Positions 1-64,000 of a DNA stretch of 64,000 nucleotides are shown here, one piece after another; positions within the stretch are counted from its first letter, which is position 1; each line of letters opens with the position of its first letter. This DNA is from an uncultured Pseudomonadales bacterium (GTDB lineage Bacteria > Pseudomonadota > Gammaproteobacteria > Pseudomonadales > Pseudohongiellaceae). Below the pieces are notes generated by a model that saw only the letters and a program-made list of their open reading frames with translations, was not told where the DNA came from and ran no database searches. The position numbers and the translations under genes were made by a program. Location: positions 1 through 64,000 of the forward strand of contig CALSUH010000010.1 in NCBI GenBank assembly GCA_943789485.1, written 5' to 3'.

Positions 1-1
1 C

Positions 2-97
2 GGTGAGAGCCAGGAATACCTGATCCACGATCCAGAGACCAGCGAAGCGATGAAAAACGAAAATCGAAGAGTGATAATTGTATTATCCCAAAGGTGA
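2..97 (+). CDS. C-terminal fragment of OmpA/MotB-like C-terminal domain protein (truncated by window start)
   Basis: Frame 2 reads GESQEYLIHDPETSEAMKNENRRVIIVLSQR*; the NxNRRVxI pattern is typical of the end of OmpA-like domains. Only 31 aa visible. Confidence 0.5.
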   Translation, partial: GESQEYLIHDPETSEAMKNENRRVIIVLSQR

Positions 98-106
98 GCT
101 CTTTGA

Positions 107-349
107 TTACTTAGGTTCTTTCGGCTCTTTGCCCTCCTCGACCGCGAGAATATAGCCAAACAGGCTAGAGATGGTTTTAAAAACCGGCTTTGGTATATCT
201 CTTCCCAGGGGAATATCTCTGAATTCTTTGCTCATGGAGAAATCCTTAAGATCTGGAATACTGCCTTTGGCGGCGGCGTCCGCTAGTCTTTCGTCAAGCT
301 CACTGACTTTGCTAGTAGCCTGACTTGAATTAACCTCTTTTTCTGACAT
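107..349 (-). CDS. FhlB/YlqH-like protein resembling the FlhB C-terminal segment but without the NPTH region
   Basis: ORF track 107..352; the ATG is at 349. IPDLKDFSMSKEFRDIPLGRDIPKPVFKTISSLFGYILAVEEGK aligns by eye with FlhB VVIFSAPPLARALFVSTDINAEIPANLFLAVAQVLAYVFQLQ. TGATG overlap with the upstream fliK-like gene. Confidence 0.55.
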   Translation of the reverse strand: MSEKEVNSSQATSKVSELDERLADAAAKGSIPDLKDFSMSKEFRDIPLGRDIPKPVFKTISSLFGYILAVEEGKEPKEPK

Positions 350-1539
350 CAATTTTGCTCCGGACGCAGTGCTTGGAAGCGCAGGGAGGCCAATTGTAGA
401 TCGTTAAGGCCAAGGTTTTTCTCAAGTACTGGGGCTTGTATTTCAAGCTCAGTCCTCGGTGCTCCTTGCTCACAGCCAATAACTGCGTAGACACTGTCTT
501 TGTGAATGCTGATTTCTACTTCTATTTTACCGGTTCTGGGAAGGTCCACAGTGAAGCTGGCTTTCCACAAGTTTAACTCGCCAATTTCTTCTATATAGGC
601 GCGGCCGTGACTGATGGATAAGGGAATTGAATTACTGTAAGAGCCAAAGTTAACGGGCAATTCAAACAACCAGCGTAGTGAACCCTGCTCTGTTTCGAGC
701 AATGTCCTGCTTTGATTAGTAGAAATTTGTGTCAGTGCCTGCTCGGTTCTGTTCAGTAACAGTAATCGCGTATTGAGTGCGTTCTGTTCATTGTTCCGGT
801 ATTGGGTAATGCCGAAAGCTTCTACTTCAGCGCTGCGCCCGGCACCTAGCGCAACTGGCTTTATGCCGGCTCCAAGTGCGCCCATAAGCTTGAGTAATTG
901 ACCTTTCAAGTCCCCGTTAATGCTGCGCTGCAGTGTTTGATCCCCTTTAGTCCGCGCATCTACTTTACTTTCAAAAAGCAGGCCGGAGTCCTCCACAGCA
1001 AGTTTCAATTTTCCCGGATCAGCAAGCTGGCTCTTGCTGATGGCTTGCTTTTGAAGTGCTGCCAGTAAATCGGGGCTACCGCTGGGCAGTGAGCGCAGTG
1101 CAGAGGCGCTGTGGTTGTTTATCAGATTAATTAGCTGGGCAATGCTTGAGCGAGTCCTCGCTGATTCCATTTGTACTAGTTTTTCGGAAATCACTACCGA
1201 CTGATGCGCTGTTGCGCCGCTTTCCCTGGTAGCAGGATTGATAAGAGCAAAGCTGATCTGTGGTTCTAGTGACACCACCTTTATTAAGAGGGACTGCCCT
1301 GGCTTTAGTGCTATTGCAGTTTGGGTCTCGAATGTTTGTCCTTCAATTCGAAGCCGTGTTTGATTGGCCTTGGTAGCGATAACTGTCGCCTGGAGCTCCT
1401 GATTGATTTTCCAGGCAGGGGATTTTCCCGCCTGTGTAAAACCGGTAAGGGCAGCGCGAAGTCTGGGGAGATCAGAACTGAAAAGCTCTTGGCTCAATGG
1501 GGTTATCTCGCATGGAATATTGAATTTTATATATACCAC
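349..1539 (-). CDS. Flagellar hook-length control protein FliK-like (second copy), GTG start
   Basis: 396 aa; C-terminal part (LPRTGKIEVEISIHKDSVYAVIGCEQ...LEKNLGLNDLQLASLRFQ) is FliK C-domain-like; coupled to the FhlB-like ORF. Confidence 0.6.
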   Translation of the reverse strand: MVYIKFNIPCEITPLSQELFSSDLPRLRAALTGFTQAGKSPAWKINQELQATVIATKANQTRLRIEGQTFETQTAIALKPGQSLLIKVVSLEPQISFALINPATRESGATAHQSVVISEKLVQMESARTRSSIAQLINLINNHSASALRSLPSGSPDLLAALQKQAISKSQLADPGKLKLAVEDSGLLFESKVDARTKGDQTLQRSINGDLKGQLLKLMGALGAGIKPVALGAGRSAEVEAFGITQYRNNEQNALNTRLLLLNRTEQALTQISTNQSRTLLETEQGSLRWLFELPVNFGSYSNSIPLSISHGRAYIEEIGELNLWKASFTVDLPRTGKIEVEISIHKDSVYAVIGCEQGAPRTELEIQAPVLEKNLGLNDLQLASLRFQALRPEQN

Positions 1540-1579
1540 ATATCCGGTGGAGCATAGAAGTTGGAGCGTTTTATAGCCA

Positions 1580-1595
1580 TGGCACAGTACTTGCT
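1580..1595 (+). promoter_or_regulatory. Sigma-54 -24/-12 promoter element upstream of fliG
   Basis: TGGCACAGTACTTGCT matches TGGCAC-N5-TTGCW exactly. Confidence 0.75.
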
Positions 1596-1794
1596 AAATA
1601 CCTAACAGAGACGGTAAATAACGTAGACGAAAATAGCTAGTTTGGACGCTAAGGCCCGTTTAAAGGGGTGTTCGGACGGATCGAACGGTATTGGCGTCAT
1701 AAATATGGTGGTAGAAAAATAACGTTGTCAATAGATTGACAGTGGGTCGAGCGAGCTCGATTGGCAGATTGATAACACTAAAAGAAGCAATGAG

Positions 1795-2808
1795 ATGAAA
1801 AAGCGCAAAGGCTCAAAGCAATCAGGATCAGAAAAGGCAGCTCAGTTCCTGATGGTAATGGGGGAGGAATCAGCAGCGGATATTCTGCGTCAGCTTTCCA
1901 GTGACGAAGTCCAGAAGATTGGATTTGAGATGAATGGCATGGGTGAGATGGGTGTGGATGATGTTAATAAAGTGCTGATCTCCTTCCTCGATCAGTCGCA
2001 GCAGGATACCTCCATTAGTATGGAGTCGGAGAAGTTCACAAGGTCTGTGCTGGTGCAGGCTTTAGGTGATGAAAATGCAGACCGAATCCTAGCAAAGATC
2101 ACCCTAGGAGGAAGTACCAGGGGGCTAGATTCACTGAAATGGATGGAGCCACAGCTGATCGCTGGCATTATTGAGACCGAACACCCGCAGATTCAAGCGA
2201 TTGTAGTTTCCCATCTAGGCGAAGAATTGGCCGGTGAAGTGCTGGCCAACCTGCCTGAAGATGCTGCCGTTGAATTGGTCATCAGGATGGCTGAGATGGA
2301 ATCGGTGGATCCGGCGGCATTGCAAGAACTTAACGAAACCCTTGAGAAACAAGTTGAGGGTGTGGTTAGCAAAAAAAGCCCAGAATTGGGTGGAGTTAAA
2401 AGCGTTGCCGGTATTTTCAACGCCCTCGATAAAGCTTTTGAAGAAAGGCTCATGAAGAAAATTGCCGAACAAACTGAGGACACAGCGGAGCGTATACAGG
2501 AAGAAATGTTCGTTTTTGATGACCTCAAGAAAATACCGGACAGAGACTTCCAAAAGCTTCTCAGAGAATTGGCTACAGACCAGCTGGTTCTGGCGTTAAA
2601 GGGTGCAGATAAAACCATTGAAGAAAAGGTACTCAAGAATATGTCTAGCCGTGCAGCAGAAATATTCGTTGAAGACATGGAAAGCCTAGGACCGGTCAGA
2701 GTCAGTGATGTTGAAGAAGCGCAAAAAGAAATTCTTTCTGCAACCAAGGAACTGGCAGATGCCGGCGAAATTTCACTGGGTCAGGATGCAAGCGGAATGA
2801 TTGGGTAG
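1795..2808 (+). CDS. fliG: Flagellar motor switch protein FliG
   Basis: 337 aa; EHPQIQAIVVSHL, MFVFDDLKKIPDRDFQKLLRE and MSSRAAEIFVEDMESLGPV are FliG hallmarks. Confidence 0.97.
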   Translation: MKKRKGSKQSGSEKAAQFLMVMGEESAADILRQLSSDEVQKIGFEMNGMGEMGVDDVNKVLISFLDQSQQDTSISMESEKFTRSVLVQALGDENADRILAKITLGGSTRGLDSLKWMEPQLIAGIIETEHPQIQAIVVSHLGEELAGEVLANLPEDAAVELVIRMAEMESVDPAALQELNETLEKQVEGVVSKKSPELGGVKSVAGIFNALDKAFEERLMKKIAEQTEDTAERIQEEMFVFDDLKKIPDRDFQKLLRELATDQLVLALKGADKTIEEKVLKNMSSRAAEIFVEDMESLGPVRVSDVEEAQKEILSATKELADAGEISLGQDASGMIG

Positions 2809-2825
2809 CGCAATGGGCGATAACA

Positions 2826-3758
2826 ATGAGTGAATTACTGTCAGACAATGAAGTAGAAGCCTTGATCAACGAGGTCGGTGACGAAGGACCCGACTCGCGG
2901 ATTATCAGTGAAAGTTATGAGCTCTATGACATAACCAGCGGCATGCATCGAGTCAAAGGTTGGACGCAGGATGTGAAAATTGTTGATGAGCGTATCCAGA
3001 CTAACCTCAGGATCGCGCTTCTTGGCATGTTGCAAAAAAGCGTAGTGATAAAGCGCAAAGAAATTCACATTTCTAAGTTTTCCTCCTACGCAAAATCACT
3101 GGACGTGCCGGCAAGTATAAATGTTTATTCGATTACTGGAATGGTAGGTTATTCCGCTCTCGTTATTTCAGCCGATCTTGTGCATTCTTTGGTGAACATA
3201 TTTTTTGGTGGCGGGTCTCGGCCAATTAAAATTGAAGGGCGCGACTTCACCGATACTGAGACGCGGGTTGTCAAACTCATCCTTGCTACGATCATTGAAA
3301 CTATTAAAGCTAGCTGGAAAGAGCTTGCTGACTCGGATTTCACTGAGGTGGAAACTGATGTCAATCCAGCTCACCTTTCCACCTATGGCGAGAATGACGT
3401 GCTTATGATCAGGCCGTTCACCGTGACCCTGTCCGGAGGAACCGGTGGAGAAATTCATTTGGTGATGCCCGGTGGAGTAATCGATGCCATCTTCCGCAAC
3501 AAAAAATCAAAAATACAGAGTGGTGAAATATCGGCAAAAGAGGTTATTTCAGGAAGGGCTCTTGGATTTGAAGTGGACATTACTGGAGAGTTGACTGGCG
3601 CCAAGCTAACAATCGGCGAGATTTTCAAACTAAAGCTTGGCGATATTATCACTGTGGATTCACCAGAGGAATTAGACCTGAAGGTGAATGGCATTGCTAA
3701 GCGCAAAGCTAAAATGGGTGATATTAACGGCAGGGTCGGGTTAAAGGTGCTGAGCTAA
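2826..3758 (+). CDS. fliM: Flagellar motor switch protein FliM
   Basis: 310 aa; LLSDNEVEALINEV N-terminal segment (CheY-P-binding type), GGTGGEIHLVMPGGVIDAI. Confidence 0.93.
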   Translation: MSELLSDNEVEALINEVGDEGPDSRIISESYELYDITSGMHRVKGWTQDVKIVDERIQTNLRIALLGMLQKSVVIKRKEIHISKFSSYAKSLDVPASINVYSITGMVGYSALVISADLVHSLVNIFFGGGSRPIKIEGRDFTDTETRVVKLILATIIETIKASWKELADSDFTEVETDVNPAHLSTYGENDVLMIRPFTVTLSGGTGGEIHLVMPGGVIDAIFRNKKSKIQSGEISAKEVISGRALGFEVDITGELTGAKLTIGEIFKLKLGDIITVDSPEELDLKVNGIAKRKAKMGDINGRVGLKVLS

Positions 3759-3777
3759 TAGGCTCAGGAAAACTCTT

Positions 3778-4218
3778 ATGAATGACAATAATAAGCCAAA
3801 CAACACTAACTATCAGCAACCAGGACAAACTATGGCCGGCAGCAATAACGGGCGGGGTGAAACAGTCGAGGGAGACGCTATACGTTCAGTCCGTCCTCTG
3901 GCTCTGGGTGAGCTCAGTGAACCGTTAGGGGCAAAAAGGATTCCGTCTTTGGGCGTTGCCGATGCTGTTGGCTTGTCCGGACTTGGAGAAATACCCATAG
4001 AACTTATCCTTGAAGTTGGTAGAACGGATATCTCGATTAAAGAGCTGATGGAGCTGAAAGAAGGCTCCTACGTGAGCCTCAAGAATGTTGCGGTTGATAC
4101 CATCGATGTGCGTGTAGGCGAAGAGATGATTGCCCAAGGTGAAGCGATTTCTCTGCAGCATAGATATGCTATTCGTATTCGTGATGTGCAGTTGCAGGCG
4201 GGTTTGGACAAGGATTAA
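3778..4218 (+). CDS. fliN: Flagellar motor switch protein FliN (copy 1)
   Basis: SpoA-type domain: IPIELILEVGRTDISIKELMELKEGSYVSL...; located between fliM and fliO. Confidence 0.92.
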   Translation: MNDNNKPNNTNYQQPGQTMAGSNNGRGETVEGDAIRSVRPLALGELSEPLGAKRIPSLGVADAVGLSGLGEIPIELILEVGRTDISIKELMELKEGSYVSLKNVAVDTIDVRVGEEMIAQGEAISLQHRYAIRIRDVQLQAGLDKD

Positions 4219-4730
4219 TGACAGTGAATTATCATACTCATAGAAGTCAACTGCGAAAAGTCTTCGAAAGAATTCTCTACTTAGTCGTTTCGGCAATGAT
4301 GATTTTGGTAAGTCAATTTTCTTCGGCAGCACAATCAAGCGATGACATTGGCACTTCCGGGGCTACCGGCATAGGGTTTGGCGCAGAGTCTAACTCAAAC
4401 TATTTAATTCAAGTAATCTCTGCTTTGATACTAATCGTGGTTATCCTTTTTGCCTTAGCTGCCATCGTCAAAAAATTTAACATTGTGCCAGGAGTCTCCT
4501 CTGGGCAGATGAGAATCATTTCCGGCATCAGTCTTGGAGGAAAGGATAAGCTTATCTTGGTTGAAATAGGTGATGAACAAATCGTACTAGGTGCCAGCCC
4601 GGGAAGAATACAAAAAATACATACTCTCGCCGCGCCCATAGCAACAGAAAACCCTGCTCGCTTGCAGGGGACTACGCAATCTACTTTCTCCTCTATATTG
4701 AGCTCGTTCACTAAAGGCGAACGTTCATGA
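4218..4730 (+). CDS. fliO: Flagellar biosynthetic protein FliO
   Basis: Single TM plus MRIISGISLGGKDKLILVEIGDEQIVLGAS; position fliN-fliO-fliP. Confidence 0.88.
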   Translation: MTVNYHTHRSQLRKVFERILYLVVSAMMILVSQFSSAAQSSDDIGTSGATGIGFGAESNSNYLIQVISALILIVVILFALAAIVKKFNIVPGVSSGQMRIISGISLGGKDKLILVEIGDEQIVLGASPGRIQKIHTLAAPIATENPARLQGTTQSTFSSILSSFTKGERS

Positions 4731-5470
4731 GAAGGAATTTAATCGCTTTTGCTGTTTTACTAATGCCTGGTTTTGCATTCGCGGCCTCATCTGATCTCAC
4801 CTTTGTTACTTCTGAGCAAGGCCCTGATGGAAGCGCGGTTTATAGCGTAAGTCTGCAAGTGCTACTTTTTATGACAATGTTGTCGATGTTGCCTGCAGCA
4901 TTGATGACGATGACTTCATTTACCCGAATCATAATAGTGCTATCCATTCTCCGGCAAGCGTTAGGTATGATGCAGACGCCTTCCAATCAAATAATTATTG
5001 GCGTGGCCTTGTTCACCACCTTTTTCATTATGAGTCCGGTATTTGAAGCGGCTTATGAAAATGGCCTGCAACCTTATATGGAAGAAACCATCGATTTTGA
5101 TGAGGCGCTTCAAGAAACCGGCGACCCTTTCCATAATTTCATGACTGGGCAGGCGAGAGATTCTGATGTGGCCCTTTTTTCAGAGATGGGCGGTTATGAT
5201 GGATTTGATTCCATTGAAGAGATTCCATTTCGAGTTCTGATACCAGCTTATATTACCAGTGAGTTGAAGACAGCATTCCAAATTGGCTTCCTTATATTCA
5301 TACCCTTTCTTGTTATTGATTTGGTGGTGTCCAGTATTTTAATGTCCATGGGCATGATGATGCTATCGCCTATGCTTATTTCTCTACCTTTCAAGATTAT
5401 GCTTTTTGTATTGGTGGACGGCTGGACGCTAGTCATGGGCACATTGGCGGCGAGTTTTTTAACAACCTAA
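4727..5470 (+). CDS. fliP: Flagellar biosynthetic protein FliP
   Basis: TSFTRIIIVLSILRQALGMMQTPSNQIIIGVALF...IPFLVIDLVVSSILMSMGMMMLSP. Confidence 0.97.
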   Translation: MRRNLIAFAVLLMPGFAFAASSDLTFVTSEQGPDGSAVYSVSLQVLLFMTMLSMLPAALMTMTSFTRIIIVLSILRQALGMMQTPSNQIIIGVALFTTFFIMSPVFEAAYENGLQPYMEETIDFDEALQETGDPFHNFMTGQARDSDVALFSEMGGYDGFDSIEEIPFRVLIPAYITSELKTAFQIGFLIFIPFLVIDLVVSSILMSMGMMMLSPMLISLPFKIMLFVLVDGWTLVMGTLAASFLTT

Positions 5471-5486
5471 TAGCGGAAATCCGGAA

Positions 5487-5756
5487 ATGACTGAAGACGT
5501 AGTGTTACAGGTTGGGCGAGATGCCCTTTACTTAATGGTCTCCCTCGGTGGACCGCTGCTTCTTTCGGCGCTTTTTGTTGGCCTGCTAATTGGTATTTTA
5601 CAGGCAGCTATTCAAGTGCAGGAACAAACCCTTAGTTTTATCCCCAAGCTCGCTTCTTTGGTAGTTGCGCTGATGATACTTGGGCCTTATTTACTGCAGC
5701 TTTGGATCGGCTTCACCCAGAGTTTGTTCTTACAAATTCCAGACTTAATAGGTTGA
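5487..5756 (+). CDS. fliQ: Flagellar biosynthetic protein FliQ
   Basis: 89 aa, two TM; GILQAAIQVQEQTLSFIPKL. Confidence 0.96.
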   Translation: MTEDVVLQVGRDALYLMVSLGGPLLLSALFVGLLIGILQAAIQVQEQTLSFIPKLASLVVALMILGPYLLQLWIGFTQSLFLQIPDLIG

Positions 5757-5778
5757 CCAGCTAGCAGACTGCTCATAG

Positions 5779-6555
5779 ATGAAAATGGAAATAAATGTTG
5801 ATGACATAACGGCTTGGGTAGGAGATTTCTTCTGGCCGTTTATAAGATTGGGAGCTCTGTTTGCGGCAGCCCCAATCTTTGGTGCGCGTACGGTACCGAT
5901 CAGGGCTCGTATCATACTGGCGGTGGCAGTAACTGTTTTGATTCAGCCTTCATTGCCATTACTTCCTGCTATCGACCCATTGAGCCCAAGAGGATTGCTG
6001 ATCATTTTTCAGCAAGTCGTGATCGGCTTGTCTCTCGCGATGATTATGCAGCTTATATTTTCCACATTGGTTATGACCGGTCAGATGGTGGCAACAACTA
6101 TGGGGCTTGGATTTGCCTCAACTGTTGATCCTCAGAATGGGGTTCAGGTAACAATGCTAGGACAGTTTTACTTGATCATTGCGACATTATTTTTTCTCGC
6201 TTTTGATGGACATCTGGTACTGATCAGAATCCTAGCGGACAGCTTTACTACCTTGCCTATTGACGGAGAGTTTATTGATGTACAGGTATTCTGGGGAGTT
6301 GCTAATTACACATCTGAGGTTCTAGTGTCGGCCGTATTGGTAGCGTTGCCGATTATGTTGGGAGTATTGCTGGTTAACCTAGCATTCGGCGTGATGACCC
6401 GGGCAGCTCCGCAGTTGAATATTTTTGCGGTGGGCTTTTCTCTTACCATACTGGCCGGGTTTGTGCTTATGGCTATAAGTATTCCTCTTCTGTCACCCTT
6501 GCTGTCTAACCTGTTCGCGAATGGTTTCGGCTTTATGAGGGCTGTCGTCAACTAG
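5779..6555 (+). CDS. fliR: Flagellar biosynthetic protein FliR
   Basis: Multi-TM; PIFGARTVPIRARIILA, FGVMTRAAPQLNIFAVGF. Confidence 0.95.
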   Translation: MKMEINVDDITAWVGDFFWPFIRLGALFAAAPIFGARTVPIRARIILAVAVTVLIQPSLPLLPAIDPLSPRGLLIIFQQVVIGLSLAMIMQLIFSTLVMTGQMVATTMGLGFASTVDPQNGVQVTMLGQFYLIIATLFFLAFDGHLVLIRILADSFTTLPIDGEFIDVQVFWGVANYTSEVLVSAVLVALPIMLGVLLVNLAFGVMTRAAPQLNIFAVGFSLTILAGFVLMAISIPLLSPLLSNLFANGFGFMRAVVN

Positions 6556-6568
6556 ACGCGGTGGAAAT

Positions 6569-7720
6569 ATGGCAGATAAGAGCGCACAAGAACGTACTGA
6601 AGAGGCAACCCCGAAACGTCGGGAAGACTCCCGCAAGAAGGGTCAGGTCCCCCGTTCTAAAGAACTCAACACCTTTACCTCTCTAATAGCCGGAGGGGCG
6701 ACGATGCTTGTCTTTGGCCCCCAGGTGGTTGATAAATTGAATGAACTGCTGATCAAAGGGCTTAGCTTTGGTCACGAGGAAGCATTCAGCGACGTCTTCG
6801 TTAGCTTACAGATGTCTAATGCCATCGTGATTTTTATTGTGCTGCTTGCGCCAGTGCTGATTGTGACAATGCTGGCGGCCATGATCAGCCCAATATCTCT
6901 AGGAGGATTGGTCTTCAGCGCTTCATTGGTGATGCCGAAGATGGAGCGAATCAGCCCAATCAAAGGCATCGAGCGAATATTTTCCAGCAAATCATTGCTT
7001 GAGTTGGTTAAGGCCATTACCAAATTTGTTTTGGTTGCTTCCGTGACGATACTGGTGATCAGTATGGTTCTCGATCAGATTCTAATCTTGTCTCTGCTGC
7101 CGATTACGGTTGCCTTGTCACAGGCAGGGGATCTAGTGATTTGGTGTTTCTTCGGTTTTAGCGCTGTGCTTGTCATAGTGGTGATAATGGATGTGCCTTA
7201 TCAGCTTTGGGATTACAGTCGCCAAATCCGTATGACAAGGCAGGAAGTTAAAGACGAAATGAAGGAGACGGAAGGTCGTCCAGAAGTAAAAAGCGAGATT
7301 CGAGATCGGCAGCAGCAAGCGGCTCGTCAGCGCATGATGACCGATGTGCCAACGGCAGATGTGGTGATCACTAACCCGACCCATTTTGCAGTGGCTTTGC
7401 GCTACGACCGTCATGGATCAGGGGCGCCCACTGTGGTGGCCAAGGGTAGAGACCTAGTAGCAACGAGAATTCGGGAGCTGGCTGTCGAGCATAACGTTGT
7501 TATTTTCTCGGCACCGCCATTGGCGCGAGCACTTTTCGTTTCTACTGACATCAATGCAGAAATTCCAGCCAATTTATTTCTCGCGGTCGCGCAGGTGCTC
7601 GCCTATGTTTTCCAACTGCAAGAGTTCAGACCGACCCAAGGAAAGAGGCCGAAACCGCCAGATGATTTATCGGTTCCACAAGACTATCTTAATCATCCGA
7701 TGTTTGGGGCTCATAGCTAA
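6569..7720 (+). CDS. flhB: Flagellar export switch protein FlhB
   Basis: AQERTEEATPKRREDSRKKGQVPRSKE and NPTHFAVALRYD autocleavage site. Confidence 0.98.
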   Translation: MADKSAQERTEEATPKRREDSRKKGQVPRSKELNTFTSLIAGGATMLVFGPQVVDKLNELLIKGLSFGHEEAFSDVFVSLQMSNAIVIFIVLLAPVLIVTMLAAMISPISLGGLVFSASLVMPKMERISPIKGIERIFSSKSLLELVKAITKFVLVASVTILVISMVLDQILILSLLPITVALSQAGDLVIWCFFGFSAVLVIVVIMDVPYQLWDYSRQIRMTRQEVKDEMKETEGRPEVKSEIRDRQQQAARQRMMTDVPTADVVITNPTHFAVALRYDRHGSGAPTVVAKGRDLVATRIRELAVEHNVVIFSAPPLARALFVSTDINAEIPANLFLAVAQVLAYVFQLQEFRPTQGKRPKPPDDLSVPQDYLNHPMFGAHS

Positions 7721-9840
7721 TGGCTACAATAAACGAACAGAACATTAACAAAAGCTTTCCCGGCTTTAATGTGCAAATAATTGGCTTTGGCGCGCCATTT
7801 TTGATCGTCATGATACTCGGCATGATGATTTTGCCTTTGCCGCCATTCATTCTGGATTTTTTGTTCACTTTCAACATAGCCCTGTCCTTGATCGTGCTAT
7901 TGGCCTCTATCTATGTCAGTCGACCTCTGGACTTCGGTGTCTTCCCAAGTGTCTTGTTGATAGCAACCTTACTTAGGTTAGCGCTTAATGTGGCATCGAC
8001 CCGAGTGGTGCTGCTCGAGGGCCACAATGGCACTGCAGCGGCGGGGCGCGTTATCGAGGCGTTCGGTGATTTTGTGGTGGGTGGTAACTACGCCGTCGGC
8101 CTCGTGGTTTTCGCGATCTTGGTAATCATCAACTTTGTTGTAGTAACCAAAGGTGCGGGACGTATTTCAGAGGTCACCGCGCGCTTTACTTTGGATGCTA
8201 TGCCTGGCAAGCAAATGGCGATTGACGCCGATCTTAATTCGGGTCTGATCGGTCAGGAAGACGCTCGTGAGCGACGCGCAGATGTGGCTCGAGAGGCAAG
8301 CTTTTACGGTGCGATGGATGGTGCCAGTAAATTTGTACGCGGAGATGCAATCGCGGGCATTTTGATCCTTTTCATTAATGTTATCGGTGGCTTCTCCATC
8401 GGTATTCTGCAGTACAACTTGTCTGCTGATGAAGCGGCTACCAACTATATTTTGCTAACTATCGGTGACGGTCTGGTTGCACAGATTCCTTCTTTACTGT
8501 TGTCAGTTGCTGCTGCGCTTATCGTTACCCGAGTAGGTTCGGCTGCAGATATCGGCGGGCAGATCAGTGAGCAGATTTTGCAAAGCCCGAAGGTGTTCTA
8601 TATCACGGCCGGTATTATTGGATCGCTAGGTATGGTCCCGGGAATGCCGAACATGATTTTCTTGTTCATCTCGGCAGTTCTGTTATTAGCTGGCTACAAC
8701 ATCGGCCAAGGCACGGTGGTCGAAGAAGACAAGTCCGAAGACGTAGTCCCACGCTCGGCCGAAGAGTTGGAAATAGCCACTGAGTTGAGTTGGGATGATG
8801 TGCTTGGTGTTGACATCATCGGTCTAGAAGTTGGCTATAGATTGATCTCCTTGGTGGACCAAAAACAAGGTGGTGAGCTACTGGGTCGGATCAAGGGGAT
8901 TAGAAAGAAAATATCACAAGATCTCGGCTTCCTTGTGCATTCGGTGCACATACACGACAACTTAAATTTACCCCCTAATGGTTATCGCATTACGCTGTTA
9001 GATGTTCCAGTTGCGTCGGGAGAAGTACATCCTGGCCTAGATATGGCTATCAATCCGGGCCAAGTTTTTGGTGAACTCGATGGCGTGCCCGGGAAGGACC
9101 CAGCTTTTGATCTTGACACGGTCTGGATTGAGCCAGGACAAAAAGAAGAGGCGCAAGCAAAAGGCTATACAGTGGTGGACTGCAGCACTGTGATAGCGAC
9201 TCATTTAAGTCATGCACTGCGAACTCATGCCTATGAGCTGCTAGGCCATGATGAAGTGCAAAAGCTGTTAGATAGCCTTGCGCAGAAATCTCCCAAGCTG
9301 GTCGAAAATTTGATACCGGATATTCTTCCGCTTGGAACCATACTCAAGGTCATGCAAAACCTGCTGGAAGAGAGTATTCCAATTCGAGATACCCGATCAA
9401 TTGTTGAAGCTCTGGCTGAATACGGTGTCAATGAGAAGAATTCTGACCTTCTTACCACCGCTGTCAGGAACTCCATCGGGCGCACCATTTGCCAGAGCGT
9501 GGTCGGCGCTGAAGCCGAGATCAAGGTAATTACCTTGCAGCCGGATATGGAGCGGCTGCTGCTGGATTCTGTCGGCGGTGAGAATGTCACTGGCCTGATA
9601 GGCATTGAGCCGGGGCTGGCAGAAACACTATTGAATGAAATACAGGCCTCTACTCAGGAATTAGAAGCGAGCGGTCAGACGCCGGTTATTTTGGTATCTG
9701 ACCGTTTGCGCCCATGGCTATCTAGATTTGCCCGAGGTGCTAATCCTAGGTTGAGGGTGCTTGCCTATACAGAGATAGCGAATAACAAACGGATTGAAGT
9801 TGTTTCCACACTGGGACAACTTGGAATTAAAGCAGCGTAG
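7720..9840 (+). CDS. flhA: Flagellar export gate protein FlhA
   Basis: 706 aa; FPSVLLIATLLRLALNVASTR, DAMPGKQMAIDADLNSGLI. Confidence 0.98.
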   Translation: MATINEQNINKSFPGFNVQIIGFGAPFLIVMILGMMILPLPPFILDFLFTFNIALSLIVLLASIYVSRPLDFGVFPSVLLIATLLRLALNVASTRVVLLEGHNGTAAAGRVIEAFGDFVVGGNYAVGLVVFAILVIINFVVVTKGAGRISEVTARFTLDAMPGKQMAIDADLNSGLIGQEDARERRADVAREASFYGAMDGASKFVRGDAIAGILILFINVIGGFSIGILQYNLSADEAATNYILLTIGDGLVAQIPSLLLSVAAALIVTRVGSAADIGGQISEQILQSPKVFYITAGIIGSLGMVPGMPNMIFLFISAVLLLAGYNIGQGTVVEEDKSEDVVPRSAEELEIATELSWDDVLGVDIIGLEVGYRLISLVDQKQGGELLGRIKGIRKKISQDLGFLVHSVHIHDNLNLPPNGYRITLLDVPVASGEVHPGLDMAINPGQVFGELDGVPGKDPAFDLDTVWIEPGQKEEAQAKGYTVVDCSTVIATHLSHALRTHAYELLGHDEVQKLLDSLAQKSPKLVENLIPDILPLGTILKVMQNLLEESIPIRDTRSIVEALAEYGVNEKNSDLLTTAVRNSIGRTICQSVVGAEAEIKVITLQPDMERLLLDSVGGENVTGLIGIEPGLAETLLNEIQASTQELEASGQTPVILVSDRLRPWLSRFARGANPRLRVLAYTEIANNKRIEVVSTLGQLGIKAA

Positions 9841-9887
9841 CCTAGTCAGTATTAGGGCTGATTAGAATTGACTGCCGGGAGGCTCAA

Positions 9888-11120
9888 GTGAGAGTAGAAA
9901 AATACATAGAAGCTGATTTTCAGAAAGCGATGGCGAAAGCCCGTAATGAGCTGGGCAAAGAGGCCATGCTTCTTTCGACTCGCACCACTGCTGACGGGGT
10001 AGAGATAGTCGCCGCTAGCGACTACGATCCTGAGGAATTGGCAAGCAAATTTCAGAATCTTCCAACGCAGCAGGCTTTAGGCGCGGTGAAGAAAAAAGCT
10101 GAAGATGGTCTTTGGGAGCTAGTGGATACCCAAGGACAGCCCGTAGCTGAGCAATCGCCGTCTCTGCTGCAGATGCAGGAGGAGTTGTCTAAACTACGCA
10201 AGCTCTTTGAATCCGAGTTGGCGCAATTATCCTGGCGAGAATCTGGCAAGCGCGAACCTAATCGCAGAGCTCTGCTGTCTCGCCTTGAGCTACTGGGTTT
10301 CGAGAGAGATGTGCAAAGGAAAATTGTTGATAAGGTCCTGCCGTGTAAGGACCTCGAGCTTGGCTGGCGTCGCGTCCAAAGGTTATTGAACCGCATTATT
10401 AAGGTTTCTGAGAATACCGTTCTTGATGACGGAGGTGTTATAGCGCTATTGGGTTGTACTGGTGTTGGCAAGACTGCAACAGCCGCGAAGATAGCCTCAA
10501 GGTTTGCTCTTAAACATGGAAGAAATCAAGTGGCGTTCATTACAACCGATAGCATCCGGGTGGGCGGACAGGCGCAACTGATGTCGCTGGGCAGTAACCT
10601 GGGCATTCCGGTTCAGGCGGTGTCCAACGAGGAAGAGATGGAGAATGCTCTTGAGAGCTTTTTAGGCCGTAAGCTAGTAATCATAGATACGGCAGGTATA
10701 AGTCAGCGTGATAAAAACTTCATGGTAAAGATAAAATCACTTACCAATGAGAAGCAAAGGATTGAGAATTACCTGGTGCTTTCAGCTACGACCCAGCAAT
10801 CGGTAGTCAATGAGACTATCAACGCATTTTCTGGGCTCGATCTGGCTGGCACGATCGTTACCAAGATTGATGAGAATCAGGCAATAGGGCCGGTGCTTTC
10901 GGGAATAATCAAAAAGAAGTTGCCTGTCGCCTTTATCGGTAATGGTCAGTGTATCCCAGATGATTTGCTCATTGCCGAGGCGGGATTGTTGGTATCTACT
11001 TTGGTTTCTTCCCTTTTGGATTCGACTGGGTATGAGGTGCACAATACAATGGCAGCATCGGCAAGTTTGGCAGCACGGCAGTCAGAACAATTTACGCCGT
11101 CACAACGACTTCAGGGTTAG
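9888..11120 (+). CDS. flhF: Flagellar GTPase FlhF (polar placement)
   Basis: SRP-GTPase motifs GCTGVGKTATAAKIASRFAL, DTAGISQRDKN, TKIDE. Confidence 0.95.
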   Translation: MRVEKYIEADFQKAMAKARNELGKEAMLLSTRTTADGVEIVAASDYDPEELASKFQNLPTQQALGAVKKKAEDGLWELVDTQGQPVAEQSPSLLQMQEELSKLRKLFESELAQLSWRESGKREPNRRALLSRLELLGFERDVQRKIVDKVLPCKDLELGWRRVQRLLNRIIKVSENTVLDDGGVIALLGCTGVGKTATAAKIASRFALKHGRNQVAFITTDSIRVGGQAQLMSLGSNLGIPVQAVSNEEEMENALESFLGRKLVIIDTAGISQRDKNFMVKIKSLTNEKQRIENYLVLSATTQQSVVNETINAFSGLDLAGTIVTKIDENQAIGPVLSGIIKKKLPVAFIGNGQCIPDDLLIAEAGLLVSTLVSSLLDSTGYEVHNTMAASASLAARQSEQFTPSQRLQG

Positions 11121-11194
11121 TAGCTAATGTGCAGTAGGGTCCCATTGTGGGGATTTGTAATTAGGCCGAGTATAGAGCGGCACAGGTATCGCAG

Positions 11195-12031
11195 ATGAGT
11201 AAAGGTCAAGCAGTGAAAGTTATCGCCGTAACCGGTGGCAAGGGGGGGGTTGGTAAAACTAACGTCTCAGTAAATCTTGCTGTAAGCCTGGCGAAGGCAG
11301 GGAAATCGGTTTTGGTGATGGATGCTGATCTTGGCATGGGTAATGTCAATATCATGTTGGGCATCAATCCGAGCTTGAGTCTGTATGATGTGATTTCTGG
11401 CACGTCTTCATTAAGTGATATCATGTTCAAGGGTCCGCTAGGCATTAATGTGATACCTGCCTCTTCAGGCGTTGCGCGGATGGCCGAGCTTACTGCTGTG
11501 GAACAGGCCAATCTAATCCGAGGCTTCGATGAACTGGATCTCGATGTTGATGTTTTGATTATAGATACAGCGGCAGGGATATCCAGCAGCGTTATAAGTT
11601 TTACTAAAGCGGCACAGGAAATACTGGTGGTTGTCTGCGATGAGCCTGCCTCTATTACTGACTCCTATGCCTTGATCAAGGTTTTGAGCAAGGACCATGG
11701 GGTGAAAACCTTCAGAATTCTTGCCAATATGGTCGACAATGAAGAGCATGGTCGGAAGTTGTTTGGTAAGTTGACTAGGGTTGCGGATCAATTTCTGGAT
11801 GTGTCACTAAAATATATGGGCAGTATTCCCAGAGATGAAAAGCTGCGTGACGCAGTCAGACAGAAGATGGCGTTAATGGAGAAGTATCCCAATAGCTCCT
11901 CGGGTATTGCCTTTACGCAATTGGCTAAGAACGTAGAGAGCTTTCCGGTATCCTCGGGCAACACGGGTTATCTGGAGTTTTTTATCGAAAGAGTTACCCA
12001 GAATGAATCAGCTGAAGAAGTTGTTTACTAG
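11195..12031 (+). CDS. flhG: MinD-like ATPase FlhG/FleN (flagellar number regulator)
   Basis: GGKGGVGKTNVSVNLAVSLAKAGKSVLVMDADLGMGN; directly after flhF. Confidence 0.95.
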   Translation: MSKGQAVKVIAVTGGKGGVGKTNVSVNLAVSLAKAGKSVLVMDADLGMGNVNIMLGINPSLSLYDVISGTSSLSDIMFKGPLGINVIPASSGVARMAELTAVEQANLIRGFDELDLDVDVLIIDTAAGISSSVISFTKAAQEILVVVCDEPASITDSYALIKVLSKDHGVKTFRILANMVDNEEHGRKLFGKLTRVADQFLDVSLKYMGSIPRDEKLRDAVRQKMALMEKYPNSSSGIAFTQLAKNVESFPVSSGNTGYLEFFIERVTQNESAEEVVY

Positions 12032-12756
12032 TGAATAGCGTGGTGAAAAATTATCTGCAAGTGGACGATACCCAAAGGGACGGACTGTTTGAAGATAATT
12101 TGTCACTTGTAAAAATAATCGCACACCATATCGGCGTGAGACTCCCGCCCGGCAAGGACATTGAAGACCTGATTCAGGTGGGTATGATTGGTCTCCTAGA
12201 AGCCGCCAAGTCTTACCAGCCTCGGAGCGGGGCTGAATTTAAGACTTATGCGAGTATTCGAATTCGAGGGGCAATTCTTGACGAATTGCGAAGGGAATCG
12301 TGGATGCCTCGCTCGGTTCAGCAGAAAGCGCAAGAACTGTCACGAGCAATTCAACGAACAGAGCATAAACTGGGTCGCTCCGCTACAGACCGTGAGATTG
12401 CAGCGGAATTGGATGTATCTTTGGAAGAGTACGGAAAAGTGCTTGAATCCGTAGCTGGAACTACAGTTTTTAGTTTGGAGGACGAAGGTAGTCTTACAAG
12501 CTTGGAAGAGCATAATGATTCGCCCTATGGCAATGTGCAGAGCGATTCGACTCGCAAACGCCTAGGGCAAGTCATCGGTGGCCTGCCAGAACAAGAGAGG
12601 CTAGTGGTTGTCCTTTATTATGACAAAGGGTTAAATTTGCGGGAGATTGGTGAGGTGTTAGGATTGGGTGAGTCACGAGTTTGTCAGGTGCATTCCCAGG
12701 CAGTGGGCAGAATGCGATCTCGAATGAGAGAGAATATTTTGAATCAGGATATCTAA
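12031..12756 (+). CDS. fliA: Flagellar sigma factor sigma-28 (FliA), GTG start
   Basis: VRLPPGKDIEDLIQVGMIGLLEAAKSY...FKTYASIRIRGAILDELR; C-terminal HTH. Confidence 0.97.
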   Translation: MNSVVKNYLQVDDTQRDGLFEDNLSLVKIIAHHIGVRLPPGKDIEDLIQVGMIGLLEAAKSYQPRSGAEFKTYASIRIRGAILDELRRESWMPRSVQQKAQELSRAIQRTEHKLGRSATDREIAAELDVSLEEYGKVLESVAGTTVFSLEDEGSLTSLEEHNDSPYGNVQSDSTRKRLGQVIGGLPEQERLVVVLYYDKGLNLREIGEVLGLGESRVCQVHSQAVGRMRSRMRENILNQDI

Positions 12757-12861
12757 GGGTAGCCGATAGCGTATTTTGATTGCCGTGCGCGTCCACGAGT
12801 GTGATACACAAGAAGTAGCGTTGAGAATGAGAAATGAAGTGGCGAGTTGTGAGATAGTTAC

Positions 12862-13608
12862 ATGGACATAATGACAATCTTGGGGTTGATGCTCGGGATA
12901 GGTGCTATTTTACTCGGTAACATCCTTGACGGTGGTCATACAGAATCTCTGGTCATTTTCACCGCATTTTTGATTGTTTTTGGCGGCACCCTTGGGGCTG
13001 TCATGGTTGAAACGTCAGCTGGAGTATTCATCCAAAGCATCAAGAGAATGCGTTGGATGCTTACACCACCGGCCATCGACAGCAAAGCTACTATCGCCAA
13101 GATAGTTAAATGGAGCCAGACGGCTAGAAAAGAAGGCCTTCTTAGCCTTCAATACATTGCCGACAGCGAGCCCGATGAATTTTCCCGCACTGGTCTGCAA
13201 ATGCTGGCTGATGGCAGTGAGCCTGAGTCAATTCGCAGCGCACTAGAAATAGAAATCGCAATGACTGAGCATAAAGACATGCTCGCGGCGAAAGTGTTTG
13301 AAAGCTTTGGTGGTTATGCGCCAACCATTGGAATTATTGGAGCGGTCCTCGGCCTGATTCATGTAATGAACAATCTATCGGATCCCGCTACGTTAGGTTC
13401 CGGTATAGCGGTGGCCTTTGTTGCCACGATCTATGGCGTGGGTATGGCAAACCTTATCTTTCTTCCAATGGCCAAGAAACTAAAGACTATCATCAGGGCG
13501 CAGAGTCATCATCGAGAGATGATAGTAGATGGAGTGGTTCTCATTGCCGAAGGCGAAAGCCACCGAGAAATAGAGAGAATTCTGCAAGGCTATTTACGGT
13601 ACGAATAG
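12862..13608 (+). CDS. motC: Flagellar motor stator protein MotA/MotC family (first stator pair)
   Basis: GLMLGIGAILLGN..., ESFGGYAPTIGIIGAVLGLIHVM; followed by a MotB/MotD-type gene. Confidence 0.88.
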   Translation: MDIMTILGLMLGIGAILLGNILDGGHTESLVIFTAFLIVFGGTLGAVMVETSAGVFIQSIKRMRWMLTPPAIDSKATIAKIVKWSQTARKEGLLSLQYIADSEPDEFSRTGLQMLADGSEPESIRSALEIEIAMTEHKDMLAAKVFESFGGYAPTIGIIGAVLGLIHVMNNLSDPATLGSGIAVAFVATIYGVGMANLIFLPMAKKLKTIIRAQSHHREMIVDGVVLIAEGESHREIERILQGYLRYE

Positions 13609-13620
13609 GACAGGCAGTCA

Positions 13621-14523
13621 ATGGCACGACGGAAGATAGTTGAAGAACCGGAAAACCATGATCGCTGGCTAGTCTCCTACGCCGATTTCATTACTTTGCT
13701 GTTTGCCTTTTTTGTGGTGATGTATTCCATCTCATCGGTTAATGAAGGCCAATATAAGGTGCTGTCAGATTCGATGATAACCGCCTTTACGCCCAGCAGC
13801 CGCTCACCCGCCGATTCACAGATGCCTAATTCGATACAGAGCCACCAATCCCAGGAACTGGTATCGATGACCCAGACGATTAACCTTGCCCCCTTGGCCA
13901 TCGCCAGACGCAGTGGAAACCCCGTGCTTGTGGACCCTGATGCGGCAGATAGCGTAGAACGGCCTGAGGTACAAGAGGAAGACAGTGTGTCCGGGGAGGT
14001 CGATCAGATGAATGAGATCGCTTTGCAGATCGAAGGCGCCCTTGAAAGCTCCATTGACAGTGGTGAGGTTATTGTTGAACGGACGCCATTTTGGCTGGAG
14101 GTAGTCTTTAACAGCAGTCTGCTTTTTGAAAGCGGAAGCGCGCTGCTCGAGGCTTCGGGCGAGCTTGTGCTGCAGAGCCTAGGTCAGGAGTTAATAGGGC
14201 TACCCAACGCAGTTACTGTGGAAGGGTTTACCGATAATATTCCCATTAGCAGCACTCTATTTCCGTCTAACTGGGAATTGTCCTCTTCACGTGCGTCAGC
14301 AGTAGTCAGATTGTTCGAGCGCAGAGGTGTAGAGTCGGCAAGGCTGTCTTCAGTGGGCTTTGGCGAGACCCGGCCAATTAGTATCAATAGTTCGGAACAA
14401 GGAAGGGCCAGAAATAGGCGCGTGGTGGTCGTGATAATGGCGGAGTTGGAGGATCAGGTGGCTGGGCAGTCAGGTTCTTTGCGCCTAATTGAGCTACTAC
14501 GTCAGGGTCAGGATTCAAACTAA
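13621..14523 (+). CDS. motD: Flagellar motor stator protein MotB/MotD family with OmpA-like domain
   Basis: HDRWLVSYADFITLLFAFFVVMYSISSVNEGQYKVL plug/TM with Asp; OmpA-like VEGFTDNIPISSTLFPSNWELSSSRA. Confidence 0.9.
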   Translation: MARRKIVEEPENHDRWLVSYADFITLLFAFFVVMYSISSVNEGQYKVLSDSMITAFTPSSRSPADSQMPNSIQSHQSQELVSMTQTINLAPLAIARRSGNPVLVDPDAADSVERPEVQEEDSVSGEVDQMNEIALQIEGALESSIDSGEVIVERTPFWLEVVFNSSLLFESGSALLEASGELVLQSLGQELIGLPNAVTVEGFTDNIPISSTLFPSNWELSSSRASAVVRLFERRGVESARLSSVGFGETRPISINSSEQGRARNRRVVVVIMAELEDQVAGQSGSLRLIELLRQGQDSN

Positions 14524-14594
14524 CTGCTGCCTTGGTTGGCAAGGAAGTATCCTTAGGTGAGCCTGATTGGCCTATACATCTTGTACAGATGCTT

Positions 14595-14618
14595 ATGGCA
14601 GTTCTCAGGAACTGCCAT
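14595..14618. terminator. Hairpin between convergent motD and orphan genes
   Basis: Perfect 10-bp arms atggcagttc / gaactgccat with TCAG loop; no clear U tract. Confidence 0.45.
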
Positions 14619-14641
14619 GTAACCAGGTTCTTCGTTTTGCT

Positions 14642-15259
14642 TTACGCGCCAGCCAACTGACGTTTTTTGGATAGCACTTTCAAGCGTAGCCGACGTTGAC
14701 GATTCTTAACAACCGCGATCCAGTATTTCGGTATGCAAGCAAAACAATCCCAGGGAGTTGTATACCCAACCTTAATCGTTTGATGGCTTTCATCGCCGAT
14801 CATCAGATTTGGAGAGCCTTCATATATTGGCACTGAATTGATTAAACCATGCAAAGACTGGATGTTTTTATTTTTGGAATTACTCATCAATAATACATAT
14901 TTTTTTCTTGATGTAACGACGTTTTTTGCCATATGAAACCAAACTTTGAATTGCTGTTTTGGTGTTTTAATGGCAGGGCTGAGCCATAAGCCATTGACTT
15001 CAAGCATGTCATTCTGATTATTTTTAAAGAATTCATTTGAATTTTTTATTTCGTCAGGAACAAACATCAAGCTTCTGTATCCAGGGCTGGTGACAATCAT
15101 GTAACCGGCGACCATTTTCTCGTGTAAGAAAGCGCCTACAAGCTGGCTTTTTTCAACATAATCGAATGGTAATTTGACCCCTGCTGCAATGTGAAATTTA
15201 TCAATAAAAAGCTCGGTTTCAATTCTAGTTTCGATTTCTCTAAAAGTTAACTTTTCCAT
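14642..15259 (-). CDS. Hypothetical protein, possibly acyltransferase (GNAT-fold)-like
   Basis: 205 aa ORF with start and stop; weak pattern resemblance only. Confidence 0.6.
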   Translation of the reverse strand: MEKLTFREIETRIETELFIDKFHIAAGVKLPFDYVEKSQLVGAFLHEKMVAGYMIVTSPGYRSLMFVPDEIKNSNEFFKNNQNDMLEVNGLWLSPAIKTPKQQFKVWFHMAKNVVTSRKKYVLLMSNSKNKNIQSLHGLINSVPIYEGSPNLMIGDESHQTIKVGYTTPWDCFACIPKYWIAVVKNRQRRLRLKVLSKKRQLAGA

Positions 15260-15309
15260 TTTCTAATCCTTGGTAAAAATTGCTACGGGTGTATAGTCTT
15301 GATAGTTCT

Positions 15310-15687
15310 TTATAGCTTGCTAAAATCCATCAAATTTGGGGCAAGTATAGTCAGTCCGTTTTCAACGACTTCTAACTCACTTTCGGTAAAAGGGGTGTCT
15401 CTTGTTAGAACAAGCTCACCAAAATTATCGGTATCAGTGTGCAGGTTGTAATGGATGCCATGGGTGGCAGGTTGGCCAAAGCGAAGTTCTATAGCCAGTG
15501 CGTCGTTCTTAAAATTTAGGCTGTCATAGCCGACGGACTCATATAGGTTGCTGGCGAGTAAAAATACTTTGGTTTCTGCCGAGAAGCCTTTGCTGCATTT
15601 CGTTTCTGATAACGGAGCAATCGCAAGGGTCTTGGGGTTGCTATACCGGGCGGTCGTTACTTGCATTGTTTTCGCTCCTGAAATCAT
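15310..15687 (-). CDS. Hypothetical protein
   Basis: 125 aa ORF, same strand and 50 bp upstream of the previous ORF; no family recognised. Confidence 0.55.
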   Translation of the reverse strand: MISGAKTMQVTTARYSNPKTLAIAPLSETKCSKGFSAETKVFLLASNLYESVGYDSLNFKNDALAIELRFGQPATHGIHYNLHTDTDNFGELVLTRDTPFTESELEVVENGLTILAPNLMDFSKL

Positions 15688-15929
15688 TTCTTCTCATTGC
15701 TTGTGTCAAAGTTTGATCAGCACCTTCCCGGCCCTGTAGTAAGGTAAAAGCAATATATGCGCCAAGTCAGCTAATTTACTGTCAAAATTTTCTAGGCTCG
15801 CTGCAGAGCTTGCAACTAGGGGGTTTCAGGAAAGCTTCGATTACACTGCATGGCAGAAAACATGGCGACAAAGCGTAATTTGTCACAATAATGACGATAA
15901 TAAGCGGGTGCGTTAAGGGGTGGAGCGCG

Positions 15930-16634
15930 CTAATCGTTAATAATTTGACGCTGCATCTTGTGTAGGGCGATATTGATAGGTTTGGTTAAAGTGGGGAGTA
16001 TGTCAAGAAACCTCAGGCCTATATGGAAACCCTTATCAGTCTCAGTGATTCGGGTGACTTTAGCTTCACAGCTAATGTTGATTATTTCGCTGGCAAGAAT
16101 ATGGCAGTCTTCGAAGACCTGTCCTACCTCTATCGGTTCTGTGGGTTTGGGAATGAATACCTGAGCGCCCGACAGGGACATGTCATGGCATTTGCCTATT
16201 AACTCAGTCCCATCATCGGAAGTTAGTAAGGCGCTGCTCGCAAATTGCTCCAGTGCGATTCTGAAATGGGCTCTAAGCTGCCTTTTGCCGATTTGCTCCG
16301 GCATATTTAGTCGCGGGTAGCGTTCATCCTCCTCACTTTCCAGCGACCCCAGATGCCCGCCAAATTTGACGATGCCATCTGGAAGCGCGCAACTGATATC
16401 TATTTCACCCCCGGGGCCAATATGGTCTTTCCAGTTGGCAGGGAGAACTTTGTGCAGGACTAGCTCATTGTCATCATATTCGATGCTACGGATGCTGGAT
16501 TTAAAGGTTCTATTGGAACCATCCCCTGGCAGGGTTATCGTCAGGGGGATGTTTTCTTTTACAGCAAACTTTAGGTAAAGAAGAATGGCCTCTTGATCTG
16601 TGATCTTGGAGAATTCGTCAGAACTGGCCGTCAT
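15930..16634 (-). CDS. YcgR-like flagellar brake protein with PilZ domain
   Basis: RxxxR (RAHFR) and DxSxxG (DMSLSG) PilZ motifs after a YcgR-N-like domain; downstream of flgMN. Confidence 0.85.
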   Translation of the reverse strand: MTASSDEFSKITDQEAILLYLKFAVKENIPLTITLPGDGSNRTFKSSIRSIEYDDNELVLHKVLPANWKDHIGPGGEIDISCALPDGIVKFGGHLGSLESEEDERYPRLNMPEQIGKRQLRAHFRIALEQFASSALLTSDDGTELIGKCHDMSLSGAQVFIPKPTEPIEVGQVFEDCHILASEIINISCEAKVTRITETDKGFHIGLRFLDILPTLTKPINIALHKMQRQIIND

Positions 16635-16639
16635 AGTAT

Positions 16640-17152
16640 TTAAATTTTGGACGGATACAAGAGCGAGTCTTGGGAATTATCCGTGCTGTTGATACTGCCA
16701 TTTTCCCCGTAAGTTAGGCTGTGCCTGTTGCCAGAGGCTGGCGATAGGCTGGCAATAGCTTGAGAAATAAAGTGAGTGTGGCGATTGAGAAGCTGGCCGA
16801 CGAGCCTGTTTTCATCGAAGCATTGGCGAGCAAGTTTAGCGAGCTCGTTAAGCAGGGTGTCCAGCTCAGCACCCAAGCTGTCTTGGTTCGGCTCAGAGCC
16901 ATCAGTCGGTGAATAATCGCTTATGTTCAAGCCGTTATCCGTCATAAAAGTTAGGCGTTCCGCCGTTGCGGCCTGCAGCTGTGTTATTCGTTCTTCCTTA
17001 GCCGCCACATTGGCGTTAATAAGGGCTTCATCGAGCGTGGCCAAACCGTCTCGCTCTGTTTTGAGCGCAGCAAGCAGGCTACCAGCCGTGGTTATTTCAC
17101 TTCTAAGCAGCTTGGCTAGGGGTGCACTGTACTTCTCGGTTGGCGCAGTCAT
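16640..17152 (-). CDS. flgN: Flagellar chaperone FlgN family
   Basis: Helical protein starting LLRSEITTAGSLLAALKTERDGL...; directly downstream of flgM. Confidence 0.8.
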   Translation of the reverse strand: MTAPTEKYSAPLAKLLRSEITTAGSLLAALKTERDGLATLDEALINANVAAKEERITQLQAATAERLTFMTDNGLNISDYSPTDGSEPNQDSLGAELDTLLNELAKLARQCFDENRLVGQLLNRHTHFISQAIASLSPASGNRHSLTYGENGSINSTDNSQDSLLYPSKI

Positions 17153-17156
17153 GAGT

Positions 17157-17498
17157 TTAGGCCTGTTGCTCCGGCTTACTCACTTGCCCGGTTTCCATTT
17201 GAATGAGCTTGGAGGCGGTAACCTCAAGATCGTAGTTGAGGCTGCCATCGGCTATTGCCTGACTCATTTGTGCGACCAGTTTATTGTCCACCGCAGGAAT
17301 ATCGGCGAGCATCGATTCAATGCCCTGCAGGCGCGCGACGGTGTCTGTTATGCTGACCTTATCCATTGCAGCGCTACTAGCGGTTGGTGCTGCAGATTCT
17401 GTCTTGCTAGCACTGCTCTGGTCAGAGCTATTGCTCTTGGAGGTTTTGGAACTGCCAATATTCAAAGGAAGATTGGTTGGCTGAATCTCGGTACTCAT
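17157..17498 (-). CDS. flgM: Anti-sigma-28 factor FlgM
   Basis: MSTEIQPTNLPLNIGSSKTSKS...DKVSITDTVARLQGIESMLADIPAVDNKLVAQMSQAIADGSLNYDLEVTASKLIQME. Confidence 0.9.
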   Translation of the reverse strand: MSTEIQPTNLPLNIGSSKTSKSNSSDQSSASKTESAAPTASSAAMDKVSITDTVARLQGIESMLADIPAVDNKLVAQMSQAIADGSLNYDLEVTASKLIQMETGQVSKPEQQA

Positions 17499-17607
17499 CT
17501 GAGTAACTCCCGGCTTTAGTGTTTGTCAGTATTGCTTCTATTACTACTAGTAATGCATCTACGACAACTTCATCGAGATACTTTAACGTTTTTTTACAGT
17601 TTTACCA

Positions 17608-18372
17608 CTATAGTTTTACCACTACCGTTTTAGCGCTGACTACAGTGGCTTCAACGGTAAGGCCAGAATTGGCGTTGCGCACCGGGATCAAATCACCGTA
17701 GCTACCACTTTTCATAGCTTTACCGCCCATCTGTACCTGCACCCCCGAGCCATTGGCCTGAATAGTGACTTCCTGACCCTGCTTAACCAAATGTCGGACT
17801 TTCAGGTAATTTGAGGTCATGACGGCGCCAGCATTGATTGCTCGTGTAATCTCCATGCCAGCTAGGGCATTGATTTCGCTGCTGTATTTTGATGGCAGCT
17901 TGCTAATCGCCATGTTCTGCAGGCGCATGTCACTGCCCTGAAGTAGTTCGCCTCTATTAAGCGGCCGACTACTGACGACGACTTCTGCCTGACCATCGAT
18001 AGACACCGGCACATAAAGCGTCCAGGGCTTTTCACCCTGACAGCGCACGCCCACGGTGGTGCGCAGTATGCTGCTGCCTGCTCCACTGGAGAATGCTTCT
18101 AGGGGGATATTGCAGTGCTTTAACTGGAGGCGAGAATCCAGAGCCGCCGCCTGCGCTGTAATATTGCTGAAACCTGGGTTTTTTAATTGCGCCAGCGCAA
18201 ATTTTTCGGCGGTGGCTCTGATATTGCTTAGAGATTCAAATTCCGGTGGAATTTCTGCTCTAGCTGGTCCTGCCAATAAGCAACAAAAAGCAAATAGGCT
18301 CACGGCGCTAATACCCTTAGGCAAGGTCCGAAAAGTCATAATTGTGACAGTTAGTTTTCTAATTTTGATCAT
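17608..18372 (-). CDS. flgA: Flagellar P-ring assembly chaperone FlgA
   Basis: Signal peptide; SSRPLNRGELLQGSDMRLQNMAISKL...LVKQGQEVTIQANGSGVQVQMGGKAMKSG SAF-like domain. Confidence 0.92.
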   Translation of the reverse strand: MIKIRKLTVTIMTFRTLPKGISAVSLFAFCCLLAGPARAEIPPEFESLSNIRATAEKFALAQLKNPGFSNITAQAAALDSRLQLKHCNIPLEAFSSGAGSSILRTTVGVRCQGEKPWTLYVPVSIDGQAEVVVSSRPLNRGELLQGSDMRLQNMAISKLPSKYSSEINALAGMEITRAINAGAVMTSNYLKVRHLVKQGQEVTIQANGSGVQVQMGGKAMKSGSYGDLIPVRNANSGLTVEATVVSAKTVVVKL

Positions 18373-18446
18373 ATTAGCCAGTTTATTTACGTTTTCGAGG
18401 GCCTGAAGGCCAAAATTTGGCGATTTATCGCCTTTGATCTTTGAGT

Positions 18447-18462
18447 TGCAAACACTATGCCA
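18447..18462 (-). promoter_or_regulatory. Sigma-54 -24/-12 promoter element upstream of flgA
   Basis: Minus strand TGGCATAGTGTTTGCA (TGGCAY-N5-TTGCW). Confidence 0.65.
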
Positions 18463-18581
18463 GAAGCGCTGAACAGCCAGTTAAGCGATGCACAGCCGTG
18501 ATAAAAACCGTTCCTGCCTAGCAGACTGCCCCTTACGCGTTAATTGAGTGCCTCAGGCCTTAGCGGAGGAGGCGGGCAGCA

Positions 18582-18651
18582 ATCTGGCGAAGCGGCAAGG
18601 TTTGCCGCTTTGCCAGATAAGCTTGCCGCCTATGCCAGATAAGCTTGCCGC
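18582..18651. repeat. Palindrome plus direct repeat in the flgA/flgB divergent region
   Basis: 17-nt arms atctggcgaagcggcaa / ttgccgctttgccagat (one mismatch, 3-nt loop), overlapping two copies of tgccagataagcttgccgc at 18611-18629 and 18633-18651. Confidence 0.85.
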
Positions 18652-18713
18652 TAGCGCGCCATTGAGAAGCTAAAAAGAATTTAAGTAATTGATATATATC
18701 ATTATTTTAATTC

Positions 18714-18729
18714 TGGCACAGCAGTTGCA
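18714..18729 (+). promoter_or_regulatory. Sigma-54 -24/-12 promoter element upstream of flgB
   Basis: TGGCACAGCAGTTGCA, consensus match, 38 bp before the flgB ATG. Confidence 0.85.
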
Positions 18730-18767
18730 ATAATCCCTTCATAGAAGCCAAAACTTTAGGAATTGAC

Positions 18768-19163
18768 ATGAGTTGGATAGACCAAGCATTAGGCATTCAC
18801 CCATCCGCACTGGCGTTTCGCTCCCAGCGCAGTTCAGTTCTAGCTGCCAACATCGCGAATGCAGACACTGCTGGCTACAAGGCAAGAGACTATGACTTCA
18901 GGACTGCCCTTCAAACTGCCGATCAAGGGCAGACTATGAAGATGAGGGCGACTCATAGCCGTCACATCCAGGCCTCGGCCAGTGATCGCTTTGGCGATCT
19001 TAAATACCGGGTACCGACCAAATTTTCTAGCACGGGAAATACCGTGGAAGCTGAGGTAGAGCAGGCTGCGTTTTCCGAGAATGCACTTCGCTACCAAACC
19101 AGCTTGCAGTTCCTGAACGGGTCTATCTCCGGGATGCGTCTGGCGATCACGGGAACTCGATAG
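18768..19163 (+). CDS. flgB: Flagellar rod protein FlgB
   Basis: RSSVLAANIANADTAGYKARDYDF; first gene of flgBCDEFGHIJKL. Confidence 0.97.
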   Translation: MSWIDQALGIHPSALAFRSQRSSVLAANIANADTAGYKARDYDFRTALQTADQGQTMKMRATHSRHIQASASDRFGDLKYRVPTKFSSTGNTVEAEVEQAAFSENALRYQTSLQFLNGSISGMRLAITGTR

Positions 19164-19262
19164 CTCGCTCAAGGGGCAAGTAAAGCCTAGTACAAGAGTA
19201 GCGTAAATAAAGAAGCACTGAACAGCACATAAAAGAGAAGAGTAAAGGGAAAGGCAACACAC

Positions 19263-19721
19263 ATGGGACTATCAAACATATTCGAGATTACAGGTAGCGC
19301 GCTTAATGCCCAGAGTATCCACATTAATGTCATTGCCGGGAACATGGCGAATTCGCAAACCACCAGTGGCTCCGAAGCTGGGGCCTACCGTGCCCGCCGA
19401 CCCGTTTTCGCCTCAGTGATGGCATCTTCAATGGGGTCTTTGGCTCTGGGACGACCGATGACGGCTAACACGTCTACGGGCTCAAATGTGACAGGGGTTC
19501 GCATCGACAGTTATGCGGACAGTAACACTCCAATTGAACAGCAGTTGATGCCAGAGAATCCTTTTGCTGACGAGGATGGCTACATCTATTTATCCAACGT
19601 GAACATGGTAGAAGAAATGGCTTTCATGATGGAAGCATCACGAAGCTATCAGGCCAATATTGAAGTGTTGAACACCTCGAAAGAACTCATGCTGCGAACC
19701 CTTAGTATGGGTGCAGGCTAG
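19263..19721 (+). CDS. flgC: Flagellar rod protein FlgC
   Basis: FEITGSALNAQSIHINVIAGNMANSQTT...YIYLSNVNMVEEMAFMMEASRSYQANIEVLN. Confidence 0.97.
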   Translation: MGLSNIFEITGSALNAQSIHINVIAGNMANSQTTSGSEAGAYRARRPVFASVMASSMGSLALGRPMTANTSTGSNVTGVRIDSYADSNTPIEQQLMPENPFADEDGYIYLSNVNMVEEMAFMMEASRSYQANIEVLNTSKELMLRTLSMGAG

Positions 19722-19753
19722 TTTGAAAAGCAACTTAAGGCAGAGGCAATAAG

Positions 19754-20419
19754 ATGAATGCGATTGATCAAATTTTTGGAGGTCAGGCCCAGGCACCAGT
19801 TGGGGTCGGTAAGGCGCCAGATGAATTGGGCCAGGAAGACTTTCTGAAGCTGCTAGTCGCGCAGCTGAAAAATCAGGACCCTAGCAATCCAGTAGAGAAT
19901 GGGGAGTTTTTGGGACAGATAGCACAGTTCAGCATGGTGTCAGGCATCGACGATCTAGGCAGCTCTTTTGACAACATCGCGGGCAGTCTCTATGCCACTC
20001 AGGCTATGCAAGCTTCTCAATTGGTTGGCAAGGAAGTCTTGGTTGAGACCGATACCGCAGTTCTTGACGACGCAGAAACCATCAGCGGAGTTCTTAACCT
20101 GGACTTCGCAGCCGCCGATATTCGAGTCGGTATTTATGACAGCACCGGTGTGCTTGTCTCCAGTTCGCCTATTGGCACAGTAGCTGCCGGACAGCACAAA
20201 TTTAGCTGGGACGGCCAGCTTGCCAATGGCGATAAAGCCCCAGCGGGAACTTATGTATTCAAGGCAGAGGGTTTGGTTAACGGGTCGCTGCATCGCTTGC
20301 CAATTCAGTTATTCAAGGATGTTGAAAGCGTCTCTGTTGATCGAACGACCACCAGTGTGATGGTTAATCTCGAGGGCAACACCACAGTGAATCTTTCACA
20401 AGTGACAGAATTCAAATAA
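19754..20419 (+). CDS. flgD: Flagellar hook cap protein FlgD
   Basis: LGQEDFLKLLVAQLKNQDPSNPVENGEFLGQIAQFS. Confidence 0.97.
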   Translation: MNAIDQIFGGQAQAPVGVGKAPDELGQEDFLKLLVAQLKNQDPSNPVENGEFLGQIAQFSMVSGIDDLGSSFDNIAGSLYATQAMQASQLVGKEVLVETDTAVLDDAETISGVLNLDFAAADIRVGIYDSTGVLVSSSPIGTVAAGQHKFSWDGQLANGDKAPAGTYVFKAEGLVNGSLHRLPIQLFKDVESVSVDRTTTSVMVNLEGNTTVNLSQVTEFK

Positions 20420-20470
20420 ACAAACACGACATCGAAATTTAATTATTTATAGAGCAATCAGGAGTTAATC

Positions 20471-21733
20471 ATGGCATTTAATACAGCCGTCTCGGGTTTA
20501 ACAGCAGCCAGTACTAATCTGGAGATCATTGGTAATAACGTCGCCAACGCAGGCACCACCGGTTACAAGAGCGCACGTGGCGAGTTCGCAGACGTCTATG
20601 CCTCCAGCCAACTAGGTGCTGCTGCCAATGCGATCGGTAAGGGTGTGTCTGTAAGTGGCGTGACCCAGTCCTTTACTCAGGGCAATATCAGTTTCACTAA
20701 TAACGTTCTGGACATGGCGATCAACGGCGGCGGTTTCTTCCTTCTCAACGACAACGGTTCTAACGTTTATAGCCGGGCGGGAAATTTCCAGGTTGATAAT
20801 CAAGGCTTTGTAGTTAACCCACTGGGTAACAAGTTGCAGGTTTTTAATACCACAGATACAGGCGAGCAAACAGGCGGTGTAGGTGATCTATTGATTGATA
20901 CCTCCTTGATTCAGCCTTCCGGGACTGAAGTTGTTGAATTTACCGCGAACGTCGATTCTAGAGACGTGAATTCAGTTCTACCGTTTGGCACCTACGATGC
21001 ATTTGCTGTGCCTCCTACGGCGCCAGTCGCTGATGAATTTAATTCCTCTACCTCGGTAACTATCTATGACAGCTTGGGAAATTCCCATGTTATGAGCACC
21101 TATTTTGAGAGGACGGCTTCGAATCAATGGAATGTTCATACACTTATAGACGGTGTTAGCCAGGGTGCTGCAACGCCGGTTGAATTCCTCGACACTGGCG
21201 CAATTAAAGCGGGCGTCGGCCTTAATACCAGCATTACAGTCACGGCCTGGGCGCCTAAAAACGCATCCGGCGACCCGACTGGCGCTGCAGATCAAACCTT
21301 CGTTGTAGACTTGAGTGATATCACCCAGTTCGGTGCTGAATTTGCCGTCACCGATGTGCAACAGGACGGCTTCTCCACAGGCCAACTCAGCGGCATTGAA
21401 GTAGGTGACACCGGGGTGGTATTTGCCCGTTTTACTAACGGTCAGTCTCGTTCTCTAGGTCAGGTTGCGCTGTCTACTTTTACCAATGCTAATGGCCTTC
21501 AGCCTCTAGGCGGCAGTCGTTGGGCTGAAACTTTTATCTCAGGCCAGCCGATCATCAGTACGCCAGGCCTTGGCGGTGTAGGCCTTGTGCAGTCAGGAGC
21601 GCTGGAAGAATCTAACGTAGAGGTAAGTCAGGAGTTGGTGAACATGATTGTTGCTCAGCGTAACTTTCAAGCCAACGCCAAGATGATTCAGACCGAAGAT
21701 ACTATTACTCAGACTGTAATCAACCTGCGTTAA
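20471..21733 (+). CDS. flgE: Flagellar hook protein FlgE
   Basis: MAFNTAVSGLTAASTNLEIIGNNVANAGTTGYKSARGEFADVYA; C-term VSQELVNMIVAQRNFQANAKMI. Confidence 0.97.
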   Translation: MAFNTAVSGLTAASTNLEIIGNNVANAGTTGYKSARGEFADVYASSQLGAAANAIGKGVSVSGVTQSFTQGNISFTNNVLDMAINGGGFFLLNDNGSNVYSRAGNFQVDNQGFVVNPLGNKLQVFNTTDTGEQTGGVGDLLIDTSLIQPSGTEVVEFTANVDSRDVNSVLPFGTYDAFAVPPTAPVADEFNSSTSVTIYDSLGNSHVMSTYFERTASNQWNVHTLIDGVSQGAATPVEFLDTGAIKAGVGLNTSITVTAWAPKNASGDPTGAADQTFVVDLSDITQFGAEFAVTDVQQDGFSTGQLSGIEVGDTGVVFARFTNGQSRSLGQVALSTFTNANGLQPLGGSRWAETFISGQPIISTPGLGGVGLVQSGALEESNVEVSQELVNMIVAQRNFQANAKMIQTEDTITQTVINLR

Positions 21734-21857
21734 TGACTAAGCTCGGGATTAAGCTCGGGGGCTGACTCAGACCTTTTAAACCCAATAGTTACTAACAAAG
21801 TACTAAGAACGAAACCTAAGTCCATAAAAAAACTAAGTCACATAAGGTCGTTAAGAA

Positions 21858-22568
21858 ATGCACGAATTACTGTTATCAGTAACCAATGACGTCAAGCAGC
21901 TGATGCGGGCGCAGGCGGTGAATGCGAACAATCTTGCCAATGCCAGCACCGATGGTTTCAAGGCAGAGATTGCCTTTATGGTCACTTCCCAGCGTATGGG
22001 CTCGCTCGCTAGTGTGCCGGACTTGTCTAGCGGCTCGATAAAATCCACCGGCAGGGACTTAGATGTAGCGGTCAATGGTGAAGGTTGGATTGCGGTGGTT
22101 GGTGCAGATGGCACCGAGGCCTACAGCCGCCGTGGTGATCTGCATATTGATGCTTTTGGTCAACTTAGCAATGGTGCCGGGCAATTGGTGTTAGGCAATG
22201 GTGGACCTATTGCGCTGCCGCCTTTTGGTGCGGTCGAAGTGGGTGCTGATGGCACGGTCTCAGTTTTACCGCTGGGCCAGAATCCTAATTCCATGGCGAT
22301 CATTGACCGGATTAAGCTTGTGACTCTGGAAGAATCAGACATAGTCAGGGGCGAGGACGGTCTGATGCGTTTGGCCTCGGGGAATATCGCGGCAAGCGAT
22401 GCCTCGGTGCAACTATTGGCGGGAAATTTGGAGACCAGTAACGTCAACACAGTAAGTGAGATGGTGAAAATGATAGAGCTGGCACGGCGCTTTGAAGCCC
22501 AGGTGCAGCTGATGCAATCCGCCGAGGAAAATTCCCAGGCGCTGTCACGAATCATGCGAATGAGTTAG
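21858..22568 (+). CDS. flgF: Flagellar rod protein FlgF
   Basis: [45 protein letters not shown]. Confidence 0.95.
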   Translation: MHELLLSVTNDVKQLMRAQAVNANNLANASTDGFKAEIAFMVTSQRMGSLASVPDLSSGSIKSTGRDLDVAVNGEGWIAVVGADGTEAYSRRGDLHIDAFGQLSNGAGQLVLGNGGPIALPPFGAVEVGADGTVSVLPLGQNPNSMAIIDRIKLVTLEESDIVRGEDGLMRLASGNIAASDASVQLLAGNLETSNVNTVSEMVKMIELARRFEAQVQLMQSAEENSQALSRIMRMS

Positions 22569-22617
22569 TCGGACAAGTAGACTGAAAGTAATTACGCAAA
22601 TTTAGCAGGAGAAGACA

Positions 22618-23403
22618 ATGACCCAAGCATTATGGATAGCGAAAACAGGTCTTGATGCGCAGCAGACAAAGATGTCTGTTATTTCCAATAATCTCGCCAA
22701 CGCCAGTACCACAGGCTACAAGCGAGGAAGGGCGGTATTTGAAGACTTGCTGTATCAGAATCAGCGTCAGCCAGGTGCTCAGTCTTCACAAAATACAATC
22801 TATTCCACGGGTCTCATGATGGGAACCGGCGTACGCACAGTGGCCACTGAAAAGCTGTTCAGTCAGGGAAATCTAAGTAAGACAGAGAACCCCTTGGATA
22901 TCGCTATTGAAGGCCGCGGCTTCCTGCAGGTGTTGTTGCCTGATGGCAGCCTCGGTTATAGCCGTGATGGTTCAATTCAAATAGATAATGCGGGACAACT
23001 GGTGACACCTACCGGTTATCCCATTCAGCCGAGTATCAATATCCCTATCGATGCACAGTCGGTAACTATTGCTACCGACGGCACAGTGTCGATCAGCCAA
23101 CAGGGTGTCGCGGCAACCACGCAGCTAGGCAATATCCAGCTTGCCGATTTCATCAATGCCGCGGGCTTGCAACCTGTTGGTGGCAATCTATTTCTTGAAA
23201 CCACCTCTAGCGGCTCGCCTCAAGTAGGTGCTCCGGGTCTCAACGGTTTGGGATCGGTTTTGCAAGGTTTTGTTGAAGGGTCAAACGTCAACGTGGTTGA
23301 GGAGTTGGTTAACATGATTGAGACGCAGCGTTCTTATGAAATGAACAGCCGTGCGATCTCCACCGCGGATCAGATGCTGCAGTATGTCAGCAATAATCTC
23401 TAA
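22618..23403 (+). CDS. flgG: Flagellar distal rod protein FlgG
   Basis: [47 protein letters not shown]. Confidence 0.98.
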
Positions 23404-23443
23404 GGTTGATCGAGAACAGTTGAGTTTACAAAGGAGAGTGGTC

Positions 23444-24112
23444 TTGAACATTACTAAAGTTTGCCAAGCTATCTTTATTTTGGCCACCGCCTTGCTAACT
23501 GCCTGTGCGGGGACAAGCCCTAGCACAGATGAGACTGTTGAAGCGGTGCCTAGCTATCAGCAACTTGATTTCAGTAACAACGACCAACAGGGCTCTATTT
23601 TTCGGTCGGCTTCTGCAGTGGGTTTCTATGAGGACGTCAAAGCCAGAAGAGTAGGAGACATTTTAACAATTTTGTTGGTGGAACAGACCACGGGCCAGAA
23701 CAGTGCAGATAACAGCGTTAATCAGTCCACTGACTTGAATATTGCGGCACCTTCTTTCAATGGTGCCACGAGACCCGATTTAGCAGTTGATCTGGGCTCA
23801 GAGAATAGTTTTAGTGGTGAGAGTGGCAGCAGCCAGAGCAATAGCCTCAGCGGCAGTATTGCCGTCACGGTTCACCAAGTATTGCCCAATGGTAATTTGG
23901 TAGTGGAAGGTGAGAAATGGATTCGGATTAATCAGGCCAACGAGTATGTCCGCCTCGAAGGTGTTGTTCGAGCAGTAGATGTTAGCACGAACAATTCCCT
24001 GCTCTCCACGCAGGTGGCCGATGCGCGAATTTCCTACGGGGGCAAAGGCGCCCATGGCAATACGCCAGGTTGGGCTGCCAAAATTATTTTTAGCCCGCTC
24101 TGGCCTTTCTAA
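23444..24112 (+). CDS. flgH: Flagellar L-ring lipoprotein FlgH (probable TTG start)
   Basis: ORF track begins 23351; AAGGAG at 23431 precedes TTG 23444, giving MNITKVCQAIFILATALLTACAGTSPS lipobox; VGDILTILLVEQT, IRINQANEYVRLEGVVR. Confidence 0.92.
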   Translation: MNITKVCQAIFILATALLTACAGTSPSTDETVEAVPSYQQLDFSNNDQQGSIFRSASAVGFYEDVKARRVGDILTILLVEQTTGQNSADNSVNQSTDLNIAAPSFNGATRPDLAVDLGSENSFSGESGSSQSNSLSGSIAVTVHQVLPNGNLVVEGEKWIRINQANEYVRLEGVVRAVDVSTNNSLLSTQVADARISYGGKGAHGNTPGWAAKIIFSPLWPF

Positions 24113-24132
24113 GAGCCTGCCTGTGAACCGAC

Positions 24133-25269
24133 ATGCACACGAGACTTATGATCATGAATTCAAGCATTAAATACAAAACTCTGAGCCTTCTAGCCGGCTT
24201 GCTACTGGCAAACTTCGCCCATGCCGATCGGGTCAAAGATCTGGCTGAAATTGACGGTGTCAGGGCCAACCAACTAGTGGGCTACGGTTTGGTGGTAGGT
24301 TTGCCGGGCAGCGGTGACCAGACTAATCAGACGCCATTTACCGTTCAGAGCCTACGCAGTACGCTGGCTCAGTTGGGCGTAGTCATACCAGCGGATATAA
24401 ATCCACAGCTGACGAATGTGGCCGCGGTGCTGGTGCATGCGGAATTGCCGCCCTTCATAAAGAGCGGCCAGACTATTGATGTCACCGTATCCTCGGTGGG
24501 TAACGCCGGCAGCTTGCGCGGTGGCGCGCTGCTTATGACGCCTTTAAAGGGCGCCGATGGTGAGACCTACGCGCTTGCTCAAGGCAACTTGATTGTGGGT
24601 GGTTTTGGTGGCGAAGGTGCCGATGGTAGTTCGGTTACAGTTAACATACCTAGCAGTGGCCGTATCCCTAATGGGGCCATTGTTGAACGCGAGGTAGTCA
24701 GCCCTTTCGCCAATGGTGATAGCAAGATCACTTTGAACCTGAATCGCTCCGATTTCACCACGGCGATGAATCTGGCAGAGATGATCAATAATACTTTTGG
24801 TGCGGACACCGCGATAGCCTTGGATGGCACATCAGTTATTGTTAGCGGGCCTACCGATCCAAGCCAAAAAGTAGCCTTTGCCTCTGTTCTTGAGAATCTC
24901 GAAGTGGAGTATGGCGCGTCAGCAGCCAAAGTTATTATTAATTCAAGGACTGGCACCGTCGTGATTGGTTCACAGGTCAAGGTAGACGCCGCCGCGGTGG
25001 CCCACGGCAGTCTAATCGTGACAGTTTCTGAAGAACTTCTAGTGAGTCAACCAGGTCCGTTTGCTGGCGGCAACACCGCTGTTGTTCCTAACTCCGAAGT
25101 GGACGTTGTGGAAGAAGACACTCGCATGTTTGTGTTTCGCCCGGGTATTTCCCTGGACGAACTGGTGCGGGCGGTAAATCAAGTAGGCGCCTCTCCCAGT
25201 GACATGGTGGCGATTCTCGAAGCTTTACAACAAGTTGGTGCTCTGCGAGCCCAGCTGGTTGTGATTTAG
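24133..25269 (+). CDS. flgI: Flagellar P-ring protein FlgI
   Basis: [31 protein letters not shown]...[21 protein letters not shown]. Confidence 0.98.
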
Positions 25270-25329
25270 TAAGGTTTCAGTAAAGAAATTTAAACGAACA
25301 ACCGTAGTAGTCGTAATTGGAATAAAGCA

Positions 25330-25656
25330 ATGGCTGAACAGATAGCAGGTGTTTATAACGATTTTGTGGGCCTTGGCAAGCTGCAGACACAGGCGCGTGT
25401 GGCGCCTGAAGAGGCGGCACATGAGGTCGCTCAGCAATTCGAATCCCTGTTCGTCGGAATGATGATGAAAGCCATGCGCGAAGCGACCCCCAAGGGCGGG
25501 TTGTTCAATAGCGACCAGATGGAAGCCTATCAGCAAATGTTCGACCAACAGCTGGCGATAGACCTGTCAGCTAGTGGGGGTCTGGGCCTTGCTTCGGTTA
25601 TTGAGCGGCAGATTTCTATGAGCTCCGCTGTCAGCCCAGCGCTTGCCAGTGACTAA
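25330..25656 (+). CDS. flgJ: FlgJ rod-binding domain protein (single-domain, no muramidase domain)
   Basis: 108 aa; EAAHEVAQQFESLFVGMMMKAMREATPKGGLFNSDQMEAYQQMFDQQLAIDLS. Confidence 0.9.
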   Translation: MAEQIAGVYNDFVGLGKLQTQARVAPEEAAHEVAQQFESLFVGMMMKAMREATPKGGLFNSDQMEAYQQMFDQQLAIDLSASGGLGLASVIERQISMSSAVSPALASD

Positions 25657-25883
25657 CAGCTAAGGGCAGCTTGGGTTTGATTTCCATAACGAGTACTACA
25701 CAGCAAATTAGGGATTACCGGTTGAGCGAGTCAGTTGTTGCAACGCCGATTAAGCGAAGCCCAAGCAGCGTTTAAGCTTGCTTAAAATACACGCGTATTA
25801 ACTGATACGAGCGACTAGCAAGACAATTTCAAAGCAGACTGAGGCGTTCCTTGCCAGTGCTGCAGGCATAGAAAGAGACGACA

Positions 25884-27794
25884 ATGGCAGACTTATTGAG
25901 ACTGGGTGCGGGCTCGCTGCAGAACTGGCAGTCGGCTTTGAACACAACGGGCCATAACATCGCTAATGCTAACACTGAGGGTTACAGTCGTCAGACTGTA
26001 GAGATTGGTACAGCACGGGCCCTGCGTTTTGGTTTTGGTTACGTAGGCCAAGGTGCTGAAATTGTTAGTATTGATCGGGCCAGTAACAGCTTTGTGACCT
26101 CTCAGGTTCGCAACTTCACCTCCAGCGCCAGTCAGTATGAAACGTTCGTGCAATTCAGCTCCCGAGTGGACGATATTTTGGCGAACTCCCAAAATAGTCT
26201 AAGTGTGTCAATGGAGCGCTTTTTTAATGCAGCCAGTGATGTGGCGGCCAGTCCATCGACCCTGCCCGAGCGACAGGCACTGATTGGCGAGGGGGATAAT
26301 CTGGTGGCGCGGCAGCAAAGTTTTAACGATTTGCTTCAAGACCTCAATAGCGAGATCAACAATGCTATTGGCCTGCGAGTCACAGAAATTAATGGTATAG
26401 CCTCCAGTATCAGTGAGATCAATCAACTGATTCTCAACACGAACAATTCCGGCGGGACGCCAAATGATCTGCTGGATCAAAGAGACCGCTTAGTAGAACA
26501 GTTGTCCACTAAGATCTCAACCTCAGTAATAGAGCAGAACGACGGCTCCTTCAATGTGCTAATAGGTAAAGGTCAGGCCTTGGTTATTGGTGCTGTTCCC
26601 ACCGAGCTTGAAGTCAGATTCAATCAATTCGATAGTAGTCGCCTTGAAATAGGTATTAAAGGGCTCATTGGCAATGATTCCAGCCAGTTCGTGAAGGGTG
26701 GTGAGCTGCAAGGCTTGCTTGATTTTCGCTCTCGGGTGCTGAATCCGGCGCAGACTCAGCTGGGAGTCTTGGCTCTAGGCATGGGCGAGACCATCAATGC
26801 CCAGCATAAGGTTGGTGTTGATCTGAATGGTGTTCTTGGCGGCAACATATTTGCACCTATAGCGATCTCGGTGGCCCCGGAGGGTTTTAACGCAGGAACC
26901 AGTGGCCCCGTGGTCACTCTGACCGATGCCTCTGAAGTTCGAGCCAGCGACTATTCCCTCGATTACAACGGCACCCAATGGCAACTGACACGGCTGTCTG
27001 ACTCTACCAGTGTCAGTGGCGCAGGCCCTTTGGTGCTGGATGGCATGAGTGTGGATGTTTCCGCCGGCGTTCCAGTTTCAGGTGACAGTTTTCGTATTAA
27101 TCCTGGCCACGATGCAGCGGTAAATTTTGCTATGGCTATCAGTGATCCCCGCAAGATCGCGGCGGCGTCTCCGGTGATTGCTGACACGCCACTGGCCAAC
27201 GTCGGTATTGGTATCCTCACCGATCTAAAGGTAGCAGCGAGTAATACCTTGCCACTTGCTGCGCCGATCAGCCTAACTTTCAATGCGAATGCCGGTGGCG
27301 CCGGCATTCCAGGCTTCGATGTGGTGGGCGGCCCTGGCGGCAGCATCCTTTATGATCCAGCTACCGAAGGTGCTGGTAAGGCCTTCACCTTTGCCACCGA
27401 GGGTGTGAGCTTTACTCTAGCCAACACCCCGCAGCCTGGCGACAGTTTTACTATTACTAACAATAGCGGTGCCTTTGGTGATAACAGGAATATTTTACAG
27501 ATAGGCGAGTTGCAGTATGCCTCGACTTTAAATGGCAGCGAGAACTCCTATCAAGAATTTTATGGCGGTCTGGTGGCGCAAGTGGGTGTGATTAGCAACC
27601 AAGCAGGCTCCAATCTTACTATTGAAAACTCGTTGCTGAACCAAGCTACTGACTACCGAGACAGCACCAGTGGCGTGAACCTGGATGAAGAGGCGGCTAA
27701 TCTGCTGCGTTATCAACAGGCTTATCAGGCCTCGGCGCAGATGATTAAGATTGCAGACCAATTGTTTCAAACCTTGATTAATTCGATACGCTAG
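25884..27794 (+). CDS. flgK: Flagellar hook-associated protein FlgK
   Basis: WQSALNTTGHNIANANTEGYSRQTVEI; C-term GVNLDEEAANLLRYQQAYQASAQMI. Confidence 0.97.
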   Translation: MADLLRLGAGSLQNWQSALNTTGHNIANANTEGYSRQTVEIGTARALRFGFGYVGQGAEIVSIDRASNSFVTSQVRNFTSSASQYETFVQFSSRVDDILANSQNSLSVSMERFFNAASDVAASPSTLPERQALIGEGDNLVARQQSFNDLLQDLNSEINNAIGLRVTEINGIASSISEINQLILNTNNSGGTPNDLLDQRDRLVEQLSTKISTSVIEQNDGSFNVLIGKGQALVIGAVPTELEVRFNQFDSSRLEIGIKGLIGNDSSQFVKGGELQGLLDFRSRVLNPAQTQLGVLALGMGETINAQHKVGVDLNGVLGGNIFAPIAISVAPEGFNAGTSGPVVTLTDASEVRASDYSLDYNGTQWQLTRLSDSTSVSGAGPLVLDGMSVDVSAGVPVSGDSFRINPGHDAAVNFAMAISDPRKIAAASPVIADTPLANVGIGILTDLKVAASNTLPLAAPISLTFNANAGGAGIPGFDVVGGPGGSILYDPATEGAGKAFTFATEGVSFTLANTPQPGDSFTITNNSGAFGDNRNILQIGELQYASTLNGSENSYQEFYGGLVAQVGVISNQAGSNLTIENSLLNQATDYRDSTSGVNLDEEAANLLRYQQAYQASAQMIKIADQLFQTLINSIR

Positions 27795-27824
27795 CATGAC
27801 CAATAACGGAGTCGAAAAACCGCA

Positions 27825-29027
27825 ATGAGAGTCTCAAACATACAGGCCTACCGACAGGGTGTTGAATCCATGCAGGCCCAACAAGCAAAGTTGCAGCAAA
27901 CTGAATTGCAACTGGGCAGTGGCTTGAAGATCATGAAGCCCTCTGACGATCCTTCCGGTGCGGTGAAGGTGCTGGATCTGAATAACAGTATCGGTGCAAT
28001 CGATCAGTTTTCGCGTAATGCGTCGTTGGCAGAAGCATCCTTGGGTTTTGAGGAAAGCGTTGTCGCTAATGTAAATACCAATCTACAACGCATCCGGGAA
28101 CTTGCGGTGCAGGGTAATAACGCTACCAATTCATCAAGCGACAGGGTCAGCATCGCCGAAGAAATTTATCAGCGTTTGGATGAATTGCTGGCTCTGGCTA
28201 ACACGAGAAATGCCAGCGGCGAGTATATTTTTGGTGGCTTCAAGGTGGATGCCCCTCCCTTTGTTAGTAATGGCGGCACAGTAAGTTACCAGGGCGATCA
28301 GGGGCAGCGTTTTCTGCAAGTGGCTCAGGGCTCGCAAGTGGCCGTCGGCAATTCCGGTGACAGCATATTCCAACGCATCCGTTCCGGCGATGGCAATGTG
28401 CAGGTGGTCAGTTCTCCCGCCAACACAGGCACTGCGGTGGTGGGCGCCTTCGGCCTCAATGGCAGCTTCGTGTCCGACACCTATACAGTCACCTTTACCC
28501 AAGCTGTGTCAACTGACCCCATCACCTACACGGTAACCGATGGCGGCGCAGCGACAGTTGCCAGCGGCACCTACAATGAGGGTGACAGCATCGCTTTTGC
28601 CGGCGCCCAGTTTGCCCTTACTGGTTTGCCCGCCCAAGGCGATGAAATCACCGTGGCTTCTTCCCAGAATCGGGATGTTTTCACTACCGCGAAGGCTATT
28701 GCCGATGCCTTGGTGCGCCCGGCACCGCTGCCACAGGATGTGGCTCGCTTTCACAATGAAATGGGTCAAGGATTGGCTAATCTTGACCAGGCCATCAGCG
28801 GCCTGAGCTCGGTGCGAGCTGGTATTGGTGCCCGGCTGAACAATCTTGAAACAATCGAAAGCATCAACCAAGATTTTAAATTGCAGCTGCAAACGGTGCT
28901 CTCTGAAACGCAGGATTTGGATTTCGCCGAGGCCATCTCGCGGTTTAATTTGCAGTTGACCTCACTGCAGGCGGCCCAGCAAGCATTTGTCAAAACTTCC
29001 GGGCTGTCGCTGTTTAACTATCTTTAG
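27825..29027 (+). CDS. flgL: Flagellar hook-associated protein FlgL
   Basis: MRVSNIQAYRQGVESMQAQQAKLQQTELQLGSGLKIMKPSDDPSGAVKVLDL. Confidence 0.95.
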   Translation: MRVSNIQAYRQGVESMQAQQAKLQQTELQLGSGLKIMKPSDDPSGAVKVLDLNNSIGAIDQFSRNASLAEASLGFEESVVANVNTNLQRIRELAVQGNNATNSSSDRVSIAEEIYQRLDELLALANTRNASGEYIFGGFKVDAPPFVSNGGTVSYQGDQGQRFLQVAQGSQVAVGNSGDSIFQRIRSGDGNVQVVSSPANTGTAVVGAFGLNGSFVSDTYTVTFTQAVSTDPITYTVTDGGAATVASGTYNEGDSIAFAGAQFALTGLPAQGDEITVASSQNRDVFTTAKAIADALVRPAPLPQDVARFHNEMGQGLANLDQAISGLSSVRAGIGARLNNLETIESINQDFKLQLQTVLSETQDLDFAEAISRFNLQLTSLQAAQQAFVKTSGLSLFNYL

Positions 29028-29304
29028 TCCTGTTTCGCTTGCCCCTTAACCGCTTTATTCCTTTTGTGGCCGAGCTAACACGCAGATTTTGCCGCAGGAG
29101 CCAGTGCCAGAGGTTATTTTCTAGCGTTGCTTGAAGCGTGGCCAGCTGCGTCACAACCTCTATTTTTTGGTGCTGTTCACGAGCCTACTGGCTACCAATC
29201 CCGGCAAGCAAGGACCCTGTGCTGCGTCTTTGCTCTGGATTGTAACGACTTGGCCGGCGAGGCTAGCCAGGGTTTGCTGTCACATCAGCGGGTCAATTAC
29301 CAAA

Positions 29305-29349
29305 TTCGATCACTTCTATCAATTCTATCAAGTCGATCAAGTCGATCAA
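29305..29349. repeat. Five imperfect 9-bp tandem units upstream of flagellin
   Basis: ttcgatcac ttctatcaa ttctatcaa gtcgatcaa gtcgatcaa. Confidence 0.8.
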
Positions 29350-29613
29350 TTCGGCAGAGCCGGCCGCATCGCACAGTGGCCGTGTATGCGCGGCTCTAGT
29401 ACACCGCTGTACCCCGCGATTGCCCATGCGCGTGCGCCCCAGTCGCGCCCCCCAGTCTCAAACTCAGCCACTTTGGTTGGTCTTTGAATAGCCTTTCGCG
29501 CCCTTGTTTACCCTCAATATCCAGACAACAACCCTTGCGCCGCTCTTTCATTTATTTTTAAGCTATTGATATGAATAACTAAAATGACCTTTTTAAAAAA
29601 AATGAAATTCAAG

Positions 29614-29640
29614 TAAAGGTTTTTCAGATCATGTCGTAAT
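29614..29640 (+). promoter_or_regulatory. Candidate sigma-28 promoter for flagellin
   Basis: TAAAGGTT-N11-GTCGTAAT, close to TAAAGTTT-N11-GCCGATAA, ~100 bp before the flagellin ATG. Confidence 0.45.
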
Positions 29641-29739
29641 GATCAGTGACAGCAACGACGGTTGCACCCTTAAAACCGAAAGTATGAGTTCCTAAAAAAC
29701 GCCTAAGTCAGGCAACAGGAATCGAGAGAGGACATAACA

Positions 29740-31197
29740 ATGGCACAGGTAATAAATACCAATATTGCGTCTTTAAACGCACAGAGAAACCTGAACACGT
29801 CTCAGGGTATGCTTGGCACTTCGTTGCAGCGTCTGTCATCTGGTCTGCGTATTAACAGCGCCAAGGATGATGCAGCAGGGCTAGCTATTTCCGAACGTTT
29901 CACAGCACAGATTCGTGGTCTTAATCAGGCTGCGCGTAACTCAAATGACGGTATCTCTCTAGCACAAACTGCTGAGGGTTCGCTGGGCGAGCTAACCAAC
30001 AACTTACAGCGTATTCGTGAGCTGGGCGTGCAGTCATCAAATGCGACCAACAGTGCATCTGACCGGGTGGCAATGCAGGCTGAGGTTACTCAGCTGCTAG
30101 CGGAAGTTAACCGTGTTTCTGCTCAAACCAACTTCAACGGCGTTGCTCTATTGGATGGGACTTTCTTAACCCAGGCCTTCCAAGTGGGTGCTAACGTAGG
30201 TGAGACTATTTCGGTTTCTAGCATCATCGATGCAACAACATCCGGCCTGGGCCTGACGGCGACTTCCGCTACAAGCACAGCCGGTACAGCGGTTACAGGC
30301 GCTGTTGCTGGGCACCGGTGACTTGACGATCAATGGCGCTGCCGTCGCCGCTGCTGCTGACGGGCGCGAAGGCTGTTGCGGCTGCAATTGCAGCAGCTGG
30401 AACTGCAGGCCATGTGACTGTGGCTGCATCAGCATCAACTTCAGTTACCTTGGGCGCTTTCACAGCGGGTGCCGCTGGTGCTGGTACGAGTCAATACTTA
30501 TGCTTTAACCGTCGCTGGCGTAGAGTCTTGGTACAGTTACTGCCGCCAGTGTCCGCAGCGACTGCAACTAATTTAGATACAGCGCTGAGCTGCCGCTACG
30601 GTTGGCAAGCCGATCTCGCATTGCTGCGGGTATTACTGTCCACTGGTACTTTTGCGGGTGGTAGACATCACTTTTACAGACGCCGATGGCGACGATATAC
30701 TCATCGCTGAAGTCGTAAGTGATGGTTCTGGTGGTGCGGATTCGTATGCCGTAGATCCTGCTTTCGCAGTAGGCGTTGGTAATACCGTCGGTTCAGTCGC
30801 CGTCACCAGCACCAATGAAGATCTAGTGATCGCCGGAACAGGTGTAGCGCTAGCTGGCTTAACAGCCGCCACTACAACCTCTGACCCGGCGGTGGACCAG
30901 AACGTACTTACTGTAGCCGATGCTGGTAGCCTTATCACAGCGGTTGATACGGCACTTGATCTGGTTAACAGTGCCCGAGGTACCTTGGGTGCGGTACAAA
31001 ATCGCTTCGAATCGGTTGTAACCAGCTTGCAGATATCCACTGAAAGCCTCTCTGCTGCTCGCTCACGAATTCAGGATACTGACTTCGCGGCGGAAACGGC
31101 GAACCTGACTAAGGCGCAGATTCTGCAACAGGCGGGTATTGCGATGATCGCCCAGGCGAATTCGCTGCCGCAGAACGTTTTAAGTCTTCTTCAGTAA
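29740..31197 (+). pseudogene. fliC: Flagellin with frame-disrupted central region (true pseudogene or sequence error)
   Basis: N-terminal D0/D1 intact in 29740..30321 ([54 protein letters not shown]); C-terminal D1/D0 intact in 30652..31197 (...SRIQDTDFAAETANLTKAQILQQAGIAMIAQANSLPQNVLSLLQ); flagellin-like peptides between them alternate among all three frames. Confidence 0.9.
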
Positions 31198-31217
31198 TGA
31201 ACAAGCGTTGAAACAGA

Positions 31218-31253
31218 CAAAGGTGTAGTCTCAAGATAGGGGCTGCACCTTTG
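31218..31253 (+). terminator. Hairpin downstream of flagellin
   Basis: caaaggtgtag / ctgcacctttg arms (one G:U-compatible mismatch); no strong U tract. Confidence 0.45.
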
Positions 31254-31317
31254 CCGCTTAACTACTTAAATCACGCAGTCAAAGAAATCCGCTTACAGTG
31301 TTACAGTACAAGCAGGC

Positions 31318-31349
31318 GAATCAAAGAATCAAAGAATCAAGGAATCAAA
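31318..31349. repeat. Four 8-bp tandem units between fliC and flaG
   Basis: gaatcaaa gaatcaaa gaatcaag gaatcaaa. Confidence 0.8.
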
Positions 31350-31462
31350 GAAAGGAACAATACAGCGAATCAGGCTTAGCAAAGCCTATTACAGTCAGAC
31401 ATAATTTAACAAACGTTACGTGAGTATTCTCTTACCTTGAGTCACAAACGGAGGCAAAGGTA

Positions 31463-31876
31463 ATGACACCACCAATTAACAGATTGGAACTAGCATCTAC
31501 TGCTCCGCGTACTGACAGAGTGTCATCCGGAGAGGAGTCGGCACAGCGGCAAGGAATTGCCGCCAGCGGAAACAACCTGCCTGCGGCAAAGGCGGCCACG
31601 GCTAAGGCTGAGGCGGTCAGCACTGGCAAGAAAGAACTGGATAGGGCTGTAAAAGATGTCTCCAGTTTTGTGCAAAATTTGGCCCGGGACCTAAATTTCC
31701 GTGTTGACGAGGACACGGAAAAATTTGTGGTTACCGTCATAGACAGTACTACAGGCGAAGTAGTACGGCAGATTCCCACGGAAGAGGTGATGGCCATTTC
31801 CAAGCAGATAGCTGAAATCCAAGACCATTCAACAATGGATGGAGCGCGAGGCATCTTGTTTCAAGGTGATGCCTGA
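31463..31876 (+). CDS. flaG: FlaG family flagellar protein
   Basis: DLNFRVDEDTEKFVVTVIDSTTGEVVRQIPTEEVMAISKQIAE. Confidence 0.93.
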   Translation: MTPPINRLELASTAPRTDRVSSGEESAQRQGIAASGNNLPAAKAATAKAEAVSTGKKELDRAVKDVSSFVQNLARDLNFRVDEDTEKFVVTVIDSTTGEVVRQIPTEEVMAISKQIAEIQDHSTMDGARGILFQGDA

Positions 31877-31913
31877 GGGCTTTAGTGAAGGGGTTTTGAA
31901 TCGCCCCAGCCAT

Positions 31914-31929
31914 TGGCATGCATATTGCA
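31914..31929 (+). promoter_or_regulatory. Sigma-54 -24/-12 promoter element upstream of fliD
   Basis: TGGCATGCATATTGCA. Confidence 0.65.
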
Positions 31930-32044
31930 ATTTCAAGGAGTTGGTATAAATAGTAACAACTGACAACCGCAGAATTTCAGCTAGATGGCAAAAGCAGGCC
32001 TAGGTGCAGTGCAGGCAGGCGACAGTATGCAGGTGTAGTATTCT

Positions 32045-34075
32045 ATGATTACAGCGACTGGATTGGGCTCTGGCCTCGATATTAACGCCCTGGTTAGTGG
32101 GCTGGTTGCCAGTGAGCGGGCCGGCAGCGATCTGCAGTTAGATCGGGAAAGCAGTCGCTACACCTCAAAATTTTCTGCATTGGGCTCTCTTAAGGGTTCC
32201 CTTGCCAGCTTCCAATCGTCACTGGGCAGCCTCGACACCCTCACTAACTACAGCAAGAACATGGCTAGCAGTTCAGCCAGTACCGAGCTTTCGGTTACTG
32301 CCGACAGCACAGCCATTGCCAATAATTACTCAGTGCAGGTCAGTCAGCTTGCCGTTTCCCATTCGTTGGCCAGTATTGCCGTGGCCGATACCGATACCAC
32401 CGCTCTAGGCACTGGCACCCTGACTATTCGTCGAGGCACCACCGACTATGTGCCCGGCACCGATACTTACAATAGCTTTGCTCTAAATGCTGATGTGGGT
32501 GTGGCGAACATCACCATCGATGGCACTAACAATACCCTGGCAGGCATCATGGCGGCGATTAACGACGCCAATGTTGGTGTTAACGCAGCCGTAGTCAATG
32601 ACGGCGGCGGTTTTAGATTGCTGCTGACCTCAGCGGACACCGGTGAGGTCAGCAGCCTGGAAATTACTGTTGCCGATGACGACGGCACTCATGACAACCT
32701 TGATGGTTTGTCACGCTTTGCTTTCAACTTGGCAGCGACCAATTTAGAGCAGACGGTCGCGGCAGGCGATGCAGCTTTTACTGTCAACGGCTTGGCAGTG
32801 AGCAGTGCCAGTAACACGGTGACCTCAGCCATCCCCGGGGTTAGCCTCAACTTGAATCAGGTGAGCACGGCGCCTATTACTGTTTCCGTAGAGGCGGATT
32901 TTTCCACTATCGAGGCCGGTGTCGCCGGCTTTATCGCAGGCTACAATCAATTTGTTACTACCGCGAATACGCTATCCTCTTACGATGTTGAAAATAATAT
33001 TGCGGCAGCGCTAGTCGGTGATTTTACCCTGCGCTCCATAAACGGCCAGGTTGATAGCATTCTGCGTGGTGCTGTGGCTGGACTTTCCAGCACACTTAAC
33101 AACCTTGCTGCGCTAGGCATCACCACCGGCAGTGACGGTACCCTGACGCTGGATAGCGCTACGCTCACTGCTGCGTTGGTGGCAGATCCAACCGAGGTAG
33201 CGCAGCTGTTTGCTGCCATCGGTGTGGCGGATGATGGGGATGTCAGTTTCAGTGGCGCGACTAGCGACACAACAGCAGGTGATTATTCGGTCAATATCAC
33301 GACCCTGGCCAGTGCTGGAGTACTCACCGGCAGTTCGGCATTGCCGAACTTTGGTGGTGGCGGCACGCTAGTCATCTCAGCCGGCAACGATAATTATACT
33401 GTTGAAGTGAATGGCGTCAGTAGCGGTGAGTTGACCCTCACCGCGGGCACTTACACCAGTGGGGCTTCTCTGGCTAATGAGATTCAGGCGCAAATTAACG
33501 GAGCTAGCGCTTTGGTTGATGCGGGTATTACGGTGGCGGTCAGCTATGACAGTGGCAGTGATTCGATTGCTATTACCTCCAATACCCTGGGCGCTGAATC
33601 CTCAGTCAATATTCTTGCCGCTGAAGCGGCTGACATCGGTTTGAGTGCAGTATCTGGCACCGATGGTGTCAATGTTGCCGGTAGCATCGCGGGCATCACA
33701 GCCACGGGTGTCGGCAATGTGCTAACTGGAGCTGCAGGTTCCGGTGCGCAAGGGTTGAGCTTAGTTATTGGCGGCACCACAACCGGTAGTCGCGGCAATG
33801 TTAATTTCACCCGAGGCCTTTCCAATCAGCTGGATAATTTTCTTGGGCAGATATTGCAGGCCGACGGTCCACTGGAATCCAGACTGGATAGCTATGAAGA
33901 AAGGCTGGAAGACGTGACGGAACGCCGCGCTGCGCTGGAGCTGAAATGGGCCATCGTGGAAGCGCGCTATGCTACTCAGTTTAACGCCCTCGATGGTTTG
34001 CTGGCTAGCCTGAATACCACTAGCACCTATCTGGAAACCCAGTTTGAAAGCCTAGTACAACCGAATTCAACCTAA
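32045..34075 (+). CDS. fliD: Flagellar filament cap protein FliD
   Basis: ITATGLGSGLDINALVSGLVASER; FliD C-terminal RLDSYEERLEDVTERRAALELKWAIVEARYATQFNALDGLLASLNTTSTYLETQF. Confidence 0.95.
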   Translation: MITATGLGSGLDINALVSGLVASERAGSDLQLDRESSRYTSKFSALGSLKGSLASFQSSLGSLDTLTNYSKNMASSSASTELSVTADSTAIANNYSVQVSQLAVSHSLASIAVADTDTTALGTGTLTIRRGTTDYVPGTDTYNSFALNADVGVANITIDGTNNTLAGIMAAINDANVGVNAAVVNDGGGFRLLLTSADTGEVSSLEITVADDDGTHDNLDGLSRFAFNLAATNLEQTVAAGDAAFTVNGLAVSSASNTVTSAIPGVSLNLNQVSTAPITVSVEADFSTIEAGVAGFIAGYNQFVTTANTLSSYDVENNIAAALVGDFTLRSINGQVDSILRGAVAGLSSTLNNLAALGITTGSDGTLTLDSATLTAALVADPTEVAQLFAAIGVADDGDVSFSGATSDTTAGDYSVNITTLASAGVLTGSSALPNFGGGGTLVISAGNDNYTVEVNGVSSGELTLTAGTYTSGASLANEIQAQINGASALVDAGITVAVSYDSGSDSIAITSNTLGAESSVNILAAEAADIGLSAVSGTDGVNVAGSIAGITATGVGNVLTGAAGSGAQGLSLVIGGTTTGSRGNVNFTRGLSNQLDNFLGQILQADGPLESRLDSYEERLEDVTERRAALELKWAIVEARYATQFNALDGLLASLNTTSTYLETQFESLVQPNST

Positions 34076-34179
34076 GTTAACCTAAGTTGAACCTAATTGA
34101 ACCGAAGAGTAGGGCACGATCACATCAACCCTGAATTCACATTATTAATTGCCGCCATGGCAAAACACAGGAGACAGCA

Positions 34180-34575
34180 ATGTACAATCATTCAGCACTT
34201 AGTCAATACCAGAAAGTGGGATTGGAAAGCAAAATAGCCGCTAGCAATCCCCACGGTCTGGTCGCCATGTTATTGGATGGCGCATTGGAAAAACTGGCTA
34301 GGGCCTCTGGCTTTATAGAGCGCGGAGATGTTTCCGCACAGGGTGCGGCCATCAGTGGTGCCATTAATATTATTGATAGCCTGCGGGCGAGTCTGGATAT
34401 TGATAAAGGTGGAGAGATCGCCCAGGGTTTGAATTCGCTGTATGACTATATGGAGCGTCGTCTGTTAGAGGCCAATATAAAAAGTGACAGTGCTATCGTC
34501 GCCGAGGTAGTTTCGCTGATTAGCCAGATCAAATCAGCTTGGGATGCAATTCCCAGTGCCGCAGAAAGTGCCTAG
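34180..34575 (+). CDS. fliS: Flagellin chaperone FliS
   Basis: SALSQYQKVGLESKIAASNPHGLVAMLLDGALEKLARA. Confidence 0.96.
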   Translation: MYNHSALSQYQKVGLESKIAASNPHGLVAMLLDGALEKLARASGFIERGDVSAQGAAISGAINIIDSLRASLDIDKGGEIAQGLNSLYDYMERRLLEANIKSDSAIVAEVVSLISQIKSAWDAIPSAAESA

Positions 34576-34945
34576 TTTGCAATTGATTGCCAACACGCCA
34601 CCGAACGATGAGCACCAGCGCGAGGCTCTGCAGCGCCAGAATCGCTTGCAGCTGGCCGCTTTGCTGCGTGCCACTGAAGAGATGCTAATCTGTGCCCAGC
34701 AGGGTGATTGGGAGTCGGTGGAAGAGCTGGAACATGCTAGAAAGCAAGACTTGGTAGTCTCCTTTGAAAACAACGCCCACGAGAACTCCGCGGTGATTGT
34801 AGAGGCGCTTGCTACTTTGGTGTATCTCAACAAACAAATATTTACATTGGTAATGCAGGCTAAACAGGAATTGATCAGCAGCCAGCAAGGTTTGCAGCAA
34901 GGCAAGTCCGCGGTGCAAAGCTACGAGAGCCATCAAGATATTTAG
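34544..34945 (+). CDS. fliT: FliT-like flagellar chaperone
   Basis: Helical ~133 aa protein immediately after fliS with slight overlap; start uncertain. Confidence 0.6.
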   Translation: MQFPVPQKVPSLQLIANTPPNDEHQREALQRQNRLQLAALLRATEEMLICAQQGDWESVEELEHARKQDLVVSFENNAHENSAVIVEALATLVYLNKQIFTLVMQAKQELISSQQGLQQGKSAVQSYESHQDI

Positions 34946-34995
34946 CAAATCGCATTTATTTTGACTTTGTAGGAAAAATTCCCTAAAAGAGAGCT

Positions 34996-35556
34996 TTGGA
35001 TCTAAAAACTAGGGGAGCAAACTTGGATATCACTGATGAAGGGCTAGTGCTTACGGACAGGCTGCCAGTATCTGTGCAAGTTCTCGATACCCTGCCTGAA
35101 AAATACGAATTGGCGGTGGCTGACCAAGAGAATGAAAGCTTCTTAAAGACCAGCCTGGTCTGGCAGGAGCCGGTGGATTTGGATGACTTAGATCAAGTGG
35201 GGCAAGAGCTCAGGCGGCAGGATCTCAAGATCAGTTTGTTGCTGGAAATGATGAGCGAGTTACTGGCTCAGAACAATACAATCCCTAAGCCGCGCAAATT
35301 AAAATTATCTACCAAGGGCCTGGCCTTTGGCAGCGGCACAGTTGAACTGAATGCAGGCCAGCAGGTCAGCGTGATGATCTATATCGTGCCCTCGTTTCCC
35401 AAGGCGCTGAAGTTATACGGTGAAATTCACAAGAGCGAAGACGGTAAAGTAACCATGGTCGCGTTCGAGGGTGTGAGTCAGAATGTGAAGGATGCTCTGG
35501 ATAAACTCATCTTCCGCCATCACCGCCGGGAAGTTGCCATGGTGCGTCGTCTGTAG
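34996..35556 (+). CDS. PilZ-like protein, divergent (TTG start)
   Basis: LKLSTKGLAFGSGTVELNAGQQVSVMIYI... resembles the PilZ core and the 51993..52685 protein (VSLSGCGIAFSCEEQVAKDSKLALLLAL); no RxxxR box seen. Confidence 0.5.
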   Translation: MDLKTRGANLDITDEGLVLTDRLPVSVQVLDTLPEKYELAVADQENESFLKTSLVWQEPVDLDDLDQVGQELRRQDLKISLLLEMMSELLAQNNTIPKPRKLKLSTKGLAFGSGTVELNAGQQVSVMIYIVPSFPKALKLYGEIHKSEDGKVTMVAFEGVSQNVKDALDKLIFRHHRREVAMVRRL

Positions 35557-35647
35557 TTGATTCACGGCGACTAAAGACGACATCAAGCGTCTTGCCTTAG
35601 GCAGAACCGGCTAGGCATTTGCCCCAGCCGTAGCCGGTGGGCCAAAA

Positions 35648-36082
35648 TCAGAGACTTCGTGCTCTTTCTTCTAAGCTAATAATATCGGTAATTTGCAGGC
35701 CAAAGCGCTCGTCGGCAAGCACTACGACACCGTGTGCGATCAATGCGCCATTGACTCGGATATCCAAAGGCTCATCCAGCAATCTTTCAAGCTCGATGAT
35801 CGAGCCTTCCTGGGTATTCAATAACTCGGTTAAAGTCATTTTGGTCCGTCCCACCTCGATAGAAAGAGACACGGGCACCTTGAGTAGGGCGTTAATATTG
35901 ACGTCTTTGCCGCTCAGTGACTTGGCGATGTCTTCTGCGGTTTCTAAGCTTGCAGCTTCATCTGGGCTTGCTTGGGCAGCAGTTTCGCTTTCGGTGTCCC
36001 CGGCAGCAGCAGCTGGCTCCTGCGCTGCTTGCGGCGCTGAACTGGCTTCATCGGAGGCTGTGTCTTCGTTCTCTTCGCTCAT
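35648..36082 (-). CDS. FliN-family switch protein (copy 2) with acidic/Ala-rich N-terminus
   Basis: LLKVPVSLSIEVGRTKMTLTELLNTQEGSIIELERLLDEPLDIRVNGALIAHGVVVLADERFGLQITDI. Confidence 0.9.
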   Translation of the reverse strand: MSEENEDTASDEASSAPQAAQEPAAAAGDTESETAAQASPDEAASLETAEDIAKSLSGKDVNINALLKVPVSLSIEVGRTKMTLTELLNTQEGSIIELERLLDEPLDIRVNGALIAHGVVVLADERFGLQITDIISLEERARSL

Positions 36083-36132
36083 TCTGGCATCCTAAGTGTC
36101 CGGTGGTCGTACAGGCTGATTCTTGAGTCAGT

Positions 36133-36606
36133 CTACTGCATGACGAAATTAGTGATAAATATTTGACCTTGATCGGCAATCTGCAAGGAATCGTAGTCGC
36201 TGATAATTTGATTAATAGCCAGCAACATCTGGCGGCGCAGCTGCTCTTTTCCTTCCAGTGAGCTGAGCTTGTCAAACTGTTGATCGCTCAGTAGCAGAAT
36301 CAGTGAATTCCTAACCGCCGGCATGTGCCGTTCGATCAAGTCTAGAACTTGCTGGTCCGGGTGCATTGCTACCAGCGCTACTTGCAGGTAGCGTAGTTCA
36401 CCAAGATGGGTGAAATTCACAACAAATGGAGGCTCGAGTTGAAGATAGATTGCGCCACTACCGGCTTCGGTACTGGCTGTTGCTGGGTTATCAGATTCGC
36501 TCTCGAGTCCAATTGTTTCCATTATTGAAATATAGCCTAGGGCATTTGCAATGGACAAGCAGCCGCCCGCTAGTAGAAACAGCACAAAGAAAGTCTTCTT
36601 GTTCAT
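36133..36606 (-). CDS. fliL: FliL-family basal-body protein (copy 1)
   Basis: N-terminal TM; YLQLEPPFVVNFTHLGELRYLQVALVAM...NSLILLLSDQQFDKLSSLEGKEQLRRQML. Confidence 0.88.
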   Translation of the reverse strand: MNKKTFFVLFLLAGGCLSIANALGYISIMETIGLESESDNPATASTEAGSGAIYLQLEPPFVVNFTHLGELRYLQVALVAMHPDQQVLDLIERHMPAVRNSLILLLSDQQFDKLSSLEGKEQLRRQMLLAINQIISDYDSLQIADQGQIFITNFVMQ

Positions 36607-36639
36607 TAATTACCCTATCAACTGGCTAGGAGCATCCCT

Positions 36640-38124
36640 CTAAACGTAGTGATCAACCTGACTTGAGCTGATCCGCCGAATAGGCAAAGACTGATCCTCT
36701 GCGAGTACGCCAAAATCTCTATTAGCTATATCGCCGCTTCGGCGCTGTTCTTGACCCGATTGCTTGTCTGATAGATCTTTCTGAGAGACGTCACTTTGCT
36801 CTAACTGGAGGCCGCTGTTATTGAGCAACTCTCTGAGTCTGGGCATGGCTGATTCAATCAGTTCTTTTGCTGCTGCGTTACTGGTAATGAAGCTGACCTT
36901 AGTCTGATTCTCTTCGGTGATAATTTTGATCTCCATAGCGCCCAATTCAGCAGGGTGTAACTTGAGTTCTGCAGAAGACAGTTTGACGTTGCTCATCCAG
37001 CGAACGCGATCGCCAACCTGATTACTCCAGTTAGTGCTACCTGCTGGGGAGTCTATAACGAAACTGGAACTACTCTCCAATCCGGTGCCCGACGGCAGGC
37101 GCGCGGCATCGCTTCTTACTGGTGCGTTCAGCCCTGCTAGGTCGTTATTGGCTGCCGCTGATGTGGCAGCATTAATTTGTTGTTTAGACGCAGCAGGGGG
37201 CGAGTCTGCCAGCAGAATAGGGCCTTGGGGGCTGGTATCAAAGATTTGACTAAACAGGCCGGCCTTATTAGCTACTGTGTTTCGAAAACCGTCAATAGCT
37301 AGAATCGATTCACTCTTAGCTGGCAACTCAGGCTCGGTGCTGCGGCTTGCCAAAGTTAAGCCAGACTGCCCTTGGGTATCGGCTCTCTCGCTTACCGATA
37401 GCATTTGCTTTAGCGTCTGGCTGACCGTTTGCGGGTTGGCTATGACACTGGCAGGCAGTACCTTTTGCAGTGGGTCCGCACTGATCTCCTTGATTGTCAC
37501 GGGTCGTCTGTCTTGCAAATTCAGGGTCTGGGTCAGAAGATCCCTGGTTAGACCTACAGGCAAGGTCTTGCCGCTTGAGGACGCAATATTGCCGCTTGGG
37601 GGCATATTGTTGCCGTTTGCGGCCCCGTTCAAGGCAAGCTGGGCCGCCTTATTGTCTGCTAGCTGTAGCTGGGTAAGTTCTGTTGCGCCCGTGACAGCGA
37701 TAAGCTCGGACTTGGTTATGAGATCTTGCTCGGATGCCGATGCGTCAACAGCAGCGCCGGCTTCTAAAAATGTGCCGTTTAGGGTTTTCGATAGCGCGCT
37801 GTTGTCTGTGTCTAAGGATTCTAAGTCACTAATAATAGTAGATAAATCTGAAAGTGGAGCGAGTACCGAGGGATCCTTCAAAGCGGTGCTGGCGATACTG
37901 AGTTGATCGGCCTCTATGCTTCGAATTGTGTTCAGCGTAGTGTCATCAAACCCAGAGAGCTCGGCGGATTCCCGCGGTTTTTCGGTCTCGACGTGTAATT
38001 TTCCACTAAGAATGGCACTAAAATCAGCTTCTGCATCTGCAGTGGGTTCGCGCCCGGGGTTAGGCGTTGCCTGTGGCCCTGCGTCCAAAGTCTCTGTAAG
38101 GCCTAAGCCTAGAGTAAAGTTCAT
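36640..38124 (-). CDS. fliK: Flagellar hook-length control protein FliK
   Basis: C-terminal ELKLHPAELGAMEIKIITEENQTKVSFITSNAAAKELIESAMPRLRELLNNSGLQLEQSDV. Confidence 0.93.
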   Translation of the reverse strand: MNFTLGLGLTETLDAGPQATPNPGREPTADAEADFSAILSGKLHVETEKPRESAELSGFDDTTLNTIRSIEADQLSIASTALKDPSVLAPLSDLSTIISDLESLDTDNSALSKTLNGTFLEAGAAVDASASEQDLITKSELIAVTGATELTQLQLADNKAAQLALNGAANGNNMPPSGNIASSSGKTLPVGLTRDLLTQTLNLQDRRPVTIKEISADPLQKVLPASVIANPQTVSQTLKQMLSVSERADTQGQSGLTLASRSTEPELPAKSESILAIDGFRNTVANKAGLFSQIFDTSPQGPILLADSPPAASKQQINAATSAAANNDLAGLNAPVRSDAARLPSGTGLESSSSFVIDSPAGSTNWSNQVGDRVRWMSNVKLSSAELKLHPAELGAMEIKIITEENQTKVSFITSNAAAKELIESAMPRLRELLNNSGLQLEQSDVSQKDLSDKQSGQEQRRSGDIANRDFGVLAEDQSLPIRRISSSQVDHYV

Positions 38125-38179
38125 AACTGCTCGCGTTTTTATGATTCAGGCGGCGTATTTGCCGAGTACTCTAGTACAA

Positions 38180-38195
38180 AGCAATAGCTATGCCA
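38180..38195 (-). promoter_or_regulatory. Sigma-54 -24/-12 promoter element upstream of fliK
   Basis: Minus strand TGGCATAGCTATTGCT, ~56 bp upstream of fliK. Confidence 0.65.
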
Positions 38196-38211
38196 GAAAT
38201 GAAAAAAGCGT

Positions 38212-38667
38212 TTAAAGCTTCAGCTGGGCCCGGTTTAGAACATACAGTCTAGATGCCAGCTCGTCGTTTTCTTTCTGCTCATTCGCTCTCACAACGCGCT
38301 CTTCTTGCGCTTTAATGTTCTCGGCGGCTCGGGTCATGGAGGTGACAGCGCGTTTCTTGTCTAACCAATTCTGCTGGCTTGAATCTACCTGCTGGGAACT
38401 GCGATTGACGACCTTAGCCTGGTCGTTGATGGCGGTATCGAGCATGGAGAAGAAGCGATGATAATCATCCATCAGGGTGGCGCTGGCTGAATTTTGCAGT
38501 TTTGCCTGCAGGCGTTGTTGATACTCCTGGCGGTAGAGTTTCAACTGTTCCAGCTGCTGTTCCTGCTGCTGGTGTTGACTCCTAGCGCAGTTCAACAGCG
38601 CACCGGCCTGTTGTTCGTGGCTCTGATTGATATCGGCTATTTTTTCTATGCGGGTTGAGCGTTTCAC
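38212..38667 (-). CDS. fliJ: Flagellar export chaperone FliJ
   Basis: Coiled-coil ~150 aa protein directly after fliI. Confidence 0.85.
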   Translation of the reverse strand: MKRSTRIEKIADINQSHEQQAGALLNCARSQHQQQEQQLEQLKLYRQEYQQRLQAKLQNSASATLMDDYHRFFSMLDTAINDQAKVVNRSSQQVDSSQQNWLDKKRAVTSMTRAAENIKAQEERVVRANEQKENDELASRLYVLNRAQLKL

Positions 38668-38708
38668 TGTGTCTTCCTGTTTGCTTTGCCTGACTCGAAT
38701 TTAATGTC

Positions 38709-40085
38709 TTAGCTTTCTTGACTGAGAACAGTGGTCAGAGCATTGAGGCTTTCCTGATAACTTGCTTTATCGCCTGCCGCCTGTTGAATAAATTCCTGAA
38801 GGGCGGGGAAGTACCTGATGGCCTCATCAACAGAGGGGTCTGAGCCTGCCTGATAAGCCCCCACGGTTAGTAGATCTCTATTTTGTTCATACAGGCTATA
38901 GAGCTTTTTAAATCGTATGGCCAGCTGTGAATGTTGTTCATCGATAATGCTGTTCATCACTCGACTGATGGAGCTTTCGATGGCGATAGCTGGGTAAATT
39001 CCTGCGTCGGCTAGGTGCCTTGATAAAACAATATGGCCATCGAGAATAGATCGAGTGGCATCGGCGATGGGATCGTTTTGGTCATCTCCCTCGGTCAATA
39101 CTGTGTAAAACGCGGTAATTGACCCGGCATTTTTAGTGGCACCAGTGCCAGCGCGTTCGACCAGCTGGGGAATCTGAGCAAATACCGAAGGTGGGTAACC
39201 TTTGGTTACCGGCGGCTCGCCAATTGCCAAGGCCAGTTCTCGCTGGGCCTGAGCAAAGCGGGTCAGGGAGTCCATTAGCAGCAGAACATTAAGGCCTCGG
39301 TCGCGGAAGTATTCAGCGATGGCGGTGGCTCGCCAGGCACCATGAAGGCGCATGAGCGGCGGGTCATCTGCCGGTGTGGCAACGACCACAGCTTTACTCA
39401 TCTTGTGTGGGCCAAAAATATTATCGACAAACTCTCTGACTTCTCGGCCTCGTTCGCCAATCAAGCCTACAACGACTACATCGGCATCGGTGTTCTTGGT
39501 CATCTGACCAAGGAGGACGCTCTTGCCTACGCCACTGCCAGCAAATAATCCCATGCGCTGGCCTTGGCCTATGCTTAATAATGAATTGATTGACCTGACC
39601 CCTACATCCAATGGCTTGGCAATTGATTTGCGCGCATAGGGGTTTATGGGGGGGCCCAATAAGGGGACATATTTTTCATAATCTATGGCCCCACCGCGAT
39701 CAATGGGACTGCCATTGCCATCGATGACGCGACCGAGTAACTCGTCACCAACCCCGACTTCAGGATAGTGTTGCAAGGGCGTTACCCTAGCACCTGGGCT
39801 TAGCCCTTTTATTCGGCCGATCGGCATGAGGTAGAGATTGCCATTGGCAAAACCCACCACTTCGGCTTCAATTTCCTTACCTTCTGAGGCGAAGATGCTG
39901 CACCGATTCCCAATGGCGGCCTGGCAGCCTGAAGCCACCAGAGTTAAGCCAGTCATTTGAATAAGTCGTCCCTGAACGGGGATTTGCGCTGGCCTGACAT
40001 GGTCAGAATATTCGACTAGCTTGTGCTGCAATAGCTCCGCCCGGGCTTGTGATAGGGGGGCCTCGGTCGAGGCGGCGGGGGTCAT
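38709..40085 (-). CDS. fliI: Flagellar export ATPase FliI
   Basis: GLFAGSGVGKSVLLGQMTKNTDADVVVVGLIGERGREVREF; MDSLTRFAQAQRE. Confidence 0.98.
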   Translation of the reverse strand: MTPAASTEAPLSQARAELLQHKLVEYSDHVRPAQIPVQGRLIQMTGLTLVASGCQAAIGNRCSIFASEGKEIEAEVVGFANGNLYLMPIGRIKGLSPGARVTPLQHYPEVGVGDELLGRVIDGNGSPIDRGGAIDYEKYVPLLGPPINPYARKSIAKPLDVGVRSINSLLSIGQGQRMGLFAGSGVGKSVLLGQMTKNTDADVVVVGLIGERGREVREFVDNIFGPHKMSKAVVVATPADDPPLMRLHGAWRATAIAEYFRDRGLNVLLLMDSLTRFAQAQRELALAIGEPPVTKGYPPSVFAQIPQLVERAGTGATKNAGSITAFYTVLTEGDDQNDPIADATRSILDGHIVLSRHLADAGIYPAIAIESSISRVMNSIIDEQHSQLAIRFKKLYSLYEQNRDLLTVGAYQAGSDPSVDEAIRYFPALQEFIQQAAGDKASYQESLNALTTVLSQES

Positions 40086-40696
40086 TACAATGCCTCGCCA
40101 CGTGAATCTTCAATGAACTGATTGACGATCAGATCTATGCAAGTGTCAATGTTGGCTTCCACTAGGGAGTCGTTACTAACGACTCTGCATTCATGTCGGG
40201 AAATAAGCGGGTCATCGACGAGAGTCCAAATTTTTTCCTGGCCATTGTTGTCGATCATCTCGCGGATTAGCTTAGCGTCTTCGGGGTGTAAATGGAGGGT
40301 GATCTCACCGTGGTTGTCATTGAGTGCTGCAAGCGAGTCCCGCACGATTGTCATGATCAGCTTGGGGTTTTCATGCAGTTCTTTTCGGATAACAGCCTTG
40401 GCAATTTTGCCACTCAATGCCGCTAGGGATTCAGCAAGCTGTTGATTCTGTTCATCGAAAGGTCGAGACAGCATAACTAGGTAATCAGTGACTAACTGAA
40501 GCTGCTGATCAGTCTCAGCCTTGGCCTGTTCCAGGCCAGCCTGATAGCCTTCGCGGTGGGCCGCATCATAGCTGGCCCGATCAGGGTCCGGATCATCATG
40601 ACCTGCGGTGACATCGGTAGATTTTTCACCCATCAGGCTGGGAGATTTCCATTTGGAAAAACTGTTTTCTTTAGTCTGGCTGATTCCGCTACTCAT
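40085..40696 (-). CDS. fliH: Flagellar export stator protein FliH
   Basis: YQAGLEQAKAETDQQLQ..., LHLHPEDAKLIREM; precedes fliI. Confidence 0.9.
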   Translation of the reverse strand: MSSGISQTKENSFSKWKSPSLMGEKSTDVTAGHDDPDPDRASYDAAHREGYQAGLEQAKAETDQQLQLVTDYLVMLSRPFDEQNQQLAESLAALSGKIAKAVIRKELHENPKLIMTIVRDSLAALNDNHGEITLHLHPEDAKLIREMIDNNGQEKIWTLVDDPLISRHECRVVSNDSLVEANIDTCIDLIVNQFIEDSRGEAL

Positions 40697-42329
40697 TGGC
40701 CAGCCAGTTTTGAATCAGGCGCGCCGCCTTAGCAGGTTCGTTTTGAACCAGTGTCTGGGCACGGAATAAGTTTTCTTCGTAGGGTGACTGGCGAGGCGTT
40801 TTGTTTGCTAGCAGCGCGTTTGGACTCTCGCCAGTAAGAGTGACATTGTCTGCACTTACACCTTGACCTGAAGCGGAGGTGAGCTGGCCTGGGACAATGA
40901 CTGCCGCCTTCATTGCTGGGCGTAGAACTACAAAGATGAGTAACAGGACGACGATGCCCGCACCAGCTTGTTTCAGTGCCGAGAGGAGCCAGCTCTGTTC
41001 CCAGATTGGAGGTTCTTCGATAGGGGCTAACTCAGGCACAGCTAGAAATGGCTCATTGATTATATTGACGCTGTCGCCGCGAGTGACATCGTAGCCAATA
41101 GCATCCTGAACTAGCTGAGTAATGCGATCTATGCGTGCCTGCTCATCGGTAAGGTCGACAGCAAGAGCATCAGCATCAGCATCAGCCTCGGCGCCGGCAG
41201 CAGCTTGGCCAAGATTGAGGTCCACCAGAACGGCCACGGACAGTTTGGTTATGTTGCCTGGCGTGCGGCGTATGAGGCTAACACTGCGGTCGATTTCATA
41301 ATTTCGACTCAAGTTGGTACGTTCCTGGTTGTTAACCGAGGAGGTGTCTTGACCGCCACCGGCCGGTTGTTCTACCGGTGCATTGGCAGTCAGGGTTCCT
41401 GGCACCACAATCGCGGAATTGGTTGAGCCTACTGTCTCTTCGACAGACTGTTCGCTTCGGACGGCTGTGTTATTGGGGTTATAGATTTCCTCAGTGGTTT
41501 CAATAGAGGTGTAGTCGATGTCAGCGGAGACTTGGGTACGGACATTGCCCGCTCCAACAATTGGCGTGAGGATATCGATAATTCTGCGGCTGTAGTCCTG
41601 CTCAATCTGTCGGGTATAGCGGATTTTCTCGGAGCTACCACCCATAACTGAGGAGCTATCCTGTGATAACAGGGTTCCACGCTGGTCGACTACAGAAACA
41701 TTTTCTGGGCTCAAGCCCGACACGCTCGACGTCACAAGATGCAGAATGCCACTAAGCTGTCTGTCGCTTAGCGCCAGCGGATTCACCAGGTCTATCATGA
41801 CCGATGCACTGGCCTGATTGCCGCTTCGCAGAAACGAGGATTGTTTGGGAATACTCACATGCACTCTAGCGCTGCGAACACCCTGAAGCTGTTGGATAGT
41901 TGCTACAAGCTCCTGCTCAAGCGCGCGATTGTAGCGAGCCTGTTCCAAAAAATTGCTGGTGCCTAGGCTCTGCTCATCGTCTAGTATGCCGTAGCCCCGG
42001 CTGTTAGAGCGGGGCAGACCCTCACTGGCCAGTTGCATGCGTACCTGCTGGATCTCAGAGGAAGGAACAGAGACCAGCCCTGTTCGGCTATCGATGGTGA
42101 ATTCAGTGCCTTGTTGCTCTAGCGCAGCGACGATGTCGTTGGCATCCTGAGTTGCCAGGTCCATATACAAAGGTGTCATGTTTGGTCTGGTTGACCACAT
42201 TACGGACGAAGTGCCCAAGGCAATACCTGCCGCAACAACCAGCATGAAAACGAGCTGCTTGATAATTGGAAGCTGGCTCAAAGAATTGAGTTGGGCAACA
42301 GATGCACTGAAGGGAACTACATTAGCCAT
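40689..42329 (-). CDS. fliF: Flagellar MS-ring protein FliF
   Basis: PLYMDLATQDANDIVAALEQQGTEFTI..., SNFLEQARYNRALEQELVATIQQLQGVRSARVHVSIPKQSSF. Confidence 0.98.
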   Translation of the reverse strand: MANVVPFSASVAQLNSLSQLPIIKQLVFMLVVAAGIALGTSSVMWSTRPNMTPLYMDLATQDANDIVAALEQQGTEFTIDSRTGLVSVPSSEIQQVRMQLASEGLPRSNSRGYGILDDEQSLGTSNFLEQARYNRALEQELVATIQQLQGVRSARVHVSIPKQSSFLRSGNQASASVMIDLVNPLALSDRQLSGILHLVTSSVSGLSPENVSVVDQRGTLLSQDSSSVMGGSSEKIRYTRQIEQDYSRRIIDILTPIVGAGNVRTQVSADIDYTSIETTEEIYNPNNTAVRSEQSVEETVGSTNSAIVVPGTLTANAPVEQPAGGGQDTSSVNNQERTNLSRNYEIDRSVSLIRRTPGNITKLSVAVLVDLNLGQAAAGAEADADADALAVDLTDEQARIDRITQLVQDAIGYDVTRGDSVNIINEPFLAVPELAPIEEPPIWEQSWLLSALKQAGAGIVVLLLIFVVLRPAMKAAVIVPGQLTSASGQGVSADNVTLTGESPNALLANKTPRQSPYEENLFRAQTLVQNEPAKAARLIQNWLANE

Positions 42330-42375
42330 GGCTTTTTCTTAATCTCTCAAATTTATACAGGGCAAGTCAATGAGT

Positions 42376-42687
42376 CTAGACCTGCATATTCATTACATCT
42401 TGGTAGGCGCTCAACAGCTTGTTGCGAACTTCGGTAATGGCTTCGAAAGACAAGGAGGCTTTTTGTATGGCCACCATGACTTCGGGAATATCCACATTGG
42501 GGTCTCCCGTTTCGAAAGCGGTTTTCATTTCCGTAGCCTCGCGCTGCAGCTCGTTCACCTGATTGATTGAATCATCAAGCAGTTTTGAAAAATCTGGCCT
42601 ATCGATGGCATTAGTATCTGGTGTCTGATTGTTCTGCGTCAACACCCGCATCTGATTCAGAACTTGTTGTACATTCATTTCACTCAT
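42376..42687 (-). CDS. fliE: Flagellar hook-basal body protein FliE
   Basis: FETGDPNVDIPEVMVAIQKASLSFEAITEVRNKLLSAYQDVMNMQV. Confidence 0.97.
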   Translation of the reverse strand: MSEMNVQQVLNQMRVLTQNNQTPDTNAIDRPDFSKLLDDSINQVNELQREATEMKTAFETGDPNVDIPEVMVAIQKASLSFEAITEVRNKLLSAYQDVMNMQV

Positions 42688-42707
42688 GCTCTGGTCCTTT
42701 ACATTTC

Positions 42708-44090
42708 TTATCCATGTCCGGCTACGGAGGGAACGGCTATTCCGTCATCTCGAAACTGGGCAAGTTTATAGCGTAACGTGCGCGGACTAATGCCGAGCTT
42801 CTCTGCTGCTTCTTTACGACTACTATTGGAATTTACTGCATCGATAATTAACTCTTTTTCTCGGGTTTTGAGATCACACTCCAATGCGGTCGTTTTCTCT
42901 GTCCATGGTTCTTGATCTTGTGCGGACTGAAACTGTCCGTGGGGCACTATCTGTGGGGTCGTTCCCGGTTTGGAAATCTCCTCAAATACAATGTCTAGAG
43001 CCTGAATAGAGGTGCCGGCCTTGAGAATCAAGGCGCGCTGGATTACGTTCTCCAATTCGCGAACATTGCCGGCCCAAGCATGGCAGAGTAGGGCCTCAGT
43101 GGCCGCTTCGCTCAGTTCTATGCCTTGGCCAGGATGAATTTTTTCGATAATTCGTCGGGCTAGAGGGACCAGGTCCTCACTGCGCTCTCTCAGTGGCAGC
43201 AAGTGCAGGGGGAATACATTGAGTCGATAGAACAAATCCTCGCGAAAGCGGCCTTCTTGAACTTCAAGTTTCAGGTCTCGGTTCGTGGTGGCGATTATCC
43301 TGACATCCAGCGGTATGGTTTTTGTGCCGCCTAGGCGCTCAACTTCTTTTTCTTGAATGACTCTGAGCAGTTTAGCCTGCAATCCGATATCAATTTCAGA
43401 GATTTCATCCAGCAATAAAGTGCCGTGATTGGCTTGCTCGAACTTACCGGCGCGGGACGTATAGGCGCCGGTAAATGCCCCTTTTTCATAGCCAAAGAGC
43501 ATAGACTCGAGCATGGTTTCTGGGATCGCCGCGCAATTGATGGCACAAAATGGTTTGTCTTTGCGTGGCGAATTTTCGTGAATATAGCGTGAGTAGACTT
43601 CCTTGCCGGTGCCAGATTCGCCGCTGACCATGACAGTCACATCCGTTGCCGCAACGCGGCGGGCCAGCTCGGCCAACTTTTGACTGCGTCGATCGGCGAT
43701 GACCATTTTGCCGCTATCGACGCTGCTGGGGTAGAGCCGGTGAACCATCTCTAGCAGCACTTGTGCCTCAAAGGGCTTAACAATATAGTCCGCTGCACCG
43801 TCTTGGATGGCCTCCACGGCTTTTGGTACGTTGCCATAAGCGGTCATTAGCACAAAAGGTGTCTCGGGTAATTGACGCTTAACGATTTTCAGTAATTCAT
43901 GGCCATTCATGCCAGGCATCTGGATATCGCTGACGATAAGGCCCGGTGTGATATTTTCCAGTTTGATCAGGGCTTCTTCCGCGTCTTTGGCATCAATAAC
44001 GTCGTACTGAGATAAGCTGATTGTGTCACACAAGGCTTCCCGCAGATTTGGGTCATCCTCAACAACCAGGATTGGTTTCTGATTACTCAT
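42708..44090 (-). CDS. fleR: Sigma-54 response regulator FleR/FlrC
   Basis: REC domain (VVEDDPNLREAL, VSDIQMPGMNG), [22 protein letters not shown]-terminal HTH. Confidence 0.95.
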   Translation of the reverse strand: MSNQKPILVVEDDPNLREALCDTISLSQYDVIDAKDAEEALIKLENITPGLIVSDIQMPGMNGHELLKIVKRQLPETPFVLMTAYGNVPKAVEAIQDGAADYIVKPFEAQVLLEMVHRLYPSSVDSGKMVIADRRSQKLAELARRVAATDVTVMVSGESGTGKEVYSRYIHENSPRKDKPFCAINCAAIPETMLESMLFGYEKGAFTGAYTSRAGKFEQANHGTLLLDEISEIDIGLQAKLLRVIQEKEVERLGGTKTIPLDVRIIATTNRDLKLEVQEGRFREDLFYRLNVFPLHLLPLRERSEDLVPLARRIIEKIHPGQGIELSEAATEALLCHAWAGNVRELENVIQRALILKAGTSIQALDIVFEEISKPGTTPQIVPHGQFQSAQDQEPWTEKTTALECDLKTREKELIIDAVNSNSSRKEAAEKLGISPRTLRYKLAQFRDDGIAVPSVAGHG

Positions 44091-45334
44091 AGACTTGGTT
44101 CCCCATTGGAGCAGATTTCATTGCCATCGGTAATGGCAGGATTATCACCCCAGATACCTGATGATTCGAGAATGCTGTCGTGCTGAACTGGCAGGATTAG
44201 TTCGATGACTGCGCCGCCTGAGTCGGCGGTTTTAATAGCGATCTCTCCTGACAATGACTTGACCGCCGACATAACCACGGCAAGTCCCAAGCCATTACCC
44301 TGATGTTTGGTAGAAAAGAAGGGATCGAAGATTTTGTCTTTGATTGATTGGTTAATACCCGGGCCATTGTCTTCCACGGTGATTCGGTAGAAGCCGTTGG
44401 TTTCCAGAAGAGACAGCTTAATAACAGGGGCGCTTCCGGCAGCCTGAATTGCATTGTCGATAAGGTTGGTAAGCGCATTAAGCAACGCTTCTCTGTCGCC
44501 TGAAATCAGACATGCTGTGAGTGGTTTGGTAATTTCTAGGTGGCCGTTATAAGCCAGTAACAAAGGTTTTGTCGAATCGGCGACCTCTGTCACCAGGTCG
44601 GTGATGGAAAATTGTGAGCCACTATGGAGATCGCCCCTGATATAAGACAGCATGCCATCGATTAGCCGCTCTATCTGCTGCAGTCGGTTTAGAATTTTGC
44701 CGCTAATTAGAGAACTGTCATCTTTCTGTTTCAGGGCAGGGTGGGAAAGATAAAGAATGGCACAGCTAAGAGGTGTCCGCAGTTGATGTGCCAGTCGTGC
44801 CGCCATTTCGCCCAAGGCAGCTAAACGTTCTTCTCTGTTGATTAGACTGTTGAGCCGGTGATTCTCAGACACATCGGTGAGCAGGACTATAGTATCGCCC
44901 TGATCACCATAACTACTGCTGCTGATGGATATTCGTCTGCCATCTAAACAGGTGAGCTCGCCTTCTAGGCTGCTCTGGCCTTTACTGACCAAGGCTATTG
45001 TTTGCTGCCAACTTGCACCGACAGGATTCTCTCCTAGCAAGGCGATGGCGACAGGGTTAACTTCTTTAATCTGTTGCTGGGCATCCATGACGACTACGCC
45101 GCCGGGCAATGCGTCCATAAGAGAGGACAGTTTTGCGGCTAGCTGCTCTTTTGCGGTTAGCTCTTTAATACGGGCTGAGTGGGTCGCGGCGAGCTCTTCA
45201 TTGAGCGCTGACACTCTTGCTTCCAGGGCCGTATAGCGCGAGCCCAAATCTGCAGAGACCTGATTAAAGGTGGCGAATGCGCGCTCCAATTGGCTTATGG
45301 AAGTTTTGGAGTTGGCCTGAGTGTCTGTATTCAT
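44087..45334 (-). CDS. fleS: Sensor histidine kinase FleS/FlrB
   Basis: PAS-like VMDAQQQIKEVNPVAIALLGENP, H-box LAHQLRTPLSCAILYL, DNGPGI/GNGLGLAVV; overlaps fleR. Confidence 0.93.
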   Translation of the reverse strand: MNTDTQANSKTSISQLERAFATFNQVSADLGSRYTALEARVSALNEELAATHSARIKELTAKEQLAAKLSSLMDALPGGVVVMDAQQQIKEVNPVAIALLGENPVGASWQQTIALVSKGQSSLEGELTCLDGRRISISSSSYGDQGDTIVLLTDVSENHRLNSLINREERLAALGEMAARLAHQLRTPLSCAILYLSHPALKQKDDSSLISGKILNRLQQIERLIDGMLSYIRGDLHSGSQFSITDLVTEVADSTKPLLLAYNGHLEITKPLTACLISGDREALLNALTNLIDNAIQAAGSAPVIKLSLLETNGFYRITVEDNGPGINQSIKDKIFDPFFSTKHQGNGLGLAVVMSAVKSLSGEIAIKTADSGGAVIELILPVQHDSILESSGIWGDNPAITDGNEICSNGEPSL

Positions 45335-45368
45335 TATTTTGGTTCTAGATTGTCTGTACTAGTCAGTA

Positions 45369-45384
45369 TGCAAGCCTCGTGCCA
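45369..45384 (-). promoter_or_regulatory. Sigma-54 -24/-12 promoter element upstream of fleSR
   Basis: Minus strand TGGCACGAGGCTTGCA, ~35 bp upstream of fleS. Confidence 0.8.
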
Positions 45385-45594
45385 TATAATAAAATGTTTA
45401 AAAACAATAAGTTAAAATAATGGTGTCACGGTTTTATCAGCCATTGCTTTCACTAGTCATTATTTTCACACTTTGTAGGCGCTGAATACTCGGCTTCTAA
45501 GGGCTGCTATGGTCGTGGGAGTTGCGCTCTAAGCGCAGCCGCTTGCAGGCATGCAGGGAGCTGACTGGGTGCAGTCCCCAAAGCTGGCATAGGG

Positions 45595-46995
45595 CTAATT
45601 GTGCTGGTTAGACTTTATTTCATATTTGCGCATCTTCTGAATCAACGTTGTGCGCTGCAGGGATAGCAATTTTGCGGCTTTTGAGACAACGCCATCACTG
45701 CTGTCTAGAGCCTGGTTGATTAGGTCGCGCTCAATCATAACCAGATGCTGTTTCATATCGAAAGCGCCTTCGGAGAGCGTGGCCATATTAATGGGAAATG
45801 CGGGGCTAGGCGTTGGATGTTCTTGTTTTAATGTAGCGGATAGAGCGGCGGGTTGTAGCTCAGCCTGATAGCGCTGTGGCAGCATGCTCGGAGATATTGT
45901 CTCGCCGTGATGGAGAATAGACAGCCTCTCTATAAGATTTCGGAGCTCTCTCACATTACCCGGCAAGTCATACTGGCATATCGCATCGATAGCGCTCTGC
46001 TCAAATCGCAGTGGTTCGGGCAAATCTAACTCTTTCGTCATTTTTTTGGCGAATATTGTAATGAGAGAAGGGATATCAGTCTTTCTTTCGCGCAATGGCG
46101 GTAATTCGATGGGAAAGACATTGAGTCTGAAAAACAGGTCGGTGCGGAACTTGCCCTCGCCAATCTGGTCTTCCAGGTTCTGGTGGGTGGCGGCAATGAG
46201 CCTGACGTCGCTGCTCAGGGTCTTGGTGCCGCCAACCCGTTCATAGGCTCGCTCTTGAATGACCCGTAGCAGTTTGACCTGCATCGGTAGCGGCATATCT
46301 CCGATTTCATCAAGAAATAACGTGCCCCCTTCCGCCAGTTCGAAGCGACCCTTTCGGCTACTGATCGCGCCCGTGAATGAGCCTTTCTCGTGACCAAATA
46401 GTTCTGACTCGAGTATATCTGGGGGAATGGCGCCGCAATTTACGGCTACAAAGGGGTGGTCGGCCCGGGCTGATACATTATGAATAGACTTGGCAACAAC
46501 TTCCTTGCCGGTGCCGGATTCGCCGGTAATCAGTACATTAGAGTTGGTCTGTGCAACGTGGCGGCAGAGGTTATCTATACGGCGAATCGCTGGGCTGTCG
46601 CCGTCTAAGAGCATCTTTCGGCTTTTTGAATTATGGCTAAAGTTGTAACGTCGCTGGGTCTGGCTTATCAAGCGAGACAGGCCCTTAAAGGCTATTGGAA
46701 ATTTGACACAGGCTGTCGCGTTTTCAGGGACTTCAAACTTTTCCTGCTCTGTTTGATTACGTAAAACATAGAGCCCCAAGTTAGGGTAAGTCATGGCGAT
46801 TTCATGCAGCGTTTTTCTTTCAGCGTCTTCATTAAGGCCGAGAATGGCAAACAGGATGTCTTGTTTGCCGATAGCTTCCAGTGCGCTTTGGACATCGCCA
46901 GTAAAAACGACAGGCTGGCCTAGAAAACCCAAAATGATTTCGAGTTTTGCTTGCATTTCTTCACTGTCGCAAACGACTAATAGGGCGGTGGACAT
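45595..46995 (-). CDS. fleQ: Flagellar master regulator FleQ/FlrA (sigma-54 activator)
   Basis: FleQ-like N-terminus without canonical phospho-Asp, [21 protein letters not shown], Fis-type HTH. Confidence 0.93.
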
Positions 46996-47453
46996 TGGGT
47001 TAGTGATTTCCTGTGGGTCAGAATTAGGCGTGAATTTGTCTCGCTCGCGAAGTACTACTGTTACAAATTTGACTGAATATTGCTACGGTTTTGTCAAAAG
47101 TAATTAGTTTGACTTTAAACTCCCAAGATATGTTGACTTTTGTCAATAAAACGACATTATAATTGCGAATGTTAGCGATTGTCAGGGTAATCCATGGCGA
47201 AAAGGCCCAGTTAGCACTAAATTCTTGCGGCAAGCTTTGTTCGAGACTTACTTTTTTGTGAAATCAAATTCACCCTGTCCTGTTTTTGCCGATACAACAG
47301 CAATAGAGTTACTCGTTGTTCTAGGCTTGATCCAGCCCGGTGCGGGTGAATGCTGAATTGGGTTGGCTCGAACGCGCACATTTTTGTTAGCCCACGCAGC
47401 ACAGTCCCATCCACGAATAAGACTGAATTCTGGCTAGGGCGATAAAGGAAGAC

Positions 47454-49244
47454 ATGCCTAACTATATTGAGCAACTAAATCTGAGCCACGACCCTTTCGC
47501 TCCAGGGGTGGATTCGAAACCTTTTCTGGATATTGCTGATCGCCGCGATATTCTCGAGAATGTGCTGGAGTCTTCGTTATACAGTAACGGTATAACTGCT
47601 ATTTACGGTCCTCTAGGGGCAGGTAAAACTATGCTCGCCGATGCCCTGGAAGCAAGCTTTGGTGAAGAAGCTATTTGCGTTCATCTAAGGGCGCCGGCGC
47701 TATCCGTTGACGAGTGTCTTTTAAAAATTGTCGCAGACCGGCTGGCTCTGCAAATCGATGCAGACACTGCATCCCCTTTAAGTGCTATTGCAGGCTTCGT
47801 CAGGACTCTCGAGACGGAGGCTAGAGTGTTGGTCTTGATGATCGATGACGCCGAGCAATTGACGGAAAGTCAGCTAGATGCCCTGAGAAAGCTGAATCAG
47901 TCATGCCCAGATTCTGCGGTGCATACCATTGTATTCGGTGAGCCTGTGTTAAAGGCGATGATTGCGGATTCCCAGCCGGCCGCCCAAGCTGGCGGGGTAA
48001 ATTATCTACAGTTGGCGAAGCTGGATCGGGATCAGATTCGAAGTTACCTCCTATTGAAGCTCGAAAAGGCAGGATGGCATCGGGATTCTGAGTTACTTGA
48101 TTCAGGGCCAATTAAGGATGTGATCGTCGAGGCTACAGGCGTGCCCGGTGCAATCGATACCTTGGCATCCAAGGCGCTGATAGCCTTCCTTGTCGTCAAG
48201 GCTCGCGAAGAAGATGGAGATGCGCTTGATCAGGTGGACCTTGATAAGGCGCTTGAAGGAATCACTGCTGTGCCGGGTCAGGTTGAGGAACTTGAGGATA
48301 GGCAGAAAGTTGTGAACGCGAAGGCGGGTAACGATCAGTCGCCTGTATTTAGGGTGGCGGGGATGGTGTTATTGGCGGGTTTAGTTACCGGAATAGTTTG
48401 GTATATGGGTATTTTTGGTGAAGCGAATAGCATCGATGAGTCAAACTCAGCAGTGTCAATAACGCCAGCGCCGTCACCACAGACGATGACAACGCCTGAA
48501 ATCGCTGCCCCTAGCGCTGCAGATGAACTTGCAGGGGCCGATGACAGCAATCCTGACGAGCCGGCAGCACAGGATGAGCTGCTTGAATCGGTTGCTGCAA
48601 GCAGTGTCAATGAGGCTCTAGACCTGCCTAGCTCGGAGCTAGCAAACAAACCAGATTCTGAATTGGAGGCTGAACAGCAGCCTGAGTTGGTGGCTCAGAC
48701 AGCGGATGCTCTGTTGGTCTTGTCAGAAATTCCAAGCGAAGCAGTAAGCACAGCAGTAGCCAGGGTCGATGAAGCCGCCTCGCTCATTCAAACCGATTCG
48801 GCAGTTGTGGTGAAACAAAGCCTGGATCAAGATCTTTCTGCTACTGCGGAGCAAGATAGTAGCGCGGCTCAAAGTAGTGCTGAACCGGAGAAAACCGCCA
48901 GTGATGCTCCACAGCCTTCTCTGGATGGCTTGTCAGGTTTTGAAGTCGAACTGCTGGCTAGGGCACCCAGCAACTTCACTATTCAAGTGTTGGGTTCCAG
49001 CTCGGAATCCAGAGTTAGAGAGTTTCTGGGCAACTTCAACGACATCGAGCTTGCGGGTTATATTGAAACTCGGTACCGGGACAAGGCGTGGTTTGTCGTT
49101 ATCGTAGGAGACTATCCTAGCCTCCAGCTAGCTGCCACAGGCCTGGAAAGTTTTGCGCCGTCTTTAACATCAGGAGAGCCCTGGGTTCGTCCGTTCGCGG
49201 ATATACAGGCAACTATCAGGCAGTTTCGAAGTGCCGAGCCTTAA
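47454..49244 (+). CDS. ExeA/DamX-like AAA ATPase with TM and C-terminal SPOR-like domain
   Basis: YGPLGAGKTMLADALEA Walker A, VLMIDDAEQL Walker B, TM VAGMVLLAGLVTGIVWYMGIF, C-term FTIQVLGSSSESRVREFLGNF...YRDKAWFVVIVGDYPS. Confidence 0.85.
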   Translation: MPNYIEQLNLSHDPFAPGVDSKPFLDIADRRDILENVLESSLYSNGITAIYGPLGAGKTMLADALEASFGEEAICVHLRAPALSVDECLLKIVADRLALQIDADTASPLSAIAGFVRTLETEARVLVLMIDDAEQLTESQLDALRKLNQSCPDSAVHTIVFGEPVLKAMIADSQPAAQAGGVNYLQLAKLDRDQIRSYLLLKLEKAGWHRDSELLDSGPIKDVIVEATGVPGAIDTLASKALIAFLVVKAREEDGDALDQVDLDKALEGITAVPGQVEELEDRQKVVNAKAGNDQSPVFRVAGMVLLAGLVTGIVWYMGIFGEANSIDESNSAVSITPAPSPQTMTTPEIAAPSAADELAGADDSNPDEPAAQDELLESVAASSVNEALDLPSSELANKPDSELEAEQQPELVAQTADALLVLSEIPSEAVSTAVARVDEAASLIQTDSAVVVKQSLDQDLSATAEQDSSAAQSSAEPEKTASDAPQPSLDGLSGFEVELLARAPSNFTIQVLGSSSESRVREFLGNFNDIELAGYIETRYRDKAWFVVIVGDYPSLQLAATGLESFAPSLTSGEPWVRPFADIQATIRQFRSAEP

Positions 49245-49300
49245 GATTGCCTGTCCTAGGGCTGCTTCAAGGTCAAGTCTGATTCTCGGTAATGTGTTTA

Positions 49301-49738
49301 TTACTGGATGACAAAGCCGGTAAATAGCACTGACTCTATTTCCTCATTAGGAAATAAACCAACTATTTCACTTTCAGACGTTTTGCGTAGCTCTTCTTTG
49401 CCTTCCTGGCTTTCCAAGGCGGCAAAATCATAGGAACCTAGCAAAATAATCAACGCATTCTGAATCAGAGGCGTGTTCAGTTTCAATTGCTCTAACGTGT
49501 CTTCATCTCTGGTTAGCACCGACAGAGTTACCTGAAGATAGCGCAACCTGCCATTGTAAGTAGAGCTGACAACCAGTGGTGGCAATTTATGAAAAAGAGG
49601 GGGTCGCGCCGTTTCTAAAGATAGGCCTTCTTCGCCATCAACTAGCGCTTCATCGGCACTAAAAAAACCCAGAAAATAGGCGCCTGCTGCCAAAGCCAAA
49701 ATCAGAACTGGTATGCCTATGATGAGTATTTTTTTCAA
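49301..49738 (-). CDS. FliL-family basal-body protein (copy 2)
   Basis: N-terminal TM; PPLFHKLPPLVVSSTYNGRLRYLQVTLSVLTRDEDTLEQLKLNTPLIQNALIILLGSYDFAALESQEGKEELRK. Confidence 0.87.
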   Translation of the reverse strand: MKKILIIGIPVLILALAAGAYFLGFFSADEALVDGEEGLSLETARPPLFHKLPPLVVSSTYNGRLRYLQVTLSVLTRDEDTLEQLKLNTPLIQNALIILLGSYDFAALESQEGKEELRKTSESEIVGLFPNEEIESVLFTGFVIQ

Positions 49739-50193
49739 TTGGGTGACCTCTTTGTCTCTTTTACCTTAAGCGTTCGTTTAGATTACTCTTAACGGTTGGT
49801 GTTAATTTGAGAAATCGCAGTCAATTATAGCCTGACGGGCTTTAATTTGCTCAGTCCTTGGTAGGGTATTCATGATCCTAGCCAAAGCGACTCCATGCCA
49901 GCGCAAAGGCCGCCGTTTGCAGAGCCGATGATTGCGCTTTTAGGCCGCTAAGTGAGGCGGTTCACGCTAGTCTATGGCTGCTTTCTAATGACTAGCTAGA
50001 TCCTTCGAGCCCTGCCTTGAAAATAAAGAAATTATCCTGTCCGGTCAATGAGCTATGTTAAAGTCGTTACTACTAATTGAGAGGATAATTTGCTAACTTC
50101 TACCATCGGCAATAGGCGCCTGGCTATTGATTTGGCCTTTAGTTGTATCTCAAGGGATAATTAGGGCTAAAAAATTCTATTCTCAGCAGCAGC

Positions 50194-51015
50194 ATGGAAG
50201 GTTTCAAAAAAATGGATTTAGCAACTCTACTTGGCTTACTTGGCGCGCTATCCATTATTCTCGTGGCCATATTCATTGGCGACGGCGATCCAGGGTATTT
50301 TTATAATCCGCCCTCAATCCTCATCGTTTTTGGTGGCACCTTGATGGTTGTTCTGGTCAAGTTTAGTGTGCTTCAGTTTATTGGAGCTTTTCGTGTCGCC
50401 GGGAATGCTTTCAAATCTAAAACACCAAAACCAGAATCAATCATTCCAAAAATTATCGAAATGGCAACCCTAGCTCGAAAAGAGGGAGTTCTGGCGCTTG
50501 AGAAAATAGAAGTTGAAAATAAGTTTCTGAAAACTGGTATCACCATGCTGATTGATGGCAATAGCAGTGAAGATACTAGGCAGATGCTATCCAAGGATAT
50601 GCAGGAAATTAACGAGCGCCATAAATGGGGCGCCTTGGTTTTTAGGGCAGCCGGTGATGTGGCGCCAGCCATGGGCATGATTGGTACCCTGATAGGCTTG
50701 GTGCAAATGCTCTCTACAATGGATGACCCAAATACCATCGGGCCAGCGATGGCTGTAGCGTTGTTGACAACACTGTATGGTGCGATATTGGCCAACATGG
50801 TTTTTATCCCGCTTGCTGACAAACTCACCTTGAGACGCGTTGAAGAGAGCAAGATCAATTCGATTTGTTTGGATGGAGTGCTGGCTATTCAAGAGGGGCA
50901 GCACCCAAGAATACTTGAGTCGCTCTTAAAGCTTTATGTAATACCCAATAAACGTGATTTGGCTGATAAGCCTGTAGAGCAGAAAGCGGACACAGCCGCA
51001 GCCGCAGCCCCATGA
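50194..51015 (+). CDS. pomA: Stator protein MotA/PomA-type (second stator pair)
   Basis: MDLATLLGLLGALSIILVAIFIG..., GDVAPAMGMIGTLIGLVQMLSTMDDPNTIGPAMAVALLTTLYGAILAN. Confidence 0.85.
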   Translation: MEGFKKMDLATLLGLLGALSIILVAIFIGDGDPGYFYNPPSILIVFGGTLMVVLVKFSVLQFIGAFRVAGNAFKSKTPKPESIIPKIIEMATLARKEGVLALEKIEVENKFLKTGITMLIDGNSSEDTRQMLSKDMQEINERHKWGALVFRAAGDVAPAMGMIGTLIGLVQMLSTMDDPNTIGPAMAVALLTTLYGAILANMVFIPLADKLTLRRVEESKINSICLDGVLAIQEGQHPRILESLLKLYVIPNKRDLADKPVEQKADTAAAAAP

Positions 51016-51025
51016 GTAGGTAATT

Positions 51026-51985
51026 ATGTCTGACGAAGATGAACAGGATCCTGCACCAAGGATACCAGGGTGGATGGCGTCATTTGCTGACCTCATGACC
51101 TTGTTGTTGTGCTTTTTTGTTTTATTGTTGTCTTTTTCTGAAATGGATGTGATCAAGTATAAGCAGGTAGCAGGTTCCATGCGTCATGCTTTTGGTGTGC
51201 AAAGTGAGATACCCGCATCAGGTATCCCTCTGGGGACTTCCATTATCGCGCAGGAATTTTCATCCGGGCGACCGGATCCTACTGTTGAAAATGTTGTGCA
51301 ACAGCAGACCGTTGATAACTTGCAGATGACTCTGGAGGTTAGGCAATCTGAGGAAGGCGAAGCGCTCGGGTCTTTCGATGCCGACGAGGAGGCCGCTCGC
51401 GAATTACTGATCAGTAAACTAATAAGCATGCGGGCTGACACTGAAGCCGATGCTCAGGCGCTTGCGGAAGTCTTGGGAAAAGAAATTGCCGACGACATGA
51501 TCGACATCGAGTCTGAGTTTAGATCGATCACCATACGAATTAGGGAGCGCGGATCTTTTGGCTCTGGCTCTTCCAGTCTCAATGAAGATTTTATTGATGT
51601 GCTGGAAAAATTAAGAAATGTGCTTTCAGATGTTGAGGGTCAGATTTCTGTTGAGGGCCATACTGATGATGTACCAATCTCTACCGAGTCATTATCATCG
51701 AACTGGCACTTGTCCTCGCAGCGAGCGCTGACTGTGGGGTATGAGTTACTCAAGGATGATGTTATCGACGATTCACGATTTCAGATCGTCGGCTATGCGG
51801 ATAGCAAGCCCTATGCATCTAATGAGACCCCCGATGGGCGTTCGCAGAATCGTCGCGTTGAAATAGTGATACGCCAGGGGGTGGACGAGGCAACATCAGC
51901 CGAGCTAAGAGAGTTGGATGGCCCTGCTCAAGACTTGCTAGATACTCTAGGTATTGAAGAAGCCGATTTGCTATCAAGAATTTAG
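51026..51985 (+). CDS. pomB: Stator protein MotB/PomB-type (second stator pair)
   Basis: PGWMASFADLMTLLLCFFVLLLSFSEMDVIKYKQVAGSMRHAFG; OmpA-like ISVEGHTDDVPISTESLSSNWHLSSQRA. Confidence 0.87.
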   Translation: MSDEDEQDPAPRIPGWMASFADLMTLLLCFFVLLLSFSEMDVIKYKQVAGSMRHAFGVQSEIPASGIPLGTSIIAQEFSSGRPDPTVENVVQQQTVDNLQMTLEVRQSEEGEALGSFDADEEAARELLISKLISMRADTEADAQALAEVLGKEIADDMIDIESEFRSITIRIRERGSFGSGSSSLNEDFIDVLEKLRNVLSDVEGQISVEGHTDDVPISTESLSSNWHLSSQRALTVGYELLKDDVIDDSRFQIVGYADSKPYASNETPDGRSQNRRVEIVIRQGVDEATSAELRELDGPAQDLLDTLGIEEADLLSRI

Positions 51986-51992
51986 GACTGCT

Positions 51993-52685
51993 ATGAATAC
52001 GGAAAGACGGCGTTATTTTAGAATAATTGATGTTATAGATCTGTCATTCAGTGTTGTTAAGGATGTCATTGAGGAGCAGAGGTTGTCGAATCAGGCACCG
52101 ACTGCAGCACAATTGCTGCAAGCCAGTGATGAGGAATTTGGCACCTTGATCAATGCAATCTGGAACGGGGATGCCAAGCTGGCAAAGGCCCTGAGTATTC
52201 TTAATCGTAAGGTCGACATCCTAGCTGCACATGTTGGCATTGATCCAGACGACAATGAATCTTCGCTTTATGATCATAGTTACAAAGAGGTAGAGGTTTC
52301 CTTGAGTGGCTGCGGAATAGCCTTTTCTTGTGAGGAGCAGGTTGCGAAGGATAGCAAGCTCGCTTTGTTACTAGCTTTGAAGCCCTCTAGCATTAAAATT
52401 GAGGCATATGGCACCGTTGTCGCCTGCGAGGAGAACGACGCCGAAAGTGACCAGCCGTATATTATTCGAGTAGATCTCAAAATGAAGTCGCAAGAAGAGG
52501 ATCTACTAATCAGGCATTGTGTGCAGCGGCAAGTAGCGCTTCTGCACAAGGACGACCAGGACTGTCAGAGCGACCAAGACAACCAGAACGACCAAGACAA
52601 CCAGAACGACCAAGACAATCAGAGCGACCAAGACAACCAGAACGACCAAGACAATCAGAGCGACCAAGACGATCTGAAGGCCTAG
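51993..52685 (+). CDS. PilZ-like protein with C-terminal hydrophilic hexapeptide repeat
   Basis: N-terminal MNTERRRYFRI (RxxxR), later SLSGCGIAF; C-terminus (S/N)DQDNQ repeats. ORF track start is 51954; the ATG is at 51993. Confidence 0.75.
   Translation: MNTERRRYFRIIDVIDLSFSVVKDVIEEQRLSNQAPTAAQLLQASDEEFGTLINAIWNGDAKLAKALSILNRKVDILAAHVGIDPDDNESSLYDHSYKEVEVSLSGCGIAFSCEEQVAKDSKLALLLALKPSSIKIEAYGTVVACEENDAESDQPYIIRVDLKMKSQEEDLLIRHCVQRQVALLHKDDQDCQSDQDNQNDQDNQNDQDNQSDQDNQNDQDNQSDQDDLKA
52551..52676 (+). repeat. 18-bp in-frame tandem repeat, about seven units
   Basis: Units of type (a/g)(a/g)cgaccaagacaa(c/t)cag encode DDQDCQ/SDQDNQ/NDQDNQ x2/SDQDNQ/NDQDNQ/SDQDDL. Confidence 0.9.
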
Positions 52686-53073
52686 TGTCTAGGTTTTCTA
52701 CTCTACCGGCCTGCGCTTACCGATAGCAACATCGCCGCGGTTGTTGTTGACCCCTGCTGTGGTCGATCTTTGTGTCGACACTTCGTCGCTGCAATCAAGG
52801 AATCTCATCACATGATCTAGCGAGATCGGTGAGTTCTTCCTCCATCTATTTTTAACTGAACCGCTTTGTTGTCTCAACGCTGCTTAGCTCGATGAATTTT
52901 GGGTTCTAAATGGCAAGAGAAAGCTGATCAGATGTTTGAACTATCTTCACGGCTGTTGAATTCCCCTTTAATTTTCGTTATTTCCTCTAACAGCGCTAGT
53001 TATAGTTGCCTCATTCGCTCGCTAGAGTAAAATTCCGATTAAGACGTATAACCTTTGGAAACAACATCGCATT

Positions 53074-54534
53074 ATGGCCAATCCTATAAAAGATTCAAAA
53101 GAGCCCGGATTTCTGCATTCCCTACTGTGTTTTGGCGGTGTCATGGTGATCGTGATTTCTGGCATGTTATGGCTAGGCATCAGCCTGCATAGCCTTCTGG
53201 TAATCGCGGTTATTTGGGTTGCGTGGCACTCTTCATTGCTAGGATTCAACTACGAAGAGATCAAATCTGCGATGATTTCGGGCATCCAGAAAGGCTTGGG
53301 CGCGATCTTTATTTTTTTCCTGATTGGCATACTCGTCGCTGCACTAATTGAGAGCGGAACTATCGGCGGGCTCATCTATTATGGCCTAGACTTGCTCCAT
53401 CCCACGTTCTTTCTGCCTGCGGGTTTGGTGCTATGCAGTCTTATGTCGCTTGCCACCGGCACAGCGTGGGGGACAATTGCTACAATCGGTGTTGTCCTCA
53501 TGGGCCTGGGTAGCGCGCTAGGCATTCCACTGCCACTCGTGGCTGGCATGGTTGTCTCCGGAGCGAGCTTCGGTGACAAAATGTCGCCAGTTTCAGACAC
53601 AACCAATCTCGCAGCGATGAGTGCGGGTACGGATCTTTACTCCCACATCAAGTCAATGATGTACACCACCGTGCCAACCTATGTCATCAGTATTATTTTG
53701 TTTACAGCTTTGGGGCTGTACTACAGCGGTCAGACCCTCTCGCCAGAGGAGCTATTAACATACACTCAGCACCTCGAAATCGAATTCGCTATCAACCCCC
53801 TGACTTTGTTACCGCTATTTGTGTTACTAACCCTGAGCATCAGACGAACCCCGGCCGAACTCAGCATGCTCGCAAGCGTGGTTACCGCTGTGGTGCTGGC
53901 AGTGACTATGCAAGACAGGACTATTCCACAGGTTCTTAATAGTTTGCATACCGGCTATGTTGCCTCAACGGGGCTTGAGCAACTCGATACACTCCTAAGT
54001 CGCGGCGGCATAACAAGTATGATGTGGACGATGTCACTCGCGCTAATAGCATTGTCTCTCGGCGGCATTCTCGATCGTGCGGGTTTTGTTCGTGTGCTGC
54101 TCAGCGGAATGCTGATGCGCATCAAGCGCTCCGCTAGCCTTATGGCAGCTACGATTGGAGCCGGCATTGTTTCCAACATGAGTATGGGCGAAGGGTATCT
54201 CTCTATTATATTCGGCGGACAAATATTCAAAGATTCTTATGAGGAAGATGGCCTCGAGAAACACATGCTCTCGCGCTGCTTGGAAGAGGGGGCTACCTTA
54301 AGTACCTCGCTCATCCCATGGACTACCTCGGGCGCGTTTATTACTGGGGTTCTCAATATGTCACCGTTGGAGTTTGCTCCATGGGCATTTTTTAATTATA
54401 TCAATCCGTTGTTGTCTATAGGTCTTGCCTATATGGGCTTTGGGATTTTTCGAAAAACTCAGAACTCTGACGAGCAGACTTCGAATAGACAGGCGATGGA
54501 AAGAGGAGCGCAGGAGCTCAAATATCCTGACTAG
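53074..54534 (+). CDS. NhaC-family Na+/H+ antiporter-like protein
   Basis: Multi-TM; SLATGTAWGTIATIGVVLMGLGSALGIPLPLVAGMVVSGASFGDKMSPVSDTTNLAAMSAGTDLYSHI. Confidence 0.88.
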   Translation: MANPIKDSKEPGFLHSLLCFGGVMVIVISGMLWLGISLHSLLVIAVIWVAWHSSLLGFNYEEIKSAMISGIQKGLGAIFIFFLIGILVAALIESGTIGGLIYYGLDLLHPTFFLPAGLVLCSLMSLATGTAWGTIATIGVVLMGLGSALGIPLPLVAGMVVSGASFGDKMSPVSDTTNLAAMSAGTDLYSHIKSMMYTTVPTYVISIILFTALGLYYSGQTLSPEELLTYTQHLEIEFAINPLTLLPLFVLLTLSIRRTPAELSMLASVVTAVVLAVTMQDRTIPQVLNSLHTGYVASTGLEQLDTLLSRGGITSMMWTMSLALIALSLGGILDRAGFVRVLLSGMLMRIKRSASLMAATIGAGIVSNMSMGEGYLSIIFGGQIFKDSYEEDGLEKHMLSRCLEEGATLSTSLIPWTTSGAFITGVLNMSPLEFAPWAFFNYINPLLSIGLAYMGFGIFRKTQNSDEQTSNRQAMERGAQELKYPD

Positions 54535-54586
54535 CTGGATTCAGAGAAGAAAAATTCCGCGCAGTGAACGGCATTTTTTTTCAGGC

Positions 54587-54721
54587 TTAGTTGGCATTGC
54601 TGGAGAGAAAGGCAATGAGTAAGCCCTCAACGGATTCTCCGACACCCGGCACAAGCAAAAGGGTGAGCACGGTAAGCAATGAACCGGCGGCGCAAAGAAT
54701 AAGATAATTTCGTAGTGTCAT
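54587..54721 (-). CDS. Small membrane protein (44 aa), not in ORF track
   Basis: MTLRNYLILCAAGSLLTVLTLLLVPGVGESVEGLLIAFLSSNAN*; GAGGAA ribosome-binding-like sequence upstream; 18 bp after the stop of the upstream gene. Confidence 0.55.
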   Translation of the reverse strand: MTLRNYLILCAAGSLLTVLTLLLVPGVGESVEGLLIAFLSSNAN

Positions 54722-54739
54722 GGGTTTTTTCCTCGAATC

Positions 54740-55288
54740 TTAGCGTGGGGCAAGTTCGAATATCCAGCTATTGCCGTCTTCGATGTCTGCTCTGGATAGA
54801 GCGATAGCTTCAGCCGATACGGGTGTGGGTACACCGCTGTATTTAGCGAGTAACTTGGCCGATACGCCGTTTAGTACATCCCCTTCTTTAATTCGAATCA
54901 GCTGTCTGGGGTAGCGTACATTGTTCACGCGCAGCACGCCTTCGTCGTTACCTTCATCCGCGTCGAACGCCCATTCCTTCCAGATTTTTCCAAGGAAGGA
55001 CTTCATGTAGCCGGAGACAACGTAAATCTTTCCCTCGCTCTCCAGGATGAAAATGCGGCGTGTGGCCATCGGGTCGTTAAGCTGCAGTTCAATGGTAAAG
55101 ATACCATCAGTGAAGCTCCAGTCTGGCTCAGGCCCTGTGTGTAATTCTCCAGCCATCATTTCGCCGCCAGGAAAAACAACTGTTGCACCGTCAGCGCTGC
55201 TGCGTTGAATGCGCAGCGTACCGATCGTTACGGCGCCAATCAGCACAACGAAACCAATCGCTTGTAGTGCGATCTTAAGAATTTTCAC
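54740..55288 (-). CDS. Hypothetical membrane-anchored/exported protein
   Basis: 182 aa with N-terminal hydrophobic segment IALQAIGFVVLIGAVTIGTL. Confidence 0.65.
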   Translation of the reverse strand: MKILKIALQAIGFVVLIGAVTIGTLRIQRSSADGATVVFPGGEMMAGELHTGPEPDWSFTDGIFTIELQLNDPMATRRIFILESEGKIYVVSGYMKSFLGKIWKEWAFDADEGNDEGVLRVNNVRYPRQLIRIKEGDVLNGVSAKLLAKYSGVPTPVSAEAIALSRADIEDGNSWIFELAPR

Positions 55289-55373
55289 CTGCTAGCCTCC
55301 CAAGAGTCAAAGTAAGGGAAATGATAGGCGATTTGTCGCAGCACGTCTTCCATTTTGAGGCGGTGTGGATCAC

Positions 55374-55447
55374 AAAGGGGACGGAGGGATTTATTTTTGA
55401 TCAATCAAGCTGCCGATTGGTCAAAAATAAATCCCTCCGTCCCCTTT
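55374..55447. repeat. REP-like long hairpin
   Basis: 33-nt arms aaaggggacggagggatttatttttgatcaatc / gattggtcaaaaataaatccctccgtccccttt (one mismatch), 8-nt loop. Confidence 0.9.
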
Positions 55448-55752
55448 AATTTCGTGCAGTTGACAAAGTCTAGTTATGAAAGTTAAATGATCGAAGTGAA
55501 TTGTTTAAAAGTTCAGATAAGCAATTAAAAGTGGGGCCGATGTTTAGTTTTTTCGCAACACAGTTATCAAATCTCAGTGGGGATCGCTGTGCCTAAATGA
55601 AGTAGCGCGCCTTTAGTAAAAATTTGCAATAGAGGGATTCTACAAAATGTGCCTTAAAAAAGTTGACCGTCACATGCCTTCTGTTACATCGGCAGAAACA
55701 GCTGCCGTATTGACAATCTATGTCGAAGTCAGTTGTTCGCTGACGAATCTAA

Positions 55753-57168
55753 ATGCTGCCGGCATCGTCGCTCAGAAACTACGAGCCTTTCGTGCAAGTT
55801 AATTCAGAGCTTAAAACAAACACCTATCCGAGCCCGCGGCGCGCTTGGTCTATGGTGAGTCTACTCACCATATTGTATATTTTTTCTTTTCTTGACCGCA
55901 CTATTATTGTGCTGCTCATTGAGCCAATTAAAGCGGATCTGGGTCTAAGTGACACGCAAATTAGCCTGTTATACGGGTTTGCGTTTGCCTTGTTTTATAC
56001 CTTTTTGGGTATACCCATAGCACGGCTTGCTGACCGGCGCAGTCGTCGAACCATAATCATGGTTGGGGTCGCGATTTGGAGTGTAATGACTGCGATTTGT
56101 GGCATTACTCGTAATTTTGCGCAACTGTTTGCGGCGCGTATTGGAGTGGGCGTGGGTGAGGCAGCCTTGTCTCCGGCGGCTTATTCTCTAATTTCTGATT
56201 CTTTTCCCCCAGCTGAACGTGCCAGAGCCATGAGTGTGTACACGATGGGGCTATATCTAGGGGTTGGATTTTCCTTGCTTTTAGGAGGGGTTGTCATTGA
56301 ATGGATTGGTGCCACCGGGTCGGTTGAATTACCCATTGTTGGCGAGATCCGTGCCTGGCAAATGACCTTCATTGCGGTGGGCCTGCCGGGTTTGTTGTTA
56401 GCCGGCCTTATGATGACGGTTCGGGAACCGGTGCGTCAGGAGTTGGGTTTGGCCCAAGCGAACACTGAGGCCGACCAAGTCAGTTTGCGTGATTCATTCG
56501 AGTGGTTTGCCAAGCGCTGGCGTTTTTATGCCGTATTCTGCCTCGCCATGTCTTGCTTGGTGTTGTATTCATATTCGCTTACCGCCTGGACACCCTCTTT
56601 CTTCATTCGCACACACGATTGGACGTCGTTGGAGGTTAGTCGGTACTACGGATTGGTGGTTTTAATATTCGGGCCAACGGGTATATTGTTTGGTGGTTGG
56701 TGGGCGAGCCGTCGTGCACGGCGTGGTGATATTGTTGCCAACGTGCGCGTGGCTGTTGTCTGTTTTGCCTTGCTTATCGTGCCAGCGGGCGCGATGACAC
56801 TGCTCGATGATCCGAATCATACGCTGGTCTTGATGGCGGTTGTAAAGTTTGTTTCTGGGCTACCCTTAGGTATAGCTGTAGCGGCGATGCATGAAGTGAC
56901 ACCTAATCGATTGCGGGCGCAAGCAGTCGGTCTGTACATGTTCACCATCAATCTAATCGGCTTGGGCTTTGGGCCAACCGCCGTCGCTTTGCTGACCGAC
57001 TACCTATTCGGTGACCCACAGATGTTGCGCTATTCCATGGCTATAGTTGGGTCTATTTCCTGTTTCATTGGGTTGCTGCTAACGGTGTATGCGCAAAAAC
57101 ATTTTCGAGTGCAAAAAACGTCCTATGCCTCTTCTGAGCATCCTACCAATAGCATTGATGCCGTTTAA
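55753..57168 (+). CDS. MFS transporter (spinster-like)
   Basis: LLTILYIFSFLDRTIIVLLIEPIKADLGLSDTQISLLYGFAFALFYTFLGIPIARLADRRSRR. Confidence 0.9.
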   Translation: MLPASSLRNYEPFVQVNSELKTNTYPSPRRAWSMVSLLTILYIFSFLDRTIIVLLIEPIKADLGLSDTQISLLYGFAFALFYTFLGIPIARLADRRSRRTIIMVGVAIWSVMTAICGITRNFAQLFAARIGVGVGEAALSPAAYSLISDSFPPAERARAMSVYTMGLYLGVGFSLLLGGVVIEWIGATGSVELPIVGEIRAWQMTFIAVGLPGLLLAGLMMTVREPVRQELGLAQANTEADQVSLRDSFEWFAKRWRFYAVFCLAMSCLVLYSYSLTAWTPSFFIRTHDWTSLEVSRYYGLVVLIFGPTGILFGGWWASRRARRGDIVANVRVAVVCFALLIVPAGAMTLLDDPNHTLVLMAVVKFVSGLPLGIAVAAMHEVTPNRLRAQAVGLYMFTINLIGLGFGPTAVALLTDYLFGDPQMLRYSMAIVGSISCFIGLLLTVYAQKHFRVQKTSYASSEHPTNSIDAV

Positions 57169-57244
57169 CAATCTCTAGTTTGAGGTACATGCTGACAATA
57201 CTTAGCGAGTCATTCGTTAGTCGGCACTAATGTAGCCAGCAGTG

Positions 57245-58945
57245 CTAGGTTAAAGGTTGTTTTTCATTAAACAGCGGTCGGAGTTCGCGCCTCAATACTT
57301 TGCCAGTAGCGTTGGTTGGCAGAGCACTGACAACGCGAAGCTGTTCCGGAAGTTTGAAAACGGCAATGCCAAGTTCTAGCAGGTAGGCAGATATTTCCTG
57401 TAATTCAATCGCTTCGCCTGGAGCGGGGACCACTACGGCTCCGACGCGTTCCCCCAGTATTTCATCATCGTAAGCTGTCACAGCGACTGCGCTGATTTTG
57501 GGGTGCCCGGCCAGCAAGCGGTCGATTTCATCGGGAGAAATGTTCATGCCGCCGCGTACAATGATGTCTTTCGAGCGACCAACGAAGCGATAGTACATTG
57601 ATTTTTCTGGGTGTTCGGCTATCTCAAATACATCGCCAGTACGAAAGTAACCGTCGTCGGAAAACACCTCGGCATTGTCCTGCTCGGACTGCCAATAGCC
57701 GTCGAATACCGAGGGTCCTGATATTTCCAGTTCGCCCTGCTTTCCTGATACCAGGATTTCATTCCGGGTATCGGGATCAACAATTCGTGTTTTTGTCATC
57801 TTGGAGATGCGGCTTTTCCATTGCACGTTTGGTAAGCCGTATCGAGGAAAGTAAGCAGCTCTATTTGCCGAGTCGGGCACATCAATGACAGTTGAAGACA
57901 AGCTCATGCCTTCGTTTGAGCCAAACATATTATTGATCGGAATGTTGTACTCAGATTGAATCGTATCCACCAACCACTCCGTGAGGGGAGAGCCACCGGA
58001 ACCAAGAATTCGTATGCTACTTAAATCCGCTGCCGCCATAATCTCTGGCTGCTTGAGCAGCATGTTGAGTACCGCGGGCGCAGCAACGGTATAGGTGATT
58101 TTTTCGTCGGCAATTTGCTGTAGGAAAACGTTGAGGTCAAGGGGGTGATGCATGACCAAAGTGCCGCCACTGAGTAGCCAGGGAAATAAAAATCCACCCA
58201 GACCCGCCATGTTAACGATTGGGAAGGGACTTAGCAGCACATCGCGATGTGTCAGGTTGGCGGCATCCAAACTGGAGATGCCCGAAATTAGCCAGTGATT
58301 ATGACTGCGCGGCACGCCTTTAGGTGAACCCGTTGTTCCAGAAGTCCAGCAGATGGTAAAGATGTCATTGGCGGATGCCGGGTGCTCATCAATATATGTT
58401 TGCCAGTGCTTAGACGATTTTTGCGTAGATAATGCCAACGGCAAATTCCCATCGGCAATCTGATCACCAAAGCTAAATACCAGACAACTATCCATAAACA
58501 ACAAGCCATGATCAACGCTCAAATTTTTCCCTTTGAGGTTAGATAGCGTGACGTACGCTGCCGGTGCGAGCTTGTCGATTGCTAGTTTTAGCTCGTGTGG
58601 TCCATATTGAACCGGAACCGGGCTAACTATTGCACCGAGTCGCGCCAGAGCCAAATAGGTGATTGGCAATTCGATAATATTGGGTAGCTGTACCACGACT
58701 ATATCGTTCTCACGTATTCCGCCATCAAAAAACGCGATTGATAGGGCATCGATATGCTGACTAAGCTCTCTGAAATTAAGGCGTTTAGGTAAACCGTCAG
58801 TTATTGTCGCGCGATTGGCAGGGTCGATTAACGCGAGGTGGTCTGGTCGCTTGGCAGCTTCTGAATATAAGTCATAGATGGTTCTATTTCCCCACCAACC
58901 GGCCTTCGTGTTCTCATCGATACGTTGTTGGGGGGTGGTTTGCAT
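57245..58945 (-). CDS. AMP-dependent synthetase/ligase (acyl-CoA synthetase family)
   Basis: ICWTSGTTGSPKGVPRSH; GYFRTGDVFEI; GRSKDIIVRGGMNISPDEID; TNATGKVLRRELR. Confidence 0.93.
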   Translation of the reverse strand: MQTTPQQRIDENTKAGWWGNRTIYDLYSEAAKRPDHLALIDPANRATITDGLPKRLNFRELSQHIDALSIAFFDGGIRENDIVVVQLPNIIELPITYLALARLGAIVSPVPVQYGPHELKLAIDKLAPAAYVTLSNLKGKNLSVDHGLLFMDSCLVFSFGDQIADGNLPLALSTQKSSKHWQTYIDEHPASANDIFTICWTSGTTGSPKGVPRSHNHWLISGISSLDAANLTHRDVLLSPFPIVNMAGLGGFLFPWLLSGGTLVMHHPLDLNVFLQQIADEKITYTVAAPAVLNMLLKQPEIMAAADLSSIRILGSGGSPLTEWLVDTIQSEYNIPINNMFGSNEGMSLSSTVIDVPDSANRAAYFPRYGLPNVQWKSRISKMTKTRIVDPDTRNEILVSGKQGELEISGPSVFDGYWQSEQDNAEVFSDDGYFRTGDVFEIAEHPEKSMYYRFVGRSKDIIVRGGMNISPDEIDRLLAGHPKISAVAVTAYDDEILGERVGAVVVPAPGEAIELQEISAYLLELGIAVFKLPEQLRVVSALPTNATGKVLRRELRPLFNEKQPLT

Positions 58946-58999
58946 AGAATTACGCTCCGATTGTTGCGGTAAAATACCCTGCCAGGCCGGCGAAGAATG

Positions 59000-59014
59000 A
59001 AAGTCTAGTTAGCG
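59000..59014 (+). promoter_or_regulatory. Shared motif AAAGTCTAGTTAGCG (copy 1)
   Basis: 15-nt match to copy 2 in the same divergent promoter region. Confidence 0.45.
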
Positions 59015-59150
59015 CGAATATATAAAGCAACAGGCTAACCTTTAGTTGGTCCGCGACATCTGTGTATTGCTAGTATTTATTGGCTGATTTGCGCTGAATT
59101 TGCTAATGATATACCCCTGAGTTTGTAGTCCTTATCATTAATGATATAGT

Positions 59151-59165
59151 AAAGTCTAGTTAGCG
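59151..59165 (+). promoter_or_regulatory. Shared motif AAAGTCTAGTTAGCG (copy 2)
   Basis: 15-nt match to copy 1. Confidence 0.45.
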
Positions 59166-59221
59166 AAGTATGTCACCTATTAAAATTGTGCAACTCGGTA
59201 CTATCAAATACAGAGGCAGTA

Positions 59222-60796
59222 ATGAGTGAATCCACCATTAATGATGCAGCGAGTACAGCGCGGCTTAGCCCAGAAAATTTGCCCCTGACATTTCGGAATG
59301 TTGAGCCTCATTCGCCTGCTGGTGCTCCGCCTGAAGGAGGGCCGGACTGGATTTGGGAGGTTGACCACCCTTACCTGCATGGACTCTTTGCACCAGTGGA
59401 TACGGAGGTGTCCGAAGATAAGCTCGTGGTTGAGCAAGGTGAAATACCGGCTGATTTGTACGGGATGTATGTTGTCAATGGCCCTTCGCAGCGATTTAAA
59501 CCGGCGTCGAAATACCACTACTATGATGGTGACGGCATGCTCAATGCCATTCGCTTTAAAGATGGCAAGGCATCTTATGCGTCCAAGTGGATTCGGACAT
59601 TCGAATTTAACGAAGAAGAAAAAGCGGGTAAAAACATATGGCCGGGGATATCGGGCCCATTTAATTATGAATTGCCGCACTCGCCGATAAAGGACAATTC
59701 CAATACCGATGTCATTTTCTACGCGGGAAAATTGATTAGCCTATGGTACTTGGCAGGCACTCCTTACAGCATTGAGCCGCTCACCCTGGAAACGCATGGC
59801 CCGGAAGACTTTAACGGCGCCCTGAAGCACAATTTATCTGCACACAGTAAAGTTGATCCCCGCACCGGTGAGTTACTATTTTTTAACTATCAGGATAAAG
59901 AGCCCTACATGAGTTATGGGCTCGCTGATAGCTCCGGAAAAATGTTGTTCGACATACCTATTGATATACCCGGCGCGCGTTCTCCACACGATATGGGGAT
60001 TACCAAAAATTATTCAGTGTTGCATGACCTGCCTTACTTCCAAGATCCTAAGATATTCAAGCAACATAAGCAGCGCGTTGTGCGTTTTCATCGCGATGTA
60101 CCGGCTCGCTTCGGCGTGATTCCTCGTTATGGCGGGTCCAGCGACATTCGCTGGTTTGAAGCTGAGCCATGTTACGTTTTGCACGTGGTGAATACCTGGG
60201 AAGAAGGGGATGAAATCGTGATGGTCGGTTGCCGGCAACCAAACCCCGGAGGCGTTCGCGACAAGAGTGAAGCCCCGCTACATTCGCAACTTAGCGAGCG
60301 GCGTCGGCAACATGAGCTATACCAATGGCGCTTTAATTTAAAGAACGGCGCGACACGCGAATGCGTATTGGATGATACCAATACAGAATTTCCAACCATT
60401 AATTCGATGCTTATAGGTGAGAAAACGCGGTACGCATACAATCAGCTGATTCCAATCATGGATCCGAATGGCGGTGTAAGTGGTCGCTGCCAAACCTTTG
60501 ATGCATTGTTTAAGTACGATGTCACCAATGGCAGTTACCAGCGCTACGATTATGGTGAACGACGATCGGGTAGTGAGACTCACTTTGCGCCCAAAAAAGG
60601 TGCTGGATTCGACATGGTGGAAGACGATGGTTATTTAGTCACCTATGTTCATGACGCAAACGATTGGACATCGCGGTGCCTGATATTTGATGCGCAGGAT
60701 ATCGAACAGGGACCGATTGCCATTGTGCGTATGCCCCGGCGTTTTAATATTGGGTTTCACGCCACCTGGGTTAGAGGTGAAGAATTGGGCTTATAA
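59222..60796 (+). CDS. Carotenoid oxygenase / lignostilbene dioxygenase family protein
   Basis: GMYVVNGPSQRFKPASKYHYYDGDGMLNAIRF; four candidate Fe-ligand His segments: LSAHSKVD, SPHDMGITKNY, CYVLHVVNTWEEGDEIV, IGFHATWV. ORF track start 59186; likely ATG 59222. Confidence 0.92.
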   Translation: MSESTINDAASTARLSPENLPLTFRNVEPHSPAGAPPEGGPDWIWEVDHPYLHGLFAPVDTEVSEDKLVVEQGEIPADLYGMYVVNGPSQRFKPASKYHYYDGDGMLNAIRFKDGKASYASKWIRTFEFNEEEKAGKNIWPGISGPFNYELPHSPIKDNSNTDVIFYAGKLISLWYLAGTPYSIEPLTLETHGPEDFNGALKHNLSAHSKVDPRTGELLFFNYQDKEPYMSYGLADSSGKMLFDIPIDIPGARSPHDMGITKNYSVLHDLPYFQDPKIFKQHKQRVVRFHRDVPARFGVIPRYGGSSDIRWFEAEPCYVLHVVNTWEEGDEIVMVGCRQPNPGGVRDKSEAPLHSQLSERRRQHELYQWRFNLKNGATRECVLDDTNTEFPTINSMLIGEKTRYAYNQLIPIMDPNGGVSGRCQTFDALFKYDVTNGSYQRYDYGERRSGSETHFAPKKGAGFDMVEDDGYLVTYVHDANDWTSRCLIFDAQDIEQGPIAIVRMPRRFNIGFHATWVRGEELGL

Positions 60797-60903
60797 CAGA
60801 TGCGTTGGGGGCTAGTGACTTTTCGATTTGAACTAGGAGTTAAACTAGCAATTGATCTGTTGTTTAGTTTGCAATGCTAGACACTCGGTTTGATGGCTTA
60901 TTG

Positions 60904-61827
60904 CTAACCCATCAGACGGCCTTGCCGGACATCTTCCATGTAGAGGCGACGATTACAGTGATCGCATACCATGACAAAGCCTTCGATAGACCCGCAAGAC
61001 TTGTGTTTAATGAGGTCAGCAGGCCCGTTGTTCCCAGCTAACCAACGGTCGCCCCACTGCAATAGTGAGACAATAACCGGATAGACATCTTTGCCCATGG
61101 GTGTTGTGTCGTAGTGAATCATGCGTTTGTCGGTTGTGCTTTGGTTTTGAGTTAGTAAATTTAGCGATGACAGCATTTTTATTCGCGTTGACAAAACATT
61201 ATTTGATATTCCCAGTGTTTTTTGTAGGGCATCGAACGTAATTACTCGATTAATAATGGCGTTTAGAACAAGCAGACTCCATCCATCGCCAACGATAACG
61301 GTAACCATCTCGTTGGCGGCTTTGGACTGATACTGATTGACGATGCGAGTTCGTCTCGTGGCTGGCGGCGCAAACTTTGTATTGGGAAAACGCGCAGCAA
61401 AGGATAGCTCGCCAGCTTTAACAGAGCCTGTGCAAGATCGGCAGACAAACTCCGGCGTAATCTGATGACCACAGCTAGTGTGAATGAGTTGTTCTGGTAG
61501 ATGGTGTGGAGTTTGGTGCCAATGTTTATGCCAGCGCCATACCCCAAGAATCATGGAGTACAAATCCACGCCCTTAGGCGTTAACCGGTATTCAAAGATG
61601 AGGCGACGATGTTGTACCGGCTTCTTGTAATAAAGCTGATTGATAACCATCTGCCGAAGGCGGAGTATCAGGGTTTGTCGAGGTATGCCTAGGCGAGATT
61701 GAAAATCTTGGAATCGCCTTGTGCCTAGAAATGATTCTTTCAGGATATGGAGTGTCCAGGGGTCGCCAATAACACTGAGTGACTTGCTCAGTGATATGGG
61801 TACATCCCTAGCCTCTGATCTGGGCAC
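60904..61827 (-). CDS. Transcriptional regulator with two HxlR-type winged-helix domains
   Basis: First domain GDPWTLHILKESFLGTRRFQDFQSRLGIPRQTLILRLRQM; second GDGWSLLVLNAIINRVITFDALQKTLGISNNVLSTRIKML; each followed by a Cys-containing tail. Confidence 0.85.
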   Translation of the reverse strand: MPRSEARDVPISLSKSLSVIGDPWTLHILKESFLGTRRFQDFQSRLGIPRQTLILRLRQMVINQLYYKKPVQHRRLIFEYRLTPKGVDLYSMILGVWRWHKHWHQTPHHLPEQLIHTSCGHQITPEFVCRSCTGSVKAGELSFAARFPNTKFAPPATRRTRIVNQYQSKAANEMVTVIVGDGWSLLVLNAIINRVITFDALQKTLGISNNVLSTRIKMLSSLNLLTQNQSTTDKRMIHYDTTPMGKDVYPVIVSLLQWGDRWLAGNNGPADLIKHKSCGSIEGFVMVCDHCNRRLYMEDVRQGRLMG

Positions 61828-61950
61828 TTGTAACCTTCAATAGATGTGATCTTCAACAGTATACTTGGTCTGTTTCTGGATTGCATTTGCTGCCAAAAAC
61901 TGAAGCAGATACAAGCAAAATAATAAACACTACTCGAGGGTATTATTAGT

Positions 61951-62880
61951 ATGAGCGAAAGAGAACGGCTAAATAAAAGGCTGCCGGTATTCTGCGCCCC
62001 GATGTTTCTAGTGTCGGGCCCAGAGTTAGTTATTGCTGCCTGCAAAGCTGGAATATCTGGATCATTTCCATCCACTAACACGCGCACAATCGAAGAGTTG
62101 GATCAATGGATGAAGCAAATTTCTGATGCGCTAACTCCGAATGATGCTCCGTGGATTATGAATCTCATAACGCATTCGAGCTATCCGCGGCTCGATGAAG
62201 ATTTGGAGCTCGTTGCGAAATATAAACCGGCTGCTGTTATCACGGCTCTCGGCTCACCGAGACCTGTTATGGAAACCGTTAAGTCCTACGGTGGTCTTGT
62301 ATTCGCTGATGTTGTGAATCTAAGGCTCGCGAAAAAAGCAGCGCAGGCAGGTGTTGACGGATTAGCTTGTATTAGCTCAGGAGCGGGCGGGCATACCGGG
62401 GAGCTATCGCCGTTCGCGTTTATCTCTGCTGTTCGAGAATTCTTCGACGGTTATATCGCCGTTGGTGGAGGGATTTCCGATGGCGCTGGCATTGCCGGTG
62501 CCATCGCCGCCGGCGCCGACTTTGTTTATATGGGCACGCGGTTTCTAGCGGCTAAAGAAAGTATGGCGCCACAGGAGTACAAAGAGATGGTAGTTGCGGC
62601 GACATCGGAGGATTTGGTTGTCTCAGCTGCGATCACCGGAACGAAAGCGTCGTGGTTGAGGGCAAGCTTGCAAAAGGCCGGGCTAAATCCGGATAGTCTG
62701 GGCGAATCAATAGAGAGGAATTACACAGGAGTCTCGGGCAAAAAACGCTGGAACGGCATATGGGCAGCCGGTCAAGGTGTTGGCCGCAGTCGGACGATTG
62801 AGCCGGCTGCCGCTATTGTCGATGAACTGGAGCGTGAATATCGAGTCGCGGTTGATCGCTTTAAGAGAGTTGTCGCTTAG
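61951..62880 (+). CDS. Nitronate monooxygenase / NMO-like FMN protein
   Basis: LPVFCAPMFLVSGPELVIAACKAGISGSFPS; GVDGLACISSGAGGHTGELSPFAFISAVREFFDGYIAVGGGISDGAGIAGAIAAGADFVYMGTRFLAAKES. Confidence 0.9.
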   Translation: MSERERLNKRLPVFCAPMFLVSGPELVIAACKAGISGSFPSTNTRTIEELDQWMKQISDALTPNDAPWIMNLITHSSYPRLDEDLELVAKYKPAAVITALGSPRPVMETVKSYGGLVFADVVNLRLAKKAAQAGVDGLACISSGAGGHTGELSPFAFISAVREFFDGYIAVGGGISDGAGIAGAIAAGADFVYMGTRFLAAKESMAPQEYKEMVVAATSEDLVVSAAITGTKASWLRASLQKAGLNPDSLGESIERNYTGVSGKKRWNGIWAAGQGVGRSRTIEPAAAIVDELEREYRVAVDRFKRVVA

Positions 62881-62963
62881 CAGAACGTGTGACCGATCCT
62901 TCAATTGAATCAAAGCACTAAAAGCACAAAGTCGCAGAGTGCTGCAGATTTATCAGTAGAAGT

Positions 62964-62993
62964 GGTCAGAACTACTGTATATTTACTCTGACC
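62964..62993. repeat. Short inverted repeat containing TTTACTCTGACCCC, REP-like
   Basis: ggtcaga ... tctgacc, 16-nt spacer. Confidence 0.5.
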
Positions 62994-63023
62994 CCATTAC
63001 TTACTTAAACAGGCGGGCTGTCT

Positions 63024-64000
63024 ATGAAATTTTTACTTTTAAGCGTGGCTTTGTGCGGATCGTTGGCGGCAATCTCACTCACTGCATCGGCGCAGCAGAC
63101 AAACACGACCACTGCAGATCCCTATGCCAATAATCCAAATCCCGGTGCAACAGTTTTTCCGCTGGCTGCTCCTCTCGGCGTAAACAGCGGAGCAGTTCGA
63201 TCACCACTGGAAGGCGCAACCAACACCGGCCGTTTTAGCGCGGATAGCTGGACCTATGGAAATGCTTACGACGCGCCCGCTGGATCTAGAATCTGGAATC
63301 CGGTGATGGCGAAATTGCGCGGTGGCGGCAAGGTTACCGGCGGAACCATTTTTTCAGCGAATGACCCCAGTACTTATTGCGCTATGGCCAATGCCGGCTA
63401 CGATTTCACCTGGATGGAAATGCAGCACTCTCAGCACAACTGGGATGAAGTTTCGCGCATGTGGCGCACCTGTCCCCATGCTGCTGTGCCTGGCGTGCGC
63501 GTTGCCTATACCGACGAGCGAGAAATTCAGCACGCGCTGGATGCTGGCGCCATGGTGCTTGTGGTTCCTACTATAGATACCGTGGAAGAAGCGCAGGAGG
63601 TGGTGAACTGGGCCTATTTTCCACCGCTGGGTCGTCGCAGTAATGGCGGCGGCCAGGCATTCTCCCAAGAGGTGTGGGGTGGCGTTCCCGGAGGTTACCG
63701 CGCAACTGCCAACGATAACCTGGTGCTGGTGTTGATGATCGAAACCATGGAGGGCGTAGAGAATGCTGCGCAGATTGCCAAGGTTCCCGGCGTCGATGCA
63801 ATTTTTGCAGCCAGCGGAGACCTGGGTAATTTTTCGGGATACCGACAGGGTACACCTGACTACGAACGAATTATTAACATTGTTCACGATGCCGCCATCG
63901 ACGCTGGCATACGTCTTTGTGGTTCTTTGGCCTGGCGCGATCGCCCTGATTTCACTTGTTTTCAAGCCGGCAGTGAGACTGCAGCCATTTCCCGAGGCGT
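63024..64000 (+). CDS. HpcH/HpaI aldolase/citrate lyase-like protein with N-terminal signal peptide (truncated by window end)
   Basis: Open from ATG 63024 to window end: MKFLLLSVALCGSLAAISLTASAQQ...; core GYDFTWMEMQHS, ALDAGAMVLVVPTIDTVEEAQEVVNWAYFPPLGRRS, VLMIETMEGVENAAQIAKVPGVDAIF. Missing from ORF track because no stop is in the window. Confidence 0.87.
   Translation, partial: MKFLLLSVALCGSLAAISLTASAQQTNTTTADPYANNPNPGATVFPLAAPLGVNSGAVRSPLEGATNTGRFSADSWTYGNAYDAPAGSRIWNPVMAKLRGGGKVTGGTIFSANDPSTYCAMANAGYDFTWMEMQHSQHNWDEVSRMWRTCPHAAVPGVRVAYTDEREIQHALDAGAMVLVVPTIDTVEEAQEVVNWAYFPPLGRRSNGGGQAFSQEVWGGVPGGYRATANDNLVLVLMIETMEGVENAAQIAKVPGVDAIFAASGDLGNFSGYRQGTPDYERIINIVHDAAIDAGIRLCGSLAWRDRPDFTCFQAGSETAAISRG

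Follow-up and report, generated by a model that had tools for sequence, protein, structure and literature searches.

Putative asymmetric operators of a tandem HxlR regulator in a carotenoid oxygenase gene cluster of an uncultured Pseudomonadales bacterium

The described regulators most closely related to the protein considered here are YodB, QsrR, HypR and HxlR, MarR-like members of the HxlR/DUF24 family with which it has the wHTH domain PF01638 in common. Members of this family act as homodimers on inverted repeats, contacting two successive major grooves; the sequence read by YodB is TACT[7]AGTA (PMC8063818), and in HxlR dimers helices 4 and 4' lie 34.8 A apart on DNA (PMC7835342). By sequence as well as by fold, the closest solved structures are PA1607 (2f2e) and PA1374 (4gcv) of Pseudomonas aeruginosa, which are single-domain proteins and match one half of our regulator only. 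In contrast to YodB, QsrR, HypR and HxlR, this regulator carries two domains with unlike recognition helices in one chain, and its putative operator is asymmetric and its putative targets are catabolic genes. The catabolic clusters described for lignostilbene and apocarotenoid dioxygenases likewise combine a carotenoid oxygenase (CCO) with a ligase, an aldehyde dehydrogenase and thiolases. In the open-access literature we found no description of tandem HxlR proteins, of the half-site code reported below, of a link between HxlR regulators and CCO or lignostilbene genes, or of such an asymmetric operator, although an earlier one is possible.

Within the window, by which we mean the whole 64,000-nucleotide stretch of DNA that was analysed, the cluster comprises the following genes:

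55753..57168, plus strand, MFS transporter (Pfam MFS_1, E 7e-52)
57245..58945, minus strand, AMP-forming acyl-CoA ligase (Pfam AMP-binding, E 5e-64)
59222..60796, plus strand, CCO of the RPE65/lignostilbene dioxygenase family (Pfam RPE65, E 7e-120)
60904..61827, minus strand, tandem HxlR-HxlR regulator of 307 aa (Pfam HxlR twice, E 2e-27)
61951..62880, plus strand, nitronate-monooxygenase-like (NMO) enzyme, divergent from the HxlR gene (Pfam NMO, E 1e-24)

An HpcH/HpaI aldolase gene is also found downstream, together with the tandem HxlR and NMO-like genes. In contrast to the enzymes of the described clusters, the CCO lies far under the curated cut-offs of lignostilbene dioxygenase (239 bits against the 800 of the NCBIfam equivalog) and of the 13,14-cleaving enzyme, and it falls under the NCBIfam cut-offs of all named subfamilies. 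In the regulator, PF01638 is recognised in two stretches (95 bits against a curated cut-off of 20.8), and this is the only HxlR gene detected in the genome (84% complete), both genome hits being its two halves. Its AlphaFold model (pLDDT 89.5, pTM 0.89) contains two wHTH units, with the helix/wing order present in each half and the HxlR-type protein PA1607 as the top Foldseek match; the recognition helices read GIPR(50)QTLILRL and GISN(209)NVLSTRI. Where an HxlR protein typically has one domain per chain and works as a homodimer on a symmetric site, we find two domains per chain and a putative site of the form AGT-N11-AGT. The redox sensors YodB and QsrR have a conserved reactive Cys at the N terminus; inspection by eye of the present protein revealed no Cys near its start. 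Each half ends in H-x2-C-x9-C-x2-C, of which H116, C129, C132, H275, C288 and C291 are invariant in 39 tandem proteins, and it is possible that these ends form a zinc ribbon and sensing site. In named genomes, the search for close relatives of the regulator returned a near-identical MAG contig only. Copies of the cluster with 99.8% identity occur in MAG SI074_bin90 and in a genome assigned to another family (L080, G521:C203; L061, JABJKL010000070.1), for which mis-binning is a likelier explanation than a very recent transfer.

The initial annotation of this DNA had reported three copies of a 12-mer, AAAGTCTAGTTA, in the promoters of the cluster, the two in the gap between the ligase and CCO genes being identical over 15 bases and the third a 12-nt version only, and had proposed a genome-wide search. 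All of this was borne out: the copies lie at 55465-55476, 59000-59011 and 59151-59162, all on the plus strand, the last two share 15 bases, and the first departs after base 12. They are the only exact copies in the genome (3.67 Mb, 84% complete), with none outside the cluster, and the pattern read backwards has no copy in the whole 3.67 Mb. The 136 other genomes of the family hold seven copies in total and at most one each. When up to one mismatch is allowed, 0.19 matches per window are expected by chance, and no shuffle reached three; calculated from the family rate, three exact copies would arise by chance in this genome with a probability of about 1e-5 to 1e-4, a figure which leaves out the clustering of the copies within 3.7 kb and their location in promoters. 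With up to two mismatches there is no genome-wide enrichment (254 matches against 486 for the reversed control), and only near-exact copies are therefore informative.

The 12-mer does not make up an entire site but corresponds to the left half of an element of 17 bp. The conserved unit extends beyond 12 nt, and the copy upstream of the MFS gene runs on as AAAGTCTAGTTATGAAAGTTAAAT. A palindrome reading of the 12-mer alone, made on unaligned sequence, gave only a weak dyad and was dropped once relatives revealed the 17-mer. We refer to the three extended sites as S1, S2 and S3 and list them with the nearby hexamers, which were assigned from sequence:

55460..55488, plus strand, promoter-like hexamers TTGACA-17-TTAAAT, spacer and -10 covered by S1
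55465..55488, plus strand, S1, AAAGTCTAGTTATGAAAGTTAAAT, full putative operator upstream of the MFS gene
55467-55483, plus strand, 17-mer of S1, AGTCTAGTTATGAAAGT, full match to the tandem-HxlR motif
59000..59018, plus strand, S2, AAAGTCTAGTTAGCGCGAA, left half-site intact and right half degenerate, upstream of the ligase gene (ATG 58945, minus strand)
59017..59022, minus strand, TATATT, -10-like hexamer of the ligase promoter, adjoining S2
59145..59150, plus strand, TATAGT, -10-like hexamer immediately 5' of S3
59151..59169, plus strand, S3, AAAGTCTAGTTAGCGAAGT, putative operator variant AGT-N11-AGT, upstream of the CCO gene (ATG 59222)

S1 reaches 26.4 bits on a matrix built without its own family and family f146, the next best site in the 64-kb window scoring 14.2, and is the sole exact match to RGTNTNNTTATGMAAGTNA in its genome. 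S2 and S3, which lie in the gap of the divergent ligase and CCO genes about 55 bases from the respective start codons, are not full motif matches. The score of S3 on the broad matrix described below is 1.9 bits; the site agrees with S1 at 14 of 17 positions and, in register, with the CCO-promoter site of genome G488 at 13 of 17, and against the RGT-N11-AGT 17-mer near RGTNTNRTWATGMAAGT it keeps both end triplets and 8 of the 12 core positions. S2 has the exact 12-mer and 15 nt in common with S3 but scores -19 bits on the broad matrix, so that only half of an operator is recognisable. A consensus promoter scan called none of the S1, S2 and S3 promoters, whose hexamers are weak, and promoter placement therefore rests on comparison with relatives. 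A matrix scan of the HxlR/NMO gap of this genome detected no operator copy at the NMO promoter.

Could the copies reflect chance or local duplication, the 12-mer having been spread by copying or within a REP-like element? An inverted repeat of REP type with perfect 24-bp arms (GGGGACGGAGGGATTTATTTTTGA, 55377-55444) does lie 20 bp upstream of S1. We consider such an origin very improbable, given the chance figure above, the dissimilar flanks of S2 and S3 and, above all, the retention of the element at homologous promoters of other species, footprints which largely refute it. An origin of the motif in the REP element itself was ruled out, S2 and S3 being without the repeat. The same contig also carries a REP-associated-transposase-like ORF (L073:9413-10105), and a palindrome, TATGGTGAGTCTACTCACCATA, at 55851-55872, towards the 5' end of the MFS reading frame, might fold into a hairpin close to the true start codon.

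Neighbourhoods of tandem HxlR genes carry a 17-bp element, RGTNTNRTWATGMAAGT, with AGT at both ends in the same direction. A weight matrix iterated over 22 such neighbourhoods, taken from the same and from other classes of the phylum, yielded 63 sites with the consensus aGTnTnnTtATGcAAGTta. With leave-group-out matrices, matches above 16 bits were found in 15 of the 22 neighbourhoods (shuffles, mean at most 0.15 per neighbourhood), and 15 of 28 tandem loci unused in training were also positive (shuffles, 0.4%), while the motif was found in none of 27 other loci of the own genome and none of 27 unrelated NMO loci. Of the held-out tandem loci, about half, mainly those of family f290, had no clear site. 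Loci L193-L207, mostly from this family, have tandem HxlR genes, several of them beside a CCO gene and most without a clear motif copy, and these may use a diverged operator. Exact matches to RGTNTNNTTATGMAAGTNA number nine in 17 genomes, and for eight of them a tandem HxlR gene lies no more than about 15 kb away; this count is descriptive because RGTNTNNTTATGMAAGTNA was partly derived from the same sites. The co-occurrence of the motif and tandem HxlR genes extends over alpha-, beta- and gammaproteobacteria.

Loci with single-domain HxlR genes were intended as a negative control, and 8 of 28 scored with the motif; inspection showed symmetric versions of it, which gave rise to the idea of a half-site code. 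Single-domain genes have a symmetric element, AGT-N11-ACT or ACT-N11-AGT around CAT-N-ATG, and the ACT...AGT arrangement of the YodB site TACT[7]AGTA resembles their Ser/Thr-type form. Among upstream regions in which 10 or more of the 12 core positions matched, those of single-domain genes were symmetric in 21 cases and mixed in three, whereas those of tandem genes were mixed in 14 and symmetric in two, with one tie (Fisher p = 3e-6). When recognition helices are aligned, the half-site tracks the residue preceding the conserved Asn in I-x-X-N-[IV]-L. For symmetric sites in all data, Arg or Lys goes with AGT/GGT (9/10) and Ser, Thr or Pro with ACT (10/10; p = 1e-4), and for held-out single HxlR genes of 12 genomes the counts are 5/5 and 4/4 (p = 0.008); these p-values are optimistic, since ties, mixed calls and genes with other residues were left out and related genes were counted. 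Tandem proteins have, nearly always, Arg or Lys in the first domain and Ser, Thr or Pro in the second, so that one domain of each helix type would explain the asymmetric operator. There are exceptions to the code: the sites of L186/L187 and of the ortholog in genome G1053 look like AGT-N11-ACT despite Ser in the C-terminal domains. The regulator encoded in the window carries Arg50 in its first domain, and S1-S3 all have the same left half, AGTCTAGT. At the code position of the second domain stands Asn209 and not Ser or Thr, and the right half differs among the three sites.

These observations suggest how the regulator might read its sites. Fusion of two HxlR domains with unlike recognition helices would make the chain a built-in heterodimer, and the asymmetric AGT-N11-AGT site can be seen as an AGT half that faces an ACT half. 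On this view the left half, common to S1-S3, would be contacted by the Arg-type N-terminal domain, and the right half, which is intact in S1, partly kept in S3 and lost in S2, by the C-terminal domain. The simplest account is a fused pair with unlike helices on an asymmetric 17-mer; its weakest steps are S2 and the assignment of domains to halves. The sites might instead bind another regulator of the same pathway, the tandem HxlR being a mere neighbour, and the poor fit of S2 to the broad motif would agree with this. We regard it as distinctly unlikely: in many genera, whether the motif is symmetric or asymmetric goes with the architecture of the HxlR protein and with its recognition helix, the motif surrounds tandem HxlR genes even where the other neighbours differ, and the genome has no second detected HxlR gene.

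Tandem HxlR genes are also linked to carotenoid-oxygenase genes. A CCO gene lies within 1.5 kb of 26 of 49 tandem HxlR genes and of none of 46 single-domain ones, and at least one gene for a CCO, ligase, NMO, thiolase, aldehyde dehydrogenase or lipocalin-like protein lies within this distance of 39/49 and 0/46, respectively; as the tandem set was collected by a profile seeded with CCO neighbours, it may favour the CCO link.

Conservation of the element was seen at homologous promoters. The sole other carrier of a tandem HxlR gene in the same family (G019) has this gene in divergent orientation to an NMO-ligase-thiolase-thiolase-lipocalin-aldehyde dehydrogenase-CCO array, and the gap of 71 bp between HxlR and NMO contains AAGTCTTGTTATGAAAGCTACAT, identical to S1 at 20 of 23 bases, with the footprint AAGTCTTGTTATGAAAG at the promoter of the same genes. 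In family f146, five species have the tandem HxlR gene divergent from the CCO gene, and all five gaps contain TAGTYTCATARWMGWAGTTA right at the -10. TATAGT, the hexamer beside S3, carries an operator-type site also in the CCO promoters of G392, G279 and G513, and in G1053, which has the nearest full-length relative of the regulator (50% identity), AAAGTCTAG directly follows TATAAT. The Cupriavidus plasmids pRK1-2 and pENH92 have the same gene set (NMO, adenylate-forming enzyme, CCO, MFS, tandem HxlR and thiolase) and, like G019, the HxlR/NMO arrangement found here. Their putative operators are located as follows:

L279:12340-14900, RGTTCATATATTGAAGT-type putative operators of pRK1-2, homologous CCO cluster
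L280:12537-15080, RGTTCATATATTGAAGT-type putative operators of pENH92, homologous CCO cluster

Each cluster has about four such sites, located between the NMO and HxlR genes and upstream of the thiolase and transporter genes; in the alignment of the NMO/HxlR gap they rank with the best-conserved blocks. The Cupriavidus proteins have Lys in the first and Pro in the second helix, and the site, GGT- or AGT-N11-AGT, matches the prediction of the code. These clusters offer a good laboratory system.

Based on these footprints, the held-out motif tests, the co-occurrence with tandem HxlR genes and the lack of any other HxlR gene detected in the genome, we believe that S1-S3 are very probably operators of the tandem HxlR protein (60904-61827), which would most likely repress the MFS, ligase and CCO promoters; the guess of the initial annotation that the motif is an operator of this regulator is thereby supported. 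In relatives the 17-mer starts within or directly after the -10 and covers +1, and this overlap makes repression the likelier sign. Sites at -10/+1 or in a promoter spacer normally block polymerase. The regulator would hold the three promoters repressed until released by a compound of the pathway, a pathway intermediate being the natural guess for the inducer. The sign of regulation is uncertain given that the B. subtilis protein HxlR works as an activator that depends on formaldehyde (PMC7835342), and the weak -35 hexamers at S2 and S3 are as found at activated promoters. That the tandem HxlR acts on S1-S3 as an activator nevertheless seems unlikely in view of the position of the 17-mer in relatives and of S1, which fills the TTGACA-17-TTAAAT spacer. 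It is less credible still, to the point of being hardly worth entertaining, that an RNA-level element such as a leader or small RNA target is involved: S3 would sit at the 5' end of the CCO transcript, but S2 would be antisense for the ligase gene and S1 overlaps the promoter itself.

On this reading the three-copy motif leads to a testable regulon and to a simple rule of DNA recognition for a family of regulators that is very common in bacteria, and, provided that the code holds, a single helix residue would suffice to predict the operators of uncharacterised HxlR proteins. In the fused form nature would offer an example of a gene fusion that lets a dimeric repressor adopt an asymmetric site. 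We lean towards the view that such single-chain, pseudo-heterodimeric repressors with a one-residue code and asymmetric operators are widespread in Pseudomonadota and control an uncharacterised CCO/ligase/thiolase catabolic pathway, the members of which would be marked by tandem-HxlR operators in many genomes of this phylum.

Upstream of the cluster, a minisatellite encoding a DQDNQ/SDQDNQN repeat was observed at about 52590-52685, at the 3' end of an ORF (51954-52685) behind a motB-like gene.
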